Positions 1 through 64,000 of a DNA stretch of 64,000 nucleotides are shown here, one piece after another (position 1 is the first letter of the stretch; each line of letters opens with the position of its first letter). Under the pieces are notes generated by a model. The model was not told the DNA's origin and ran no database searches. It was given only the letters and a program-made list of their open reading frames with translations. Source of the stretch: Spirochaetia bacterium (GTDB lineage Bacteria > Spirochaetota > Spirochaetia > CAKZLE01); the NCBI GenBank assembly GCA_021736385.1, contig JAIPFY010000005.1, forward strand, positions 1-64,000, read 5' to 3'. The translations under genes were made by a program, and so were the position numbers.

Positions 1-21
1 ACGGGCAGCCCTCGTGCAGCA

Positions 22-55
22 CTTCACCGGTATCCTGAAAGGATCACCGGTGAAG
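22..55 (-). terminator. U-tract-less hairpin after ppdK
   Basis: A 15-bp stem (22-36 with 40-44 and 46-55, one bulged C at 45) closes a GAA loop a few bases beyond the ppdK stop codon. The minus-strand sequence that follows is not T-rich, so it is not a textbook intrinsic terminator. It could be a hairpin-only terminator or a 3'-end stabiliser. Confidence 0.55.
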
Positions 56-62
56 ATCAGAT

Positions 63-2756
63 TCAGCTGTTGAGTACAGCCTGTGCAGCAGCCAGTCGTG
101 CGATCGGTACTCTGAACGGTGAGCAGCTCACGTAGTTCAGACCGACCTTGGCACAGAAGGCGATGGTCTTGGGATCTCCGCCATGTTCACCGCAGATTCC
201 CAGCTTGATGTCAGGTCGTTTGGACCGTCCGAGCTCGACTGCCATCTTGATGAGTTTTCCCACACCATCCTGATCCAGGACAGCAAAGGGGTCATATTCA
301 TAGAACTGTTTATCAAGATCATCCACATAATGGCCCAGGAAGCTTCCTGAGTCGTCTCGGCTGAATCCGCAGGTCATCTGTGTGAGGTCATTGGTACCGA
401 AACTGAAGAACTCTGCCTCTTCTGCGATCTCATCAGCAGTCAGGGCGGCACGGGGGACTTCGATCATGGTACCGATCTTGTAGTCCACCTTCTCGTTCGT
501 CTCTGCGAACACCGCAGCGATAGTCTCCTCAGCATAGCGCTTGCAGAAGGCCAGCTCCTTCACATTCCCGACCAGCGGGATCATGATCTCAGGATAGACG
601 GCGATACCGGCTTTCTTCACATTGATCGCAGCCTCGATGACCGCTCTCACCTGCATGACCAGGATCTCTGGGTAGACGACAGCGAGCCGGCAGCCTCTGA
701 ATCCGAGCATGGGATTGAACTCGCTCAAGGCGGTCACTTTCGCGGCGATCTCCTCGACACTGACGCCCAGCTGCAAAGCCATCTCGTGGCGGCTGGTATG
801 GTCGTGGGGAAGGAACTCATGCAGGGGCGGATCGAGCAGTCTGACAGTGGCAGGCCTTCCGTCGAGTGCCGTGAAGATCCCTTCGAAATCCTTTCTCTGC
901 ATGGGAAGCAGCTCTGCAAGAGCAGTCTCCCGATCACTGAGGTTCTTGGCCAGGATCATCTTTCGGATCGATATGATCCTCGTCCCTTCAAAGAACATAT
1001 GTTCTGTACGACAGAGCCCGATACCTTCTGCACCGAACTTCACTGCCATCTCCGTATCGGCAGGAGTATCGGCATTGGTCCTGATGCTCATCTGTCGGAT
1101 CTCATCCACATACCCCATGAAGGTGTTGTAGTCCTTGAACAGCTGGGATGCTTCGGGATCCATCTCACCATTGAGGACCTGCACGATCTCTGAGGGTTTC
1201 ACATTGATCGAATCTGCATACACGGCACCGGTAAACCCGTCGATGGAGATATAATCCCCTTCTTTGAGCTTGACCTCTCCGATCGTCACGGTCTTCGCCT
1301 TGTAGTTGATCAGTACTTCACCTGCTCCTGACACACAGGGACACCCCATGCCTCGAGCGACGACTGCCGCATGGCTGGTCATACCACCTCGTGCGGTCAG
1401 GACTCCCTTGGCTGCAGCCATACCCCCGATATCTTCAGGGCTGGTCTCGATTCGTACCAGGATCACATCCTTACCGGCAGCAGCCATATCCTCTGCCTGC
1501 TGTGCAGTCAGGGCGATGTGTCCACAGGCACCACCGGGGCTTGCGTTCAGCCCTCTGGCGACTTCCACGATCTGCTTGCTGCTGATCTCGTTGTTATCAA
1601 GGATAGGAGCGAACAGCTTACCGAACTCACCTGAAGGGACTCGGGAAACAGCGGTAGCCTTATCGATCAGGCCTGACTCGACCATCTCGACCTGGGTTCT
1701 CAACCAGCTGAAGACTGTTCGTTTTCCGGTACGGGTCTGCAGCATATAGAGTTTCCCCTCCTGGATGGTGAACTCGAGATCCTGCATGTCCTTATAGTGA
1801 TTCTCCAGGATGTGTCTGATGTTGACCAGCTGGTCATAGACCTCTTCATTGACCTCTTTGAGGGTGTCGATCGTCAGAGGAGTCCTGATACCGGCTACTA
1901 CATCCTCTCCTTGAGCGTTCATCAGGTATTCACCATAGAACATATTCTCTCCGGTAGAAGGGTCACGGGTAAAGGCCACTCCAGTCCCTGACGTGTCACC
2001 CATGTTGCCGAATACCATCGACTGGATGTTCACAGCAGTCCCGAGCAGTCCTCTGATGTCATTCATCTGACGATACTTCTTCGCTCTGTCATTATCCCAT
2101 GAACCGAAGACCGCATTGATCGATTTGAACAGCTGTTCTTTGGGGTCAATGGGGAACTCCTCACCGGTGGCTTTCTTGTAGACGACCCGGTAGGCTTCGA
2201 TGACTTCTTTGAGGTCATCGACATTCAGATCGGTATCAAGGTCCTTGCCGGTTCGATCCTTGACCGCCTGCAGGGCTTCCTCGAAATCGTGGTGAGGGAC
2301 TCCCATGACCACATCGCCGAACATCTGCATGAACCTTCTGTAACTGTCCCAGGCAAAACGTTCGTTCCCGCTTTTTCTGATCATCCCCTGGACTGCTTTT
2401 GGGCTCATCCCCAGATTGAGGACCGTGTCCATCATACCGGGCATGGACTGTGCAGCACCCGAACGTACTGATACGAGCAGAGGGTTCTCATCATCACCGA
2501 GTTTCGCCCCCATGACCTTCTCAAGACGTTCAAGATGTTCAAGAACCTGTTCGCGCATACCTTCAGGATAGGCACCGTCATGTTCGATGTAATAACCACA
2601 GGCCTCTGTGCTTATAGTAAAACCGGGAGGTACGGGGAGTCCGATGCTTGTCATCTCTGCAAGATTCGCTCCCTTTCCCCCTAGCAGTTCTTTCATTCCC
2701 GCGTTGCCTTCGGCTTCGCCTTCACCGAAAAAATAGACATACTGTGTGTTAGACAT
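63..2756 (-). CDS. ppdK: Pyruvate, phosphate dikinase
   Basis: Cytoplasmic enzyme that interconverts pyruvate, ATP and phosphate with PEP, AMP and pyrophosphate. The 897-residue product has the full PPDK architecture: an N-terminal nucleotide-binding region opening with GGKGANLAEM, the phosphohistidine domain with GGMTSHAAVVARGMGCPCVSG-type signature (the His in TSHAA carries the phosphate), and a C-terminal PEP/pyruvate barrel ending with the GICGEHGG motif. Length is normal for bacterial PPDK. The ATG at 2756 is chosen over an in-frame start 13 codons upstream because a GGAGG sits at 2767-2771 with ideal spacing. In fermenting bacteria it usually serves pyrophosphate-linked glycolysis or PEP formation; direction here is not visible. 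A strong hairpin follows its stop. Confidence 0.97.
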   Translation of the reverse strand: MSNTQYVYFFGEGEAEGNAGMKELLGGKGANLAEMTSIGLPVPPGFTISTEACGYYIEHDGAYPEGMREQVLEHLERLEKVMGAKLGDDENPLLVSVRSGAAQSMPGMMDTVLNLGMSPKAVQGMIRKSGNERFAWDSYRRFMQMFGDVVMGVPHHDFEEALQAVKDRTGKDLDTDLNVDDLKEVIEAYRVVYKKATGEEFPIDPKEQLFKSINAVFGSWDNDRAKKYRQMNDIRGLLGTAVNIQSMVFGNMGDTSGTGVAFTRDPSTGENMFYGEYLMNAQGEDVVAGIRTPLTIDTLKEVNEEVYDQLVNIRHILENHYKDMQDLEFTIQEGKLYMLQTRTGKRTVFSWLRTQVEMVESGLIDKATAVSRVPSGEFGKLFAPILDNNEISSKQIVEVARGLNASPGGACGHIALTAQQAEDMAAAGKDVILVRIETSPEDIGGMAAAKGVLTARGGMTSHAAVVARGMGCPCVSGAGEVLINYKAKTVTIGEVKLKEGDYISIDGFTGAVYADSINVKPSEIVQVLNGEMDPEASQLFKDYNTFMGYVDEIRQMSIRTNADTPADTEMAVKFGAEGIGLCRTEHMFFEGTRIISIRKMILAKNLSDRETALAELLPMQRKDFEGIFTALDGRPATVRLLDPPLHEFLPHDHTSRHEMALQLGVSVEEIAAKVTALSEFNPMLGFRGCRLAVVYPEILVMQVRAVIEAAINVKKAGIAVYPEIMIPLVGNVKELAFCKRYAEETIAAVFAETNEKVDYKIGTMIEVPRAALTADEIAEEAEFFSFGTNDLTQMTCGFSRDDSGSFLGHYVDDLDKQFYEYDPFAVLDQDGVGKLIKMAVELGRSKRPDIKLGICGEHGGDPKTIAFCAKVGLNYVSCSPFRVPIARLAAAQAVLNS

Positions 2757-2819
2757 AAATTCACAACCTCCATGATAATTGAATTCTGACCACATTGTTA
2801 TACTAATGAATGTACGTGA

Positions 2820-2859
2820 TAAGAGTCCGCTCTGTCAATAAACAGAAGGCGGACTCTTA
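2820..2859 (-). terminator. U-tract-less hairpin after sigma factor gene
   Basis: An 11-bp perfect stem (2820-2830 with 2849-2859) encloses a second 5-bp stem TCTGT/ACAGA. It lies about 50 bases after the sigma-factor stop and before ppdK on the same strand. No T-run follows on the minus strand. Confidence 0.55.
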
Positions 2860-2909
2860 CAGTTGAGCGGAAAAAGGATGGTTTGTTGAACCTGCAAGCT
2901 GTTCGTCTC

Positions 2910-3788
2910 TCAGGCAGTGTATGCCTCGAGGTACTTGCTTCGAGAGGGATGACGCAGTCTCTCGAGTGCTTTCTTCTCGATCTGTCTGATCCTCTCTTTG
3001 GTCAGATTATAGATGTCGCCGATCTCTTTGAGAGACATCTGATTCTTCCCGTTGAGACCGAATCGATACTGGATGATCTCAGATTCTTTCTCTGAGAGTG
3101 TATCGAGCACGTCATTGATCGCACTTCTGAGCGAACTCTGCATGGCCTCTTCTTCCGGTGACATATAGTCGCTGTCTTCGATGAAGTCCCCGAGCAGGGA
3201 GTTGTTCTTGTCAGCGAACACAGGGGTCTCCAGCGAGACCAGGTCCCGTGATATGTTCAGCAGGTCTGCGATATGCTTCTCATCGAACTGTGTGAGTCTG
3301 GCGATCTCCTGCAGTTCAGGTTCTTCACCATGGAGACTCGTCAGCTCTTTCTGAGCCTTCTGTATCTGCAGCAGTTCATTGGTCCTGTTCAGCGGCAGTC
3401 TGATCGTCCTGGACTTCTCACAGATGGCTTTGAGTATCGCCTGTCTGATCCACCATACGGCATAGGAGATGAAGTGATACCCTTTATCGACATCGTAGCG
3501 TTCGATGGCATTCATCAAGCCGATGTTCCCCTCATTGATCAGATCACTGAGCGGCAACCCCTGATTCTGGTATTTCTTCGCAACATTGACCACGAACCGA
3601 AGGTTCGACTCAACGAGTCGCTTGATCGAAGGGGCATCACCCTGGGCAGCCTTACGGGCAAGATCTATCTCTTCTTCTCGCTTGAGAAGCGGTATTCTAT
3701 GTATTTCCTTCAGATACATCGAAAGGATGTTCTCATCATCATTGTAGGAATTGTAGGAATTATTGATATAAGCAGCAGCATGTTTCAT
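2910..3788 (-). CDS. Sigma-70 family RNA polymerase sigma factor (RpoD/RpoS-like)
   Basis: The 292-residue protein directs RNA polymerase to promoters. Region 1.2 is seen around residues 15-45 (YLKEIHRIPLL), region 2 with the -10 recognition helix (DLINEGNIGLMNAIERYD, YAVWWIRQAI) in the middle, then regions 3 and 4 ending in a clear -35 helix-turn-helix (LKEIGDIYNLTKERIRQIE). The variable region 1.1 of primary sigma factors is absent. ATG 3788 is preferred over an upstream in-frame start because AGGAGG lies at 3795-3800. It could be the primary sigma factor of a lineage with short RpoD or an RpoS-like group 2 factor; sequence alone does not decide. It is monocistronic, with a hairpin after the stop. 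Confidence 0.9.
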   Translation of the reverse strand: MKHAAAYINNSYNSYNDDENILSMYLKEIHRIPLLKREEEIDLARKAAQGDAPSIKRLVESNLRFVVNVAKKYQNQGLPLSDLINEGNIGLMNAIERYDVDKGYHFISYAVWWIRQAILKAICEKSRTIRLPLNRTNELLQIQKAQKELTSLHGEEPELQEIARLTQFDEKHIADLLNISRDLVSLETPVFADKNNSLLGDFIEDSDYMSPEEEAMQSSLRSAINDVLDTLSEKESEIIQYRFGLNGKNQMSLKEIGDIYNLTKERIRQIEKKALERLRHPSRSKYLEAYTA

Positions 3789-3977
3789 CGTATGCCTCCT
3801 TAATGGATATATACATGCAATGACCATGCCATATTCTTGCTCATTGAGATGTTTTATTCTATCTTATTGTAATACAAGGTCTTGCAACCCATTTTGCTGT
3901 AGTGTAGCAGACAGGGTCATGAAGCAGGATCCAGAAGAACCGTGTCAAAACGACGCAAGAGGAAGGAATCAGACTGA

Positions 3978-4000
3978 AAGTGTGTCAATTCTACACACTT
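3978..4000 (-). terminator. Hairpin touching the stop of the TPR-like gene
   Basis: AAGTGTGT and ACACACTT form a perfect 8-bp stem with a 7-base loop, ending exactly at the stop codon of the minus-strand gene. The following minus-strand sequence is only mildly pyrimidine-rich. Confidence 0.4.
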
Positions 4001-4527
4001 CAGGATTTATGCTTGATAAATGGGACAATATGGCTCGATTCCTTGCCGTTCGTACTGATCTGCTTGATACCGAACTCAGGGAATGCGATCTGGATCGAAC
4101 GATAGTAGTCACACCGCTGGTAATACCCCATGTGCTGAAGACCTTCCAGATCATAGATCTCATACCAGGTCATCTTGATCAGGTCATGGATCATGTCACT
4201 CTCAGCGAGAGAATCGAACTGTCCAGTACCCTTTCTGATCAGATACCTGCTGGTCTGTATGGTATGGAAGACCCTCCAGTCCTTCCCTTCGGCATCCTCA
4301 CCCCGATCACGGATGAATGCCGCATTCTCCCAGCTGCGCAGAGCATATTCGTTATGACCAAGGTTCCTGAATGCAAGCCCGAGGAAGAAGAAGATCTCCC
4401 CCATGTTCATCCTGTCCTCCGGAGGGCAGACGATGAGCGCCTCACGAAAGGTCTGCATGCTCGAATCGGCACGTTTCTCGAAGAGTTCCTGTTTTCCCTG
4501 TTCTATCAGCCGTCTTACCTCTTTCAT
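4000..4527 (-). CDS. TPR-like protein of unknown function
   Basis: A 175-residue soluble protein without signal peptide or membrane segment. The N-terminal 75 residues read like two tetratricopeptide helix pairs (EKRADSSMQTFREALIVCP; EIFFFLGLAFRNLGHNEYALRSWENAAFIRD), which suggests a protein-interaction scaffold. The C-terminal half (HDLIKMTWYEIYDLEGLQHM and onward) is not recognised. It is monocistronic, separated from the sigma factor gene by about 210 bases in which I see no other gene. A 249-codon opposite-strand reading frame covers the same stretch but has no recognisable protein character. Function is unknown; confidence is for it being a real gene. Confidence 0.75.
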   Translation of the reverse strand: MKEVRRLIEQGKQELFEKRADSSMQTFREALIVCPPEDRMNMGEIFFFLGLAFRNLGHNEYALRSWENAAFIRDRGEDAEGKDWRVFHTIQTSRYLIRKGTGQFDSLAESDMIHDLIKMTWYEIYDLEGLQHMGYYQRCDYYRSIQIAFPEFGIKQISTNGKESSHIVPFIKHKS

Positions 4528-4670
4528 AACTCCTACAATATACCTAGAGCATCAACAGGCGGCAAGTAAAAGTGTGAACTTTCATGAGATGGAGGGAATC
4601 GCATGAATCATGGGCAGGGTGATTGATGAGTCCACGGTCTGCATGGTATGATACAAAAGTAGAAAATCAC

Positions 4671-4699
4671 TTGACGTTACCCGGGTTCATGCATATATT
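4671..4699 (+). promoter_or_regulatory. sigma-70-type promoter of groES
   Basis: TTGACG (4671-4676) and TATATT (4694-4699) are separated by exactly 17 bases, upstream of groES. No CIRCE-type inverted repeat (HrcA operator) is visible around it. Confidence 0.7.
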
Positions 4700-4754
4700 T
4701 TTTTACGACTCACTGAAACACATATTATTATAGCTATATCTATGGAGGTCAATC

Positions 4755-5024
4755 ATGAAGATCAAACCACTTGGTGATCGTGTACTTGTCAAAACTGAGC
4801 AGGTAGAAGAGAAGACTGCTTCAGGAATCTTTATTCCACAAACAGCACAGGAGAAAACTCAGACTGCAGTAGTAGTGGCTGTCGGTGATGATGAAGATGC
4901 GATCACAGTGAAAGTCGGTGACAAAGTCATGTATGACAAGTATGCCGGTACCGCTGTCAAGATCGAAGGAGCAGATCATCTGCTGCTTACGATCTCCGAT
5001 GTACTGGCAGTGATCGAAGAATAA
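4755..5024 (+). CDS. groES: Co-chaperonin GroES
   Basis: An 89-residue 10-kDa chaperonin that caps the GroEL folding chamber in the cytoplasm. It opens with the family signature KIKPLGDRVLVK, has the mobile-loop segment KTASGIFIPQTAQEK around residues 20-34 and ends with the usual ISDVLAVIEE. The start is fixed by GGAGG at 4744-4748. No groEL follows: the gene is closed by its own terminator and the next gene is on the other strand, so groEL must lie elsewhere. A vegetative promoter is visible upstream, and no heat-shock operator. Confidence 0.97.
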   Translation: MKIKPLGDRVLVKTEQVEEKTASGIFIPQTAQEKTQTAVVVAVGDDEDAITVKVGDKVMYDKYAGTAVKIEGADHLLLTISDVLAVIEE

Positions 5025-5052
5025 TACGCGACCGATGCTCTGAGGCATGAGA

Positions 5053-5082
5053 AGCGGCAGTTCATTGGGACTGCCGCTTTTT
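5053..5082 (+). terminator. Rho-independent terminator of groES
   Basis: A perfect 9-bp stem AGCGGCAGT/ACTGCCGCT (5053-5061 with 5070-5078) is followed by a T-run. It lies between the convergent groES and dinG genes and may serve both. Confidence 0.9.
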
Positions 5083-7181
5083 CATGGCTGCTTCGCATAG
5101 AGAAAGTCTTCGACCCGCTCCACGATGCGCTCCCCGGTACCGGTCATCAGCTGCGTCTGCGGCAGCGATGCGATCACCTGCTTGCCGTACCGCTTGTTCA
5201 GGATGCGTGAATCAAGGATACATACCACACCCCGGTCCTCACTGGTCCTCATGAGACGACCGAACCCCTGTTTGAGTTTTATGATCGCATCGGGAAGTGA
5301 CAGTTCGAAGAACGAGTTCCTCCCCTGCTTCTCCAGAAGCAGCTTCTTCGCATAGAAGATCGGTTCGGTGGGTACACTGAACGGCAGTCTGCTGACGATG
5401 AGCAGCCGCAGGGTGTTTCCCGGAGCATCGATCCCCTCCCAGAACGACTGTGTGGCAAAGAGCACACTGTGTTCATCCTCGACGAACTGTTTCATCAGCC
5501 GATACCGGTCCTGATCCCCCTGTTTGAGCATATGCAGCTGCTGAGTGGTCTGCTGAGCGCAGACCAGATCATACATCTCATGGAGCATGGCATAGGAGGT
5601 GAACAGTACCAGAGCACCACCCTCGGCAGTCGTGATGAGTTCACTGATCAATCGGGAACCATAGTCCATGTACTCCCGATAGGAGGTGGGTTCCGGTGCA
5701 TCCGAGGGAAGACACATCAGTACCCTGTTCCGGTAATCGAAGGGGGAGAGGATGCTCTGCCGGATACACTCCCGATCGATCTGATCACCGATACCCACCT
5801 TCTGCTCCCAGTGATCGAACCGGTTCTGTACCGTCAGTGTCGCCGAGGTGCAGATGATCGAGTGATAGACGTTGAAGATCCCCTCTCGGAGCAGGGACGA
5901 GAAGTCCACAGGAGTGAGCTTGAGACTCAGATGCCTGATCTGCATATCGCTCACCCAGAAGTCGATCCAGTAGACATGGGTCTCTGAGAGATCGAACGAG
6001 ATATAGTGTCCTATCAGCTTCCCGATGGACTCTATCTTCACCCGTATGGCGGTCGCCTCATAGAACTGGCTGGCAACCTCGGGCATCTCTTCACAGGAAT
6101 CAAGACAGGCACGAAGGATCGCGGTATAGGCACGTATCTGCTCGTGAAAGTCGCTGCAGGCTGTGGTGATCATCCTGTTGGACAGGAACCGATCCCGTTC
6201 GATGAACTGGGAGCCCTGTCTGGATGCGATGAACGTCTCGATCGCAGTATCAAAGGCATCGATGGCTAGCTTGAACCCGTTGAGCTGCTGATAGATCGCA
6301 TTGAAGGAGAGCGGATCATGAGAACTCACCCGCAGCTCTTCAAGCAGTCCGCCGATGCTGCCCCTTCGTGTATGGGTAAGCCGGGCGAGCAGCGAAAGCA
6401 GGGTACGCCCATCGTAGACATCGGTGAAGTAGCTGGTGGCGTTCTTCTCGATGTTATGGGCCTCATCGATGACCAGTCGGGAGAACGGCGGCAGGATGAT
6501 CGAGAAATCAGGATCTTCCTCTCCCTGCTTGAGGATCATATCGGCAAGCAGCAGGTGATGATTGACGATGACGATCTGTGACTGCAGAGCCTTCTTCCTG
6601 GCTTCCATGAGAAAACAGCTGTCACGGTGCTGGCACCTGAAGCCCATGCAGGTATCAGCATCAGAGCAGATCTGAGACCACAGCTTGCCCGACACGGGAA
6701 ACGGCAGTTCAGCCCGGTCCCCGCTGATCGTCTGATTCGACCAGACCATGATCCTGCCCAGCAGGTCCCCGTCCTGTGCATCGAAGATCGAGCGCTGCCC
6801 GATCGCCTTGTACATCCGGCGTTTACACAGATAGTTGTTCCTGCCTTTGAGCACACTCGAGCGCACCGGCATGTGCAGGGCCTCCTGCAGGAAGGGAATA
6901 TCCTTCTCAAAGAGCTGATGCTGCAGATGGATCGTCGAGGTGGCTATGACGGTACGATCATCGGGATGGTCCATGCACCAGATGAACAGCGGTATGAGAT
7001 AGGCGAACGACTTCCCGATACCCGTTCCCGCCTCGATGATGCATATCTGGTCCTCATCGAGGGCCGTCTGCACCAGCGAGGCCATAGTGACCTGGCCGTC
7101 ACGGTATTCGTAGCCGGCTTTGGCCCCGGCAATGGGCCCTTCGCTGCCGAGCAGCTCCATGATGCTGATATCATTCTTCAA
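5082..7181 (-). CDS. dinG: DinG/XPD-family ATP-dependent DNA helicase
   Basis: A 699-residue superfamily 2 helicase, probably 5'-3', acting on DNA repair intermediates. Walker A is AGTGIGKS at residues 51-58 and the DEAH box VIDEAHNIEKN is near 237-247. Cysteines at about 119, 178, 183 and 189 are placed like the ligands of the XPD/DinG 4Fe-4S cluster. The C-terminal half has the expected helicase motifs, e.g. QSFWEGIDAPG and the QGFGRLMR arginine-finger motif. The apparent start is TTG at 7181, with AGGAA seven bases upstream, overlapping the regulator gene by 11 bases; ATG 7160 is the alternative. It is the last gene of the murG operon. It might be closer to YoaA than DinG, as no exonuclease domain is present. 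Confidence 0.9.
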   Translation of the reverse strand: MKNDISIMELLGSEGPIAGAKAGYEYRDGQVTMASLVQTALDEDQICIIEAGTGIGKSFAYLIPLFIWCMDHPDDRTVIATSTIHLQHQLFEKDIPFLQEALHMPVRSSVLKGRNNYLCKRRMYKAIGQRSIFDAQDGDLLGRIMVWSNQTISGDRAELPFPVSGKLWSQICSDADTCMGFRCQHRDSCFLMEARKKALQSQIVIVNHHLLLADMILKQGEEDPDFSIILPPFSRLVIDEAHNIEKNATSYFTDVYDGRTLLSLLARLTHTRRGSIGGLLEELRVSSHDPLSFNAIYQQLNGFKLAIDAFDTAIETFIASRQGSQFIERDRFLSNRMITTACSDFHEQIRAYTAILRACLDSCEEMPEVASQFYEATAIRVKIESIGKLIGHYISFDLSETHVYWIDFWVSDMQIRHLSLKLTPVDFSSLLREGIFNVYHSIICTSATLTVQNRFDHWEQKVGIGDQIDRECIRQSILSPFDYRNRVLMCLPSDAPEPTSYREYMDYGSRLISELITTAEGGALVLFTSYAMLHEMYDLVCAQQTTQQLHMLKQGDQDRYRLMKQFVEDEHSVLFATQSFWEGIDAPGNTLRLLIVSRLPFSVPTEPIFYAKKLLLEKQGRNSFFELSLPDAIIKLKQGFGRLMRTSEDRGVVCILDSRILNKRYGKQVIASLPQTQLMTGTGERIVERVEDFLYAKQP

Positions 7182-8523
7182 GCTGGTATTCCTGTATTTT
7201 GCGATGCAGTGTCTTTCGTCCGATACCGAGCACTTCCGCAGCCTTCGATTTGTTTCCCTTGCAGAATGCCAGGGTGGCTTTGATGATATCCTTCTCAGCC
7301 TCGCTCAGCGAGACTCCCAACGGTATGGATATCTGATCATCGGTCACACCGCTGCGTACTGTGAGCGGCAGATCGTCCACATCTATCACAGATCCCCTGC
7401 ACATGACAAGAGCGCTCTCGATGCAGTTGCGCAGCTCACGGATGTTCCCGGGCCATGAGTACCGGTACATGATCGACTGAGCCTTCGGTGAGAACCCCTC
7501 CACCGATCGGCCGTTCTCCTCGTTGAACTCATGCAGGAATGAGGTCATCAACAGCGGGATATCCTCTTTACGCTCCCGCAGCGATGGCACTTCGATGTTC
7601 ACCACGTTCAGCCGGTAGAAGAGGTCCTCTCTGAAGCTCCCGTCTGCGATCTCCTCTTTCAGATCCCGATTCGTTGCCGATATGATCCTCGTATCGACAT
7701 GGATGGTGGTCTCACCACCGACACGTTCGAAGGTCTTCTCCTGCAGCACTCTCAGGATCTTGACCTGTACCTGTGCATTGATCTCACCGATCTCATCGAG
7801 AAAGATCGTTCCTTTGTCTGCCAGTTCGAATCGCCCTTTCTTCTGAGAGAGTGCTCCGGTGAAGGACCCCTTCTCGTGCCCGAACAGTTCACTTTCGAGC
7901 AGCGACTCGCTGAGCGCCGCACAGTGGACTTTCACATAGGGACCGTCGGCACGGGAGGAGAGGTCGTGCAGCGCATCAGCGACCAGTTCTTTCCCGACTC
8001 CACTCTCACCGGTGATCAGGACCGAGGCTTTGGTATCAGCGACCTGCTTGATCGCATCCATCATCTTTCGCATGTTCGCGCTCTTACCGATGATGGCCGA
8101 GTATTCGGTCTGCTTCTTGAGCATCTCGACCTCACGCTTGAGCGCTTCATGCTTCTGATGGAGTTCCCGGTTCGACAGGGCTCGCTTGACCAGCAGGACC
8201 AGACGGTCGAGATTGATCGGTTTGGTGACGAAATCGAAGGCCCCGTCCTGCATGGCATGCACCGCAGTCTCGATGGTGCCGTGTCCGGTGAGAATGATCA
8301 CCGGCAGGGTCGGATACGAAGAGGAGATGCGTTTGAGCAACTCCTCGCCGGAGAGCTTCGGCATCTTCAGGTCGCTGATGACCAGATCGATCTCGGTCGA
8401 ATTGATCAGGTCCCAGGCCTCTGCTCCATGCTCTGCGAGTACGATCTGATACCCCTCCAGGGAGAGCGCCTTTCCCAGTCCGTTGCGTATGTTCTTCTCA
8501 TCATCTACGATCAGTATCTGCAT
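7171..8523 (-). CDS. NtrC-family sigma-54-dependent response regulator
   Basis: 450 residues in three domains: a receiver (phospho-acceptor Asp51 in VISDLKMP), an AAA+ activator domain with Walker A GESGVGKE (172-179), the sigma-54 contact loop GSFTGA (219-224, the common form being GAFTGA) and Walker B IFLDEIGE, and a Fis-type helix-turn-helix at the C terminus (NKSKAAEVLGIGRKTLHRKI). It activates sigma-54 promoters when phosphorylated, almost certainly by the kinase encoded immediately upstream, whose stop overlaps this start. Resembles the AtoC/ZraR group. Target genes are not visible in this window, but the presence of this protein implies RpoN in the genome. Confidence 0.95.
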   Translation of the reverse strand: MQILIVDDEKNIRNGLGKALSLEGYQIVLAEHGAEAWDLINSTEIDLVISDLKMPKLSGEELLKRISSSYPTLPVIILTGHGTIETAVHAMQDGAFDFVTKPINLDRLVLLVKRALSNRELHQKHEALKREVEMLKKQTEYSAIIGKSANMRKMMDAIKQVADTKASVLITGESGVGKELVADALHDLSSRADGPYVKVHCAALSESLLESELFGHEKGSFTGALSQKKGRFELADKGTIFLDEIGEINAQVQVKILRVLQEKTFERVGGETTIHVDTRIISATNRDLKEEIADGSFREDLFYRLNVVNIEVPSLRERKEDIPLLMTSFLHEFNEENGRSVEGFSPKAQSIMYRYSWPGNIRELRNCIESALVMCRGSVIDVDDLPLTVRSGVTDDQISIPLGVSLSEAEKDIIKATLAFCKGNKSKAAEVLGIGRKTLHRKIQEYQLEE

Positions 8524-9686
8524 TATGCATCACCCTCCCAGTCCAGCATCACCCGTTCACTCTGGGGCAGCGGCAAGGTGATGGTGAACGTGGTCCCCTT
8601 CCCTTCCTGCGAATCCAGGGAGATCTCACCACCATGTTCTCTGATCACCTTATACACTACCGTAAGACCCAGCCCCGAGCCGAAATCCTTTGTCGTATAG
8701 TACGGTTCGAAGATCTTGTTCATATGTTCTTCTGAGATACCCACCCCGTTATCAGTGATATCGATGCTCGCCATATCCCCTGAGACCGCTGTCGAAACAT
8801 GCAGCACCCCACCTTCGGGCATCGCTGCTATGGCATTCTTGATGATATTCAGCAGTGCCTGTTTGATATACTTCTTGTCGATCTCGATCTTGGGAAGATG
8901 GTCTGACGGGTCGAAGACATAGGCGATCTGGTTCTGCTCCAGTTCATACTTGGTGAACTCCAGCAGTTCTTTGATGACCGCATTGATATCCTCTGACTTC
9001 ATACGGGTATCCATCGGCCGAACGGCAAAGAGAAAGTCCACCACGATACTGTTCAGCCGTTCGATCTCCTCTGAGATGATGTCCAGATATTCAGCGGCAC
9101 TCTCTTTGCCGATGCAGTTCTCCCGTTCGAGTTCCCGCTGCATCAGCTGCAGATGGATCCCCATCGAGGCCAGCGGGTTCTTGATCTCATGCGCCACACT
9201 TGCCGCCAGGGTGGTCAGCGATGCCAGATTCTCCGCTCTGCGGTATTTGGCTTCACTCTTCTTGCGCTCGGTGATATCTCTGAGCATGATGATGTTCCCC
9301 ATGATGGCCTTGTCTCTCACCAGAGGGAACACTGAGAAGGAGAGCACACGGATCAGTGAGCTCTTCTGCACATAGAACTCCTCATCAAGGATCCTGTCGC
9401 CCCTTCCCATGTGCAGCTCGAGATAGTCTGCGATCTCATGGTCGCTGATCACAGCCCACAGCACCTTCTCGTCAGTCTCATTGTGCATGGGCAGCAGTCG
9501 TCTGGTCGTCTTGCTGATGATCTTGATCCTGTTATCCAGATCGGTGACGATGATCCCGTCTTCCATGGAATCGAGGACTACCGAGAGCATCTCGTTCTCG
9601 TCCGCAAGCAGATCGATCAGCTGTTCGATCTGCTCGGAAGTGAGTTTCGGCAGTTTTTGTATGGCCTTTCTGATGAATTTGTTCAT
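8523..9686 (-). CDS. Soluble PAS-domain sensor histidine kinase
   Basis: 387 residues without membrane segments: a PAS domain at roughly 30-140, HisKA with phospho-acceptor His166 (VAHEIKNPLASM), and an HATPase domain with N box NIIKNAIAAMPEGG, G1 DITDNGVGI and G2 GSGLGLTV. As an NtrB-like cytosolic kinase it should phosphorylate the NtrC-type regulator encoded next (single-base overlap of stop and start). Its own start overlaps the stop of the clamp-loader gene (ATGA). The signal is unknown; absence of transmembrane helices implies a cytoplasmic cue. Linkage to murG, cvpA and holB is unusual and may be informative. Confidence 0.95.
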   Translation of the reverse strand: MNKFIRKAIQKLPKLTSEQIEQLIDLLADENEMLSVVLDSMEDGIIVTDLDNRIKIISKTTRRLLPMHNETDEKVLWAVISDHEIADYLELHMGRGDRILDEEFYVQKSSLIRVLSFSVFPLVRDKAIMGNIIMLRDITERKKSEAKYRRAENLASLTTLAASVAHEIKNPLASMGIHLQLMQRELERENCIGKESAAEYLDIISEEIERLNSIVVDFLFAVRPMDTRMKSEDINAVIKELLEFTKYELEQNQIAYVFDPSDHLPKIEIDKKYIKQALLNIIKNAIAAMPEGGVLHVSTAVSGDMASIDITDNGVGISEEHMNKIFEPYYTTKDFGSGLGLTVVYKVIREHGGEISLDSQEGKGTTFTITLPLPQSERVMLDWEGDA

Positions 9687-10861
9687 ACGGCTTCCGATAT
9701 TCTGTAGAACAGGGTTTCCATCAGCAGAGCGTCTCCCTGATGGTAGGTCACCGACCGCTGCCGGAGATCCGCCATGGCACGCATGACCTGCTGAGCTGCA
9801 GAGGCAGGGATGAACCCATCGGCAACCTCCTCTTCCAGGATGGCGGCGATCTCACTGAAGAACATGAGGAACTGCTGCTTCTTCAGGACTTCGGTGATGA
9901 TCTTCTCGATCTCTATACGTGAGATGATCCTTCTTCCCATAGCGGTGAAGATGAAGTCCTCTGCCTGTTTTCTCACCAGTCTGCAGTCCACACCGTGCTT
10001 GACGGCGAAGAAGGTCTTCAGCGAGTCGTACTCCTGTGCATCATCGGCATAGACCTGTTCTATGACCTGCTGTTCTGCCTCATCGCGTTCTCCGAGATAG
10101 TAGATGCGCACCCGCGAGAGGATCGTGGGGATGATCAGATTCCGGTTCCGGGCTATGAGGATGAAGTAGACATGCTTCGGGGGCTCTTCCAGGATCTTGA
10201 GCATGCTGTTGATCGCAGCATCGTTGAACTCATCGATCCCCTCGATGATCACGATCCTGATGATGTTCTCCGAGGTGCTGTGCAGCCATGAAGCGATACT
10301 CCTGATGTAACTCACCGGAAGCTGCCGATAGGAGCCCTCTGCGAGTTTCCTGCAGCTCGAGATGATCTTCTTCGCCTGCCGTACCGCCTTATCGATCGCA
10401 TCTGCTGCTGCAGACTGTTCGATCATGCTGCTGATCTCATCATCGATCTCAGCGGCAAGTTCGAACAGCGGTCGCTTAGCCGCCGTGCAGACTTCAAGAA
10501 AGGCTGCATGATAGGTACCGAGCAGCAGTCGTACACTGCGGATGAACAGATGCATCGCATTTCGTGATTTCTCCCTCTTGAGGGAGTCATAGGCAGCTTC
10601 GATCTCCGGGATATGATCCCGCTTCGAGAGGATCATGGTATAGGGGTCCTGCAGGCTCCTGTGCGCCCTGCAGCGCCTGCAGTCACAGGCACCGAGAGCC
10701 ACCCGTTCGCAGGAGAGTGCCCTGGCACTCTCAAGGGCCGTGGTCATCCTCCCGGAGTACTGATTCCCATGGATGAGGATCGCAGAAGGGAGCTCGTTCC
10801 GTTCGATATCCTTCTGCAGCTGACCGATGATATTCTGATGTCCATATACTTGTTCAAACAC
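9683..10861 (-). CDS. holB: DNA polymerase III delta'-like clamp-loader subunit
   Basis: 392-residue AAA+ protein of the clamp-loader family. It starts FEQVYGHQNIIGQLQ, has a degenerate P-loop (GNQYSGRMTT, Arg in place of the Lys), a Cys cluster (SCERVALGACDCRRCRAH) matching the zinc module of delta'/tau subunits, and the sensor region NAAINSMLK-like DAAINSMLKILEEPP. The SRC motif reads SRV. These losses fit the non-hydrolysing delta' wrench and not tau/gamma. A long helical insertion (about 80-190) separates the zinc module from the IIEGIDEF segment. The start is GTG 10861, three bases after the cvpA stop. The C-terminal part is divergent, so holB is assigned by architecture. Confidence 0.82.
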   Translation of the reverse strand: MFEQVYGHQNIIGQLQKDIERNELPSAILIHGNQYSGRMTTALESARALSCERVALGACDCRRCRAHRSLQDPYTMILSKRDHIPEIEAAYDSLKREKSRNAMHLFIRSVRLLLGTYHAAFLEVCTAAKRPLFELAAEIDDEISSMIEQSAAADAIDKAVRQAKKIISSCRKLAEGSYRQLPVSYIRSIASWLHSTSENIIRIVIIEGIDEFNDAAINSMLKILEEPPKHVYFILIARNRNLIIPTILSRVRIYYLGERDEAEQQVIEQVYADDAQEYDSLKTFFAVKHGVDCRLVRKQAEDFIFTAMGRRIISRIEIEKIITEVLKKQQFLMFFSEIAAILEEEVADGFIPASAAQQVMRAMADLRQRSVTYHQGDALLMETLFYRISEAV

Positions 10862-10864
10862 GGG

Positions 10865-11344
10865 TTACAGATTCTCCTTCACGAATTCGATGCTGTACGG
10901 GGCGATCGGTTCCAGCATCTCGACTACCCAGCTCTCGGCAAAGAGCGGCTGTAGATCTACCATCGTCTGCAGTTTCAGGACGAAGACCATGAAGGAGATG
11001 ATCACCGCACCCTCGATGATACCGAGGGCGAACCCGAGGATGTTGTCGAGGAACGGCAGGTGCAGAGCCTCCAGGATCCCGGTGATCGCTATGGAGATGA
11101 ATCTCATGATCAGATAGCCTGCGAAGAACAGTACCACGAAGGCAATGAGATTACTCCAGGAACCGATGTTCAGGTAGGAGTCTATCCCCGGAGCAAGCAG
11201 CGTGGTGAACATGAGTGCTGCCGCAAGTCCTATGACGATACCAGCTTTTGACATGAATTCGTCAAAGAAGCCCTTGAAGGTGACTCGAAGAGCCATGAGT
11301 ACGATGATAACCAATGATACGATATCCAATACGCTGAAGGTCAT
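10865..11344 (-). CDS. cvpA: CvpA-family membrane protein
   Basis: 159 residues with four hydrophobic segments (about 5-25, 30-50, 62-85 and 100-125) and the CvpA/colicin V production pattern: N-terminal VLDIVSLVIIVLMALRVTFKGF and the later GFALGIIEGAVI. Family members sit in the inner membrane and have been linked to envelope stress tolerance; the biochemical role is not established. The start overlaps the murG stop by four bases (ATGA) and holB follows after three bases, so it is translated with both. The linkage to murG fits an envelope role. Confidence 0.85.
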   Translation of the reverse strand: MTFSVLDIVSLVIIVLMALRVTFKGFFDEFMSKAGIVIGLAAALMFTTLLAPGIDSYLNIGSWSNLIAFVVLFFAGYLIMRFISIAITGILEALHLPFLDNILGFALGIIEGAVIISFMVFVLKLQTMVDLQPLFAESWVVEMLEPIAPYSIEFVKENL

Positions 11345-12435
11345 AGACTGCCTCTCTCTAGATAGGGTGTGATCACCGAGGCGATTCGCCCGGCTGCATC
11401 GGGATGCGTAAGCAGCGATGCTGATACAGAAAGTCCTTTCGCGGTCTCAGGATCTTCCAAGACTAATGATACCGCATTTTTCAGATTCTCCAAAGTGACT
11501 TCTTCATCTTTCAGTACGATAGCCGCTCCATGAGATGCGAACAGCTGTGCATTACGGATCTGATCGCCCCTGCTGCTGGATCTGCCCTTGGGGATCAGGA
11601 TCATCGGAGTCCCTGATGCGGCGATCTCACTCAGGGCACCGGCTCCAGCCCGTGATATCACCAGATCAGCGGCTGCCAGCAGATCAGCAAGCTCCCCGGA
11701 GAGGTAACGGACCGTATGATAGCCTTCGGCCTGCAGGTCTCTGAAGGTCTTCTCTCCTGCCTGATGCACGATGGAACAGGATGATATACCCTCCTGAGCC
11801 CATTGCCAGATCACTTCGTTGATCTCCAGGGCCCCCTGACTTCCCCCGAGCACCAGCACCACCGGGGTACTCTCATCAAGAGAGAACAGCGCTCTACCGG
11901 CAGCCCCATCTCCGTCCAACAGGGCGCGGCGTACGGGATTGCCCGTCACATGGACCTGTGCCGGCCCCCTGTACCCAAGGACCGTCTGCTCATAGGCTGC
12001 GCAGAACGACTTGGCGAACCGCCCGATGATACGGTTGGCCAGTCCCGGATCCATATCAGATTCGTGGGTCACGACCGGGATGCCGAGCAGGCTTGCGGCG
12101 ATCACCGGGGGGACACTGACGAACCCTCCCTTGGAGAAGAGGACATCAGGCCGATACCGACGCAGGAACCGGTAGGAATCGACCACACCCGCTGCGACCC
12201 TGAAGAGATCGGTGAGATTCCGCATCGAGAGATACCTCCGCAGCTTGCCGCTGCGGATCGCATGGAAGGGTATTCCCTCCTGCCCGGTGATCAGAGCCTC
12301 AGGGCCCATGCGGTCCCCGAGCCAGCAGTACTCAAGTGAGGTGCCGTACTGTTCTTTCAGTGCTTCGAGCACCTCTATCCCGGGGTATACATGCCCCCCG
12401 GTACCGCCGCCGGTACAGACGATCCGTCTTCTCAT
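11341..12435 (-). CDS. murG: UDP-GlcNAc:lipid I N-acetylglucosaminyltransferase MurG
   Basis: A GT-B glycosyltransferase of 364 residues that adds GlcNAc to lipid I to make lipid II on the inner face of the cytoplasmic membrane. It opens with the glycine-rich loop TGGGTGGHVYPGIEVLEAL, has the second G loop VLVLGGSQGALEINE near 190 and the donor-site segment ADLVISRAGAGALSEIAASG with the conserved Glu. Length and motif order are typical. First gene of the six-gene operon running down to dinG. No division and cell wall cluster (mraY, ftsW) is attached, so murG has been separated from its usual neighbours here. Confidence 0.97.
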   Translation of the reverse strand: MRRRIVCTGGGTGGHVYPGIEVLEALKEQYGTSLEYCWLGDRMGPEALITGQEGIPFHAIRSGKLRRYLSMRNLTDLFRVAAGVVDSYRFLRRYRPDVLFSKGGFVSVPPVIAASLLGIPVVTHESDMDPGLANRIIGRFAKSFCAAYEQTVLGYRGPAQVHVTGNPVRRALLDGDGAAGRALFSLDESTPVVLVLGGSQGALEINEVIWQWAQEGISSCSIVHQAGEKTFRDLQAEGYHTVRYLSGELADLLAAADLVISRAGAGALSEIAASGTPMILIPKGRSSSRGDQIRNAQLFASHGAAIVLKDEEVTLENLKNAVSLVLEDPETAKGLSVSASLLTHPDAAGRIASVITPYLERGSL

Positions 12436-12794
12436 GGTCCCTCGGTATCAGGTCGTTCGTTCTTCATGCATATAGTAGCTGAATTCAAGATATTATGCCA
12501 TACAGGCTCTGCAGATCGTCTCTCATGATGTTAACGGTATTCTAACATGGTTCTGATACTCCTCTCATCATTTTCGTCTATCTTTCATACATCTGCAGGT
12601 TCTCATACACACGGCGAAGGGGATACGCCAGAAGGTTTGAACTGATGATCATATCCATGGTATGATGGGAGGGTCAACACGCTTCACGTCGCTGCACAGG
12701 GGAATCAGGCACCTGCGATCTGCCCGATGGGCCGGCGATACCTTCGTCTGAAGTTACGACCTGTTTTGTTACATTGATCCGAAAGGGGAACAAC
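12436..12794. other. Divergent intergenic region murG / phoB-like
   Basis: No gene is seen in these 359 bases. They hold a plausible plus-strand promoter (12637-12666) and an untranslated leader of about 120 bases. Sequences resembling CTGTCAT half sites (CTCTCAT, CTTTCAT near 12562-12590) occur upstream of it but do not form a convincing 11-bp-phased PhoB box. Confidence 0.5.
12637..12666 (+). promoter_or_regulatory. Candidate promoter of the phoB/phoR-like operon
   Basis: TTGAAC (12637-12642) and TATGAT (12661-12666) are spaced by 18 bases in the gap upstream of the response-regulator gene. Confidence 0.5.
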
Positions 12795-13478
12795 ATGGCT
12801 AAAGAACTGATTCTAGTAGTTGACGATGAAGAGAGTATCCGGGAACTGATCCAGTTCAATCTTGAGCGCGAAGGCTATACGGTCATGGCCGCATCCTCGG
12901 GCGAAGAGGCCCTTTCGATGACTCAGCACCATAAACCGGATCTGATCGTTCTTGATCTGATGCTTCCGGGCATCGATGGTCTTGAGGTATGCAAAGCCCT
13001 CTCATCATATGAGATCCCCATCCTCATGGTGACCGCCAAGAGCGAGGATTCAGATATCATCCTCGGTCTTGAGATGGGAGCAGATGATTATATCACCAAG
13101 CCGTTCAGCCCGAGAGTGCTCGTCGCACGGATCAGGGCGGTCCTGCGCAGGAAGCGAAAGGATGCCCTGCCCTCGAACAGTTTCAAGAGTGTCTCGCTCC
13201 ATGGGATCTTCATGGACCCTGCACGACATCTGGTGACTATCGATGGAGAGCCGACCGATCTGAGCGTCACCGAATTCGGTATCCTGGAATTCCTCATGAG
13301 GAATCCCGGCTGGGTCTTCTCCCGCGGACAGATCATCGAATCGGTCAAAGGCAATGATTATCCGGTGACCGAGCGATCGGTCGATGTACAGATCCTGGCA
13401 CTGAGGAAGAAACTGAAAGCGAAAGGGGCGATCATCGAGACCGTGCGGGGCATCGGTTATCGATTGATAGAAGAATGA
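12795..13478 (+). CDS. PhoB-like OmpR-family response regulator
   Basis: 227 residues: receiver with acidic pair Asp10/Asp11, phospho-acceptor Asp54 (VLDLMLPG) and Lys in DDYITKPF, then an OmpR/PhoB winged helix (LSVTEFGILEFLMRNPGWVFSR; RSVDVQILALRKKL). ATG 12795 is preferred because AAGGGGAA precedes it; the reading frame opens seven codons earlier. It overlaps the kinase gene by four bases (ATGA). The kinase partner is PhoR-like, so phosphate starvation is a reasonable guess for the stimulus, but no pst or phoU genes are in the window and other envelope signals are possible. Confidence 0.93.
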   Translation: MAKELILVVDDEESIRELIQFNLEREGYTVMAASSGEEALSMTQHHKPDLIVLDLMLPGIDGLEVCKALSSYEIPILMVTAKSEDSDIILGLEMGADDYITKPFSPRVLVARIRAVLRRKRKDALPSNSFKSVSLHGIFMDPARHLVTIDGEPTDLSVTEFGILEFLMRNPGWVFSRGQIIESVKGNDYPVTERSVDVQILALRKKLKAKGAIIETVRGIGYRLIEE

Positions 13479-15292
13479 ATCGAAGCACCAGGAAGAAGAC
13501 ACTCAGGACCATCATCTACCCCCGTCTCGCACTGATCATGCTTGCCATCCTCCTGATCTTCACCCTCTTCGCGGGGTATCTGGCAAAGCAGTTCATCTAC
13601 CGTCAGAGTGAAGACAACCTCAAAGAGGTCTCCAAGATGGTATACAGCTATCTGAGTACCAGTGAGAACACCTCCCTCGATGCCCTGCAGCAGAGTCTCA
13701 CGATGATCACCGGTGACTCCTTCACCCGGATCACCATCATCAGAGATGACGGTCTGGTCATCGCCGACACCGACAAGGATCCCGCACTGCTTGAGAACCA
13801 CGGGGACCGTCCGGAGATCATCCGGGCGTTCCGTGGTATCCCCAACTCGGTCATCAGATCGAGTGACTCACTCGATCTTGACATGTTCTACTTTGCCAGA
13901 TCGTTCAACTTTCCCGGCAGGGTCGAATCCTATGTATTGAGGATCGCCATGCCCTACACGCAGCTGCATGAGGCCTACAGGATCATCTATCTCTACATCG
14001 GAATCGGATCGGTGCTCTTCATCCTGCTGTCGATAGTGCTGTTCCTGTTCATCGATCGCAAGATCGAACAGCCTCTGGCTGTGCTTGCACATACGGCTCA
14101 TCAGTATGCCGATCTTGATTTCACCACTGAATCGCTCAGCGTGACACAGTCTGTGGAGATCCAGGATGTCTTCACCTCGATGAGGAACATGGCCCTGAAG
14201 ATCAACGAACAGTTCCATGATGTGAACGCACAGAAGGAGGCTCTGCAGGCCGTCCTTGACGGGATGAGTGAGGCGGTGCTGGTCCTTGATGATACGGGTC
14301 TGGTCATTCAGACCAACCCGGCAGCTCAGATCTTCTTCGGTTCTTCGGTTGGCGACTCCCTGCTTGAGAAGAGCTATCAGCAGATCCTCGTGCATACCGA
14401 GCTTGACGAGATCATCGAGCGGTATCTGCAGTTCCCGCACAAGGAGTTTGCCAGAAAAGAGATCAAGGTACAGCTCAAGGCGATGTTCTTTCAGGTGCAT
14501 CTCTCACGCATCGGGCTTGAGGATGACAAGCATATCCTGATCGTACTCAACGATATAACCGCTCTCATGCACCTTGAGCAGGTTCGCAAGGACTTCGTGG
14601 CGAACGTCTCACACGAACTGAAGACGCCGGTCACCTCTATCAAGGGGTTCACCGAGACGCTGCTCTACAGCGACCTGAGCAAAGATCAGGAGAAGAGCAA
14701 GCGGTTCCTCTCCATCATCAACAGCCAGTCAGACCGGCTTCAGGCGATCATCGACGACCTGCTGGTCCTCTCGCGTCTGGAGCAGTCCAGGGACCGCACC
14801 AAAGATTTCACACCGATCGATCTGCACCAGATCCTCGAGGATGCGATCCAGATCTGTAAAGAGAAACCGGGGAATGAGCATCGACAGATCTCCATACGCT
14901 GCGACCGATCACAGACGGTGACCGGCAGTTCCCTGCTGATCGAGCAGGCATTCATTAATCTGATCGATAACGCACTCAAATACAGCGACGATCAGCACAG
15001 CGTATCTGTGGTCTGCATAGCCGGGGATCAGGCGGTGCGTATCGAAGTACGCGATCAGGGCTACGGGATCCCGGAGTCTTCTCTCGACAGGATCTTCGAG
15101 CGGTTCTATCGTGTCGACAAGGGAAGGAGTCGCGACAAGGGTGGGACCGGGCTTGGTCTTTCGATCGTCAGACACATCGTCCTGCAGCACCACGGAGAGG
15201 TCTCAGTCTCCAGCATCGAGGGCAAGGGTTCGGTGTTCACCATCACCCTTCCCTACGACGGGAAGCATCTCTCTCCGGCTCAGCAGGATTAG
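13475..15292 (+). CDS. PhoR-like membrane sensor histidine kinase
   Basis: 605 residues: membrane helix at 15-37, an extracytoplasmic sensor of about 130 residues, a second helix at 170-193, HAMP linker, PAS domain around 255-365, HisKA with His380 (FVANVSHELKTPVTSIKG) and an HATPase domain with NLIDNALKYSD, RDQGYGIP and GTGLGLSI. Architecture and H-box wording are those of the PhoR/WalK group. Partner of the overlapping upstream regulator. Nothing truncated. Stimulus not shown by sequence. No convincing terminator follows; the next 200 bases lead into the thiamine operon. Confidence 0.93.
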   Translation: MNRSTRKKTLRTIIYPRLALIMLAILLIFTLFAGYLAKQFIYRQSEDNLKEVSKMVYSYLSTSENTSLDALQQSLTMITGDSFTRITIIRDDGLVIADTDKDPALLENHGDRPEIIRAFRGIPNSVIRSSDSLDLDMFYFARSFNFPGRVESYVLRIAMPYTQLHEAYRIIYLYIGIGSVLFILLSIVLFLFIDRKIEQPLAVLAHTAHQYADLDFTTESLSVTQSVEIQDVFTSMRNMALKINEQFHDVNAQKEALQAVLDGMSEAVLVLDDTGLVIQTNPAAQIFFGSSVGDSLLEKSYQQILVHTELDEIIERYLQFPHKEFARKEIKVQLKAMFFQVHLSRIGLEDDKHILIVLNDITALMHLEQVRKDFVANVSHELKTPVTSIKGFTETLLYSDLSKDQEKSKRFLSIINSQSDRLQAIIDDLLVLSRLEQSRDRTKDFTPIDLHQILEDAIQICKEKPGNEHRQISIRCDRSQTVTGSSLLIEQAFINLIDNALKYSDDQHSVSVVCIAGDQAVRIEVRDQGYGIPESSLDRIFERFYRVDKGRSRDKGGTGLGLSIVRHIVLQHHGEVSVSSIEGKGSVFTITLPYDGKHLSPAQQD

Positions 15293-15366
15293 CTGATCCG
15301 GATCGGCTCTGCCCACAGGGGCTTCCCTGGTACAGGGGCCCTGCTGATCCTCCCTCTTCAGTATCA

Positions 15367-15388
15367 CTGCTCAATCACGTTCTGTGGT
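15367..15388 (+). repeat. Dispersed 22-base repeat, copy 1
   Basis: These 22 bases recur at 52205-52226 with a single C/T difference. Both copies are intergenic and in the same orientation. The rest of the gap between phoR and the thi promoter (15293-15488) holds only short imperfect palindromes (CAGGG/CCCTG). Confidence 0.6.
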
Positions 15389-15488
15389 TTGTGTACCCGA
15401 TCCCTCTGTACGACAGTATCCCTGCCGTTACATTGAGAGAGTATCACGTTCGAATGAGGGTCCATCACAGGACTTTATCGCTGGAGCG

Positions 15489-15517
15489 TTGACTTTCCCG
15501 ACTGTTCGCAGTAGAGT
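15489..15517 (+). promoter_or_regulatory. Promoter of thiBPQ
   Basis: TTGACT (15489-15494) and TAGAGT (15512-15517) have a 17-base spacer. Initiation would fall just before the TPP aptamer, which is the expected arrangement. Confidence 0.7.
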
Positions 15518-15521
15518 AAGT

Positions 15522-15612
15522 GTGTCTTGGGGTGGTTGTTTCGTAGATACGGACAACCTGAGATCAAACCCGTTGAACCTGATCTGGGTAATGCCAGCGA
15601 AGGGAAACGACA
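15522..15612 (+). promoter_or_regulatory. TPP (THI-box) riboswitch
   Basis: The conserved TPP aptamer is readable: GGGGTGG (15529-15535), a P3 stem closed by GGTTG/CAACC, CTGAGA (15558-15563), GAACCTGAT (15575-15583) and TGGGTAATGCCAGCGAAGGGA. It lies between the promoter and thiB and should lower transporter expression when thiamine pyrophosphate is plentiful. No terminator hairpin is obvious between the aptamer and thiB, so control of translation initiation is more likely. A 9-base complement to the aptamer 5' strand occurs downstream at 15638-15648. Confidence 0.95.
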
Positions 15613-15678
15613 TGCAGAGTAGTCATCTCAAACAGATCCCCACAGACAGAACAACTCATTTTTCTTAAGGAGAAGGTA

Positions 15679-16743
15679 ATGAAACGATTATTATCTACTG
15701 TTCTGGCTGTCTCACTGATGGTTCTCACCCTTGTATCATGTGAGCGATCAGAAGCACCGGAACCACAGGCAGCAGCAGCTGCACCGAGCGAGGCAGCTGC
15801 CCAGCCGGTTGAGATCACCGTCTATGCCTACGACTCGTTCATCTCTGACTGGGGCCCGGGCCCGGTGATCAAGGCCGGCTTCGAGGCCGCCTATGACATA
15901 CAGGTCAATCTGGTCTCCATGGGGGACAGCGGACAGGTCCTGCAGCGGGCTATCCTGGAGAAGGATCGGCCCAAAGCCGATGTGATCATCGGGATCGACA
16001 ACAACCTGCTCTATCAGTCGATCGAGGAGGAGGTCTTCCAGCCATATGACTCTCCGGCACTCTCAGGCATCGACCAGTCCCTGATCTTCGATCCCACACT
16101 GCACGTGCTGCCCTTCGATTACGGGTTCTTCTCGATCATCTATAACTCAGAGGTCATCACCGATCCTCCGCGATCGTTGGAAGACCTGACCGATCCCCGG
16201 TTCGAAGACAGACTGATCATCATGGATCCACGGACCTCTTCACCGGGGCTCGGACTGCTGCTGTGGAGTATCGCCCGCTATGGTGATGACTATCCGGCAT
16301 ACTGGGAGTCACTCAAACCATCTCTGCTGACGATCACCGACGGCTGGGATACCGGGTACGGTCTGTTCACCAACGGGGAGGCCCCCCTGGTGCTCAGCTA
16401 TACCACCAGCCCTGCCTACCATGTGGAGTACGAGGAGACCGATGTCTATCAGGCAGCGATCTTCGAGGAGGGTCACTATTTGCAGATCGAGGGTGCAGGT
16501 ATCGTGAACGGGACAGAACACCTGGAGCAGGCTCAGCTGTTCATGGACTATCTGCTGGGACCGGAGGCTCAGTCATCGATCCCGCTGACGAACTGGATGT
16601 ATCCGGTAGTGGAGGGAATCGAACTTCCTGAATCCTTTGCGTATGCCCCCCTGCCCTCGACGATGCTGACGATCGATTCCCACATGATCACCGAGCAGAT
16701 GGACTCCTGGCTCGATACCTGGACATCCATCATGAGCAGGTAG
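15679..16743 (+). CDS. thiB: Thiamine ABC transporter substrate-binding lipoprotein
   Basis: 354 residues with a lipoprotein signal peptide (hydrophobic segment, then LVSC, lipidated Cys21) and an Ala/Glu-rich linker before a periplasmic-binding fold starting VEITVYAYDSFISDWGPGP, the usual ThiB opening. It captures thiamine or its phosphates and delivers them to ThiP. Motifs such as DVIIGIDNNLLYQ and the DPRTSSPGLGLLLW segment are characteristic of ThiB. AAGGAG lies a few bases before the start. Preceded by a TPP riboswitch, which independently supports the assignment; thiP follows after five bases. Confidence 0.95.
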   Translation: MKRLLSTVLAVSLMVLTLVSCERSEAPEPQAAAAAPSEAAAQPVEITVYAYDSFISDWGPGPVIKAGFEAAYDIQVNLVSMGDSGQVLQRAILEKDRPKADVIIGIDNNLLYQSIEEEVFQPYDSPALSGIDQSLIFDPTLHVLPFDYGFFSIIYNSEVITDPPRSLEDLTDPRFEDRLIIMDPRTSSPGLGLLLWSIARYGDDYPAYWESLKPSLLTITDGWDTGYGLFTNGEAPLVLSYTTSPAYHVEYEETDVYQAAIFEEGHYLQIEGAGIVNGTEHLEQAQLFMDYLLGPEAQSSIPLTNWMYPVVEGIELPESFAYAPLPSTMLTIDSHMITEQMDSWLDTWTSIMSR

Positions 16744-16748
16744 GCCCC

Positions 16749-18443
16749 ATGGACGTGAGGAGCTACCGACACAGGCACCGTAGAGACATCTCACTGATCC
16801 TTGGATCTGCACCGGGGATCATACTGCTGACCCTGCTGTTCCTGATACCTGTCGGTATGGTCCTCATCGGGGCCTTCAGAGCCCCTGACGGGAGTCTCAC
16901 AGCAGCCAATCTGCTGGATGTGGCTGCTGATCCCTACAGCTGGCGTATTGCCTGGTTCACCTTCCTGCAGGCTGCTGTGAGCACCCTTGCCGCACTGGCT
17001 CTCGGGCTGCCGGGGGCGTATATCCTCTCGCACTATCAGTTTCGCGGCAAGCGGCTGCTGCAGTCCCTCTCACAGCTGCCGTTCGTACTCCCATCCATCC
17101 TGGTGGTTCTGGGATTCGTCATCTTCTTCGGCAACAGCGGAGTACTCAACAGAGCCCTGATGGATCTGTTCGATCTCTCAGAACCCCCTGTTCGCCTGCT
17201 GTACTCATTCAAATCGATCATCCTCGCCCATGCCTTCTACAACTTCCCCATCGCTCTGAGCATGATCGCCTCATTCTGGGAACAGCTCAATCACAGGCAG
17301 GAGTATGCGGCCCTTACGCTGGGGGCACAGCCGATGAGAGTCTTCGCGAGTGTGACCGCCCCCCGCCTCATGCCGGCGATCACCGCAGCCGCTTCGATGA
17401 TCTTCCTGTTCTGTTTCACCAGTTTCTCCATCATCCTCGTGCTCGGGGGCGGGCCGAGGTTCACGACTCTGGAGGTGCAGATCTACCAGCTGGCACGGGT
17501 CCGTTTCGATCTGCCCCATGCGGCAGCCTTCGCCCTCTTCTCCCTTGCCATCTCATCCGGGGTCCTCATCTTCTATATCCGATCACAGCACTGGATGCAG
17601 CGAGCCTCTGCAGATCTTTCCTATTCGCTGCAGCCGAAGGCTCCCAGGCGTACGCACAGGGTACTGATCATGCTCTACGGGGTCATAGCGGGGCTGCTGA
17701 TCATCGCACCGCTCGGTGCCATAGCCGTTCGTTCCTTCCAGGCCCCGGTCTTTCGTACGGGAACCTCTGTCTGGACCTTCAGGTGGTATGAGCAGCTAAT
17801 TGGGGCGGGATCGACTCCCGGGTCCTTCACCGGTTCGTCCTCTGCGATCGTGACGAGTCTGTCGATCGCCTCGATCGTGACGCTGATCACCATCCCCTCG
17901 GCTTTGAGCCTCGGGACGCTGATCATCAGACTCGAACGTCGTGCGAGCATGACCATGGAGACGATCCTGATGCTGCCCATGGCGATCTCCTCGGTGATCC
18001 TGGGACTGGGGTATTCGATCATCGCCCGCATGATCCCGGTGGAGCATATCACCTACCTGCTGATCATCGGTGCCCATACGGTGATCACCCTGCCGTTCAT
18101 GCTCAGGGCTATCCTCCCGACCTACAGGACCATCCATGCCGCGTACACCCCGGCAGCCCTGATCCTCGGAGCCAGACCGTTTCGTACGTTCCTCGATATT
18201 CAGCTCCCGCTGCTCTCGCGTGCCATCGCCTCCGGTGCGATCTTCGTCTTCGCGATCTCCATCGGTGAGATGCATGCGACCATGCTGCTCTCCGATGCCC
18301 GGGTGGTCACCATTCCCATTCTGCTTTACCGGCTCATCGGGGCCTATAATTTCAACGGGGCCTGTGCACTGGGCACCCTGCTCATGGCAATCTGCCTGCT
18401 GCTGTTCGCACTTACCAATTCCTTACATAAGAGAGAGCTATGA
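16749..18443 (+). CDS. thiP: Thiamine ABC transporter permease
   Basis: 564-residue double-length permease, about 12 membrane helices in two homologous halves, as in ThiP. Each half has an ABC-coupling EAA loop (EYAALTLGAQPMRVFASV near 184-201 and TPAALILGARPFRTF near 464-478). It forms the inner-membrane channel for thiamine, working with the lipoprotein upstream and the ATPase downstream; the stop overlaps the ATPase start (ATGA). It is also similar to Fe3+ permeases of the FbpB type; riboswitch and ThiB decide for thiamine. Confidence 0.94.
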   Translation: MDVRSYRHRHRRDISLILGSAPGIILLTLLFLIPVGMVLIGAFRAPDGSLTAANLLDVAADPYSWRIAWFTFLQAAVSTLAALALGLPGAYILSHYQFRGKRLLQSLSQLPFVLPSILVVLGFVIFFGNSGVLNRALMDLFDLSEPPVRLLYSFKSIILAHAFYNFPIALSMIASFWEQLNHRQEYAALTLGAQPMRVFASVTAPRLMPAITAAASMIFLFCFTSFSIILVLGGGPRFTTLEVQIYQLARVRFDLPHAAAFALFSLAISSGVLIFYIRSQHWMQRASADLSYSLQPKAPRRTHRVLIMLYGVIAGLLIIAPLGAIAVRSFQAPVFRTGTSVWTFRWYEQLIGAGSTPGSFTGSSSAIVTSLSIASIVTLITIPSALSLGTLIIRLERRASMTMETILMLPMAISSVILGLGYSIIARMIPVEHITYLLIIGAHTVITLPFMLRAILPTYRTIHAAYTPAALILGARPFRTFLDIQLPLLSRAIASGAIFVFAISIGEMHATMLLSDARVVTIPILLYRLIGAYNFNGACALGTLLMAICLLLFALTNSLHKREL

Positions 18444-19450
18444 AACAGGATATCGTCATACGCAATCTGAAGAAATCATTCCCGGAGTTCCTGCTCGATG
18501 TGGATTTCACGATCAGGCATCGAGAGATGATCACCATCGTGGGGCCATCCGGATGCGGGAAGAGCACCACGCTGTCGCTGATCACCGGTCTGATCGAGCC
18601 AGATCAGGGGAGCATCGCGATAGGCGATGAGATCATCAGCGATCTTCCGGTCTGGGAACGGAACATCGGGTTCGTGTTCCAGGATTATGCCCTGTTTCCC
18701 CATATGCGGGCAGCACAGAACATCGGGTACGGGCTGAAGATCAGAAACCGTCCTGCTTCCGAGATCTCAGAGGCTGTGACCGGACTGCTGGAGACCATTC
18801 AGCTGCAGGGGTATGAGAGTCGTTCGATAGAACACCTCTCTGGCGGTGAGCGGCAGCGGATCGCTCTCGCCCGAGCAGTCGCACCCAACCCGCGACTGCT
18901 GCTGCTCGATGAACCCCTCTCAGCCCTTGATGCCAAACTGCGTGTCCAACTGAGAAAGGAGATCCAGAGGATCCATCATGATCTCGGCTTGACCACCTTG
19001 TATGTGACCCATGATCAGGAGGAGGCTCTGGCGATCAGTGACCGGATCATCGTGATGAATCAGGGACGCATCGAACAGATCGGCACCCCGGAGGAGGTCT
19101 ACCACCGACCTGCATCACTGTTCGTCGCTCAGTTCATCGGAGAATCGAACATCCTTCCCCGTTCTGCAGTCCCGCTGCGACCGGATGCAGCAGAGAACGA
19201 CCGGATTGCACGGTATGTCAGTTTCCGGCCTGAGAAGACGACGATCAGGAGAGCTCCCCATGTACCGCTGTCTAATGAGATACTCTTCGATGACGTGCAG
19301 CTGCTCTATCAGGAGTTCGCGGGGCAGTACTATGCCTGCACCTTCACTCACCAGGGTGTTCAGTTACATGCATACAGTAAAGAGCGCCTGGACGGTAAAG
19401 ATACGTATATGCTTACGGTAGAACAAGAAGATTTGCAAACTATTGTATAA
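18440..19450 (+). CDS. thiQ: Thiamine ABC transporter ATP-binding protein
   Basis: 336 residues. Walker A GPSGCGKST (about 35-43), Q-loop FVFQDYALFP, signature LSGGERQRIALARA, Walker B LLLLDEPLSALDA and switch His in YVTHDQEEA are all intact. It drives the ThiBP transporter. It is about 100 residues longer than classical ThiQ and carries a C-terminal extension (after QFIGESN) that looks like the TOBE regulatory domain of Pot/Fbp-type ATPases, so it may have been recruited from that group. Ends the thi operon. Confidence 0.92.
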   Translation: MKQDIVIRNLKKSFPEFLLDVDFTIRHREMITIVGPSGCGKSTTLSLITGLIEPDQGSIAIGDEIISDLPVWERNIGFVFQDYALFPHMRAAQNIGYGLKIRNRPASEISEAVTGLLETIQLQGYESRSIEHLSGGERQRIALARAVAPNPRLLLLDEPLSALDAKLRVQLRKEIQRIHHDLGLTTLYVTHDQEEALAISDRIIVMNQGRIEQIGTPEEVYHRPASLFVAQFIGESNILPRSAVPLRPDAAENDRIARYVSFRPEKTTIRRAPHVPLSNEILFDDVQLLYQEFAGQYYACTFTHQGVQLHAYSKERLDGKDTYMLTVEQEDLQTIV

Positions 19451-19490
19451 TTGATTGGTATTCTTCCGGTTTTCACGGTATATTCACCGT

Positions 19491-20036
19491 ATGAAGAAGT
19501 TGTGCCTCGTACTGTTCCTGATGATCTCTGCCGGTAGTTCCATCTACAGTCTCACCGTGGAGTTCTCAGCCTATCCTCACCTCTACACGACCAACGGTGC
19601 CGACTCCTTTGATGAGTTCCTTCACCTGCAGTACGGCATGAGCCTGCGTACCGGTATCTCACACCCGATCACCGACCGCTTGTCCTGGGCTACGTCCCTG
19701 GGGATCGACTATACCGGGCCTTCGATGCCCTACGGCAACCTCATAGAGCGGGGCTTTACCTCAGTTTCGCTCTCAGGGGGGATCGATTACCAGATCGGTA
19801 CCCGAGCCGGTCTCAGAGTACTCATAGCTGCCCACAGCTCTTCGTATCTCTACACATCCATCATCTTCTCTCACCTTCAGGGAGTCCTCACTCCCTACGT
19901 GCGCATCTATGAAAGTGATACGATAGACCTGCTGGTGGATCTGCCGCTCATCTATGATGTGCGTAGAGACACCCCGGTCAATCAGGCCGTGGGAGTGGGC
20001 CTGAGAATACTGCTGTGCAAGGGGGCAGACCGGTGA
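19491..20036 (+). CDS. Small exported protein, probable outer-membrane barrel
   Basis: 181 residues with a signal peptide (KKLCLVLFLMISAGSSIYS) and no later hydrophobic helix. The mature part alternates polar and aromatic residues in short strands rich in Gly, Tyr and Ser (e.g. GFTSVSLSGGIDYQIGTRAG, SSYLYTSIIFS), the pattern of an 8-stranded barrel. ATG 19491 is preferred over a start 12 codons upstream because it begins the signal peptide; neither has a good Shine-Dalgarno site, and a 5-bp inverted repeat ACGGT/ACCGT runs into the start codon. The next gene starts inside its stop (GTGA), so the two are co-translated. Function unknown. Confidence 0.75.
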   Translation: MKKLCLVLFLMISAGSSIYSLTVEFSAYPHLYTTNGADSFDEFLHLQYGMSLRTGISHPITDRLSWATSLGIDYTGPSMPYGNLIERGFTSVSLSGGIDYQIGTRAGLRVLIAAHSSSYLYTSIIFSHLQGVLTPYVRIYESDTIDLLVDLPLIYDVRRDTPVNQAVGVGLRILLCKGADR

Positions 20037-20953
20037 GGGCAAGACGCTATGCACTGGTGCTGCTCACAGCAGCTGTTCTGCTGCTGGTGAGCTCCTGTGA
20101 TCCGTTCTCCCATCAGCCCGAAGGGGATCTGCATGCTCTGATCTTCAGCTCCAGCTATGAGGATATCAGTGGTATCAGTACACTCGATTATACCATCCCT
20201 GACGGCGATGACATGGCCATAGCCTTCTCCGCCTACGGCTACAGAAGTCTGGGAGAGGCTGCAGCGATCAACGACACCGATCCGACCGGGACCTATCTGC
20301 TCGATCGGATCGAGAATGCGTCACTGGTCGCCACATCGGATGATACGACCCTCTTCTACTACTCGGGCCATGGGGGATTCGATCCCGTTCGGGATGAATC
20401 ATTTCTTGTGACCAGCGAGGATAGCGGCTATGCACTCCATGCATCGACTCTGCTTGCAGCCCTTGATGAGATCCCGGGAAGGAAGATCGTCATCCTCGAT
20501 ATCTGTAACTCCGGAGGGTTCGTATCAAGCGGAGGATACGATGTGGACGGACTGCCGGAGGACTACTACAGTACCACTGGGGGCTCTCCCTTCGCTGAGA
20601 GCTGGGAGCGGTACTTCCAGTCGGAGGATCTCTCCGCAGGTGAGTATGCTGATATGATCGTGGTCTCTGCAGCAGGGGAAGATGAAGAATCATATGAATC
20701 CGGCAGCTATGAAAATGGTTTTTTCACCTACTTCTTTCTCGAATCGATCGGATTCGACCATGAGAGTCTGCAGGTGTATGACAGTCCCGGGGCAGACCGC
20801 AACCATGACGGTCTGATCACCATCAGTGAGGCCTACGGGAGTACCTTCGATCTGTTCGAAGAGCATATCTTCACCAGCAGCTATATCCCCAGCTACTATC
20901 CTCATATCTCAGGGGGACCTGCCGATACGGTGATGCTGCAGCTGCAGCGGTAG
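20033..20953 (+). CDS. Caspase-fold (peptidase C14-like) lipoprotein with an EF-hand
   Basis: 306 residues from GTG 20033, chosen for AAGGGGG upstream and the GTGA overlap with the previous stop. A lipoprotein signal ends at Cys22 (LLLVSSC). The body is a caspase-like domain: catalytic His113 in YYSGHGG and Cys158 in VILDICNSGG, followed by VVSAAGEDEESYE and NGFFTYFFLE, the usual metacaspase-like tail. Near the C terminus a canonical calcium loop is readable (Asp255, Asn257, Asp259, Gly260, Ile262, Glu266 in DRNHDGLITISE). It is probably an envelope-anchored cysteine peptidase, possibly calcium-activated; substrate unknown, perhaps the co-encoded barrel protein. Ends 33 bases from convergent uvrB. 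Confidence 0.87.
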   Translation: MRARRYALVLLTAAVLLLVSSCDPFSHQPEGDLHALIFSSSYEDISGISTLDYTIPDGDDMAIAFSAYGYRSLGEAAAINDTDPTGTYLLDRIENASLVATSDDTTLFYYSGHGGFDPVRDESFLVTSEDSGYALHASTLLAALDEIPGRKIVILDICNSGGFVSSGGYDVDGLPEDYYSTTGGSPFAESWERYFQSEDLSAGEYADMIVVSAAGEDEESYESGSYENGFFTYFFLESIGFDHESLQVYDSPGADRNHDGLITISEAYGSTFDLFEEHIFTSSYIPSYYPHISGGPADTVMLQLQR

Positions 20954-20986
20954 TCGTTCATGATAGTACGGTGCTTCAGGTCCTGA

Positions 20987-22972
20987 TCAATCCATCTTCT
21001 TCAGTTCATCGATCTCATCACGCAGCAGGGCAGCCTGTTCGAACTCCAGTCGTTTCGCATGCTCGAGCATCTCTTTCTCCAGTGCCCTGATCAGCTTCTT
21101 CCTCTGTGCGGGGATGATGATGTTATACCCCTGTTTGATGACTTCGATGTCGGTCTCTACGGTCGCTCTGGCATCCTCTTTCTTTCGGTGCAGGATGTCC
21201 TGAACCGCCTTGTGAACAGAGATCGGCGTGATGCCATGCTCGGCATTGTAGGCAAGCTGTCTGCTCCTGCGATGATCGGTCTCTTCGATGGCCTCTTTCA
21301 TGGCAGCTGAGATCTTATCGGCATACATGATCACTTTCCCGTTCTCGTTACGGGCGGCCCGCCCGATGGTCTGGATCAGTGCGGTCGCCGACCGCAGGAA
21401 CCCGATCTTATCCGCATCGAGGATCGCTATGAGTGATACTTCCGGCAGATCGAGCCCCTCTCTGAGGAGGTTGATCCCGACGAGCACATCATAGGTCCCC
21501 TGTCTCAGGTCCCTGAGGATCTCCACCCGTTCGATGGTCTCTATCTCCGAATGCAGATACCGCACCTTCACCCCGATCCCTGCAAGATACTCACTCAGGT
21601 CCTCTGACATCTTCTTGGTCAGGGTCGTGATCAGTACCCGCTCATGCACGGCGGTCCTCTTGAGGATCTCGCCGTAGAGATCTTCGATCTGACCGGTCGT
21701 CGGTCGTACGGTGATCACGGGATCCACCAGTCCGGTCGGCCGTATGACCTGCTCCACCACCTGTTCTGAACGTTCGAGTTCCTGTGTTCTCGGTGTCGCG
21801 GTCACGAAGATCCGCTTATAGAGCAGATCATCGAACTCCTGATAGATCAGGGGCCGGTTATCGAGGGCCGAGGGGAGCCTGAAGCCGAAGTTCACCAGAT
21901 TCGTCTTCCGCGAACGGTCTCCTTCATACATGGCGCCGATCTGCGGGACAGTCACGTGTGCCTCATCGATGAAGGTCAGGAACTGTTCGGGGAAGTAGTC
22001 CAGCAGCACCGCAGGCCGTTCGCCTTCGGCTCTGCCGCTCAGGGGTCGGGAGTAGTTCTCTATACCAGAACAGTATCCCATCTCCTGCAGCATCTCGATG
22101 TCATACTCGGTGCGGGTCTTGATACGCTCTGCTTCCAGCACCTTCCCCTGAGCTGTGAAGGTCTCATACTGCAGCTCCATCTCCTGCCGGATCCCCTCGA
22201 TCGCCTGCCGTACCTGTTCTTCAGGGATGACGAAGTGCTTCGCAGGATAGAGCATCACATGGGCAGAATCTTCCAGAGAGATACCGGAGACCGGATCGAA
22301 TCGGGTGATCGATGCGATCTCATCCCAGTCAAGCTGGATCCTGAAGGCCTCTTTCATATAGGCAGGCTGGATCTCGATGGCATCCCCGCGTACCCTGAAA
22401 CCGCCCCGCTTGAGAATGGCGTCATTACGTTCATACTGCATGCGTATGAGTTTCTTGAAGGTCGCCGAGTGATCGAAATGGTCTCCGACGGTCATACCGA
22501 TGCGCATATCCTTGAAGGCGACCGGATTCCCCAATCCATAGATGCACGATACGGTAGCGACGATGATCACATCGGATCGTTCCATCAGGGCAGAGGTCGC
22601 AGACAGACGCATCCGGTCGATCTCCTCATTGATCGATGAGTCCTTCTCTATATAGAGGTCCTTTGAGGGTACATAGGCTTCAGGCTGATAGTAGTCATAG
22701 TAGGAGACGAAGTATTCGACGGCATTGTCGGGGAAGAACGATTTGAACTCACGGTAGAGCTGTGCTGCAAGGGTCTTGTTGTGAGACAGCACCAGAGTCG
22801 GCAGCTGTACCTGTTCGATGATCTTAGCCATGGTGAAGGTCTTTCCCGAACCGGTGACCCCTTTGAGGGTCTGGATGTCATAGCCCTTCTGTATCCCTGA
22901 GGTGAGAGCCGCTATGGCAGCGCCCTGATCTCCTGCCGGTTCATAGTCTGATCGTACACGAAATTCAGGCAT
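20987..22972 (-). CDS. uvrB: Excinuclease ABC subunit B
   Basis: 661-residue helicase-like damage-verification subunit of nucleotide excision repair. Walker A GVTGSGKT, the beta-hairpin region YYDYYQPEAYVPSKDLYIEKD, helicase motifs (DEAHVTVPQ, GINLLREGLDLPEV, QTIGRAARN) and the C-terminal UVR domain that contacts UvrC (EKEMLEHAKRLEFEQAALLRDEI) are complete. ATG 22972 is two bases after the htrA stop; an in-frame GTG at 22984 is possible. It is the distal gene of htrA-uvrB. Confidence 0.98.
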   Translation of the reverse strand: MPEFRVRSDYEPAGDQGAAIAALTSGIQKGYDIQTLKGVTGSGKTFTMAKIIEQVQLPTLVLSHNKTLAAQLYREFKSFFPDNAVEYFVSYYDYYQPEAYVPSKDLYIEKDSSINEEIDRMRLSATSALMERSDVIIVATVSCIYGLGNPVAFKDMRIGMTVGDHFDHSATFKKLIRMQYERNDAILKRGGFRVRGDAIEIQPAYMKEAFRIQLDWDEIASITRFDPVSGISLEDSAHVMLYPAKHFVIPEEQVRQAIEGIRQEMELQYETFTAQGKVLEAERIKTRTEYDIEMLQEMGYCSGIENYSRPLSGRAEGERPAVLLDYFPEQFLTFIDEAHVTVPQIGAMYEGDRSRKTNLVNFGFRLPSALDNRPLIYQEFDDLLYKRIFVTATPRTQELERSEQVVEQVIRPTGLVDPVITVRPTTGQIEDLYGEILKRTAVHERVLITTLTKKMSEDLSEYLAGIGVKVRYLHSEIETIERVEILRDLRQGTYDVLVGINLLREGLDLPEVSLIAILDADKIGFLRSATALIQTIGRAARNENGKVIMYADKISAAMKEAIEETDHRRSRQLAYNAEHGITPISVHKAVQDILHRKKEDARATVETDIEVIKQGYNIIIPAQRKKLIRALEKEMLEHAKRLEFEQAALLRDEIDELKKMD

Positions 22973-22974
22973 GA

Positions 22975-24264
22975 TCAATCCCACTCATACTGTTCGGGAC
23001 GCTCGACGAGCTCCACATCGAGATTGATGCGCTTGTTCCCGCGCATCACCACCACATCGATGGTATCGCCGGGTTTGGTCGATTCGAGGGCACTGAAGTA
23101 GTCGGCAAAGTCAGAGATGATGATTCCTGCTACCTCGACGATGATATCACCATCGAGATAGAAGATCAGATCCCCGTATTTGACCTTCTCAGATCCGCCT
23201 CTGATCCCTGCGGTCTCTGCCTTGCCTCCGGCCTCCACCTTGGAGACTATGATCCCCGCATCAGTCTCCAGCCCCCCATAGGCAGCGATACGGCTGTCCA
23301 GCTGTACCGGGTTGATGTCGATCCAGCCCCTGACGACTTTCCCGTACTCGATCAGTTCCGGTATGACTCTCACGGCAGTATCGACCGGGGCTGCGAACCC
23401 GATCCCCATGGACCCGCCGGTCGTCGTGAAGATGGAGGAGTTGATGCCGATCATCCTGCCCCTCGAGTCGATCAGCGGTCCGCCGGAGTTCCCCGGGTTG
23501 ATCGAGGCATCGGTCTGGATCATATTGAGCATGATCAGATTCTTATCGGTCTTGATCGGTCTGTTCAGTCCTGAGACGATCCCGACAGTGAGGGTCCTGT
23601 CGTATCCGAAGGGGTTCCCGATGGCAAGGACCTTCTGCCCGATCTTCAGGTTCTTCGAGGACCCGAAGTCTATGGTCGTGAGTTTGACACCCTTCGGGTC
23701 GATCTTGACGATGGCAAGGTCGTTCTCCTTGTCCTTCCCGATGACTTTCCCCACATAGCTGGTCCCGTCGTAGAGACTCACGTAGACCTCGTCGACACCA
23801 TCGATCACGTGATAGTTGGTCACGATATGACCCTCCTGATCGATGATCGACCCGGAACCTGAGCCGGATTCTGACTCGGGGATGGCTTCGAGGAAGAGGT
23901 TGTACTGATAACTCTGTTTTGTGATATTGACGACGGCCTTGTTATATTTTTCATAGATATCGATGTTCTGCTGTTCACTTTCGGTGTAATCGGAGTACCC
24001 GGCACTGGAGAAGACTGCCAGAGCCTCAGCGATGATGCCCAGAGGACCTGCATCCTCCTGCTGTGAGATACCGGCAAGCTCAAGCAGTCCTGCCTCTCCC
24101 TCATCCATCATCACCGTTCTTGCAGCCTGCTGCAGCATCTTCTGAGCTGCACGTTTGTTGAGATAATCCGTCCAGGTATAGATGCCGTATCCGATCAAAG
24201 AGGCGATCAGCACCAGAGCGATCAGCCCTATGATCTTCTTTGTATCTGTTGATGGTTTGCTCAT
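22975..24264 (-). CDS. HtrA/DegP-family membrane-anchored serine protease
   Basis: 429 residues: an N-terminal membrane anchor (about 11-30), a trypsin-like domain with catalytic His152 (TNYHVID), Asp182 (ENDLAIVKID) and Ser260 (NPGNSGGPL), and one PDZ domain at about 325-420. A Ser/Gly repeat (SESGSGSGS) sits just before the first protease strand. The single PDZ and anchor match DegS/HtrA of the envelope quality-control type. It faces the periplasm and degrades or senses misfolded proteins. Its stop lies two bases from the uvrB ATG. Confidence 0.95.
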   Translation of the reverse strand: MSKPSTDTKKIIGLIALVLIASLIGYGIYTWTDYLNKRAAQKMLQQAARTVMMDEGEAGLLELAGISQQEDAGPLGIIAEALAVFSSAGYSDYTESEQQNIDIYEKYNKAVVNITKQSYQYNLFLEAIPESESGSGSGSIIDQEGHIVTNYHVIDGVDEVYVSLYDGTSYVGKVIGKDKENDLAIVKIDPKGVKLTTIDFGSSKNLKIGQKVLAIGNPFGYDRTLTVGIVSGLNRPIKTDKNLIMLNMIQTDASINPGNSGGPLIDSRGRMIGINSSIFTTTGGSMGIGFAAPVDTAVRVIPELIEYGKVVRGWIDINPVQLDSRIAAYGGLETDAGIIVSKVEAGGKAETAGIRGGSEKVKYGDLIFYLDGDIIVEVAGIIISDFADYFSALESTKPGDTIDVVVMRGNKRINLDVELVERPEQYEWD

Positions 24265-24320
24265 ATACTCAGACTCCTACGCGCACACATGAGATTACTA
24301 TAGCATAGTCACCAGACAAG

Positions 24321-25682
24321 CTAAATAGTATCAGGATCCAATTTGTATTTCCATCGGCCTGTACGATATAAGATATATATTATGACCGCTACGATCAGAT
24401 TTGACAAGAACATGGCCCACCAGATACCATTCGGTCCCATCTGCAGGGTGGTACTGAGTACTATCGCTGCCGGCACCCTGATCCCCCACAACCTGAGGAT
24501 CTGCAGTACCATGATCGGTTTGGTGTCCCCCCCGCCCTGGAAGGCCCCGACGAGTACGGTGAACAGGGCAAAGAAGACCACTGAGACCGAGACGATCCTG
24601 AACAGTGATGCACCGTAGATGATGACTTCAGGATCATCTACGAAGAAGCGTACGAACAGGTTACCGTAGAAGAAGGTCAGGCTCATACCGGTGATGATGA
24701 ACACCCCGATGGTCCACATCGCATACCTGACCGTCCGTACCGCATCTTCGTGGTTCCTGGTCCCGAGGTGCTGTCCGACCAGGATAGCCGTTGCCTGACT
24801 GATCCCCTGTCCCGGCATGTTGAACAGCGCTATGATGCGCCCTCCGATGCCGAAGGCTGCGATCACTGCGGGGCCGAAGGTATTGACCACGCCCTGCAGT
24901 ACGGTGAAACCCAGTGCAGACACTCCCTGACCGAGGGATGAGGGAAGACCGATCGAGGTGATCAGTCTCCATGCTCTCATATCGGGTCGCACCGATGCCC
25001 ATGAGAGATGAACCGATCGCTTCCCTGTCGCCAGGATCCAGATCCCCGCCGCAGAGGCTGCGATACGGGAGATCACAGTCGCCACAGCGGCTCCCGCGAC
25101 CCCCATCGGGGGGATGGGACCGAATCCGAAGATCAGCAGGATATCGAGCAGGACGTTCAGCACTACCGTGGCAAGATGGATATACAGGGGAGTCATGCTG
25201 TCTCCGACCCCCTGCATGACAGCCCGGAAGGCAAAGGAGATGAACATCCAGGGCATGCCGATGAAGATGATCTGCATATAGATGCGGGTATAGTCATAGG
25301 TAAGCCCTGAGGGGACCTGCAGCAGGTCAAGCAGCGTATCAGTGAGCAGCAATCCGGTGATCATGATCATCGTCGAGACCAGCAGCAGGATACTGAAGGT
25401 CTGCCCGACATAGAAATCCACCTTCTGATCATCCCCCCTGCCCTTTGCCTGAGAGATCAGGGTGGTCCCGGCCGAGGAGAAGCCGGTGCCGAAGACGACC
25501 AGGAAGAAGATCATGTTGAAGGCGATCGAGGGGGCAGAGACCGCCTCCTTACCGAGCCGTCCGAGAAAGAAGGTATCTGCAAGATTATAGAGGGTCTGCA
25601 GCAGATTGGCCGCCATGATCGGGAGGGCAAGGAGTATCAGTCGTCTGTAGAGGCCGTTATCGGCACCCGGTTCTTGTATCAT
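24321..25682 (-). CDS. MATE-family efflux transporter
   Basis: 453 residues with 12 predicted membrane helices in two similar halves; the opening LILLALPIMAANLLQTLYNLADTFF and FGTGFSSAGTTLISQAKG are typical of the DinF/NorM-like MATE group. It exports cationic compounds in exchange for sodium or protons. AGGAAA precedes the ATG. Monocistronic, 56 bases upstream of the htrA start. The substrate cannot be told from sequence. Confidence 0.93.
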   Translation of the reverse strand: MIQEPGADNGLYRRLILLALPIMAANLLQTLYNLADTFFLGRLGKEAVSAPSIAFNMIFFLVVFGTGFSSAGTTLISQAKGRGDDQKVDFYVGQTFSILLLVSTMIMITGLLLTDTLLDLLQVPSGLTYDYTRIYMQIIFIGMPWMFISFAFRAVMQGVGDSMTPLYIHLATVVLNVLLDILLIFGFGPIPPMGVAGAAVATVISRIAASAAGIWILATGKRSVHLSWASVRPDMRAWRLITSIGLPSSLGQGVSALGFTVLQGVVNTFGPAVIAAFGIGGRIIALFNMPGQGISQATAILVGQHLGTRNHEDAVRTVRYAMWTIGVFIITGMSLTFFYGNLFVRFFVDDPEVIIYGASLFRIVSVSVVFFALFTVLVGAFQGGGDTKPIMVLQILRLWGIRVPAAIVLSTTLQMGPNGIWWAMFLSNLIVAVIIYILYRTGRWKYKLDPDTI

Positions 25683-25880
25683 AGTGTTATTTCCTGATTA
25701 TGAGAGATATACTACCACATGGCGACAGGACTGCAAGGACTACCGGTGATCTCCGGCTGTTTTTCGTACGAATCCCGTAGAGAGTTCCTGCCTCCCTGCC
25801 GCCGGACAGATCGTTAGCTGTCTCCTCAAGTAGTGACTATACCAGAAAGAGCGGACCTGGGGAAGAAGACTGCCTGACAG

Positions 25881-25969
25881 TACCTGCGGGCTGCTGAACC
25901 CATATAGCATAAATAATGCTTCTATGGTATCATAGGGCATAAAAATCGAATCAGGAGAGCCCGCAGGTA
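25881..25969 (+). promoter_or_regulatory. Inverted-repeat leader of glnS
   Basis: A perfect 12-bp inverted repeat (25881-25892 with 25958-25969) flanks 65 bases that contain two small hairpins: AGCAT/ATGCT (25906-25920) and CTATG/CATAG (25922-25935). The right arm includes the first base of the glnS start codon and sits directly 3' of AGGAG. If transcribed, this would fold as a three-way junction occluding the start. No convincing promoter is seen, either here or in the rest of the 25683-25968 gap. Confidence 0.45.
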
Positions 25970-27669
25970 TGGAAACAGAAACAGGACATGAAGAGGTCAT
26001 CTCAAGGAACTTCATCGAACGCATCATCGATGAGGATCTGGCACAGGGTACGCATGGGGGGAAGGTCGTAACCCGTTTCCCGCCCGAACCGAACGGATAT
26101 CTGCACATCGGTCATGCCAAGTCGATCTGCCTGAATTTCGGTCTCGCACAGCAGTACGGAGGGGTCTGTCACCTGCGGTTCGATGATACCAACCCTGCGA
26201 AAGAAGAGGTCGAATACATCGAATCGATCAAACGCGATATCGCATGGCTGGGCTTCACCTGGGACGGGTATGAGTTCTATGCCTCGGACTACTTCGAGAT
26301 CCTCCACACGATCGCCCTGAAGCTGATCGCTGAAGGGAAAGCCTATGTGGACGAACTCTCCCCTGAGCAGGTACGTACCTACCGGGGGACGCTGAAAGAA
26401 CCCGGGGTGAACAGTCCCTACCGGGATCGATCGATCGAAGAGAACCTTCGGCTGTTCTCAGAGATGAAAGACGGCAAGCATGCCGAAGGTACGCTGTTCC
26501 TCAGAGCGAAGATCGATATGGCCTCCCCGAATCTCAATATGAGAGACCCATCCCTCTACCGCATCAAACATACCATGCACCACCGCACCGGCGATGCCTG
26601 GTCGATATATCCCATGTATGACTTCACCCACCCGCTCTCGGATGCACTGGAGAAGATCACACACTCCATCTGTACGCTGGAGTTCGAGGATCACAGGCCG
26701 CTGTACGACTGGATCGTCGCCGCCTCAGGTCTTCCTGATGTTCCCCATCAGTATGAGTTCGCACGTCTGAACCTCAACTATACCGTGATGAGCAAGCGAC
26801 TGCTGCTGCAGCTGGTCAAAGACGGACACGTATCAGGCTGGGATGATCCGAGGATGCCCACGATCTCAGGACTGCGCAGACGGGGCTACTCCCCTCAGGC
26901 CATCAGGGATTTCGCGGGGAGGATCGGTGTCTCGAAGACCAACAGTGTCGTCGACTTCGCCCTGCTCGACCACTGTCTCAGGGAAGACCTCAACACCAGA
27001 GCCAGACGGGTGATGGCCGTGATCGACCCCCTCAAGGTGGTGATCACCAACTACCCTGAAGATACCACTGAATACATCGAAGCTGACAATAATCCTGAGG
27101 ATCCCTCTGCCGGGAAGCGGCAGATCCCGTTCACTCGAGAACTCTATATCGAGCAGGATGACTTCATGGAGAATCCTCCCAGGAAGTACTTCAGACTCTC
27201 ACCGGGCAGGGAGATCAGACTCAAGCATGCCTACTACATCACGTGTGATGAAGTGATCAGAGCTGAAGACGGATCGATCATCGAACTCAGATGTACCTAT
27301 GATCCCGATTCACGGGGTGGATGGACAGCAGATGAGAGAAAGGTCAAAGGGACGAGTCACTGGGTGAGTGCCGTTCACGCCTTGCCTGCAGCAGTCAGAT
27401 TATATGATAAACTCTTCACCGCTGAATTCCCCGGGGAGAAGACCGGGAATTTCCTCGATGACATCAATCCGGACTCGGTCAGGGAGCTTTCGGGCTGTAT
27501 GGTCGAACCGTCTCTTGCACAGGCTGTTCCCGGTGATTATCTGCAGTTCATGAGGACCGGGTACTTCTGTGTGGACAGTGTCGACTCAAGCCCCGATGCG
27601 CTGGTATTCAACAGGACCATCCCCCTTCGGGACTCCTGGGCGAAACTGAAGAAGAAGATGGGGATCTGA
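25969..27669 (+). CDS. glnS: Glutaminyl-tRNA synthetase
   Basis: 566-residue class I aminoacyl-tRNA synthetase that charges tRNA-Gln directly. The HIGH motif is [15 protein letters not shown] (46-49), the KMSKS-equivalent is VMSKRLLL (274-277, Leu where Lys is common), and the C-terminal anticodon-binding barrels follow ([18 protein letters not shown]). This is the bacterial GlnS type, not GluRS: the opening and the REDLN/ARRVMAV segments are diagnostic. AGGAG lies about 13 bases before the ATG, inside the unusual leader. The next gene starts 25 bases later. Confidence 0.97.
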
Positions 27670-27694
27670 CACCGGTACAGAGGGGGTGATCGAT

Positions 27695-29029
27695 ATGAGT
27701 GACAGCCTTGACATCTTCTTCGATGCACATCTTCATGCCATGTCGATCAGCCATCCGAACTTTGCGGCGTTCATGCATGAGATCGAGAGTAATTTCTCCG
27801 AAGAGGTCGTCAGCGGTATGTTCTCACCGAACTACCTGCTCAACTACAAGGGGTCCACGGCATTCCTTGCCAGGGTGCAGAATCTCATGGCTGTCGTAGA
27901 GCGGTCGATAGGAGAGATCTTCATCCTGATGGAACAGGACCTCTCTACCCGGTTCGATCAGTTCCCCTCATGGTCTCTTCTGCCGAAGAGTTCCGAGAAG
28001 AGACCCTATGACCCGTTCATCGCAGACGGACACTTCCATTTCCGATCGAGGACCTATGACCGGATCGGTCTCTGTCCCATGATCATGGATTTCACGCAGA
28101 TCGAACAGATAGATCACGGGGTCTATACACATACGCACAGTGAAGACCGCCTGATCACCTATATCGACGACACGCTCGAAGGGATCGACTACTACAGACG
28201 GATCAGTCCTCATGGGATCTTCGAGTTCTTCCCGTTCATGGGGATCAACCCCGCCGCTCACGACCTGTCATTCATCAAGGATCTGATCGCAACCTACATG
28301 ATCACAGACCTCGATGAGCGAAAACGGTGCTCGGTCCCTCTGCCGGGCAGCAAACGGTTCTGCTTCGGCATCAAACTCTATCCACCGCTCGGATTCGATC
28401 CGTGGCCGAAGGATGATGAGCAGGAGATGGAGAAGGTCCGTTACCTCTATGACTACTGCATTCGACATCGCATACCGATCACCACCCATTGTGATGATCA
28501 GGGATTTCGGACCATCGGGGCCAAGAGAGCCTGGGAGTTCAGTGCCCCGAGAACCTGGGAGCACGTATTGCGGGAGTACCCTGATCTGATCATCGATTTC
28601 GCCCACTTCGGCAAGCAGTATCGACCGGTGTCACAGATGGCATCGAAGGCCCAGAATCTCCTCATGCCCGCACGACTGATGACACAGGTCTCCGAGAACA
28701 ACTGGTTCACCGGGATCATCGACCTGATGCTGAACTATGAGCATGTCTATGCAGATTTCTCGTTCTCCGGGTGTACCGCCGCCTTCTACAAGCAATTGAT
28801 CGAATACATCGAGAACCTCTCTGAAGAGGAACAGCGGATCATCATCTCCCGATCGATGTTCGGCTCTGACTTCTTCGTCAATCTCTCGAAGATCGATTCC
28901 TACTCCCACTTCTTCAAGCTTTATGAACTCTCATCCTTCTCCGATGACCAGATACACCGTATGGCATCTGAGAACGTGAGGAGCTGGCTTCAGCTCGATC
29001 AGGCGTGTTTGATGACCCAGCAGGAGTGA
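27695..29029 (+). CDS. Amidohydrolase-family (TIM-barrel) protein
   Basis: 444 residues. The start of the barrel has FDAHLHAMS (His12, His14, metal site), followed later by KLYPPLGFDP, a strand-end His in PITTHCDD, and FGSDFF with a terminal Asp; together these fit the amidohydrolase_2 superfamily of metal-dependent hydrolases/decarboxylases. Cytosolic. AGGGGG at 27681-27686 supports ATG 27695. Probably co-transcribed with glnS. Its last 31 bases overlap the 3' end of the convergent methyltransferase gene. Substrate not predictable. Confidence 0.82.
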   Translation: MSDSLDIFFDAHLHAMSISHPNFAAFMHEIESNFSEEVVSGMFSPNYLLNYKGSTAFLARVQNLMAVVERSIGEIFILMEQDLSTRFDQFPSWSLLPKSSEKRPYDPFIADGHFHFRSRTYDRIGLCPMIMDFTQIEQIDHGVYTHTHSEDRLITYIDDTLEGIDYYRRISPHGIFEFFPFMGINPAAHDLSFIKDLIATYMITDLDERKRCSVPLPGSKRFCFGIKLYPPLGFDPWPKDDEQEMEKVRYLYDYCIRHRIPITTHCDDQGFRTIGAKRAWEFSAPRTWEHVLREYPDLIIDFAHFGKQYRPVSQMASKAQNLLMPARLMTQVSENNWFTGIIDLMLNYEHVYADFSFSGCTAAFYKQLIEYIENLSEEEQRIIISRSMFGSDFFVNLSKIDSYSHFFKLYELSSFSDDQIHRMASENVRSWLQLDQACLMTQQE

Positions 29030-29937
29030 GCCCGCCGCTTGGTGGAGAATCCCGGGGGGAGAGTCGTCCGGGTGAGGTTGGTACAGACCGTTCGAGGGAG
29101 CCTTCCCGAGTCGAAATGGAAGTCGGTCAGGTTGGTGGAGAACACGAGGAACCCCTCACGAGAGAGGTGCTTCATGCACTGCTGGATGTACCAGATATAA
29201 TCACGCTGCACTTTGAAGTTCCCGCTGGAGTGGTTGCTGTTGGAGAAGGAGGGAGGGTCGAGGATGATGATATCGAAGGGCCCGTCTTCAGGAGCCTGGA
29301 CTTTCAGATACTCTTTGACATCCGAACGGACGCACGGGTAGAGTTCCCCTGTGAAGCCGTTGATCTCCAGGTGCTTCTCAGCCCAACTCAGGTAGGTATT
29401 TGACAGATCGACCGTCACGACCCGTTGAGCCCCCCCTGCAGCGGCATAGACCGAAAAGGATCCGGTATAGGCAAAGAGATTGAGCACCCTGGTGCCGAAA
29501 GCCTGTTCACGAACCATGACCCGGGTGGGCATATGGTCCAGGAACAGCCCGGTATCGATGCGGGTCTGCAGGTCCACAAGGAACTTCAGTCCTGATTCTT
29601 CGACTTCTATCGTACCGATCCTGCTCTCATTGGCAGCATCCTGGATCGTATGCTGCTCAAGCCCCTCGCGCTTCTTCCGTTCCTGATAGAACACCCTACG
29701 GGCCGGGATGTAGAGCACCCTGCTCACGGCATCACAGATGGCACCGGTATCAAGATCCCTGTTCCCGAAGTTCTGGATCTTCACATATGATCCATAGACA
29801 TCCACGGTCACAGGATAGGTACTGAGATTCTTGTCATACACCCTCATGCAGTTGGTGTGGTAGGGTTGGAACTCCTTCCTGATCTGCTGATAGGTGAGTT
29901 TCACTATTTTCTTGAACTCTTTTAAGTCGTAATTCAT
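28999..29937 (-). CDS. RlmK-like rRNA methyltransferase (stand-alone)
   Basis: 312 residues that align by eye along their whole length with the C-terminal K domain of the fused RlmKL protein: MRVYDKNLSTYPVTVDVYG, DTGLFLDHMPTR, the SAM-binding strand VLNLFAYTGSFSVYAA, VDLSNTYLSWAEKHLEINGF and DPPSFSNS. E. coli RlmK makes m7G2069 in 23S rRNA; here the protein is encoded without the THUMP/RlmL half. ATG 29937 is chosen; a start 14 codons upstream is in frame. Convergent overlap of 31 bases with the amidohydrolase gene is unusual but both C termini match their families. Confidence 0.88.
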   Translation of the reverse strand: MNYDLKEFKKIVKLTYQQIRKEFQPYHTNCMRVYDKNLSTYPVTVDVYGSYVKIQNFGNRDLDTGAICDAVSRVLYIPARRVFYQERKKREGLEQHTIQDAANESRIGTIEVEESGLKFLVDLQTRIDTGLFLDHMPTRVMVREQAFGTRVLNLFAYTGSFSVYAAAGGAQRVVTVDLSNTYLSWAEKHLEINGFTGELYPCVRSDVKEYLKVQAPEDGPFDIIILDPPSFSNSNHSSGNFKVQRDYIWYIQQCMKHLSREGFLVFSTNLTDFHFDSGRLPRTVCTNLTRTTLPPGFSTKRRAHSCWVIKHA

Positions 29938-30001
29938 ATACCGTTTGCCTTTTTGCGATGAAGTATATATGATTATCAAGTGAAGTAAAAGGAGTTTTTA
30001 C

Positions 30002-30484
30002 ATGGATGAGGATATAAAAGATCTCTTGGCGCTGATGGAGAAGCAGAACGGCGGACCGATGGAGTTCAAAACCTACTGCCGGCTTCTCGGCTATGCAGAC
30101 GGCACTCCCGTGAACCTGGGAGGGATGCTCTATGTGATCAACGGTAAGCTGATCTTTGAGGATTTCGAGAATGAGAATCCGGGGATGATGGGACTGCTCA
30201 CCTCCCGTTCGAAGAAGAAGAAGTACGAGAAGTTCAAGACGTTCCGTATGGTAGAACACATCACCGGGATGCATACCGTACGTGCAAGTCAGGCAAAGAG
30301 ACTCATTGATGGTCATATGACTGCGGTCCATCTCCCTGAAGCTTCTGCACTGGAGAGGATCATCGCGCAGACAGTGCTGGAGATCTCCTTCTCCGATGCT
30401 CCTGCATGGTATGTGGAGCTGCTCAACAATAAGGATTTCATAGATTTCGTGGAGGGGTACAATGAAAGCATTCAAGGCGTATGA
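30002..30484 (+). CDS. Unrecognised 160-residue cytosolic protein
   Basis: I do not recognise a family. No signal peptide or membrane helix. The middle has beta-rich text (VNLGGMLYVINGKLIFEDFE) and then a basic run (SRSKKKKYEKFKTFRMVEHI), which could suit a PH-like or nucleic-acid contacting fold, but this is a guess. AAAAGGAG precedes the ATG at good spacing. The 3' end overlaps the hexomutase start by 23 bases with that gene's GGAGGGG lying inside this frame, so the two are translationally linked and probably share a role in sugar-nucleotide supply. Confidence 0.8.
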   Translation: MDEDIKDLLALMEKQNGGPMEFKTYCRLLGYADGTPVNLGGMLYVINGKLIFEDFENENPGMMGLLTSRSKKKKYEKFKTFRMVEHITGMHTVRASQAKRLIDGHMTAVHLPEASALERIIAQTVLEISFSDAPAWYVELLNNKDFIDFVEGYNESIQGV

Positions 30485-31799
30485 TATCAGGGGAGTCTAT
30501 GACAGGGACTTCGACAAGGACGATGTGTACAAGATTGGGTTCTTCTTACCAAGACTGCTCGGAGCAGCTAAGATCCTTGTCGGCAGGGATGTGAGGACTT
30601 CTTCTGAAGAGGTGTTCGAGTATCTGTGCAGGGGTATCAACGATGCCGGAGCAGATGTCGACTCCATCGGCCTTGCGACGACACCCATGGTCTACTTCGC
30701 CACTGCTCGACTCGGCTACGACGGATCGGTGCAGATCACTGCAAGTCATAACCCGAAAGAGTACAACGGACTGAAGATATCAAAGACCGGAGCCCTTCCT
30801 GTCGGTGCCCAATCGGGACTGAAAGAACTCGAACGCATGGTCAGCGAAGATGAGATCGTCCCTGCAGAGCATACCGGAGTGGTGCGTGAGATCGACGTGA
30901 AGCAGCTCTATCTTGAGTTCTTCCGTCCCTACACTCCCGACATCTCCGGTCTTGACCTCTCGATCGATAATTCCAACGGTATGGCCAATCTGCTGATCAA
31001 GGACCTGCTTGGTGAGGAGCCCCACTACCTGTTCGATGTCCTGGACGGGACCTTCCCCAACCATGAACCCAACCCGCTGGTCGAGGAGAATGTCGCCGAC
31101 CTGAAGAGCGCGGTTGCTGAACACCACAGTGATCTCGGGATCATCTTCGACGGTGATGCCGACCGGGTCATGTTCGTCGATGAGAACAGCAGGTTCATCC
31201 AGCCTGATATCATAACGGCTGTCATCGGTTCCTATTTCCTCAAGAACGAACAGGGCTATATCCTCCAGGATATCAGGACCTCCCGTTCTACCACCGAGTT
31301 CCTCGAACGACTGGGAGCGAACGTAGTCACCTGGAAGGTCGGACATTCCTATGCGAAGACCAAGATGAGAGAACTCTCTGCGATCTTCGGTGGAGAACTT
31401 GCCGGACACTACTACTTCAGAGATTTCTACAACTGCGACTCAGGGATCCTTGCCTGTCTGATCGTTCTTCAGGTGGCAGCTGAACTCAAGAGAGAGGGAC
31501 GCACCTTCTCCTCCCTCATCGACGAGATCGTCTCCTATGCGACCTCCGGTGAGACGAACTTCCACATCGAGCAGAAGAGCGAGGCGATGGAGGCACTCTT
31601 TGATGAGTACACCAGAAAACAGACCCCTGTGAAGGTCCTCGATATCGACGGCTACCGCATCGAGTTCGAAGACTGGTGGTTCAACGTACGACCTTCGAAT
31701 ACTGAACCCTATCTGCGTCTGGTAGTCGAAGCCAAGACTCAGCATCTGCTTGATGCCAAACTCACCGATCTGAAGAGGATCATCGGTCAGTTCTCATAA
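30462..31799 (+). CDS. Phosphomannomutase/phosphoglucomutase
   Basis: 445-residue alpha-D-phosphohexomutase. Catalytic Ser95 in TASHNP, the magnesium loop DGDADR, the sugar-recognition segment FGGELAGHYYF and the phosphate-binding RPSNTEPYLRL are all present in order. It interconverts hexose 6- and 1-phosphates for nucleotide-sugar synthesis. The FKAYDIRG opening matches the bifunctional ManB/AlgC subgroup. GGAGGGG precedes the start. Followed 22 bases later by galE, with which it forms a sugar-nucleotide operon. Confidence 0.94.
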   Translation: MKAFKAYDIRGVYDRDFDKDDVYKIGFFLPRLLGAAKILVGRDVRTSSEEVFEYLCRGINDAGADVDSIGLATTPMVYFATARLGYDGSVQITASHNPKEYNGLKISKTGALPVGAQSGLKELERMVSEDEIVPAEHTGVVREIDVKQLYLEFFRPYTPDISGLDLSIDNSNGMANLLIKDLLGEEPHYLFDVLDGTFPNHEPNPLVEENVADLKSAVAEHHSDLGIIFDGDADRVMFVDENSRFIQPDIITAVIGSYFLKNEQGYILQDIRTSRSTTEFLERLGANVVTWKVGHSYAKTKMRELSAIFGGELAGHYYFRDFYNCDSGILACLIVLQVAAELKREGRTFSSLIDEIVSYATSGETNFHIEQKSEAMEALFDEYTRKQTPVKVLDIDGYRIEFEDWWFNVRPSNTEPYLRLVVEAKTQHLLDAKLTDLKRIIGQFS

Positions 31800-31821
31800 T
31801 GAAACAGCACAAGGAGCACAC

Positions 31822-32802
31822 ATGAAGATCTTACTGTTTGGCGGTGCCGGCTATATCGGTACCCATGTAGCCCTGGCATTCCAGGAACGCGGCGATACCG
31901 TCGGCATCTATGACAACTTCTCCTCCGGCCTGAGAGAGAACCTGCTCGAAGGGTCCATCGTGTATGAGGGTGATATACTCGATCGTACTCGATTGCAGGA
32001 GGTCCTTGCACAAAAATGGGATGCAGTGGTACACCTAGCCGCATTCAAGGCTGCAGGGGAATCCATGACCAGACCGGAGAAGTATGCACAGAACAACATC
32101 ACCGGTTCTTTGAACCTGATCACCGAATGTGTTGCCGCAGGAGTGAAGAACTTCGTACTCTCCTCCTCTGCCGCTGTCTATGGGGAACCGGTCTATCTGC
32201 CGATCGATGAGCAGCACCCCACGAACCCGGAGAACTATTACGGGTACACCAAACTGGCGATCGAACGACACCTGCAGTGGTTCGATACCCTCAAAGGGCT
32301 GAAGTTCGCCGCTCTTCGCTATTTCAATGCGGCCGGGTACGATCCCGAAGGGAAGATGACCGGTCTTGAGCACAGCCCGGCGAACCTGATCCCCGTGGTG
32401 ATGGAAGCAGCGGTCGGGAAACGTGAGGCCCTGAAGATCTTCGGTGATGATTATGACACTGAGGATGGGACGGGAGTACGGGACTATGTCCATGTCACCG
32501 ACCTTGCAGATGCCCATGTGCGGGCTGTCGATTATCTGGTGAAGAACCAGAAGAGCCTTACGGTGAATCTCGGCAGTGAGAGCGGATTGAGCGTGCTTGA
32601 GATCCTTGAAGCGTCACGGAAGATATCAGGTCAGAAGATCCCGGCAGAGTTCACCGGAAGACGGCCTGGAGACCCTGCGAAACTGGTCGCGACCTCAAAG
32701 ATGGCCAACAGCCTCCTGGGATGGTATCCGAAGTACAGTTCTCTGGATTCGATCATCGCATCGACCTGGAACGTCTATCACAGGCATTTCCCCGGCCATT
32801 GA
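31822..32802 (+). CDS. galE: UDP-glucose 4-epimerase
   Basis: 326-residue short-chain dehydrogenase. NAD-binding GGAGYIGTHVAL at residues 7-18, catalytic Ser in LSSSAAVYGE and the Tyr/Lys pair in YYGYTKLAIE, then ALRYFNAAGYDPEG, a GalE hallmark. Converts UDP-glucose and UDP-galactose (possibly also the GlcNAc forms). AAGGAG is five bases before the ATG. Last gene of the operon, closed by a clear terminator. Confidence 0.95.
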   Translation: MKILLFGGAGYIGTHVALAFQERGDTVGIYDNFSSGLRENLLEGSIVYEGDILDRTRLQEVLAQKWDAVVHLAAFKAAGESMTRPEKYAQNNITGSLNLITECVAAGVKNFVLSSSAAVYGEPVYLPIDEQHPTNPENYYGYTKLAIERHLQWFDTLKGLKFAALRYFNAAGYDPEGKMTGLEHSPANLIPVVMEAAVGKREALKIFGDDYDTEDGTGVRDYVHVTDLADAHVRAVDYLVKNQKSLTVNLGSESGLSVLEILEASRKISGQKIPAEFTGRRPGDPAKLVATSKMANSLLGWYPKYSSLDSIIASTWNVYHRHFPGH

Positions 32803-32822
32803 TCATCCTCTTCCGAGAGAAG

Positions 32823-32862
32823 ACGGCCTCCATGATATCGGTGGCCGTTTTTCTTCTTTTTT
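32823..32862 (+). terminator. Rho-independent terminator of galE
   Basis: ACGGCC/GGCCGT stem (32823-32828 with 32843-32848) is followed by a T-rich tract TTTTTCTTCTTTTTT. Confidence 0.85.
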
Positions 32863-32873
32863 CTGAGAACGTA

Positions 32874-32902
32874 TTGACATATATGTGCCTATTGTGTAAA
32901 TT
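32874..32902 (+). promoter_or_regulatory. Promoter of tRNA-Asn
   Basis: Consensus TTGACA (32874-32879), 17-base spacer, TAAATT (32897-32902); start would be about 15 bases before the mature tRNA. Confidence 0.8.
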
Positions 32903-32926
32903 AGCAATCGTTCGATACGAACACTT

Positions 32927-32999
32927 TCCCCTGTAGCTCAGTTGGTAGAGCGGGTGACTGTTAATCACTAGGTCGGCGGTTCAAGTCCGTCCGGGGGAG
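32927..32999 (+). tRNA. tRNA-Asn (GTT)
   Basis: A 73-base cloverleaf: 7-bp acceptor TCCCCTG/CGGGGGA, D arm GCTC/GAGC, anticodon loop CTGTTAA with GTT at 32960-32962, T loop TTCAAGT. CCA is not encoded. Flanked by its own promoter and terminator, so it is a single-gene unit. Confidence 0.97.
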
Positions 33000-33032
33000 C
33001 TAGCAACTCTATACAGAGTATCAATATAAATG

Positions 33033-33063
33033 AGGCGCATAGATAAGTCTATGGGCCTTTTTT
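33033..33063 (+). terminator. Terminator of tRNA-Asn
   Basis: AGGC-G-CATAGA / TCTATG-G-GCCT stem with a TAAG loop followed by a run of T. Confidence 0.9.
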
Positions 33064-33077
33064 ATTTATTGGTAACA

Positions 33078-33145
33078 AACTGGTACCAGTTGGTCAGAAA
33101 AGGCACACTCACAAGAGGTCCTGGGTACCAGGACAGGGTCCCCTG
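33078..33145. repeat. Cluster of three short palindromes
   Basis: AACTGGTACCAGTT (33078-33091, perfect), GTCCTGG-gta-CCAGGAC (33118-33134) and CAGGG-tc-CCCTG (33134-33145). The first two share the core CTGG(G)TACCAG. They lie between the tRNA terminator and the 3' end of the minus-strand amylase gene; no T-run follows them on the minus strand. Confidence 0.6.
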
Positions 33146-33154
33146 CCCCGGTGC

Positions 33155-34633
33155 TCAGATGCTGACCCATACCGATACCGACCCTGCCGGACAGCTGAAT
33201 TCCCCCATACCCTCTTCATCAGTCTCGACCTCCCCCGCTACATATCCCGTCCTGTCTATGAATCTTGCCTTTGCCATACCTGTATGCATCGCTTTTCTTC
33301 CCTCTGACCCGTTTGACATGAGCACTGCCATGGCACCCGGATGCTCTGCATCACCGGAAAAGGTCCAGCCGATGACATTGGCATGATCGAAATAATCACG
33401 CTGTTCGCCAAAGGTGAACGCACCTCTGACAGAGAGCAGCGTATCGATCAGCTGTCTGTGGGAAGGGATCACGATCTCATGGGCAGTACCGTCACTCCCC
33501 TGATCAGTATATGCAGCACCCTGATAATCTGCAGAGAAGACACAGGGATACCCCTCTCGTCGAAGGAGTATCAGGGCATAGGCCAGGGGTTTGAACCATG
33601 ATTCGACAACGGACTCCAGAGACTGCAGAGCCTGAGAGTCATGGTTCTCTACAAAGGTGACAGCAGAAGCAGATCGCTCTTTCATGAGCGTATGATCGAG
33701 GATCTGTCGCAGATCATAGGAGTTACCCAGCCTGCTTGCCTGATGGAACTGGTAGTGCAGCGGGACATCGAACAGCAGAAGCGTCCCTTCGGTCTGATCG
33801 AGATAGGTCATGAGATTCCCGAGTTCAGGATCCCAGTACTCTCCGATCACCGGCAGCTCTCTTCCGGTATGTTCGCGCATCTGTCTGATCCAGGAGACGA
33901 AGAACCATGAAGGTATATGCTTCAGTGCATCAAGCCTGAATCCATCTGCCCCGGTAGTATCAAGATACCACCTCCCCCATGCAGAGAGCTCCTCTCGTAC
34001 TTCATCCTGCTGGAAATCAAGGTCGCAGCCCATCAGATAGTCATAGTTCCCATATTCGGATCCAACATAGTCATCAAAGGCCTTTCCTTCGAACACGAAG
34101 ATGGTCGAAGAAGCCTCCGGCTCTCGAGCATCGTAGTCGACTGCATCGAAATGCCACCAGTGCCATGAGAAGGAAGAATAGGCACCTTCCCTGCCCGGAA
34201 AGGTGAAGTTCGTATGTGCTTCGATCTCATGCATCTCACCTGCAGGCTGCAGACGATCATCCTTCTGATAGGGGGTCGCCTTGACGATCTCCGTCGCATC
34301 TGATCCCATGCGATGGTTGAGTACGATATCCACATAGGAGTGCATACCGGCCTGCTTCAGGGCCTTGAGTGCCTGAAGATATTCACCCTTCGTTCCATAC
34401 TTCGTCCGGATCGATCCCTTCTGGTCGAACTCTCCCAGATCATACAGATCATAGACACCGTATCCCGTATCTGATGCACCGGCATGCCCTTTATACCCGG
34501 GCGGCAGCCATACGGCAGAGAATCCTGCCGTTCTCAGCTGTTCAGCCTCATCAGACAGGGTCTTCCACAGCGTGCCATCAGCAGGGCTGTACCAGTGAAA
34601 AGACTGAAAGATCACACCACGATCGTTCTTCAT
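33155..34633 (-). CDS. Cytoplasmic alpha-amylase (GH13)
   Basis: 492 residues, no signal peptide. GH13 motifs are intact: DIVLNHRMG, GFRLDALKH (nucleophile Asp), PVIGEYWDPE (acid/base Glu) and FVENHDSQ (transition-state Asp). The opening GVIFQSFHWYSPADGTLWKTL and the long B domain match the intracellular AmyA-type subfamily that trims maltodextrins or glycogen to shorter chains. GAGG-type ribosome sites precede the ATG. The 194 bases upstream, to the CPBP gene, hold a short imperfect hairpin but no clear promoter. Confidence 0.95.
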   Translation of the reverse strand: MKNDRGVIFQSFHWYSPADGTLWKTLSDEAEQLRTAGFSAVWLPPGYKGHAGASDTGYGVYDLYDLGEFDQKGSIRTKYGTKGEYLQALKALKQAGMHSYVDIVLNHRMGSDATEIVKATPYQKDDRLQPAGEMHEIEAHTNFTFPGREGAYSSFSWHWWHFDAVDYDAREPEASSTIFVFEGKAFDDYVGSEYGNYDYLMGCDLDFQQDEVREELSAWGRWYLDTTGADGFRLDALKHIPSWFFVSWIRQMREHTGRELPVIGEYWDPELGNLMTYLDQTEGTLLLFDVPLHYQFHQASRLGNSYDLRQILDHTLMKERSASAVTFVENHDSQALQSLESVVESWFKPLAYALILLRREGYPCVFSADYQGAAYTDQGSDGTAHEIVIPSHRQLIDTLLSVRGAFTFGEQRDYFDHANVIGWTFSGDAEHPGAMAVLMSNGSEGRKAMHTGMAKARFIDRTGYVAGEVETDEEGMGEFSCPAGSVSVWVSI

Positions 34634-34827
34634 ACCTCACTCCTCGTACCTGAACGGTACATCCAGAGACACATCCTGTGTATCTCAGGTCCATACGCAG
34701 TGACAGCTCACTCTTCTGTCAGGATCCAACGAGCAGCTGCCAGTACCAATAGTATACCATCACATCTGCTTGAGGTGACAGCTGTGAACACAGTAGTAGA
34801 GAACTATGCTGAACTATACTCAGAGCA

Positions 34828-35607
34828 CTAGGTACCATATACAGCAATGATGAAGCTTGCCGAGGAGAACAGATTGCACAGGCAATGGAACCAGATGGAC
34901 AGGTAGAGGTTCTTCTTCTTCCAGGCTGCATAGGCAGCCGGCAGGAAGATAGCGATGCGAAAGAGGTTGTTGAACGGAAGCCATAGATGATAGAGAGAGA
35001 ACAGCACCGTGATGATCAGGGGCGCCCATCGGCCATATCTGCGTATCCCGGAGGTCAGATACCCTCTGAAGAAGAGCTCCTCGATGATGGGACCGACAAA
35101 GCCATTGAGCAGCACGTATGCGATGCAGGTCATCACGACGATACCCTTCGAATAGCTCCTGAGCTGCTCGATATCGGTCCAGTCGAAATAGGCCGGCAGG
35201 TGGGTATGGAGCTGGCGGGCAAGGGGTGCAGTCACCCGGAGCTCGAAGGGTACGATCACTGCAGTCATAAGACCTGCGAACCCAAAGAGCACACTGGCAT
35301 AGACAAGGATCTTCCACCAACTCATCCTGGAATGGTCGGTACAGGCACTGCGCAGCGAGAACCGTCCATACTGCCTCCTGCCTGCCCGCAGTACAACAGA
35401 TAGTTCAAAGGGAAAGAGTATGACCATCGCAAGGAGGAAGAACAGCAGCAGAGATGGGATCCGATCCTGTATCAGGCCGACTATGATATAGGTCGCAGTC
35501 AGCAGGGTCGTCGGAAGACCGATCAGACCGATCACGCGCAGCAGGCTCAGTTCCTCCCCTGCCCCTGTATACGTTTCCGATCCTGCCACGGGGCCGTAAG
35601 AGTTCAT
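34828..35607 (-). CDS. CPBP-family intramembrane metalloprotease
   Basis: 259 residues with about seven membrane helices. The family motif EELFFRGYLTSGIRR and the later His in FSLYHLWLPF are present, with the N-rich third motif further on (HCLCNLF). These residues bind zinc inside the membrane in Rce1/Abi proteases; bacterial members are linked to bacteriocin self-immunity or regulated proteolysis. ATG 35607 is set by GGAGG seven bases upstream, the frame being open 12 codons further. Monocistronic. In the 200 bases beyond its start I see only the downstream hairpin of the next operon. Confidence 0.88.
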   Translation of the reverse strand: MNSYGPVAGSETYTGAGEELSLLRVIGLIGLPTTLLTATYIIVGLIQDRIPSLLLFFLLAMVILFPFELSVVLRAGRRQYGRFSLRSACTDHSRMSWWKILVYASVLFGFAGLMTAVIVPFELRVTAPLARQLHTHLPAYFDWTDIEQLRSYSKGIVVMTCIAYVLLNGFVGPIIEELFFRGYLTSGIRRYGRWAPLIITVLFSLYHLWLPFNNLFRIAIFLPAAYAAWKKKNLYLSIWFHCLCNLFSSASFIIAVYGT

Positions 35608-35810
35608 GATCGAACCTCCAGTGTAAGAGCAAAGCACATACACGCCATAGGCATGAGCCAGCTGTCCATACAGAATGAGCCAGCATAGCCTGAGGACCTG
35701 AAGAAGTCAATGAGCTGCGTTCTGTGACACCATTGCCGCCTCAGCGATACCGGTGATACAGATCTCGTCTGCGTAGAGCACCCTGACCGACTGCGAACCC
35801 CTTTCACATG

Positions 35811-35853
35811 CATCAAGCGGGCAGCCGGTATCGGACCGGCTGCCCGCTTGATG
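35811..35853 (-). terminator. 19-bp perfect hairpin after the M19-like operon
   Basis: A perfect 19-bp stem (35811-35829 with 35835-35853) with a 5-base loop lies 18 bases beyond the stop of the double NTF2-like gene. The minus-strand sequence that follows has no T-run. The longest of a class of such hairpins in this window. Confidence 0.65.
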
Positions 35854-35871
35854 ACCAGTCCGATACGACCG

Positions 35872-36930
35872 TCAGGCGAACGGGCCTCCCCATGTCAGGT
35901 TCACCGGCTTGTGCAGCTGCCGTGCTACGGTCATCTCTCGCATCCTGCCAAAGACATCCACCCCGATCTGGGCATAGACATGCAGCAGGTCAACCAGGAC
36001 CCAGTTCTCCCTGATCAGTCCGTGTTCACATCTCCAGAAGTCCAGAGAACGCATATCGATCATGCCCTGCTGTGTCGGCGGCAGGCCGAGCCAGCCTCCA
36101 TCACTGATGGTGACCTTCATCCCGGACCAGGCAGTGACCCCGACGAACGGGCCGTCTGAGAAGAAGTAGCTGGGAACCTCATAGTTGAGCTCCCGGTCCG
36201 GCATCCCTTTGAGAAACGGCCTCTGATGCCAATTCCTGAAGCCGGAGATCCTTCGGTTCGTACCGATACCCGCCGGTCCGTACCAGGTCATCTTCGGATG
36301 CCAGTACTGATCCAGCCCCATGGCCTCAGGTCCGTGTTCCCGATGCTTGAGAAGCCCGTTGAGCATATCCATGACCAGCTGCTCATGAGCCGCTGATGCT
36401 TCAGGATCGCGGGGAGACAGATCCATGCCGTTCTGCGGTGCCGGAGCCGGAGCGATCCAGTCAACACCGAGACTCGGGACCAGAGGCCATGCATCGGCCT
36501 GCATCATCAGGTGCGGGATATCCCAGACGGCCTGCATCTCAACGATCTGACCCTCTTCGATGCGGTAGAACTCATGGAAGCGCATGGCTACCGGGTGCCA
36601 GGTCGGCGGGATATCCAACCAGGGTCTTTCGAAGACTCCCACATAGGTACCGGCACAGCCGACCCAGTTCGTATCATGCACCGAATCACCAGCCATCATG
36701 ATATAGGTCCTTCTCTCCAGATCCGGCACAGCCTCCAGCAGCGGTGCATAGACCCGTTCATAGTACTCTGCAGGGCCTGCGATGTCCTCGAACGGTGAAC
36801 AGAGATGTATCACACACTCCGGTGCGAACAGCTCTGAGAGCTGCCCCTTCAGTCGTTCCGGTTCGATATCATACAGATATCCATTCAGCTTGGCGATCAG
36901 TTCTTTGTTCCTATCATGAATCGATGACAT
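35872..36930 (-). CDS. Tandem SnoaL/NTF2-like domain protein
   Basis: 352 residues that read as two NTF2-like cone folds: residues 20-135 (LSELFAPECVIHLCSPFEDIAG to RIEEGQIVEMQAVWD) and 200-340 (KHREHGPEAMGLDQYWHPKM to HGLIRENWVLVDLL). The W-x-P-M-T-W-Y-G-P segment and the final IRENWV..D are usual for SnoaL-like polyketide-cyclase relatives, a family of small-molecule isomerases, hydrolases and binding proteins. AAGGAG precedes the ATG. Last gene of the operon with the two M19-like proteins; it presumably acts on the same unknown metabolite. Confidence 0.85.
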   Translation of the reverse strand: MSSIHDRNKELIAKLNGYLYDIEPERLKGQLSELFAPECVIHLCSPFEDIAGPAEYYERVYAPLLEAVPDLERRTYIMMAGDSVHDTNWVGCAGTYVGVFERPWLDIPPTWHPVAMRFHEFYRIEEGQIVEMQAVWDIPHLMMQADAWPLVPSLGVDWIAPAPAPQNGMDLSPRDPEASAAHEQLVMDMLNGLLKHREHGPEAMGLDQYWHPKMTWYGPAGIGTNRRISGFRNWHQRPFLKGMPDRELNYEVPSYFFSDGPFVGVTAWSGMKVTISDGGWLGLPPTQQGMIDMRSLDFWRCEHGLIRENWVLVDLLHVYAQIGVDVFGRMREMTVARQLHKPVNLTWGGPFA

Positions 36931-36944
36931 AGAGTGCTCCTTGT

Positions 36945-38096
36945 TTATCGTAGTACTTCGGTATACACGCGAAGTGTGTTCTCCCCTGCGATCTTAGCGA
37001 TATCCTCCTGTGCATAGCCATGGGCCTGCAGCACCGGAATGATCTCCCCGAATCGTTCGTGGTGGTCAGGACCTGTGATATAATCACTCGTTCGGATCCC
37101 GTAATCGACTCCTTCGACGTATCCAGGGTATTTCTCGCTCTGCATGGGGGTGAGCCTGTCGAACTCACAGAACCAGGGACCTCTGTTCGCATAGCCCCTG
37201 ATCACAGACCGGTTCACCGGCGTCTGATACGCGCAGTAATCGGGTCCCAACGCTACATGATCTATCCCGGCGACCCCCGCGATATGGTCTATCTGCCGCA
37301 GGAGATCATCCGTATCAGGATGCTCTTTCTGCCCGGCAACGATCGCAGAGAGAAAGCTCACCCCGATGACCCCGCCGGTTCGGGCGATGGTACGGATCCG
37401 TTCATCACTGATGGTTCGCGGATGGTCACATACAGCCCTCGCCCCGGTATGGGAATCTATGATGGGTGAGTCAGTGAGCTCTGCGAGATCGAAGAACCCA
37501 TAGTCAGAGAGTTGTGAAGAGTCGATGACCATACCCAGCCTGTCTGATTCCTGCACGACCGCCTTTCCGAAGTTGGTGAGTCTCCCGCGGCTGCACTCCT
37601 GTGCCACCCCGTCCCCAAGCCGATTCCTCCCGTTCCCGGTCAGCTGGACCGAACGAAGTCCTGATCGATAGAGTGAGCGCAGGTTCGCCAGAATATTCAG
37701 GTTCTCCTTGCCCTGCAGCGGACGACCGCCTGAGATCTTGGCGAAGATCCCTACGGCATCACTGCAGAGTGTTCGTGCGATGTCTTCTGCACTCCTGATC
37801 AGGATGAACGAATCATCGCCGAACTCCTCTTCAGTGAGCAGGATATCGAGCTTCTTGTGTGCATCCCAGAACCTGTCCTCCGACGCACTGTAGAGGATCT
37901 GAGCCACATGGTCCCCTCCCACCGACATCGTGACGAACTTCACGCCCTGGGCAGCAAGGACCGGTCCATACACCGAGCTGAAGATGTGCTTCCCGTTATA
38001 GAGCACGTCCTGCTCCTGTACGATGAACTGATACACATATTCATCCAACATCTCCTGATGTGTATCGAACAGCATATATGATCGTGCAGCTACCAT
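36945..38096 (-). CDS. M19 dipeptidase-like protein with a degenerate metal site
   Basis: 383 residues of the membrane-dipeptidase (peptidase M19) fold. By alignment with its neighbour, the M19 metal ligands are altered: His-x-Asp is HQE (His13, Glu15), the bridging Glu is Ser122 (FAKISGG), the first late His is Gln195 (DSSQLS), while the second (His216, DSHTGA), the Arg (HPRTISDE) and the distal Asp (GPDYC) remain. No signal peptide. The frame is long and intact, so it is not a decayed pseudogene. It may bind a different metal, act as a partner of the co-encoded paralogue, or no longer be a hydrolase. GGAGGAG precedes the start; seven-base overlap with the paralogue gene. Confidence 0.87.
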   Translation of the reverse strand: MVAARSYMLFDTHQEMLDEYVYQFIVQEQDVLYNGKHIFSSVYGPVLAAQGVKFVTMSVGGDHVAQILYSASEDRFWDAHKKLDILLTEEEFGDDSFILIRSAEDIARTLCSDAVGIFAKISGGRPLQGKENLNILANLRSLYRSGLRSVQLTGNGRNRLGDGVAQECSRGRLTNFGKAVVQESDRLGMVIDSSQLSDYGFFDLAELTDSPIIDSHTGARAVCDHPRTISDERIRTIARTGGVIGVSFLSAIVAGQKEHPDTDDLLRQIDHIAGVAGIDHVALGPDYCAYQTPVNRSVIRGYANRGPWFCEFDRLTPMQSEKYPGYVEGVDYGIRTSDYITGPDHHERFGEIIPVLQAHGYAQEDIAKIAGENTLRVYTEVLR

Positions 38097-39205
38097 ATCG
38101 TCTCCTCCAGCAGTCGCATCATGTTTCCTCCCAGTATCGATTTGACTTCGTAGTCACTATAGCCGTGACGAAGCATATATTCTGTGATCAAGGAAAGCTC
38201 CTGCAGATCATTGGGTTCATCAAGCATATGGTTCTCTTTCGGGATCCCTGTATAGAACCCCTCGATGGTCCCGGGGGCCGGACACATGGCTCTGTGGATA
38301 TTGTCGATCTTCCCGAAATGGTCAAAATCCAGACCGAGTCCCACATGCTCGATTCCGATCAGCCCGGCAATATGATCGATGTGTCTGATCACATGTTCCC
38401 AGGTGATCGGCTTATGATACTGTTCGTAGTCCCACAGGATCTCAGTCTTCACCATCTCCATCCCGATGACCCCGCCGTTTCGGCCGATCGCCCTGATGCG
38501 CTCATCACTGAGGTTGTTCGGGTTCGGGCAGACGGCCTGTACCCCGACATGAGAGACGACCACCGGTCTCTGTGATGCTTCGATCGAGTCCATGAAGGAT
38601 CTGTCGGTCATATGCGTGAGGTCGACGAGCATACCGAGCCTGTTCATCTCCTGAATGAACTCCCGCCCGAAGGTGGTAAGACCTGCATCAGCTCTTGCCT
38701 CTCCCATACCGTCAGCGAACCGGGTCCTGCCCCCTCCGACGATGCAGATGGTTCTCAGTCCGAGACGATAGAACGTCCTGAGCATGACCAGCGACTGTTC
38801 CTGTTCCAGCCCCTGAGCAGCCCGTGCCCCCTCGAAGGCAAGGATCACTGCTATCTTCCCTTCCGAGCAGGCCATCCTGATCTCCTGTGCGGTGTGACAG
38901 ATGACAAAAGAGGTGCTTTCTGCCTCTGCACGTCTGAGCATATCGATCTGTTCGAGAGAACCATGGACCAGATCATCGGTCAGATTACATACACACGGGG
39001 AGTTCCCCCCGACGGAGGTCGCGATCACATTGATACCCCCTGCCCTCAGGGCAGGAGCATAGCAGGTATCGAAGATCTCCGGGGTCCCCAAGGCCTCGTG
39101 GATCGCATATTCGAACATCATATGGTTATGGATATCGATCACCAGAGAGCCTTCGTGCAGCCTCTTTGCCCGGTCACTGATGTGATTCATTCCGATCAGA
39201 CTCAT
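38090..39205 (-). CDS. M19 membrane-dipeptidase-like protein
   Basis: 371 residues. The fold and most of the dinuclear zinc site are kept: His26 in DIHNH (the partner Asp is His28), Glu125 in AFEGARA, His198 in VDLTHMTD, His219 in VVSHVGV and Asp293 in GLDFDHFG; the usual substrate-binding Arg after the last His is Asn (NPNNLSDE). No signal peptide, so it acts in the cytoplasm. Family members cleave dipeptides, often with a D-residue, or related amide/lactam bonds. First structural gene after the GntR-LacI regulator (19-base gap), AAGGAG upstream. Likely the active partner of the degenerate paralogue encoded next. Confidence 0.9.
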   Translation of the reverse strand: MSLIGMNHISDRAKRLHEGSLVIDIHNHMMFEYAIHEALGTPEIFDTCYAPALRAGGINVIATSVGGNSPCVCNLTDDLVHGSLEQIDMLRRAEAESTSFVICHTAQEIRMACSEGKIAVILAFEGARAAQGLEQEQSLVMLRTFYRLGLRTICIVGGGRTRFADGMGEARADAGLTTFGREFIQEMNRLGMLVDLTHMTDRSFMDSIEASQRPVVVSHVGVQAVCPNPNNLSDERIRAIGRNGGVIGMEMVKTEILWDYEQYHKPITWEHVIRHIDHIAGLIGIEHVGLGLDFDHFGKIDNIHRAMCPAPGTIEGFYTGIPKENHMLDEPNDLQELSLITEYMLRHGYSDYEVKSILGGNMMRLLEETIW

Positions 39206-39224
39206 CTTCTACTCCTTCTGGTGT

Positions 39225-40358
39225 TCAATCATCACAGGATCCCCGGACATACAGTTCACCGGTTATCTCGATCTTTGCCGGTCGGTAGTTGATCCCGGAG
39301 ATCCGCTTTGTGAGCCGCTCCATGGCGACTCTGGCTATCTCATCGAAGTAACATTCGATACTGGTAAGCGGAGGGTCCATGCTCTCACAGAGCATCGTGT
39401 TCTTCGCACCGATGACTGAAATATCCCCGGGTATCGATAGACCTGCATCACTGCAGGCCTGCATGACCCCTGCCGCGGTGATATCGTTCACACAGAGCAC
39501 ACCGTCCGGCTTCCGCTGAGACAGCAGCTGTGAGAACCCTGTCTTCGCATCTGCTGTCCCCCACCCTCGGCACCGGTAGTGCCTCAGCTGAAGATCCTCT
39601 CCAGGACGGGCTGCAACCGCTGATCGGCAGCCGGAGAATCTGCGCTCTCCCTGATAATAGGTACCAGGCCCATCAACATAGACCAGATCCCTGCAGCCCC
39701 TGTCGATCAGATAGTCTGCTGCGATTCGATAACTCCGCTCATTCTCACTGCCGATAGCATCGATGTGTTCGACATCGATATTGGACAGGATGGAGATCAC
39801 CGGTATCGGCAGGTCCCTGAGGTACTGCAGAAGATCCTCGGTATGCAGACCGATGACACACAACCCGTCGATCCTCTGGATCATCCGGTCCATCCGCTCG
39901 AGTCCTTCCGGGCGAGAGGGGTCGATGTAGGCAGTGATCACATGCAGATCATACCGGCAGGCTTCACTGTCGAGTGTCTGCAGCAGTCTGTCATAGACCA
40001 GCTGAACATCGTGCACCGCATCTTCCTCGTTCCCGACATGCAGCAGCAGTCCGATCATGCCGTACTTCTCCTGATTCTCTGTCTTCGTGACCGTCCCCCT
40101 CACGAAGGCTCCCCTGCTCGGCAGGATCTCGACGATCCCCGAATCCTGCATGGTCCCCAGAGCCAGTTTGGCAGTCTCTCTGCTGATCTGATACCGTTCA
40201 GCCAGTTCACGTACCGAGGGCAGTCGCTCTCCTGTGCGATAGACCCCTTGTTCGATATCGTCTGTGAGGATGGCCACCAGCTGTTCCTGAAGAGTCATCT
40301 TCCCGCTTCTCTGAAGAGCTGTACCTCGTACTGTCGTTGACCTATTGTTTGTCGGCAT
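39225..40358 (-). CDS. GntR-LacI hybrid transcriptional regulator
   Basis: 377 residues: an N-terminal GntR winged helix (GERLPSVRELAERYQISRETAKLALGTMQDSGIV) joined to a LacI/periplasmic-binding-type effector domain (GMIGLLLHV through LTSIECYFDEIARVAMERL). Such AraR-type proteins respond to small sugars or other metabolites. The operon order (regulator first, then M19, M19, NTF2-like) suggests it controls this cassette and itself. ATG 40358 lacks a Shine-Dalgarno site; Met21 (40298) just before the HTH is an alternative. A palindrome suited as operator lies 18 bases upstream. Confidence 0.9.
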   Translation of the reverse strand: MPTNNRSTTVRGTALQRSGKMTLQEQLVAILTDDIEQGVYRTGERLPSVRELAERYQISRETAKLALGTMQDSGIVEILPSRGAFVRGTVTKTENQEKYGMIGLLLHVGNEEDAVHDVQLVYDRLLQTLDSEACRYDLHVITAYIDPSRPEGLERMDRMIQRIDGLCVIGLHTEDLLQYLRDLPIPVISILSNIDVEHIDAIGSENERSYRIAADYLIDRGCRDLVYVDGPGTYYQGERRFSGCRSAVAARPGEDLQLRHYRCRGWGTADAKTGFSQLLSQRKPDGVLCVNDITAAGVMQACSDAGLSIPGDISVIGAKNTMLCESMDPPLTSIECYFDEIARVAMERLTKRISGINYRPAKIEITGELYVRGSCDD

Positions 40359-40761
40359 ATGTCAGTCTAACACGTCTTTATAACTTATAAAAGCGTTATT
40401 TAATGTTTTTTCTACTCATATTTGTCGCAATTTGTCAGTTACAGCGGTCTGAAGTTCTCTCATGAGCCTCAGGAGAGAGGACCGGCAGAGCTGATACGGT
40501 CCTGTACGAGATCAGCAGATCATCCGCTTCCCGTGATAACAGGACCCGGAGCTCAGCACGATCCCGCCCTGTTGTTCACTTGCATGATCAGGAGATGGGG
40601 CGTACACTGATCGTAGAGAGCAGATGTGGTCATGACCCATCATCAGCATCCGAGTGGGATCTGAAGGCATGAAAGCGCACAGGAGAGAGCTGTTCTCGTA
40701 TCAGGAGTCTTCTCATGTTCGGATTCATCGATCAGCGACTGCAGGAGACAAGGGGGAAGAG
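40359..40761. other. Divergent gap between regulator and methyltransferase
   Basis: About 400 bases with no supported gene. The regulator-proximal 90 bases are AT-rich and hold the palindrome at 40376-40392 and a tandem TTTGTCGCAA/TTTGTCAG motif (40429-40438 region). The rest shows no clear promoter or RNA. Confidence 0.5.
40376..40393. promoter_or_regulatory. Candidate operator of the GntR-LacI regulator
   Basis: CTTTATAA-c-TTATAAAAG is a near-perfect inverted repeat 18 bases upstream of the regulator start, overlapping the likely -10 region on the minus strand. Autoregulation is inferred. Confidence 0.45.
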
Positions 40762-41586
40762 ATGGATGGTCACAGGATCGCATTTGACACAGAACGAGAG
40801 ACGCTGCTGATCCCGTTATATGGGAAAGCGGTGGAGAGCAGGAAGAGACGGCCGATCCTCTATGATGCAAAGGCGCTGGAGATCATACAGAGCTTCGATT
40901 ATGATTTCTCTGCACTGAAGATACCACAGAAGACCAATACCATGATGTGTCTGCGGGCAAAACTGATCGACACCGCCGCCAGAGCTTTCGTGCGGGACCA
41001 TCCCCACTCCAGGGTACTGCATCTCGGGTGCGGGCTTGACAGCAGGTATGTCAGGATCGATGATACCAACGTGGACTGGTATGACCTGGATCACCCGGAG
41101 GTGATCAGCATACGCAGGGAGTTCTTTCCTGAGACTGATACCTATCACCTGATCGGATCCTCTGTCACCGAACCGGCATGGCTGCAGCAGGTGCCCTCAG
41201 ATGGACGTCCATCGCTCGTCGTAGCAGAGGGATTGTTCATGTATCTTGATGAACAGCAGATCAAGACGCTGCTGCAGGATATCAGGGAACGTACAGGTCC
41301 CTATACCCTCATATTCGATGCGTTCAATGTCTTCACTTCCAGAATGGTCAGGAATCACCCATCACTCAAAAAGACCGGGGCCTCCATACGCTGGGGGATC
41401 GATGATCCAGAAGAGCTCACTCGATGGTTCAGCGGTATACAGTTCACCGAAGAGATCTTCTTCACCTCGAACGAGGTGATCGATGATCTGGGATGCGGCA
41501 CACGGATCACCTACAGGATCGCTCACATCGTTCCCATGGCCAGAAAGGCTCACCGGATACTGGTCTATGAGATCGGAGATGCTTGA
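40762..41586 (+). CDS. Leucine-carboxyl-methyltransferase-like SAM methyltransferase
   Basis: 274 residues from ATG 40762, which has GGGGGA at 40752-40757; the frame is open 36 codons further but that stretch looks non-coding. The SAM-binding strand VLHLGCGLDSRYVRI, the acidic DWYDLDHPEVI and VVAEGLFMYLDE match the LCM/PPM1 group of small-molecule O-methyltransferases widespread in bacteria. Cytosolic. Convergent with the hybrid-kinase gene, 49 bases between stops. Substrate unknown. Confidence 0.88.
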   Translation: MDGHRIAFDTERETLLIPLYGKAVESRKRRPILYDAKALEIIQSFDYDFSALKIPQKTNTMMCLRAKLIDTAARAFVRDHPHSRVLHLGCGLDSRYVRIDDTNVDWYDLDHPEVISIRREFFPETDTYHLIGSSVTEPAWLQQVPSDGRPSLVVAEGLFMYLDEQQIKTLLQDIRERTGPYTLIFDAFNVFTSRMVRNHPSLKKTGASIRWGIDDPEELTRWFSGIQFTEEIFFTSNEVIDDLGCGTRITYRIAHIVPMARKAHRILVYEIGDA

Positions 41587-41635
41587 TCAGGAGATGTCAC
41601 TACCGGAGGCACCCTGATGTTGAAACACGGCATGA

Positions 41636-44173
41636 TCAGTGATGTGCAGCATCAAGGACCTGACGGACTTTGGCAGCCAACTCATGCAGGGACATCGGTT
41701 TCTGCAGAAAATGCAGGCCGGCATCCAGTACTCCCTGATGGGCTATGACATCCGCAGTGTACCCTGACATGAACAGGCATCGTATTCCGGGATCATCTGC
41801 TGTGATCCTGAGTGAGAGCTCTCTGCCGTTCATCTCGGGCATGATCACATCAGTCAGGAGCAGATGGATCTCTCCTCGGTGCAGGGAGGCCTGCTGGAGA
41901 GCGGCATCAGGGCCGGAGGCTTTCAGCACCCGATAGCCAAGCCGCTGCAGCAGCAGCGTGGTCATGGTGAGCAGTATCGGCTCATCTTCGACAAGCAGGA
42001 TGGTCTCCCCGTTCCCGGGAACCGGTCCTGCAGGTGCGGCTGACTGTTCATCAGCGGCATCGACAATCTCTCTGGGGATATAGATCCTGAAGGTGGTCCC
42101 CTCACCCGGCTCACTGTATACGTTGATATACCCGTCATTCTGTTTGACGATACCATATACGGTAGAGAGCCCGATACCTGTACCTTTTCCGATCTGCTTC
42201 GTGGTGAAGAACGGTTCGAAGATCTGCTCACGGGTGAGCTCATCCATTCCCGAGCCATCATCACTGACAGCAAGCATGACATAGGCACCTGCGACAGCTC
42301 CCAGGTGCAGGGTACAGTAGAGATCATCGAGCATGACATTGGCCGTCTCGATGATGATCTTCCCGACTCCTGTGATGGCATCCCGTGCATTCACACACAG
42401 GTTCGCCAGGATCTGGTCCAGCTGAGAAGGGTCCATCCTGACCGACCAGAGAGCTGCTGAAGGCTGCCACAGGAGTGAGATATCTTCTCCCAGCAGTCGG
42501 CGCAGCATATTCAGCATACCCTCGACGGTCGTATTGAGATCCAGTACCCTGGGTTCGACGGTCTGCTTGCGAGCGAAGGCCAGCAGCTGTCTGGTAAGAT
42601 CAGCAGAACGTTCGGCTGCACTGTATACTTCTTTGAGATCTGCCTGCAGCTGATCGGAAGCTTCTGTGTCCTGCAGGGCCATCTCAGTATACCCGAGGAT
42701 GATACTGAGCATATTGTTGTAATCGTGTGCCACCCCGCCGGCAAGTCTGCCGACAGACTCCATCTTCTGAGACTGACGGAGCTGGGCTTCAAGTTCAAGC
42801 TGTGCAGTGATCTCACGCTTGACACCGACATAGTTGATGATCCTGCCTGAGGGATCTGTGACCGGAGAGATCGTGACATCTTCAGTATAGAGCTTCCCGT
42901 CCTTTCGTTTGTTCACCAGCCTGCCATGCCAGATCTCACCACTGGAGATCGTCTTCCAGAACTGCCGGTAGAACTCCGCATCATGCTTGCCGCTCTGTAC
43001 GATGGAAGGCTTCTGCCCTATGGCCTGATCTCTGCTGTAACCGCTCACCTGTTCGAACGCTGGGTTGATGTATTGGATGGTCCCGGAGGTGTCGGTGATC
43101 ATGATCACCTCCCCAGCCTGTTCTATGGCCATGGTGACCTTCTCCAGCTCATCCTCACGTGCTTTTCTTGAGAGGTTCTCTGCCTTCAACTCTTTGAGCA
43201 GCCGCTCGGAGGTCCTCTGGCTCGACTCCAGTCGCAGGTTAGCCTTTCTCAGAGCCTTCAGATGGCTCTTCCGTTCTGTCACATCCATAGCCATACTGAT
43301 CACCATCTGGCGGCCGTCGGGAAGCTGACCGATTCGCGATGAGCTGAAATCCCAGATCAGCAGATCCCCTGACTTCGTGGTGACAGGGAACTCTCCCTCT
43401 GCAGACGACTCCTCGATCGTATAGGTGTCAGCGATGATCGCTTCGATCTGCTGCCTTCTTCCACCATAGGCCTTCTGGGTCCATGCAGCGATGGTCGGTA
43501 TCTCATGATGCTCATAGCCGGTAAGGGCACTCCAGGGTCTGTTGATGGTCACTACCTCGCCGTCTTCGGCATGGATCATGATAGGGAACGGGGCTCCCAT
43601 CACCGCCTGACGAAACCTGCTCTCACTCTCCTGCAATGCCTGATTCAGCTCCTGCTGCTCCAGTTTCCCATAGGTCATCTCGCTGATCAGCTCTGTCATG
43701 TTCTGCAGGAATCGCATGGCGGTCCTGACCTCTTCCCGAGACACCACCGGGACCTCATCAAGAGCTCTCATATACGAAGTCTGATCGAACCCATACGCTC
43801 TGGCCTGCTGCAGGAAGGATTCACGGTCGGGCTCTTCGAAGAAGAACTGACCGGAGAACAGGTTGGCAATGTGATCTCCTCTGATGATGATGGGGACAGC
43901 GACATCGACTAGACCATTGAGACAGGTGTAGTGGTGATAGGATTCACCTTCTGCGAGCTTGCCCGCAAGTACCGTATCGCTTCTGGTACACCGCAACGAG
44001 GTTTCAGGGTGCACGCGATGGAACTCGGTACAGATCCTGCGCCACCCCGATCGGGAGAGTATCCTGCCGTCGAGGTCCAGGATGGCAGTCACGAAACCCG
44101 TGGAAGCATTGAATCCTTCGAGCAGTGCATCGACCCGGGTAAAATCAATCAGATCAAGAATCTGTTCTCTCAT
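41636..44173 (-). CDS. PocR-PAS-PAS hybrid histidine kinase with C-terminal receiver
   Basis: 845 residues from ATG 44173 (AAGGGG just upstream). Order: a PocR sensor domain (about 1-165) with its cysteines at C48, C62 and C84 (RRICTEF, SLRCTRSD, YTCLNGL); PAS 1 (185-300); PAS 2 (345-460); HisKA with His483 (GGVAHDYNNM); HATPase; and a receiver with Asp in LLLTDVIMPEMNG. No membrane helix. PocR domains bind small hydrocarbon-type ligands in propanediol-utilisation regulators. The kinase-receiver half is closely similar to the kinase at 54447-57434. No output domain or cognate regulator is adjacent, so the phosphoryl group must be relayed elsewhere. Confidence 0.93.
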   Translation of the reverse strand: MREQILDLIDFTRVDALLEGFNASTGFVTAILDLDGRILSRSGWRRICTEFHRVHPETSLRCTRSDTVLAGKLAEGESYHHYTCLNGLVDVAVPIIIRGDHIANLFSGQFFFEEPDRESFLQQARAYGFDQTSYMRALDEVPVVSREEVRTAMRFLQNMTELISEMTYGKLEQQELNQALQESESRFRQAVMGAPFPIMIHAEDGEVVTINRPWSALTGYEHHEIPTIAAWTQKAYGGRRQQIEAIIADTYTIEESSAEGEFPVTTKSGDLLIWDFSSSRIGQLPDGRQMVISMAMDVTERKSHLKALRKANLRLESSQRTSERLLKELKAENLSRKAREDELEKVTMAIEQAGEVIMITDTSGTIQYINPAFEQVSGYSRDQAIGQKPSIVQSGKHDAEFYRQFWKTISSGEIWHGRLVNKRKDGKLYTEDVTISPVTDPSGRIINYVGVKREITAQLELEAQLRQSQKMESVGRLAGGVAHDYNNMLSIILGYTEMALQDTEASDQLQADLKEVYSAAERSADLTRQLLAFARKQTVEPRVLDLNTTVEGMLNMLRRLLGEDISLLWQPSAALWSVRMDPSQLDQILANLCVNARDAITGVGKIIIETANVMLDDLYCTLHLGAVAGAYVMLAVSDDGSGMDELTREQIFEPFFTTKQIGKGTGIGLSTVYGIVKQNDGYINVYSEPGEGTTFRIYIPREIVDAADEQSAAPAGPVPGNGETILLVEDEPILLTMTTLLLQRLGYRVLKASGPDAALQQASLHRGEIHLLLTDVIMPEMNGRELSLRITADDPGIRCLFMSGYTADVIAHQGVLDAGLHFLQKPMSLHELAAKVRQVLDAAHH

Positions 44174-44448
44174 ACTTGCCCCTTGTCCCTTCATCAGTTC
44201 ATGAGCTACCCCTCGAAAGCAGGCAGACCTCACAGTCCGACACAGGATCACAAACATCCTGCAGGTCCTGATCCAGCAGTCGAGGCTCATCGCATGATCT
44301 CTCATCATAGCACATATCATGCATATGACACAGGTATTCTCTTGAGAATGGTATCTGCATCCGAAGACATCTGATGGCAGTGATCCATGAAGAGCTGCAG
44401 TAGCTGTCCATATATTTTGATTATTTGTATAAAACTTCACACACGCTA

Positions 44449-44477
44449 TTGACCGACGGTCGGTCATTTGGTATAAC
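44449..44477 (+). promoter_or_regulatory. tetR/MFS promoter with embedded TetR operator
   Basis: TTGACC (44449-44454), 17-base spacer and TATAAC (44472-44477) form a promoter. GACCGAC-g-GTCGGTC (44451-44465), a perfect 15-base palindrome of the type bound by TetR-family repressors, overlaps the -35 box. This is a classic autorepression layout. Confidence 0.8.
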
Positions 44478-44496
44478 AACCCTCATAAGGAGATAC

Positions 44497-45126
44497 ATGA
44501 CCATGAGAGTAGTGAAACAGGCCGAAGAACGAAGAGATGATATCCTCACGGCAGCCATGCGGCTGTTCTCATCACAGGAGTATGAGAGTGTCACCATGAA
44601 ACAGATCATGGATGAGCTGGATATCGCGAAAGGGACGATCTATCACTACTTCCCCTCCAAGCAGGCACTGCTTGAGGGGGTGGTCGATCGTATCATCGAT
44701 GAGGAGCTGTCGAAACGACAGCTGCTGATCTCACAGGACTCATTCAGGGATAGGCCTGCCCTGGGGCAGCTGAGCATGCTGCTCTCAGCATCGAGTATCG
44801 CTGCTGAGCATGAGCAGGTGCTGCACTCCCTGCATGAGAAGTCGAACGAGAAGTTCCATACAAGAGCACTCGGTGTCTATATCACCAGGATAGCCCCGCT
44901 CTTCGCCCAGGTCATCGAACGGGGCTGTTCTGAAGGGGTGTTCCACACAGCCTACCCGCTGGAGAGTGCGGAGCTGCTGCTCACGGGGATCCAGACCCTC
45001 TCTGATACCGGGATCTTCCCCTGGGAGGAAGACCAGCTCAGACGCAGGGCAGCAGCGATCCCCTCGCTCATCGAGCAGCAGCTGGGTGCACCGGCGGGAT
45101 CCTGTGCATTCCTTGCCGACACCTGA
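44497..45126 (+). CDS. TetR-family transcriptional repressor
   Basis: 209 residues. N-terminal helix-turn-helix DDILTAAMRLFSSQEYESVTMKQIMDELDIAKGTIYHYFPSKQALLEGV is the family signature; the C-terminal ligand domain is unspecific. Two starts compete, ATG 44497 and 44503, with AAGGAG at 44487-44492. It should bind the palindrome over its own promoter and be released by a ligand, probably a substrate of the MFS exporter encoded 74 bases downstream. Confidence 0.93.
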   Translation: MTMRVVKQAEERRDDILTAAMRLFSSQEYESVTMKQIMDELDIAKGTIYHYFPSKQALLEGVVDRIIDEELSKRQLLISQDSFRDRPALGQLSMLLSASSIAAEHEQVLHSLHEKSNEKFHTRALGVYITRIAPLFAQVIERGCSEGVFHTAYPLESAELLLTGIQTLSDTGIFPWEEDQLRRRAAAIPSLIEQQLGAPAGSCAFLADT

Positions 45127-45150
45127 GATCCAGCCAGGATGATCATGAAG

Positions 45151-45170
45151 GAGGCTGGCATGCCAGCCTC
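45151..45170. repeat. Perfect 20-base palindrome between tetR and MFS gene
   Basis: GAGGCTGGCA/TGCCAGCCTC has no spacer. As RNA it would form a hairpin that could attenuate the MFS gene relative to tetR, as DNA a second regulator site. No T-run. Confidence 0.5.
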
Positions 45171-45200
45171 ACCGCTATCGAGATGTAACAGGAGACCATC

Positions 45201-46463
45201 ATGTCATCGATAACCGCAGATACCCGTTTCACAAGATTTCTCATCATACTGATCGGACAGCTGCTCTCCCGAGTCGGCTGCGGCCTGAGTGCCTTCGCCC
45301 TCGGAGTCCATGTCTATCAGAACAGCGGCAGTGCAACGGCCTACTCCATGCTGCTGCTATCAGCATTCCTGCCTTCAGTGCTGCTGAATCCGATCGGAGG
45401 GGTACTTGCAGACCGGTATGATCGAAAGCTGCTGATGATCATCTCAGATACCGGTGCAGCCTGCTCTATCGTGTTCATCATGATCATGCTGCAGCTGGAT
45501 CTCGTGAGTCTCTGGCCTGCCTATGGCGGACTGCTCGCATCATCGATCTGCATGTCACTGCACTCACCAGCATTCAAAGCCTCTGTGACTGACCTGATCG
45601 ACCCGAAAGACTATGCCCGGGCAGGCGGTCTCATCCAACTGGCAGAAGCCTCCCGCTTCCTGATCTCACCGATCCTCGCGGCCGTGCTCCTCTCGCGTTT
45701 CTCCCTGACTGTCGTACTGGCGGTGGATGTCATCACCTTCGCCGCTGCCGTAGTGACCGTGGCTCTCATCAGAGGCCGCACCAGTGCTCAACCTGTGCGC
45801 TCAGATCCGATCCACGTGTACAGGGACCTCCGTGCAGCCCTCTCCTATATCACCGGACGTCCGGCGATCCTGCAGCTGCTGCTGCTTGCCAGCAGCCTGA
45901 CATGCTTCACCGGCGTGCTGCAGTCCCTCTTCGGTCCCATGATCCTCTCCTTCGCAGACGAGCGGACCTTCGGGATGATACAGTCGACCGCCGCTCTGGG
46001 GATGATACTCAGCAGTCTGTTCATCGGGATGGTGCAGCGAGGTGCTGACCAGAAGACCATACTCTCAGCAGCGCTCACTGCAGCCGCTGTCAGTTTCACC
46101 TGCATAGGGCTCTATGAGGATGCTGCAGTGATCACCATCGCCGCATTCGTCTTCTTTACCACCCTGCCGTTCGTCAACACCGCGCTGGAAGTACTCTTTC
46201 GCCTGGCGATAGACCAGCAGATGCAGGGACGAGTCTGGTCGATCATCTCCTGCGTCTCACAACTGGGACTGCTCCTTGCTCTGGCCCTCACCGGGTTCTG
46301 TGCTGACCGATTGTCTGTCACCTGTACAGGTCCATCAGGTCCTTGGATCGCAGGAGGGGCGAACGGGCTGCTGCTGGTACTGTCAGGAGGACCGTTCATC
46401 CTCCTCGCGCTGCTGGGTCTGCCATCGCTTCGCTCCAGACACACCTGCCCGACTGCAGCGTGA
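45201..46463 (+). CDS. MFS efflux transporter
   Basis: 420 residues, 12 membrane helices, with the loop 2-3 signature as GGVLADRYDRKLLMI. Closest in character to the MFS_3/enterobactin-exporter-like drug and siderophore exporters. AGGAG precedes the ATG. Encoded behind a TetR repressor, which suggests export of the repressor ligand. Its C terminus is followed by 145 bases without a gene. Confidence 0.92.
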   Translation: MSSITADTRFTRFLIILIGQLLSRVGCGLSAFALGVHVYQNSGSATAYSMLLLSAFLPSVLLNPIGGVLADRYDRKLLMIISDTGAACSIVFIMIMLQLDLVSLWPAYGGLLASSICMSLHSPAFKASVTDLIDPKDYARAGGLIQLAEASRFLISPILAAVLLSRFSLTVVLAVDVITFAAAVVTVALIRGRTSAQPVRSDPIHVYRDLRAALSYITGRPAILQLLLLASSLTCFTGVLQSLFGPMILSFADERTFGMIQSTAALGMILSSLFIGMVQRGADQKTILSAALTAAAVSFTCIGLYEDAAVITIAAFVFFTTLPFVNTALEVLFRLAIDQQMQGRVWSIISCVSQLGLLLALALTGFCADRLSVTCTGPSGPWIAGGANGLLLVLSGGPFILLALLGLPSLRSRHTCPTAA

Positions 46464-46608
46464 AAGACCGCCGGATTCCCACGGTGTGCAGCATCACATC
46501 CAGCCCATCGGTACAGAGTGTCACATCGATCACTGTTCATGTACACCGAGATCAGGTTCCATGATAGAATGATCAACATCATTCATAGAAAAAGGAGCTT
46601 TAGGAGAC

Positions 46609-47226
46609 ATGAAGACAAAAAGTTCGAGAATCGTGACAAGCATCACGATCGTTACCCTGCTGATCCTCATCGGCATGACCGGCTGTGACCTTGCCGACAC
46701 ATCGTTGAGCATTGAGGACCAGGCGACAGCCTCATCCCGTTCTCTCGTGCCCACAGGCATGGAGACTGAGACAGTGAACCGATTCACCCCGTTCACCGCA
46801 ACCGTAGCACTCGAGCAAGTCAGTGCAGATACCCAAGCAGTCGGAATGAGCAGCCACTTCAGGACGAACGACGAGGTGCTCACAGGCGTCGTGACCACAT
46901 CAGACTGGGAATCGCTGCAGGGTGCCCGGGTCTCGATGATGAACTTCACCAACTTCAGTATGGAACCTCTTGCCAATGGGACCTTTACCGTCTCAGGCAC
47001 CAATCACAGCACCATAGAGCTGTTCATGCCTTCAGAGACCCTGACGATCAAGGCAAACGGCAGGATCGAAGGGAACATCCCCTTCGGGGCGGCTGTCGAT
47101 ATGAACTGGAGCTCTACCGGTGGGAGCGATACGATCGCAAAAGGATCTCTCTCGGGCATGTTCGTCTGGTATACCGCACCACCGTCAGGGACTATCGAAC
47201 TGAAGGGGTTCTATCGCACACGATGA
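46609..47226 (+). CDS. Lipoprotein of unknown function
   Basis: 205 residues with a lipoprotein signal (LLILIGMTGC, Cys26). The mature part is rich in Ser and Thr with beta-type text (GTFTVSGTNHSTIELFMPSETLTIKANG) and no known domain. It probably sits on a membrane surface as a beta-sandwich protein; no function can be named. AGGAG precedes the ATG. Monocistronic, with a strong hairpin 16 bases after the stop. Confidence 0.8.
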   Translation: MKTKSSRIVTSITIVTLLILIGMTGCDLADTSLSIEDQATASSRSLVPTGMETETVNRFTPFTATVALEQVSADTQAVGMSSHFRTNDEVLTGVVTTSDWESLQGARVSMMNFTNFSMEPLANGTFTVSGTNHSTIELFMPSETLTIKANGRIEGNIPFGAAVDMNWSSTGGSDTIAKGSLSGMFVWYTAPPSGTIELKGFYRTR

Positions 47227-47242
47227 TCTGACACACTCCCCG

Positions 47243-47271
47243 TCTGCCGCTCTCGTATCGAGAGCGGCAGA
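47243..47271 (+). terminator. 13-bp perfect hairpin after the lipoprotein gene
   Basis: TCTGCCGCTCTCG/CGAGAGCGGCAGA (47243-47255 with 47259-47271) with a TAT loop. The sequence after it is AGGGAAAGG, so there is no U-tract. Confidence 0.65.
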
Positions 47272-47354
47272 TAGGGAAAGGACGCTGCTCAGGCGGGGAC
47301 CGGCGGTGAGCAGTCTACGAACACGACCTGTCCAGCAGATCAGGAGGCAGTCAC

Positions 47355-48203
47355 ATGCAGGCGGTCATCTTCTACTTTTCAGGGACCGGCAACACCTGGT
47401 GGTGTTCAGAACGCATGGTCGAACATCTGAAGAGACACGGTATCGAGTCACAGATGATCAGTATCGAGCAGACTGATCCCCAAGAGTGCTCCCGCAGCAT
47501 CTGTGCTGCCGATCTGGTCGGGATCGGCTACCCCATCTACGGATCGGACCTGCCTGATAGCGTAAAACACTTCATCGACGATATCCTGCCGACAGCTCCA
47601 CCACAGAAGCCGAGACTCTTTCTCTACTGTACCCAGCTCATGTTCTCAGGTGACGGGGCCTACGTATACGCAGATGCCATCAGGAACAGAGGTTGGGAGA
47701 TCTACAGCGCAGTACACCTGCTGATGCCGAATAACATCAGTATGAGCATCATGCCGCTGCTCTTCAGTAATGATCCAGTCCATATCGAACGACGGCTTGC
47801 CCGTACCGATATGCGCATCAGGCATATGATAGACCGGATGATCGCCGGCAGACCGCTGAAGCAGGGACACAGCAGGCTCTCCACGCTGCTCGCTCTCATG
47901 CAGAGAGCCCCTTTTCGCACGTACTTCCCCGTCCTCCGCGATGATATCTCGGTAGATGATGAGCTGTGCACACGGTGCGGCAGGTGTGTGGAGATCTGTC
48001 CGGTAGGTAATCTGGAACTCACCGCCGAAGGTGTTCGGGCCTCAGGGCAGTGTATCCTCTGTCTCAGATGCTATAACTTCTGTCCGGTCTCTGCGGTACG
48101 CTACCGGGGCAGAACTCATGACCTGCGAAGAGGGATTCCCTACAGAGGTCCTGTACCCCGGTTCAGACCCGAACTCATAGCAGCTCACCGACATCATGAA
48201 TGA
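47355..48203 (+). CDS. EFR1-type flavodoxin-ferredoxin protein
   Basis: 282 residues. Residues 1-150 are flavodoxin-like with the FMN phosphate loop FSGTGNTWW; the C-terminal part has two 4Fe-4S motifs (CTRCGRCVEICP and CILCLRCYNFCP). This two-part layout defines the EFR1 family, electron carriers of anaerobes. Cytosolic. AGGAGG lies seven bases before the ATG. Convergent with the AKR gene, 113 bases between stops, where a 5-bp ACGGA/TCCGT hairpin is seen. Redox partner unknown. Confidence 0.9.
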   Translation: MQAVIFYFSGTGNTWWCSERMVEHLKRHGIESQMISIEQTDPQECSRSICAADLVGIGYPIYGSDLPDSVKHFIDDILPTAPPQKPRLFLYCTQLMFSGDGAYVYADAIRNRGWEIYSAVHLLMPNNISMSIMPLLFSNDPVHIERRLARTDMRIRHMIDRMIAGRPLKQGHSRLSTLLALMQRAPFRTYFPVLRDDISVDDELCTRCGRCVEICPVGNLELTAEGVRASGQCILCLRCYNFCPVSAVRYRGRTHDLRRGIPYRGPVPRFRPELIAAHRHHE

Positions 48204-48316
48204 ACAGAGGGAACGGACAGTCCGTGCGTTCAGTACCGTCATCGGCCGTTGTACTGGCTGATTCCCGCCGAATCGTCAACTTCACTGCATCGCACAGCGC
48301 TCCCCTCGTTTTCGAT

Positions 48317-49411
48317 CTATTCCTCTTCAGTATCCGAACCCTGCATCCCTCCTCTGGCAGAGTGGTCCTGTATCACAGGTCCATCTGAAATATCCCAGAG
48401 GTCTTGCCACCTTTGATCATCGTTCCAGAGGAATACCTGCCCCTTGATCAATCTGCAGTTCTTATCTATTCCGGCCAGTGCTGCCATATCCTCAGCACTA
48501 AGCGGATCAGAAGCTACAGCCTCCAGATTGCTGAGTATATTCCGACGCCGGGTAGAAAAAGGTATCGGTATCTGTCCTCTTTGGACCGCCCACTTAAGAC
48601 ATACACCAGCAGGATGTACCCCGTGGGCTTCAGCGATCGCAGTGATGACAGGATCTTCAATATCTACGGTATCAGTCTCTGCCCTGTCCCGTTCAGGTCT
48701 ATGAGGTGATCCGATGGGACTGAATCCAACAGGTTGGATACCTCTGGCGCAGAGATAGTCAAACAGTTCAGGCTGCTGGAAATGGGGATGAAGTTCCATC
48801 TCGTTGCAAGCGGGCAGGATCCGTGCATCGCGGAGGATCAACTCCAACTTCCGGATCGTTACATTAGAGGTGCCTATATGCCTCACCAGCCCCATATCCA
48901 CAAGCCGTTCCATCTGTCGCCAGGTTCTCATGAACCTCTCATGGATATAAGGAACAGCATCAGGACTTCTGGAATCAACAGAACATCCCGGTGCATGGAA
49001 ATTCGGGAACGGCCAGTGAACCAGATACAGATCCAGATAATCGAGCTTGAGGTCTCTCAGGGTCCTGGCGCAGGAGAGCAGCACATCCCCATCACCATGC
49101 ATATCGTTCCATAGTTTTGAGGTAATCCAAAACTCGTCACGTGAAAGCTCCCCGCCTTCGAGGACTTCCTGAAGGACCCTGCCGATGCTGTCTTCGTTCC
49201 CATACACAGATGCACAATCAATATGACGATACCCAAGGGCAATAGCTTCTTTGACAGCTGCAGCGACCTCATCATCGGAAACATGATCCGAGCCGAACGT
49301 CCCCATTCCAATGGCCGGCATCTGTGCCCCGGATGAGAGTGTCACAAAGGGTATGGCACGCTGATCCACCCGATCCTCTGACAATGAAAAAGAGTTCTGT
49401 TCCCCTCTCAT
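48317..49411 (-). CDS. Aldo/keto reductase
   Basis: 364 residues in an (alpha/beta)8 barrel. Catalytic tetrad is readable: Asp in [12 protein letters not shown], Tyr in the same segment, Lys in FWITSKLWN and His in LYLVHWPF. The opening [17 protein letters not shown] is typical of xylose/aldose-type AKRs. NADPH-dependent reduction of sugar aldehydes or ketones. The start overlaps the dehydrogenase stop (ATGA), so both form one operon, divergent from an AraC regulator: a small polyol/sugar oxidoreduction unit. Confidence 0.93.
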
Positions 49412-50478
49412 GCACGGATCTCCTCATCAAACACCACAGCGACTTTACCACAGGTTCCGCTTGCCATGAGGGAATAGGCTTCTGCTGCTTTCTCCAGCGG
49501 GAATCGGTGGGTGACAAGCTCTTCAGGATGAATACCCCAGCGCACGATACGTTCGACAAGTTCCTCCATCCGCCATATGTTCGTGACCCAACTGCCGTAT
49601 ATGGTCTTTTGATCATGGATGATATCAGGACTGGGTCGAAAGGATACCGTACCACCCTCACCGATGAAACAGATCTTACCCCATTTTCGAGTCGCTTGAA
49701 TGCTTATAAGACGAGCCTGGTCATTGCCAGAACAATCTATTGCCTTCTCACAGCCATACCCACCGGTCAAAGCTTTGATCTCAGCTACTGTATCTGCATG
49801 TGAATCCAGCACCTGATCCGCTAGTCCAAGATCCAGGGCAAGTCGTCTTCTCTCAGGTACAACATCGACACCGATGGTCTTTGCGGCACCTAATGCTCTA
49901 CTCAGCATGAGCGCAGCCAATCCGACCGGTCCCAGCCCGGTAACAAGCACAGTGTCATTCCCTGAGATCCCGATCTTCTCCAGACCTTCATAGACAGTAC
50001 CGAATCCACAAGCAACCTGAGCCCCGTCGGTATAGGAGAGTTCATCCGGCAGTGCCACAAGGTCCTTCTCTTCAGCCAACAGGTATTCTGCCATTCCCCC
50101 ATCACGCTGCCAGCCATAGGCTTTACGATACTCAGTGCTGGTACAGCTGATCATATACCCACGGCGACAGTCATTGCAGACACCGCAGCCAGAGATATGA
50201 TAGATTATGACTCTATCACCGGTTTTGAATCTCCGAAGTCCCGGACCTTCAGCAACGATCTGTCCACAGGGTTCATGTCCTGCTATGACGCCCTGATACC
50301 GTTCCGGTCCCGTCCCTTGATGTTCATGATAGATCGCCCTGATATCACTCCCGCAGATCGTTGAAGATTTCATCTTGATCAACACCTCTCCATGGCCCGG
50401 AGTCGGGACCGCATACTCATGCAATGCTACAGTGCTGTTTCCCGGAAGGACAGCTCCCATCATCTTCTTTCCATCCAT
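49408..50478 (-). CDS. Zinc-dependent medium-chain alcohol/polyol dehydrogenase
   Basis: 356 residues. Catalytic zinc ligands are Cys and His-Glu ([16 protein letters not shown]), the structural-zinc region is [15 protein letters not shown], and the NAD fold has [12 protein letters not shown]. Resembles the sorbitol/threonine dehydrogenase group. ATG 50478 is preferred over 50484 because AGGAG is then nine bases away. First gene of the two-gene operon with the AKR. Likely oxidises a polyol or secondary alcohol that the AKR forms or uses. Confidence 0.92.
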
Positions 50479-50818
50479 GATCATTCTCTCCTATGTGTAT
50501 TAGACTCATGCTGCACGAGCAGCACAGGGAATCCCTGTTCATCAAAGGGTTGTATATGCATAACCCCACAGCTTCATATGCTCAAGGGTAACTCATCGAA
50601 CCACCGTCCACGATAGTGGCAACCTCTCACCCCCCAAGCGAACCGACCTTCAGTAAAGCAGTCTGACTGCATCCCATCACCTGCACTTCTTGACCTTCTT
50701 TCTTTTGAGGTATATGTAGTATATGATTACAAAACATCAAGTTGAAATGACAAAGATTGACTAGTGCATGCCAATCATTGACTTACTATCTTCTTCTTCG
50801 TAGTATAGGAAGAACAGT
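50479..50818. other. Divergent control region, dehydrogenase / AraC
   Basis: About 340 bases without a gene. On the dehydrogenase side are ACAGGGA-a-TCCCTGT (50524-50538) and TGCTGC/GCAGCA (50509-50524), which would form two adjacent leader hairpins. On the AraC side are a promoter TTGACT-17-TAGTAT (50778-50806) and ATTGACT direct repeats. The central part shows nothing specific. Confidence 0.55.
50756..50806 (+). promoter_or_regulatory. araC-type gene promoter with direct repeats
   Basis: ATTGACT occurs at 50756-50762 and 50777-50783, 21 bases apart (two helical turns), the second overlapping the -35 box of TTGACT (50778-50783)-17-TAGTAT (50801-50806). Spacing fits AraC half sites. Confidence 0.5.
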
Positions 50819-51763
50819 ATGCCTGTCATCTCAGTCCTTCAGCGCAGCGCGGCATCTCCAGAGATCTTGGTATCAGGGGGTATGATCCATATGACACAGG
50901 AACCTCAGTTCTTCTCTCAGCAGGTAACCAGTGCCCATAGATTCTACCGAAACCCGCAAAATACTGGTTCCCGTGAGTTCTCTGTTATCGCAGGAGGTAA
51001 AGAGACCTGTCCACCAGGCTATCGGATTCATCGAACAGGGTTCATCTATTACGGCATAGAACTGGTAGTGTCGGGAAAGGGATCTCTTGTGCTGGGAGAA
51101 CACACCTACGAACTCAGCCCGGGAACACTGTTCTGCTATGGTCCGAATATTGCCCATACGATCGAGAACGACCAGCAGGAGACGGATCTTATCAAGTATT
51201 TCGTTGATCTCAAAGGTGAGGCTGTGCAGACACTACTGGAGGAGATGGCTATCCCGGGAACCGTATCACACACCTCTTCCCCGCACTCACTCATGAACAC
51301 CTTTGAAGAGCTGTCTCTGTATGGTCTCTCTGACACTCGATATACAGAACCTCTCTGTGCCTCTTTGGGAAAAAGTCTCATCTACAAGATCGCACAGACA
51401 GCCATACCGTATGGTGTATCGTATACCACTTCATATACAACATGTACCCGATGCAAAGATATCATAGATTCCAGCTATCTTTCTCTCCAGACACTGCAGG
51501 ATATCGCAGATGCCTGTGGGATCGATGGTGCCTATCTATGCAGACTTTTCAAGAGATATGAACACCAGTCGCCGTATCAGTATCTTCTCCGCTTGCGAAT
51601 GAATCACGCCGCCGATCTTTTAGCAAGCTGCGGACTGCAGGTAAAAGAGACTGCAGCACGGCTCTCATATGAAGACCAGTATCATTTCTCGCGTACGTTT
51701 AAACGTGTCATGGGACAATCCCCCAATACCTTCTGTAACCAGAGAAGTCCTTCTGATTCGTAA
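50819..51763 (+). CDS. AraC-family transcriptional regulator
   Basis: 314 residues: an N-terminal cupin-type ligand domain (GIELVVSGKGSLVLGEHTYELSPGTLFCYGPNIAH) and a C-terminal double helix-turn-helix (LQDIADACGIDGAYLCRLFKRYEHQSPYQYLLRLRMNHAADLL; VKETAARLSYEDQYHFSRTFKR). AGGAAGA precedes the ATG; shorter starts at Met22 or Met25 are possible. Divergent from the dehydrogenase-AKR operon, which it most likely controls in response to a sugar-type ligand. Confidence 0.93.
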   Translation: MPVISVLQRSAASPEILVSGGMIHMTQEPQFFSQQVTSAHRFYRNPQNTGSREFSVIAGGKETCPPGYRIHRTGFIYYGIELVVSGKGSLVLGEHTYELSPGTLFCYGPNIAHTIENDQQETDLIKYFVDLKGEAVQTLLEEMAIPGTVSHTSSPHSLMNTFEELSLYGLSDTRYTEPLCASLGKSLIYKIAQTAIPYGVSYTTSYTTCTRCKDIIDSSYLSLQTLQDIADACGIDGAYLCRLFKRYEHQSPYQYLLRLRMNHAADLLASCGLQVKETAARLSYEDQYHFSRTFKRVMGQSPNTFCNQRSPSDS

Positions 51764-51888
51764 GATACACGATGTCAGCAGCTCCCAAACGCCCCGGGCA
51801 AACAGAGGGAACGGCCCTCGATCGCCTCTCAACCGCTGTACTGACAGGATGTCCTGCGGTATCATGGAAGCAGATGGAGGTGTGCAGG

Positions 51889-52170
51889 ATGGCCGAGACA
51901 CAGAAGCTGGTGACCATAACAGGACGGGTCCAGATGGTAGGATTCCGATTCTTTGCTGTGCGACAGGCGCAGCGGCACGCTATCTACGGGTATGTGAGAA
52001 ACCGCTATGATGGATCGGTAGAGGTTCTTGCCCAGGGAGAAGAGCGGGACCTCAGCAGGTTCCTCATCACACTCAGAGAGGGTCCCCCTTCAGCTGAAGT
52101 GGAGCAGATAACCGTAGAGGATGTCCACCCGATCACTCGAACCTACCACTCGTTCGACATCACCTTCTAG
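51889..52170 (+). CDS. acyP: Acylphosphatase
   Basis: 93 residues. The family core is complete: GRVQMVGFRFFAVRQAQRH (phosphate-binding loop with the catalytic Arg) and GYVRNRYDGSVEVLAQGE (catalytic Asn). Hydrolyses acyl phosphates such as carbamoyl or acetyl phosphate. ATG 51889 is selected because GGAGG lies at 51876-51880 and the longer frame has no family similarity. Confidence 0.95.
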   Translation: MAETQKLVTITGRVQMVGFRFFAVRQAQRHAIYGYVRNRYDGSVEVLAQGEERDLSRFLITLREGPPSAEVEQITVEDVHPITRTYHSFDITF

Positions 52171-52204
52171 AGAAGCACCATAGTGCAGCATCGCCTCAAG
52201 CTTC

Positions 52205-52226
52205 CTGCTCAATCATGTTCTGTGGT
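52205..52226 (+). repeat. Dispersed 22-base repeat, copy 2
   Basis: Differs from 15367-15388 at one base. Lies between acyP and the EamA gene; the remaining bases of this gap show nothing else. Confidence 0.6.
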
Positions 52227-52390
52227 CGATATATGTCCCCCCCTCCTTCTCTTGGAAGATTATGGAGGCTAGTTGAACACCCTATCAAAGGTATACATCA
52301 CACAAGAATGTTTATTGAGTCGGAAAAATGGACATGCTTCTTCACTCCGGCTCTCTACAAAACCCTCTTCCTCGTATATACTTCCCGCTT

Positions 52391-53320
52391 ATGAACAGAA
52401 CCATAGCACCTTCATCCCCGGCTGCGGGGTACCTGTATGCCCTGATCACCGTGATCCTCTGGTCGGTGAACTTCATCATCGCCCGCGATCTCAACGGATT
52501 GATCTCACCGGTAAGTCTGGCATTCTTCCGCTGGAGTACCGCAGCGGTCCTGGTCCTGCCCTTCTCCTGCAGATCCATCATCCGGAACCGCCGCACCATA
52601 TTCCGCCACTTCCCCTATCTTGCGCTGACCTCCTTTCTGGGCGTGGCGCTCTTCAACACCCTGGTCTATCTTGCCGGAAGGACCACCACTGCCATCAACC
52701 TCTCCATCATAGCCATAACCTTTCCGATCCACATCGTGATCCTTTCCAGGATCCTCTTCAACGAGCGGATCAGTCCAGCACGGGCGGCTGGGATGATCAT
52801 GGTGATCGCAGGCGCACTGCTTCTGATCACTGAAGGAGACCTCTCAGAGCTGCGTTCCATCGGGAAATCTGCAGGAGACCTCTGGATGGTCCTTGCAGCC
52901 TTCATCTTCGCCGTCTTCACCATCCTCCTGAAGTTCCGCCCGCCAGAGCTGGAGCTGTTCACCTTCCAGTCCACGACCTTCATCATCGGGACCCTCTTCC
53001 TCCTGCCGCTGTTCATCTATGACCGCATCACCGGGACAGCGATCCTGTGGGATGCACAGATGGTCGGTTCGATCCTCTATGTCGGTATCGGAGCCTCACT
53101 GATCGCCTACCTGCTGTGGAACAGAGCCATCTCGATCATCGGACCTGCGAAGACAGGGTTCGTCTACTATACGCTGCCGCTGTTCAGTGCTCTCAATGCA
53201 TCCCTGCTGCTCGGTGAACACATCGAAGGGATCCATCTGGTCTCCATGGTCTGCATCATCGCAGGAGTACTGCTTGCCGGACGAAGCGGATCGGCACCCG
53301 GGCGCAGAGAACCGATGTGA
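52391..53320 (+). CDS. EamA/DMT-family transporter
   Basis: 309 residues, ten membrane helices in two EamA repeats (LYALITVILWSVNFIIARDLNG; GDLWMVLAAFIFAVFTILLK). Members of this RhaT-like family export amino acids or other metabolites; the substrate is open. The start is uncertain: ATG 52391 begins the membrane part but lacks a Shine-Dalgarno site, and an in-frame ATG at 52328 would add 21 residues. Monocistronic, followed by AATACGG/CCGTATT, a weak hairpin with a long loop. Confidence 0.9.
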   Translation: MNRTIAPSSPAAGYLYALITVILWSVNFIIARDLNGLISPVSLAFFRWSTAAVLVLPFSCRSIIRNRRTIFRHFPYLALTSFLGVALFNTLVYLAGRTTTAINLSIIAITFPIHIVILSRILFNERISPARAAGMIMVIAGALLLITEGDLSELRSIGKSAGDLWMVLAAFIFAVFTILLKFRPPELELFTFQSTTFIIGTLFLLPLFIYDRITGTAILWDAQMVGSILYVGIGASLIAYLLWNRAISIIGPAKTGFVYYTLPLFSALNASLLLGEHIEGIHLVSMVCIIAGVLLAGRSGSAPGRREPM

Positions 53321-53369
53321 ACCCACCCCTGATCAATACGGCACCCATGGTCCCTGTTCCGTATTATCC

Positions 53370-53398
53370 TTGCGAACCGGTTATATATGCCGTATGAT
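53370..53398 (+). promoter_or_regulatory. Promoter of the binding-protein/kinase operon
   Basis: TTGCGA (53370-53375), 17-base spacer, TATGAT (53393-53398), about 20 bases before the first start codon. Confidence 0.6.
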
Positions 53399-53418
53399 GA
53401 TCTTGAGGTACCATACGC

Positions 53419-54429
53419 ATGAAAAGAACCTGCTTGCTCCTACTATTTCAGATAGCCGTACTCACCATAGTCTCAGCAGCCCAACCGCTCATGAGGATAT
53501 CGGTGGAGAACACTGATGCGCATGTACAGACTCTTGCGGTGAAGGCGTTCGCCGAAGATATCAGCAGAAGACTCGAAGGGATCATCGAGGTGGAGTTCTA
53601 CTCATCAGCCTCTCTCTTCCGTGACAGTGATGTGGTACGTGCCATGGCTCAGGGCAAGCTTGAGATGGCGGTGCCCGGCACCTGGCAGCTCGGTTCCCTG
53701 GTGCCCGAGACCGGGATCTTCCTGCTCCCGTCCTTCTACGGGACCTCCGCAGAGCTGGTCTACCGGTATCTGGCAAGTCCTGCCGGGAAGCAGATCATAT
53801 CACTGATCGAGCAGGACCTGCTCGTCCATGTTCCCGGGAGCTGGATGGATCTGGGATACACCCACCTGTTCTCGACACAGCGACAGATCAGATCCTATCT
53901 CGACATCGCCGGCATGCCTGTCCGGGTTGCCGGCGGTACCGGTAATGAATCCCGCATCTCGGCGATGGGAGGAAGGCCCGTCACCATCGCCTGGCCGGAT
54001 GTTCCCCGCAGTCTGCAGCAGGGGCTCGTAGCAGGTCTGCTGACTTCCTATGAATCGGTACGCAGTGCTGCCCTGTGGGAGTTCGGGGTGCTCTATGCCT
54101 TTGAAGACAATCAGTACTTCGCCCAGTACGTCCCCATGATCTCAAGACCCTTCTGGGATTCTCTCACCGCTGAGACACAGCAGATCATCACCGACAGCTG
54201 GGAAGAGGCAGCAGCAGCGCAGCGGATCGCTGCTGAACAGGCTCAGAGATCAGCCAAAGAGGCTGCGCTGGCGAACGGTATCCTGATCAGTATCCCGAGA
54301 CAGGAAGTCTCGGCATCCATGAGGGATGTCTTGAAGAGCAGAGAGCTCAGGATCGCTGAACAGATGGGCATCTCTTCTGAATATGTGGTCGATCTTGGAC
54401 GATTCATGTCAACAGACTCAGCAGAATAA
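53419..54429 (+). CDS. TRAP-type (DctP) periplasmic binding protein without a permease
   Basis: 336 residues with a cleavable signal peptide (about 1-20, ending VSAAQ). The mature protein is a DctP fold: VKAFAEDISRRLEGIIEVEFYSSASLF, VRAMAQGKLEMAVPGTW, MPVRVAGG and the Ala-rich helix before LANGILISIPRQ. DctP proteins bind carboxylates for TRAP transporters, but no DctQ or DctM follows; the next gene, 17 bases later, is a membrane sensor kinase. The simplest reading is a ligand receptor for that kinase. The usual ligand Arg in the (M/I)-x-V/R-V-x segment (PVRVAGG) is present, so carboxylate binding is plausible. Confidence 0.9.
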   Translation: MKRTCLLLLFQIAVLTIVSAAQPLMRISVENTDAHVQTLAVKAFAEDISRRLEGIIEVEFYSSASLFRDSDVVRAMAQGKLEMAVPGTWQLGSLVPETGIFLLPSFYGTSAELVYRYLASPAGKQIISLIEQDLLVHVPGSWMDLGYTHLFSTQRQIRSYLDIAGMPVRVAGGTGNESRISAMGGRPVTIAWPDVPRSLQQGLVAGLLTSYESVRSAALWEFGVLYAFEDNQYFAQYVPMISRPFWDSLTAETQQIITDSWEEAAAAQRIAAEQAQRSAKEAALANGILISIPRQEVSASMRDVLKSRELRIAEQMGISSEYVVDLGRFMSTDSAE

Positions 54430-54446
54430 GATAGAGGGGCACACGT

Positions 54447-57434
54447 ATGTACAGTGACAGATCTTCATCAGCTCCCATGTACTACCGACCTGTGATGATC
54501 CTGCTTGCTACTGTCACCTTCATCACCGTGATCTTCATCATCTTCTTTCTGGCTTTCGCAGGTATACAGGATCGTGCGTATGATCGGCTGAGAGATCACG
54601 CACTGCTGCAGAACTCGTTCATCGCAGATGCTGTGGAAAGTTCTATTGATGCTGTCTCAGCCATGGTGCTCACCGTACAGGAACTCAGTACGGGTACCGA
54701 CCTGCTGCAGCCCGACAGGAGCGCGAAGCCTGCGTTCGAACAGATGCTCAAGCGTCTGGTCCTCGCAGATGACCTGCTTTCCACTGCATTCATCATCGAC
54801 AGTGAGGGTGATCAGATCTACTCCACCATGAGACAGGCTGTTCTCTCTCCCTCCCTGATCGAGAACCTTGTCACCGCTCATCAGATACAGAACCTCAGAT
54901 ACCGGTTATTCATGGATCCGGAACAGGGAACTATGGTGATCAGTGCAACGATCTCCGGCTCAGAAGATACCGGGGTCTTTCTGGTGGTCGAACTCGATCG
55001 GGATTCACTGTTCAATCGGATGCATACCATCGAGACTCAGGAACTCAACGGAGTCCTGCTGATCGACGAAGACGGCACAGTCGTTTCGAGCTGGCTCAAG
55101 GAGGAGACACCCCGGTCGCCCACCGCCACACTCTCCACTGACCTGATGATGAGCAGGATCAACTCGGTCATCGATCAGTACAGCACGACCGATATAACCG
55201 GAGCGATGAAGATCTTCGAAGATGAACACTGCCTGCTCATAGCCCAAAAGCTCCAGAACAACCCGTTCTATGTGAGTACCCATTATGACAAGACCGCCTA
55301 TATCTCTGATATAGAGCGTCTGTTCGATCGAAATCTCCTGCTGCTTGCAGCTCTCGCTCTGGTGATGATCATCATCAGTATCCTGCTCATCCGCAGGATC
55401 ACCGCAGCAGAGCGGCTCAAGACACAGCTGTTCGCAGATCTTGAACAGCAGGTGACCGATCGTACGAAAGAACTCGAAGATAAGCAAGTAAATCTTGAAC
55501 AGGAGATCGCAGTCCATAGAGAGACCGAACAGATGCTCAAAGAGCAGGAAGGACAGTATCGATCGCTGGTCGAATACTCTCCTGATGCGATCTTCCTGAA
55601 TTTTCAGGATCAGGTCTCCCTGATCAATCATCAGGGACTTGAGCTCTTCGGTGCATCGGAGCAGGCCCAGCTGCTTGGCCGCAGTATCTTCGACCTGTTC
55701 CCTCCTGCTATCCACCGACAGATCAGAGAACGAATACAGTATATGAGAGAGACCGGAAGACCTGCTGCTCCTGCCGAAGAGCAGATCGTCACGATCGATG
55801 GACAGATCGTGGATGTGGAGGTCCTTGCCGCACCCTTCTCCTACCGCGGGGAATCAGGAATACATGTGATCCTTCGTGATATCACCGAACGAAAGAACCA
55901 GCAGCTGGAAAAAGAACGCCTTTTGCAGGCATTGGAACAATCCGGGGAGATGGTCGTGATGGCTGACCCCCTGGGGACCATCACCTATGTGAATCAGACC
56001 TTCACCCGGAAGACAGGATACCTGCAGCACGATGCCCCGGTCCTCTCATCCCTGCTGTTCGAGCAGGAAGTCGACCAGCCGTGCCTGGCGGTCGAACGAC
56101 TGCTGGTGCACGGGGAGACCTTCTCCGGTAATCTGATGATACCCACCAGCAGCGGGGAGCTGCTGACAGTGCATGCAGCGCTTTCACCGGTACTCGGTAC
56201 AGACAAAGAGATGGTCAATATCATCGCGGTCCTGCGTGATATCACCTCAGAGCTCCTGATCGAAGAGCAGCATCGACAGGCACAGAAGCTTGAATCCATC
56301 GGGCAGCTCGCAGGGGGGGTGGCACATGATTTCAACAACATGCTGGGAGTGATCATTGGCTATGCAGATCTTGCACTGCTTTTGACAGATGAGCAGGAGC
56401 CTCTGCAGCAGCACATCACAGAGATCCTCAAAGCGGCAAAGCGCTCTTCCCTGCTGACCAGGCAGCTGCTTGCCTTCGCACGAAAAGAGACCATCGCACC
56501 CGTACCGATCGACCTGAATGAGAGTATCGAGGATCTGAGGGCTATGATCCGCAGTCTGATCAAGGATGACATCGAACTGCTCTGGTCACCGGGCGATCAG
56601 CTGCATATGATCCATGCAGATCCCGGGCAGATGGATCAGGTCATCATCAACCTGATGCTCAATGCACGTGATGCGATACCCGGGGTAGGAAAGATCACTG
56701 TCGAGACCGCTTCGATCCACGTGGACAGGACCTACGCCGCAGACCATATGGACGCACGGGCTGGAGACTATGTACGATTGACGGTCAGTGACAACGGCAT
56801 GGGCATGACCCAGGAGATCCTCTCAAAGATCTTCGATCCCTTCTATACGACCAAGGGGACAGGCGAGGGGACAGGGCTCGGGCTTTCGATGATCTATGGG
56901 GTCGTACAGCAGAATAACGGGTTCATCAACGTCTACAGTGAACCGGGCTCCGGCACATCGGTGAAGATCTATCTCCCTGCTATCACGAGAGAGGAGCAGA
57001 CTGCACACGCTCAGCCGCAGATCCCGACAGAACAGCATGAGAGGCAGCTCGAAGAGCTCACCATACTGCTGGTAGAAGATGACCCGGTATTACTCAAGCT
57101 GAACACCACCCTGCTCTCCCGTTTCGGGTGCAGCGTCCTGAGCACCGAGTCGCCACGGAAGGCTCTGGAACTGGTGGAAGGTCATGAGGGAACGATCGAT
57201 CTGCTGATCACCGATGTGATCATGCCGCAGATGGATGGACGGACACTCTCGAAGAAGGTCCTTGAGCAGCAGCCTGCGATCAGATGCCTCTTCGTATCAG
57301 GATACACAGCGAATGTGATAGCCCATCATGGGATACTCGATGAGGGTATTCACTTTCTCCAGAAGCCCTTCTCCTCGGCCCAGCTCGCCTCTGCGATCAG
57401 GGGCATGCTCAATCTGGAACAGGCGATCGACTGA
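54447..57434 (+). CDS. Membrane hybrid histidine kinase (Cache-PAS-PAS-kinase-receiver)
   Basis: 995 residues. Membrane helices at 17-40 and 297-316 bracket a periplasmic domain of about 255 residues that looks Cache-like (STAFIIDSEGDQIYS). A coiled coil follows (330-370), then PAS 1 (372-485), PAS 2 (492-602), HisKA with His627 (GGVAHDFNNM), HATPase (GEGTGLGLSM) and a receiver with Asp923 (LLITDVIMPQMDG). Co-transcribed with a DctP-type binding protein, which may dock on the periplasmic domain. The cytoplasmic half is a close paralogue of the PocR kinase at 41636-44173. No response regulator with output domain is adjacent. Confidence 0.95.
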   Translation: MYSDRSSSAPMYYRPVMILLATVTFITVIFIIFFLAFAGIQDRAYDRLRDHALLQNSFIADAVESSIDAVSAMVLTVQELSTGTDLLQPDRSAKPAFEQMLKRLVLADDLLSTAFIIDSEGDQIYSTMRQAVLSPSLIENLVTAHQIQNLRYRLFMDPEQGTMVISATISGSEDTGVFLVVELDRDSLFNRMHTIETQELNGVLLIDEDGTVVSSWLKEETPRSPTATLSTDLMMSRINSVIDQYSTTDITGAMKIFEDEHCLLIAQKLQNNPFYVSTHYDKTAYISDIERLFDRNLLLLAALALVMIIISILLIRRITAAERLKTQLFADLEQQVTDRTKELEDKQVNLEQEIAVHRETEQMLKEQEGQYRSLVEYSPDAIFLNFQDQVSLINHQGLELFGASEQAQLLGRSIFDLFPPAIHRQIRERIQYMRETGRPAAPAEEQIVTIDGQIVDVEVLAAPFSYRGESGIHVILRDITERKNQQLEKERLLQALEQSGEMVVMADPLGTITYVNQTFTRKTGYLQHDAPVLSSLLFEQEVDQPCLAVERLLVHGETFSGNLMIPTSSGELLTVHAALSPVLGTDKEMVNIIAVLRDITSELLIEEQHRQAQKLESIGQLAGGVAHDFNNMLGVIIGYADLALLLTDEQEPLQQHITEILKAAKRSSLLTRQLLAFARKETIAPVPIDLNESIEDLRAMIRSLIKDDIELLWSPGDQLHMIHADPGQMDQVIINLMLNARDAIPGVGKITVETASIHVDRTYAADHMDARAGDYVRLTVSDNGMGMTQEILSKIFDPFYTTKGTGEGTGLGLSMIYGVVQQNNGFINVYSEPGSGTSVKIYLPAITREEQTAHAQPQIPTEQHERQLEELTILLVEDDPVLLKLNTTLLSRFGCSVLSTESPRKALELVEGHEGTIDLLITDVIMPQMDGRTLSKKVLEQQPAIRCLFVSGYTANVIAHHGILDEGIHFLQKPFSSAQLASAIRGMLNLEQAID

Positions 57435-57465
57435 AGTAGCAGCTGTTCTCTTCGGGAAAGTCTTC

Positions 57466-59664
57466 CTATGCCTGCAGCGAAGCCCCTCCGGCATGGTAGA
57501 CCAGCAGGATGTCACCGGGCAGGTCCATGATCTGCTCGAGCCATGCATGAGCAGCGGTATCGGGATCGAACCCGACAAAGAGCACGGCAGAGGGCATCAT
57601 GGCTCTTCGCACGGCTGTCAGCGGATCATCAGTCGCGATGATCACCAGCCCTACATCGATCCGTGCACCTGAGAGGAGCATCTCCATCCGGTGTCTGACT
57701 CCAGATACATCATCTGATGGACCTACCGTCCTGATGATCCGCAGCGGAGTGTTCACCCATTGCGGATTCTTCGAAAGCAGGAACGCCAGCAGCACCATCA
57801 GGGTGTCATGCTCATCATCAGACCACCAGATATTGATCATGCCGTTTGTCCCTGCTGCCCCTCTGTGCTTTGCTCCACCTGATACGATGATCAGACTCCT
57901 TCTCATCTTCTTCACCAGCTGAAGGGTCTTGAGGTACTGTCCCCGCTTCTGTTCGTCCTGACTCCATCCGAGCAGCACGGTGTTCGGCTTCAGACCGCTG
58001 ATCCCGTGACACTGGACAAGAGCAGAGATCGCCGTATGCATATTCTCCTCGACCACCACCACGGGAAACGCCGGTATCCGTTCCTGCAGGATGAAATGAT
58101 GCAGCACTTCTTCAGCTTCATGCCGCTGCTCGAAGAGATCCTCAAGCCTTCCCTGGATGACCTGAGCGATAGAGACCATGCCGTTACCGGCTGTGAACTG
58201 GCAGGCGAAATCAGCCAGATGACGCCGGTTGAAGGCACCTCCGCTGAGTACCAGGATGGAGGGACGCCAGTTCTTGGGGTGATAGACCTTTCGTTCGAGC
58301 AGGAGCAGAGCATCACGTGCCCGCTGGTAGATGAGCCCGCTCTCGACATCCCCCCACTCCACTTTCAGATCGACCCGTGCGATCGCATAATACAGCAGGG
58401 CGCTGAGCAGCAGTGCGGCCACTGCAGCTGCAGCACTGATGAGAAACATGACCGCAAGACAACCAGCGGCCCCGATGAGCGACACAGACCAGTGATTCAT
58501 ACGGAAGGTTGGACGGAAACTCGGGTTCTTTGCTCTCATCTCTGAGAAACAGGCAAGATTCACCGTCCCGTAGGTGAGAAGGAAGCACATGGTGATGACC
58601 GGAGCGACCGTGTTGAGATCACCCAGCAGGATCCCTGCCTGCGAGATGATGAAGGTGAGTACGATAGCATTCCGAGGTTCTTCTGAAGGCCCGCTGCCTC
58701 GTGAGAACCAGCCGAGCACCGGAAAGATCTTATCGCGGGCAAAAGCCTGCAGGATGCGGGGTGCTCCCATCATGCTCCCCAGTGCTGAGGAGAGTGTCGC
58801 ACTGAACACTCCTGCATAGATGAGCATCGGGACCAGTGCATGATCACGCATGACGAAACCGGAACCCAGGAGCTCTTCTCGTGCGACACCTCCAGCCAGC
58901 AGCAGTGCAGCGACCACATAGATGCAGGCTGAACACGCGATAGAAAGCAGGGTTCCCGCAGGAAGAGACCTGCCGGGGTCCTTCAGGTCTCCCGACATGT
59001 TCACTCCTGCCATGATACCGGTGACGGCGGGGAAGAACAGCGCGAACATCGCGAAGAAACCGGTTCCCTCCGACCATCGGGGTGACAGGTTCGCAGTGAG
59101 GATAGCAGGAGAGAAGGCCAGAGCTCCCCCAATGAAGAAAGAGGCTATTGAGAGCATGAGGATAGCCAGGATACCGTACTGGATACGGATAGTCCATCCA
59201 GCTCCCTTATAGACACTGGCAAAGATGACGATATTGGTGATCGTCGAGAGGGCTCTGGCAGAGATCCCGATACCGGGGAACGCAGAGGTCAGAGCCTCGG
59301 TGAACCCGATGACGTAGAGCGTCACTGCCGCCGCCTGTGCCAGATAGAAGATGATGGCTATGACCCCGCCGAACTTGATGCCCAGAGAACGGCTAATAAG
59401 ATAGTACGCACCCCCGCCCTGTACCTTCATGTTCGTCGAGATCGAAGATATGGAAAGACCGGTGATCAGGGTAATGGATTTTGCAGCGATCAGGATAAGC
59501 AGGGTATAGAGGAACCCGGCGTTCCCGACTACCTGTGCGAAGCGAAGGAACATGATGACGCCGAGGATGGTCAGGATACTCGGTGTGAACACCCCGCCGA
59601 ACGTGCCGAATCGTCGTACTTCCTCTTGCCGGGAAGGTTCTAAAAGCTCCTGTCTCTGCACCAT
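57466..59664 (-). CDS. Amino-acid/cation-chloride cotransporter-like permease
   Basis: 732 residues: about 12 membrane helices (FGTFGGVFTPSILTILGVIMFLRF opening) and a soluble C-terminal half of about 300 residues (from LVLSGGAFNRRHLADFA). This size and the opening resemble bacterial members of the SLC12 cation-chloride cotransporter branch of the APC superfamily more than ordinary amino-acid permeases. The soluble part has a UspA/Rossmann-like flavour (VLLGWSQDEQKRGQYLKTL). ATG 59664 is supported by GAGGGG; a GTG five codons upstream is possible. Substrate unproven. Confidence 0.85.
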   Translation of the reverse strand: MVQRQELLEPSRQEEVRRFGTFGGVFTPSILTILGVIMFLRFAQVVGNAGFLYTLLILIAAKSITLITGLSISSISTNMKVQGGGAYYLISRSLGIKFGGVIAIIFYLAQAAAVTLYVIGFTEALTSAFPGIGISARALSTITNIVIFASVYKGAGWTIRIQYGILAILMLSIASFFIGGALAFSPAILTANLSPRWSEGTGFFAMFALFFPAVTGIMAGVNMSGDLKDPGRSLPAGTLLSIACSACIYVVAALLLAGGVAREELLGSGFVMRDHALVPMLIYAGVFSATLSSALGSMMGAPRILQAFARDKIFPVLGWFSRGSGPSEEPRNAIVLTFIISQAGILLGDLNTVAPVITMCFLLTYGTVNLACFSEMRAKNPSFRPTFRMNHWSVSLIGAAGCLAVMFLISAAAAVAALLLSALLYYAIARVDLKVEWGDVESGLIYQRARDALLLLERKVYHPKNWRPSILVLSGGAFNRRHLADFACQFTAGNGMVSIAQVIQGRLEDLFEQRHEAEEVLHHFILQERIPAFPVVVVEENMHTAISALVQCHGISGLKPNTVLLGWSQDEQKRGQYLKTLQLVKKMRRSLIIVSGGAKHRGAAGTNGMINIWWSDDEHDTLMVLLAFLLSKNPQWVNTPLRIIRTVGPSDDVSGVRHRMEMLLSGARIDVGLVIIATDDPLTAVRRAMMPSAVLFVGFDPDTAAHAWLEQIMDLPGDILLVYHAGGASLQA

Positions 59665-60039
59665 TCGATCACCCCTCACATCGATAGACCGATTTCATGC
59701 ACGGCGATACTCATGTTGGGAACTACTCAAAACCAGGCTTGATCGTCAATGCTACGATGCAACCCCCTCTGCAAAGGGGATCTGCCAAAGCTGAAAGACC
59801 GGCTGATCAGGTAGATATGGGGTACCATCAGACAGAGAAGCACCCGTTCAAGTCAGCACAGCACCAGTCGACTGTGTTTCCATTATACCAGTGATCCCGG
59901 TACAAGAGGAAGTCGGTACCCGTTCATTCAGCAGATATCTCAGCAGGAGTCCCTGCACAACAGAGCACCTTCAATGCCGTCTCCTGAGGTCAGACCACCT
60001 TTCCCATCAACAGCACCGGCGATTCCTTCCGACTGCACG
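59665..60039. other. Intergenic region between SulP and CCC-like genes
   Basis: No gene seen. A CCCC-tctgcaaa-GGGG hairpin lies at about 59762-59780, and a perfect TATAAT on the minus strand at 59882-59887 could be the -10 box of the permease promoter, but no matching -35 box is present. Confidence 0.4.
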
Positions 60040-61695
60040 TCAGCTGCTGCTGCAGGAGACGTACTCTGCATACTTCAGCGCATCTAGGATATCACGATGG
60101 ATATGGTCTGCATCGATGATCCCCAGAGAGATCAGTTTATCCCTGATCTTCTCATTAGCCCCAGAAATCACCAGTTCGCAGTGGCGTTTGTGCAGTTCGC
60201 TGTGTATCGTTTTGAGTCGATGCAGCGCAGAGGTGTCGATGATCGGGACATAGCGGAACCGGAGGATGACGCATCTGCAGGAGTCATGGCTCTTCTCGGT
60301 GATATGCACGAAGTTATGGGCCGAACCGAAGAACATGGGACCATTGAGCTCGAAGATGGCTATACGGTCCGAATAGCTGCCCAACTCTGCAGAGAAGAGG
60401 GTGTCGTCTGACTGCTTGGTCGTCAGCAGCGGTGCGATCTCGATAGAATCGGACATACGCTTCATGAACAGGATCGTAGAGAGAACGAACCCCACCGGGA
60501 TGGACACGGTAAGGTCTATGAGGATCGTAAGGAAGAAGGTCGTCAGGAGCACCAGTGATTCGTAGCAGTTGATCCTGAGAGAACTGAAGAAGACATCGAG
60601 TTCGCTCATGTTCCAGGCGACGACGATCAGTACCCCTGCGAGGGTAGCCATCGGGATATAGGTGATGATCGGCATGGCGAACAGATATACCAGCAGCAGG
60701 AACAGGGCATGCACGATACCGGCGACAGGAGTCCTGCCGCCGTTCTTGATGTTCGCAGCGGTTCGGGCGATCGCACCGGTGGCGGGGATCCCCCCGATCA
60801 GCGGCAGGATGACATTCGCAGCCCCCTGAGCGATCAGCTCCATGTTCGACCGGTGCTTACCGCCGATCATCCCGTCTGAGACCACAGCAGAGAGCAGTGA
60901 TTCCAGAGCCCCGAGGATGGCGATACTCACCGCGGGGACGAACAGGACACGAACGCTGTCCAGACTCAGATCCATATGCTGCAGCTGGGGCATCGCAAAA
61001 CTGATAGTCCCGTACCGGGTATGGATCGTATCTACCGGCAGTCTGAAGAACCACACGGCAGCTGAGGTGAGTACGATCGCCGCGAACGTCCAGGGGACTT
61101 TGGGAGCGACCGCCGGCATGAAGACGATCATGAGGATCGTGAACAGACCGATCAGCAGCGCATAGAGATTCACATCAGAGAGGTGGGCAGCATAGGCTCC
61201 CCATTTTCCCAGAAAGTCTCCGGGAAGATGTTCGATGTTCATCCCGAACAGATCATTGATCTGTGTGGTGAAAATGATCACGGCGATCGCTGTGGTGAAA
61301 CCGATGATCAGGGTCTGAGGGATATACTTGAGCAGGGATCCCATCTTCAGCAGACCGAACACGATGAGCATGACACCCGCCATGAACGTCGCTGTGAGCA
61401 GCCCCTCGAAGCCATGGGTGGCAATGATCGAATAGATGATGACGATGAACGCCCCGGTAGGACCGCCGATCTGCACCCTGCTCCCACCGAAGAGGGAGAT
61501 GATGAGCCCCCCGACGATAGCGGTGATGATACCCTTCTCGGGACTTACCCCGGAAGCGATAGCGAAGGCTATGGCAAGCGGGAGTGCTATGATACCGACA
61601 ATGATCCCTGCTGAGAGATCTCTGAGCAGCTGCTTGCGGGGGATCCCCTGCAGTACCATCGTGAAAAGCTTAGGAACGAACTCATTGGTAGACAT
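60040..61695 (-). CDS. SulP-family anion transporter with STAS domain
   Basis: 551 residues: about 12 membrane helices beginning DLSAGIIVGIIALPLAIAFAIASG, a SulP hallmark, with IGGPTGAFIVIIYSIIATHG and GGIPATGAIARTAANIKNGG, and a C-terminal STAS domain (about 440-545) with the site YVPIIDTSALHRL. Transports sulfate, bicarbonate or similar anions; the substrate cannot be read off. ATG 61695 is preferred; the longer frame has a Cys-rich non-family stretch. Next to another anion-type transporter. Confidence 0.93.
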   Translation of the reverse strand: MSTNEFVPKLFTMVLQGIPRKQLLRDLSAGIIVGIIALPLAIAFAIASGVSPEKGIITAIVGGLIISLFGGSRVQIGGPTGAFIVIIYSIIATHGFEGLLTATFMAGVMLIVFGLLKMGSLLKYIPQTLIIGFTTAIAVIIFTTQINDLFGMNIEHLPGDFLGKWGAYAAHLSDVNLYALLIGLFTILMIVFMPAVAPKVPWTFAAIVLTSAAVWFFRLPVDTIHTRYGTISFAMPQLQHMDLSLDSVRVLFVPAVSIAILGALESLLSAVVSDGMIGGKHRSNMELIAQGAANVILPLIGGIPATGAIARTAANIKNGGRTPVAGIVHALFLLLVYLFAMPIITYIPMATLAGVLIVVAWNMSELDVFFSSLRINCYESLVLLTTFFLTILIDLTVSIPVGFVLSTILFMKRMSDSIEIAPLLTTKQSDDTLFSAELGSYSDRIAIFELNGPMFFGSAHNFVHITEKSHDSCRCVILRFRYVPIIDTSALHRLKTIHSELHKRHCELVISGANEKIRDKLISLGIIDADHIHRDILDALKYAEYVSCSSS

Positions 61696-62077
61696 GGTTG
61701 TACGCACTCCCTGATGTGGAGGATTCAGTCGCAGGAGCACACAAGATGCACTGCATCTACGGCGAACATACCATGCATCCTTGCAGAGAAAATTACAAGT
61801 AGGCGCCCCCCTGCACCCAGAATATTTCTGCACAATGATTGAGGGAGTATCCCGGGAGAGTGTACCGGTACAGCTTCAGAGCATATCCAGACGATCCCCA
61901 GCACCGAAAGCCGCTGCGAAGTAGCCCCGAGAGGGGGCTCTCTTATTGAAAAATCAGTGATTCTTCGGTACCATGAAAGCAGACAGGCAGGGACTGCCCT
62001 TGGTTCATCCCTCTGCAGATCCTGTCACACACATGCAGATAGAGTACATACTCATTTGCTTCAACAAGGATGAAATG
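61696..62077. other. Divergent region between SulP and nadC
   Basis: About 380 bases without a supported gene. It contains AGCCCC-gagag-GGGGCT (61923-61939) just upstream of the candidate nadC promoter, and an open leader of about 100 bases before nadC. Confidence 0.45.
61946..61974 (+). promoter_or_regulatory. Candidate nadC promoter
   Basis: TTGAAA (61946-61951), 17-base spacer, TACCAT (61969-61974). Confidence 0.4.
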
Positions 62078-62902
62078 ATGAACAGGCTCATTGAACTGGC
62101 ACTGGCAGAAGACCTCGCAGACATCGGGGATGTGACTTCACAGGCGATCTTCTCAGACGAAGAGAATACCTTCTATCTGTATGCAAAGGACTCAGGGGTG
62201 CTCTGCGGCAGCGCGATATGGAACGAGGTGTTTTCTGCGGTCGATCCCGATGTCAGGATCGAATGGTCCTTCTCTGATGGACAGCAGATTCCCCATGGAG
62301 CACTCATCGCAGTCTGTACCGGCAAGGTCCTGTCCATCCTGACTGCAGAACGTACAGCGATCAACTTCCTCTCACATCTCTCGGCGATCGCGACCAGGGC
62401 ATACCAGTATACGATCGAAGCAACCGATACAAAAGCAGTGATCCTGGATACGAGAAAGACCCTCCCCGGATACAGGGAACTGGCAAAGTACGCAGTGACC
62501 TGCGGTGGGGCACAGAACCACAGACAGGGACTGTACGACATGGTCATGATCAAAGACAACCATGCCGATGCAGCCGGCGGCATCACTTCAGCAGTCACCC
62601 GGGTACGCAGCAGATGGGAGGACCGATTCCCCATCGAAGTCGAGACCCGTGACCTTGAAGAAGTGCGGGAAGCACTCAGCTGCGGTGTGAACCGGATCAT
62701 GCTTGATAATATGAGCTGCGACATGATGCGCCAGGCAGTCGGGATCATCGGCGGCAGAGCCGAAGTGGAAGCTTCAGGTAATATGAGTCTTGGGCGGATC
62801 AGAGAAGTTGCCGGAACGGGAGTCGATTTCATCTCCGTCGGGGATATCACCCACTCGGTCAGAGCATTCGACTTCTCCCTGAAACAGACCCCTCCCCAAT
62901 AA
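62078..62902 (+). CDS. nadC: Nicotinate-nucleotide pyrophosphorylase (carboxylating)
   Basis: 274 residues. Converts quinolinate and PRPP to nicotinate mononucleotide in NAD synthesis. Family motifs: LALAEDLADIGDVTS, LTAERTAINFLSHLSAIATR, DTRKTLPGYRELAKYAVTCGG, RQGLYDMVMIKDNH and VEVETRDLEE-like IEVETRDLEE, then EASGNMSLGRI. AAGGA at 62066-62070 favours ATG 62078 (seven-base spacing); the adjacent ATG 62075 is equally in frame. nadA follows after 13 bases, so the quinolinate branch is an operon. Confidence 0.97.
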   Translation: MNRLIELALAEDLADIGDVTSQAIFSDEENTFYLYAKDSGVLCGSAIWNEVFSAVDPDVRIEWSFSDGQQIPHGALIAVCTGKVLSILTAERTAINFLSHLSAIATRAYQYTIEATDTKAVILDTRKTLPGYRELAKYAVTCGGAQNHRQGLYDMVMIKDNHADAAGGITSAVTRVRSRWEDRFPIEVETRDLEEVREALSCGVNRIMLDNMSCDMMRQAVGIIGGRAEVEASGNMSLGRIREVAGTGVDFISVGDITHSVRAFDFSLKQTPPQ

Positions 62903-62915
62903 AGGAATACCCCAT

Positions 62916-64000
62916 ATGAGTGATGAGCAGGCTTTGCTACGTGAGATTCTGGAACTCAAGAAGTACTTCGGGAAACGGCTGCTGATTCCAGCCCACCACT
63001 ACCAGCGGTCAGAGATCGTCGAGGTTGCGGACCTCGTAGGAGATTCCTACAAGCTGGCGGTAGATTCTGGGAAGTCTGATGCTGACTATATCGTCTTCTG
63101 CGGTGTGAGATTCATGGCAGAAGGAGCTTCAGTGCTTGCACAGGAGTATCAGCGCGTCCTGCTTCCCGAAACGACCGCGGTATGCCCCATGGCGGAGATG
63201 ATCACCTATGAGAAAGCGGATCGGGCTCTCTCATTGATCAGAGAGACCTGTGATCGAGCAGTCGTTCCGGTGGTCTATATGAACGCACATGCTGACATGA
63301 AGGCCTTCTGCGGAGAATACGGAGGAGCGGTCTGTACCAGCTCCAATGCCCGAAAGATCCTTGACCACTACTTCGCACAGGGAAAATCGGTCTTCTTCTT
63401 TCCCGATCAGTATCTGGGGATCAACACCGGGATCCAGATGGGCCTGCACACACATGAGATGAAGAAGATGACCAGAGATTTCAGGATCGTCCCGGTCTTT
63501 CACGATGACACCTCCACCCATGAGGCGGCAAGGATCTATGTATGGGACGGATTCTGTCCGGTACACCAGCGATTCTCCCTCACCCAGATCGAAGCTCTGC
63601 GTGAGGAGTATCCCGATATCACCATCATCGTTCACCCTGAAGTCCATTCATCGGTAGCAGCGGCTGCTGACCTGACCGGTTCTACCGAGCAGATCTTCGC
63701 CGCAGTACGTGGCGGGGCACCCGGGACCGTCTGGGGCATTGGGACCGAATACAACTTCGTCCACCGGATCGCTCTCGAGGGTGCACGATGGAACAAGATC
63801 GTGATCCCGCTGGAGAGGAACCTCTGCCCGAACATGGATAAGACCACCGTCTCATCCCTGCTCGATACCCTGAGAGAACTCAAACGTATCGATCTTGACC
63901 GGAATCTCACTTCTGCCAGAGAGATCACCGTCGACCATACGATCGGAAAAGATGCCGCAGCGGCGCTGCTGAAGATGATCGAGATCGTTGAAGGAGCTTG
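62916..64000 (+). CDS. nadA: Quinolinate synthase, 3' end cut by the window
   Basis: At least 361 residues, with no stop before the window ends; family length suggests only a few codons, at most, are missing. Makes quinolinate from iminoaspartate and dihydroxyacetone phosphate using a 4Fe-4S cluster. Opening LIPAHHYQRSEIVEVADLVGDS is diagnostic; the three cluster cysteines are those in VCPMAEM, GFCPVHQRF and NLCPNMDK. AAAGGAA precedes the ATG. Partner nadB would be expected downstream. Confidence 0.96.
   Translation, partial: MSDEQALLREILELKKYFGKRLLIPAHHYQRSEIVEVADLVGDSYKLAVDSGKSDADYIVFCGVRFMAEGASVLAQEYQRVLLPETTAVCPMAEMITYEKADRALSLIRETCDRAVVPVVYMNAHADMKAFCGEYGGAVCTSSNARKILDHYFAQGKSVFFFPDQYLGINTGIQMGLHTHEMKKMTRDFRIVPVFHDDTSTHEAARIYVWDGFCPVHQRFSLTQIEALREEYPDITIIVHPEVHSSVAAAADLTGSTEQIFAAVRGGAPGTVWGIGTEYNFVHRIALEGARWNKIVIPLERNLCPNMDKTTVSSLLDTLRELKRIDLDRNLTSAREITVDHTIGKDAAAALLKMIEIVEGA

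Follow-up and report, generated by a model that had tools for sequence, protein, structure and literature searches.

A conserved barrel-plus-caspase gene pair of spirochaetes suggests an envelope protease with a predicted calcium site

Introduction

What might a caspase do in a bacterial cell envelope, and with what partner? Caspase homologues in bacteria are mostly treated as cytoplasmic proteases of cell death or defence. The question is raised by two overlapping genes in a 64,000-nucleotide stretch of DNA from a Spirochaetia bacterium (hereafter the window), one encoding a barrel-like exported protein and the other a caspase-fold lipoprotein that carries an EF-hand loop. A preliminary description of this locus proposed that an envelope-anchored caspase with a dedicated partner would be new. 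Our analysis of the two proteins, their relatives and their genomic settings suggests that the pair represents a protease at work in the cell envelope. If this is true, a conserved envelope caspase that has a fixed outer-membrane partner and carries a calcium site within its core would imply a surface or periplasmic role for bacterial caspases, and the barrel would define an unnamed family of outer-membrane proteins.

Results

Overlap of the barrel and caspase genes

Both genes lie on the forward strand. The barrel gene (19491–20036) starts with an ATG at 19491, ends with a TGA at 20034–20036 and encodes 181 residues, of which approximately residues 1–20 form a putative signal peptide. The gene for the caspase-fold lipoprotein (20033–20953; 306 residues) runs from a GTG at 20033 to a TAG at 20951–20953. 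The stop of the first gene and the start of the second share the four nucleotides GTGA (20033–20036, forward strand), as the preliminary description had stated, and a ribosome-binding-like AGGGGG (20020–20025, forward strand) is found 7 nt before the GTG. An overlap of exactly 4 nt recurs in 42 of 71 barrel–caspase pairs in relatives, which supports the earlier proposal that the barrel is a co-translated partner. Promoter and terminator scans gave results at chance level. We also considered a barrel–caspase fusion and rejected it, because the long open frames at some loci merely overlap in other frames.

The caspase-fold lipoprotein

The downstream protein matches the Pfam family Peptidase_C14 (PF00656) with E=3.8e-13 and 50.1 bits against a cut-off of 21.4, and the same family is matched by all 23 members of caspase set A1. 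Its AlphaFold2 model (pLDDT 84.6), calculated like that of the barrel from alignments built in this analysis, has a metacaspase-like fold; the nearest structures found by Foldseek are metacaspase-9, MALT1, GSU0716 and fungal metacaspases, and a profile search of solved structures places metacaspase-4 near it as well. When solved structures were searched with the single protein sequence only a chance match was returned; the profile search succeeded. The closest solved C14 chains are those of Arabidopsis metacaspases 4 and 9, yeast and Candida metacaspase 1, and Geobacter GSU0716. The match to the EACC1-associated caspase model NF047832, at 41.9 bits, is under its curated cut-off of 140. A lipobox, V-S-S-C22 (20087–20098, forward strand), has its cysteine in 89 of 90 relatives. 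These family, model and lipobox results together support the assignment of a caspase-fold lipoprotein.

The residues expected of an active protease are almost perfectly conserved. We compared 90 distinct caspases, 88 of which are readable at positions 156 and 158. The catalytic histidine H113 (20369–20371, forward strand) is present in 90/90, and the D156-I-C158 motif (20498–20506, forward strand), which contains an S1-pocket aspartate and the catalytic cysteine, in 88/88; the His113/Cys158 dyad named in the preliminary description is therefore real and was numbered correctly. D57 (20201–20203, forward strand), also found in 90/90, aligns with the S1-pocket aspartate in metacaspase chains, and position 111 is S or A across the relatives (S111 in the window protein). 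The S1 pocket of TbMCA2 comprises Asp95, Ser156 and Asp211 (PMC4357240), and D57, S111 and D156 align with the metacaspase S1 pocket. Because the acidic residues of this pocket (D57 and D156) are conserved, we predict that the protein cleaves after Arg or Lys, as metacaspases do. The label 'metacaspase' fits the fold, the dyad and the S1 aspartates, but it is loose: the metacaspase DD motif aligns with Ala-Ser in the window protein, and by an approximate ligand mapping an Asp occupies the two positions in 31/53 and 21/53 of the relatives that have the EF loop. The linker from the lipid anchor to the first strand of the caspase domain is short, with a median of 11 residues.

An EF-hand loop within the caspase core

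The calcium loop DRNHDGLITISE (residues 255–266, D255-RNHDGLITIS-E266; 20795–20830, forward strand) lies between core helices 230–238 and 264–278, an assignment that draws on sequence, model and conservation. It follows the canonical EF-hand pattern that we searched for, a 12-residue loop between two helices with D at position 1, D or N at 3 and 5, G at 6, I, L or V at 8 and E at 12, and so the loop is complete, as had been described; calcium binding is predicted from this pattern. Because the loop connects the two final core helices of the caspase, it is built into the core itself rather than being a separate added domain. In the model it is preceded by a 16-residue insert. Shuffling the window protein produced the pattern in 42 of 20,000 trials, so that a single protein would show it by chance in approximately 0.2% of cases. 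Unaided, the EF-hand models of Pfam recognize several of the caspase relatives (best E=7.7e-5) but not the window protein itself. The predicted site is of another kind than the calcium-binding loop of metacaspases.

The preliminary description had made its case depend on conservation of the EF residues in orthologues, and in 53 rows of the alignment they are near invariant: position 1 is D in 53/53 and position 12 is E in 53/53, values that the search pattern itself imposes fully or almost fully; position 3 is N or D in 52/53, position 5 is D in 52/53 and position 6 is G in 49/53. In the tree the loop is absent from one supported clade of 32, drawn from family group f8 plus one metagenome relative, and also from three further rows, two of them partial and one divergent. 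Members of this clade retain the dyad and the lipobox, and most retain the barrel. Since the dyad persists there, calcium is dispensable for the basic function of the family.

Outside the spirochaetes, 10 of the 94 other bacterial C14 proteins sampled have an EF loop in the corresponding position; they come from Desulfobacterales, Polyangiaceae and Thermotogae, among other groups. An EF-hand motif has also been reported in seven archaeal orthocaspases (PMC6426788). The calcium loop alone is therefore not new. By a crude signal test, 7 of 8 readable non-spirochaete bacterial caspases with the loop look exported versus 49 of 72 without it, numbers too few to claim a difference.

The barrel and its conserved outer rim

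The upstream protein is predicted to consist of a signal peptide and an eight-stranded, OmpA/OmpX-like outer-membrane barrel. Its AlphaFold2 model has eight strands and a mean pLDDT of 89.6, and the best Foldseek matches are OmpA, Ail, NspA and OmpX; the structure prediction thus agrees with the earlier description of an exported, 'barrel-like' protein. These proteins have the same predicted fold as the spirochaete barrel but are only 10–17% identical to it in structural alignments and have no Pfam family in common with it; the barrel itself has no family match in Pfam or NCBIfam.

The spirochaete barrel also differs from these proteins in which side is conserved. In barrels of this type it is usually the outer loops that vary. 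We assigned sides by the usual rule that both chain ends of an outer-membrane barrel are periplasmic, and defined the outward half as the outer loops plus the upper halves of the strands. Across 48 barrels conservation is higher in this half (1.49 bits) than in the inward half (0.93 bits), a difference reached in 0 of 10,000 permutations. The most conserved positions are Q47, Y119, D160, R158, P152, T122, R87 and F126, and outer loop 4 carries an R158-R/K159-D/E160 motif (19962–19970, forward strand) with R158 in 44/48 barrels and D or E at 160 in 46/48. This pattern means that the outer rim probably has a specific task; alternatively, the conserved residues may form a polar network within the barrel. 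The match to the barrel profile is split in two by an additional stretch, possibly an enlarged loop, in two genomes of one genus (G065:C53:8308-8943 and G102:C39:2073-2708).

The pair is conserved across the class

Whether the two genes stay together in relatives was the other point on which the preliminary description rested. Searching 297 genomes of the class with a barrel profile, we found the barrel in 67. It is directly upstream of a caspase relative in 54 of these, and in 4 others the two genes are no more than 3 kb apart, one of these pairs having a toxin–antitoxin-like gene pair in the gap, so the linkage is well conserved; of the remaining matches, 5 are cut by contig ends, 3 are unlinked in genomes that have both genes (G059, G020 and G175) and 1 is doubtful. 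When the question is approached from the other side by a genome-wide search, the barrel is present in 48 of the 51 genomes that carry a strong caspase orthologue; the remaining three have weak adjacent matches. A contig scan with the single window protein yielded no confirmed relative; relatives were recovered with a tighter alignment. Because the flanking genes differ among lineages, a frozen gene order does not by itself account for the linkage. The pair, including the EF loop, is also present in one genome of another class in the same phylum. Among cultured free-living spirochaetes, the barrel and caspase genes are adjacent in Salinispira pacifica (G047; PMC4511686) and 2.8 kb apart in Spirochaeta smaragdinae (G025; PMC3035371).

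Two variant arrangements were seen. At one locus (L007:2463-3099) the pair is split by an insertion, an opposite-strand toxin–antitoxin-like gene pair (YefM/RelE-like by eye) that separates the barrel from the caspase. In genus group g91 of family f8 (L108, L109 and L263–L267), two caspase lipoproteins in tandem follow the barrel, and neither has the EF loop.

Discussion

A proposed envelope module

We propose that the two proteins form a spirochaete envelope module in which an Arg/Lys-specific, lipid-anchored caspase is docked to the barrel and uses its EF loop as a calcium-dependent check on location, a reading to which we assign a probability of about 0.5. Translational coupling would supply the barrel and the caspase in near-equal amounts. 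After export, the caspase-fold cysteine protease would be anchored in the envelope by its lipid and kept at or close to the eight-stranded barrel, which would act as a docking or regulatory subunit. There it would cleave after Arg or Lys, the specificity predicted from D57 and D156. The EF loop, which joins the two final core helices, would load calcium in the envelope and serve as a check on both folding and location: in the cytoplasm, where calcium is scarce, the enzyme would be loose and inactive, and it would become rigid and active after export to calcium-rich surroundings, rather than responding to a calcium signal. Protease activity, basic specificity, barrel–caspase contact, calcium binding and gating are all features that we infer from conservation and models, and the conserved linkage may also reflect a shared function without contact. 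If the lipoprotein faces the periplasm, the conserved outer rim of the barrel would be out of its reach.

A more elaborate version of this proposal strikes us as rather improbable. In it the barrel is a holdase and regulator dedicated to the caspase, which it bears on the outer membrane, with the Arg-Arg/Lys-Asp motif of the outer rim docking in the Arg/Lys-specific active site or acting as a pseudosubstrate, and with calcium loading of the EF loop restricting activity to the outside of the cytoplasm; the result would be a calcium-gated outer-membrane caspase complex.

Alternative readings

The alternative that we take most seriously, although we consider it unlikely, is that the EF loop is a purely structural, always-loaded calcium site that stiffens the helix-loop-helix without gating, and that the barrel and protease act in one pathway without touching. 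Envelope calcium is normally high, the clade that lost the loop keeps its dyad and lipobox, and the flanking DNA retrieved for some exported EF-bearing caspases outside the spirochaetes contains no match to the barrel profile, all of which would suit such a site. However, the tight pairing, the 4-nt overlap and the co-occurrence of the two genes even when unlinked suggest more than a common pathway, though contact is not proven thereby. Conservation of the barrel's outer rim is also consistent with a surface-processing or sortase-like enzyme, held by the barrel on the cell surface where it would trim or attach surface proteins; spirochaete lipoproteins are often exposed there. The precedent is PorU, a clan CD cysteine peptidase, which differs from the spirochaete module in belonging to another peptidase family and in having a much larger barrel. 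PorU is a sortase that forms a complex at the outer membrane with the barrel proteins PorV and PorQ (PMC8545088), and we use this as the closest working analogy, with no claim of kinship. The short linker between lipid anchor and caspase domain speaks against such a surface enzyme, and we regard it as improbable.

Two further readings seem very unlikely to us. Pseudo-variants are known among bacterial caspase homologues (PMC6426788), and the caspase fold could likewise be a catalytically dead binding module with the barrel as its receptor, but H113 and C158 are invariant wherever readable and the S1 aspartates are equally fixed. Lowest of all we place an abortive-infection caspase that acts in defence or cell death. 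A PADLOC caspase model does match weakly (E=1.4e-5, 22.5 bits); yet the protein is an exported lipoprotein rather than a cytoplasmic one, the family is distributed clade-wide near housekeeping genes such as uvrB, and the genes near it in the window encode a thiamine-type transporter and UvrB. Given the weak match, the export and a neighbourhood without defence genes, we rejected the PADLOC assignment.

Relation to known caspases

The spirochaete caspase shares with the C14 peptidases, that is, metacaspases and bacterial orthocaspases (PF00656), the fold, the His-Cys dyad and the S1-pocket aspartates; unlike them it combines a lipid anchor, an EF loop in the core and a fixed outer-membrane barrel partner. 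It has the EF motif within a caspase fold in common with the other EF-bearing prokaryotic homologues, but those are scattered singletons, whereas the spirochaete form is fixed throughout most of its class and tied to the barrel. In the portions of a 2012 survey of prokaryotic metacaspases that were available, Spirochaetes are among the groups and OmpA domains occur in 14 operons, with no barrel–caspase pair described there (PMC3501461). We found no description of the pair among the titles and abstracts listed by searches of open-access literature. The suggestion that an envelope-anchored caspase with a dedicated partner is new thus holds for the pair in the literature searched, but not for EF loops in caspase folds, which were already known (PMC6426788). 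The new part is the fixed, clade-wide barrel-plus-caspase envelope module, which appears to be undescribed.

Genomic surroundings

Directly upstream of the pair, the window contains ThiB/ThiP-like transporter genes and an ABC ATPase (15679–19450); the same ABC ATPase is upstream of the pair in several relatives too. One gene away from the pair and beside uvrB, an HtrA/Do-type envelope serine protease is encoded at 22975–24264. In several lineages a gene for an SH3-like lipoprotein of approximately 130 residues is found beside the pair, often divergent from it (L011:2479-2865, L013:3067-3453, L016:3090-3479, L018:3015-3416 and L020:513-935).
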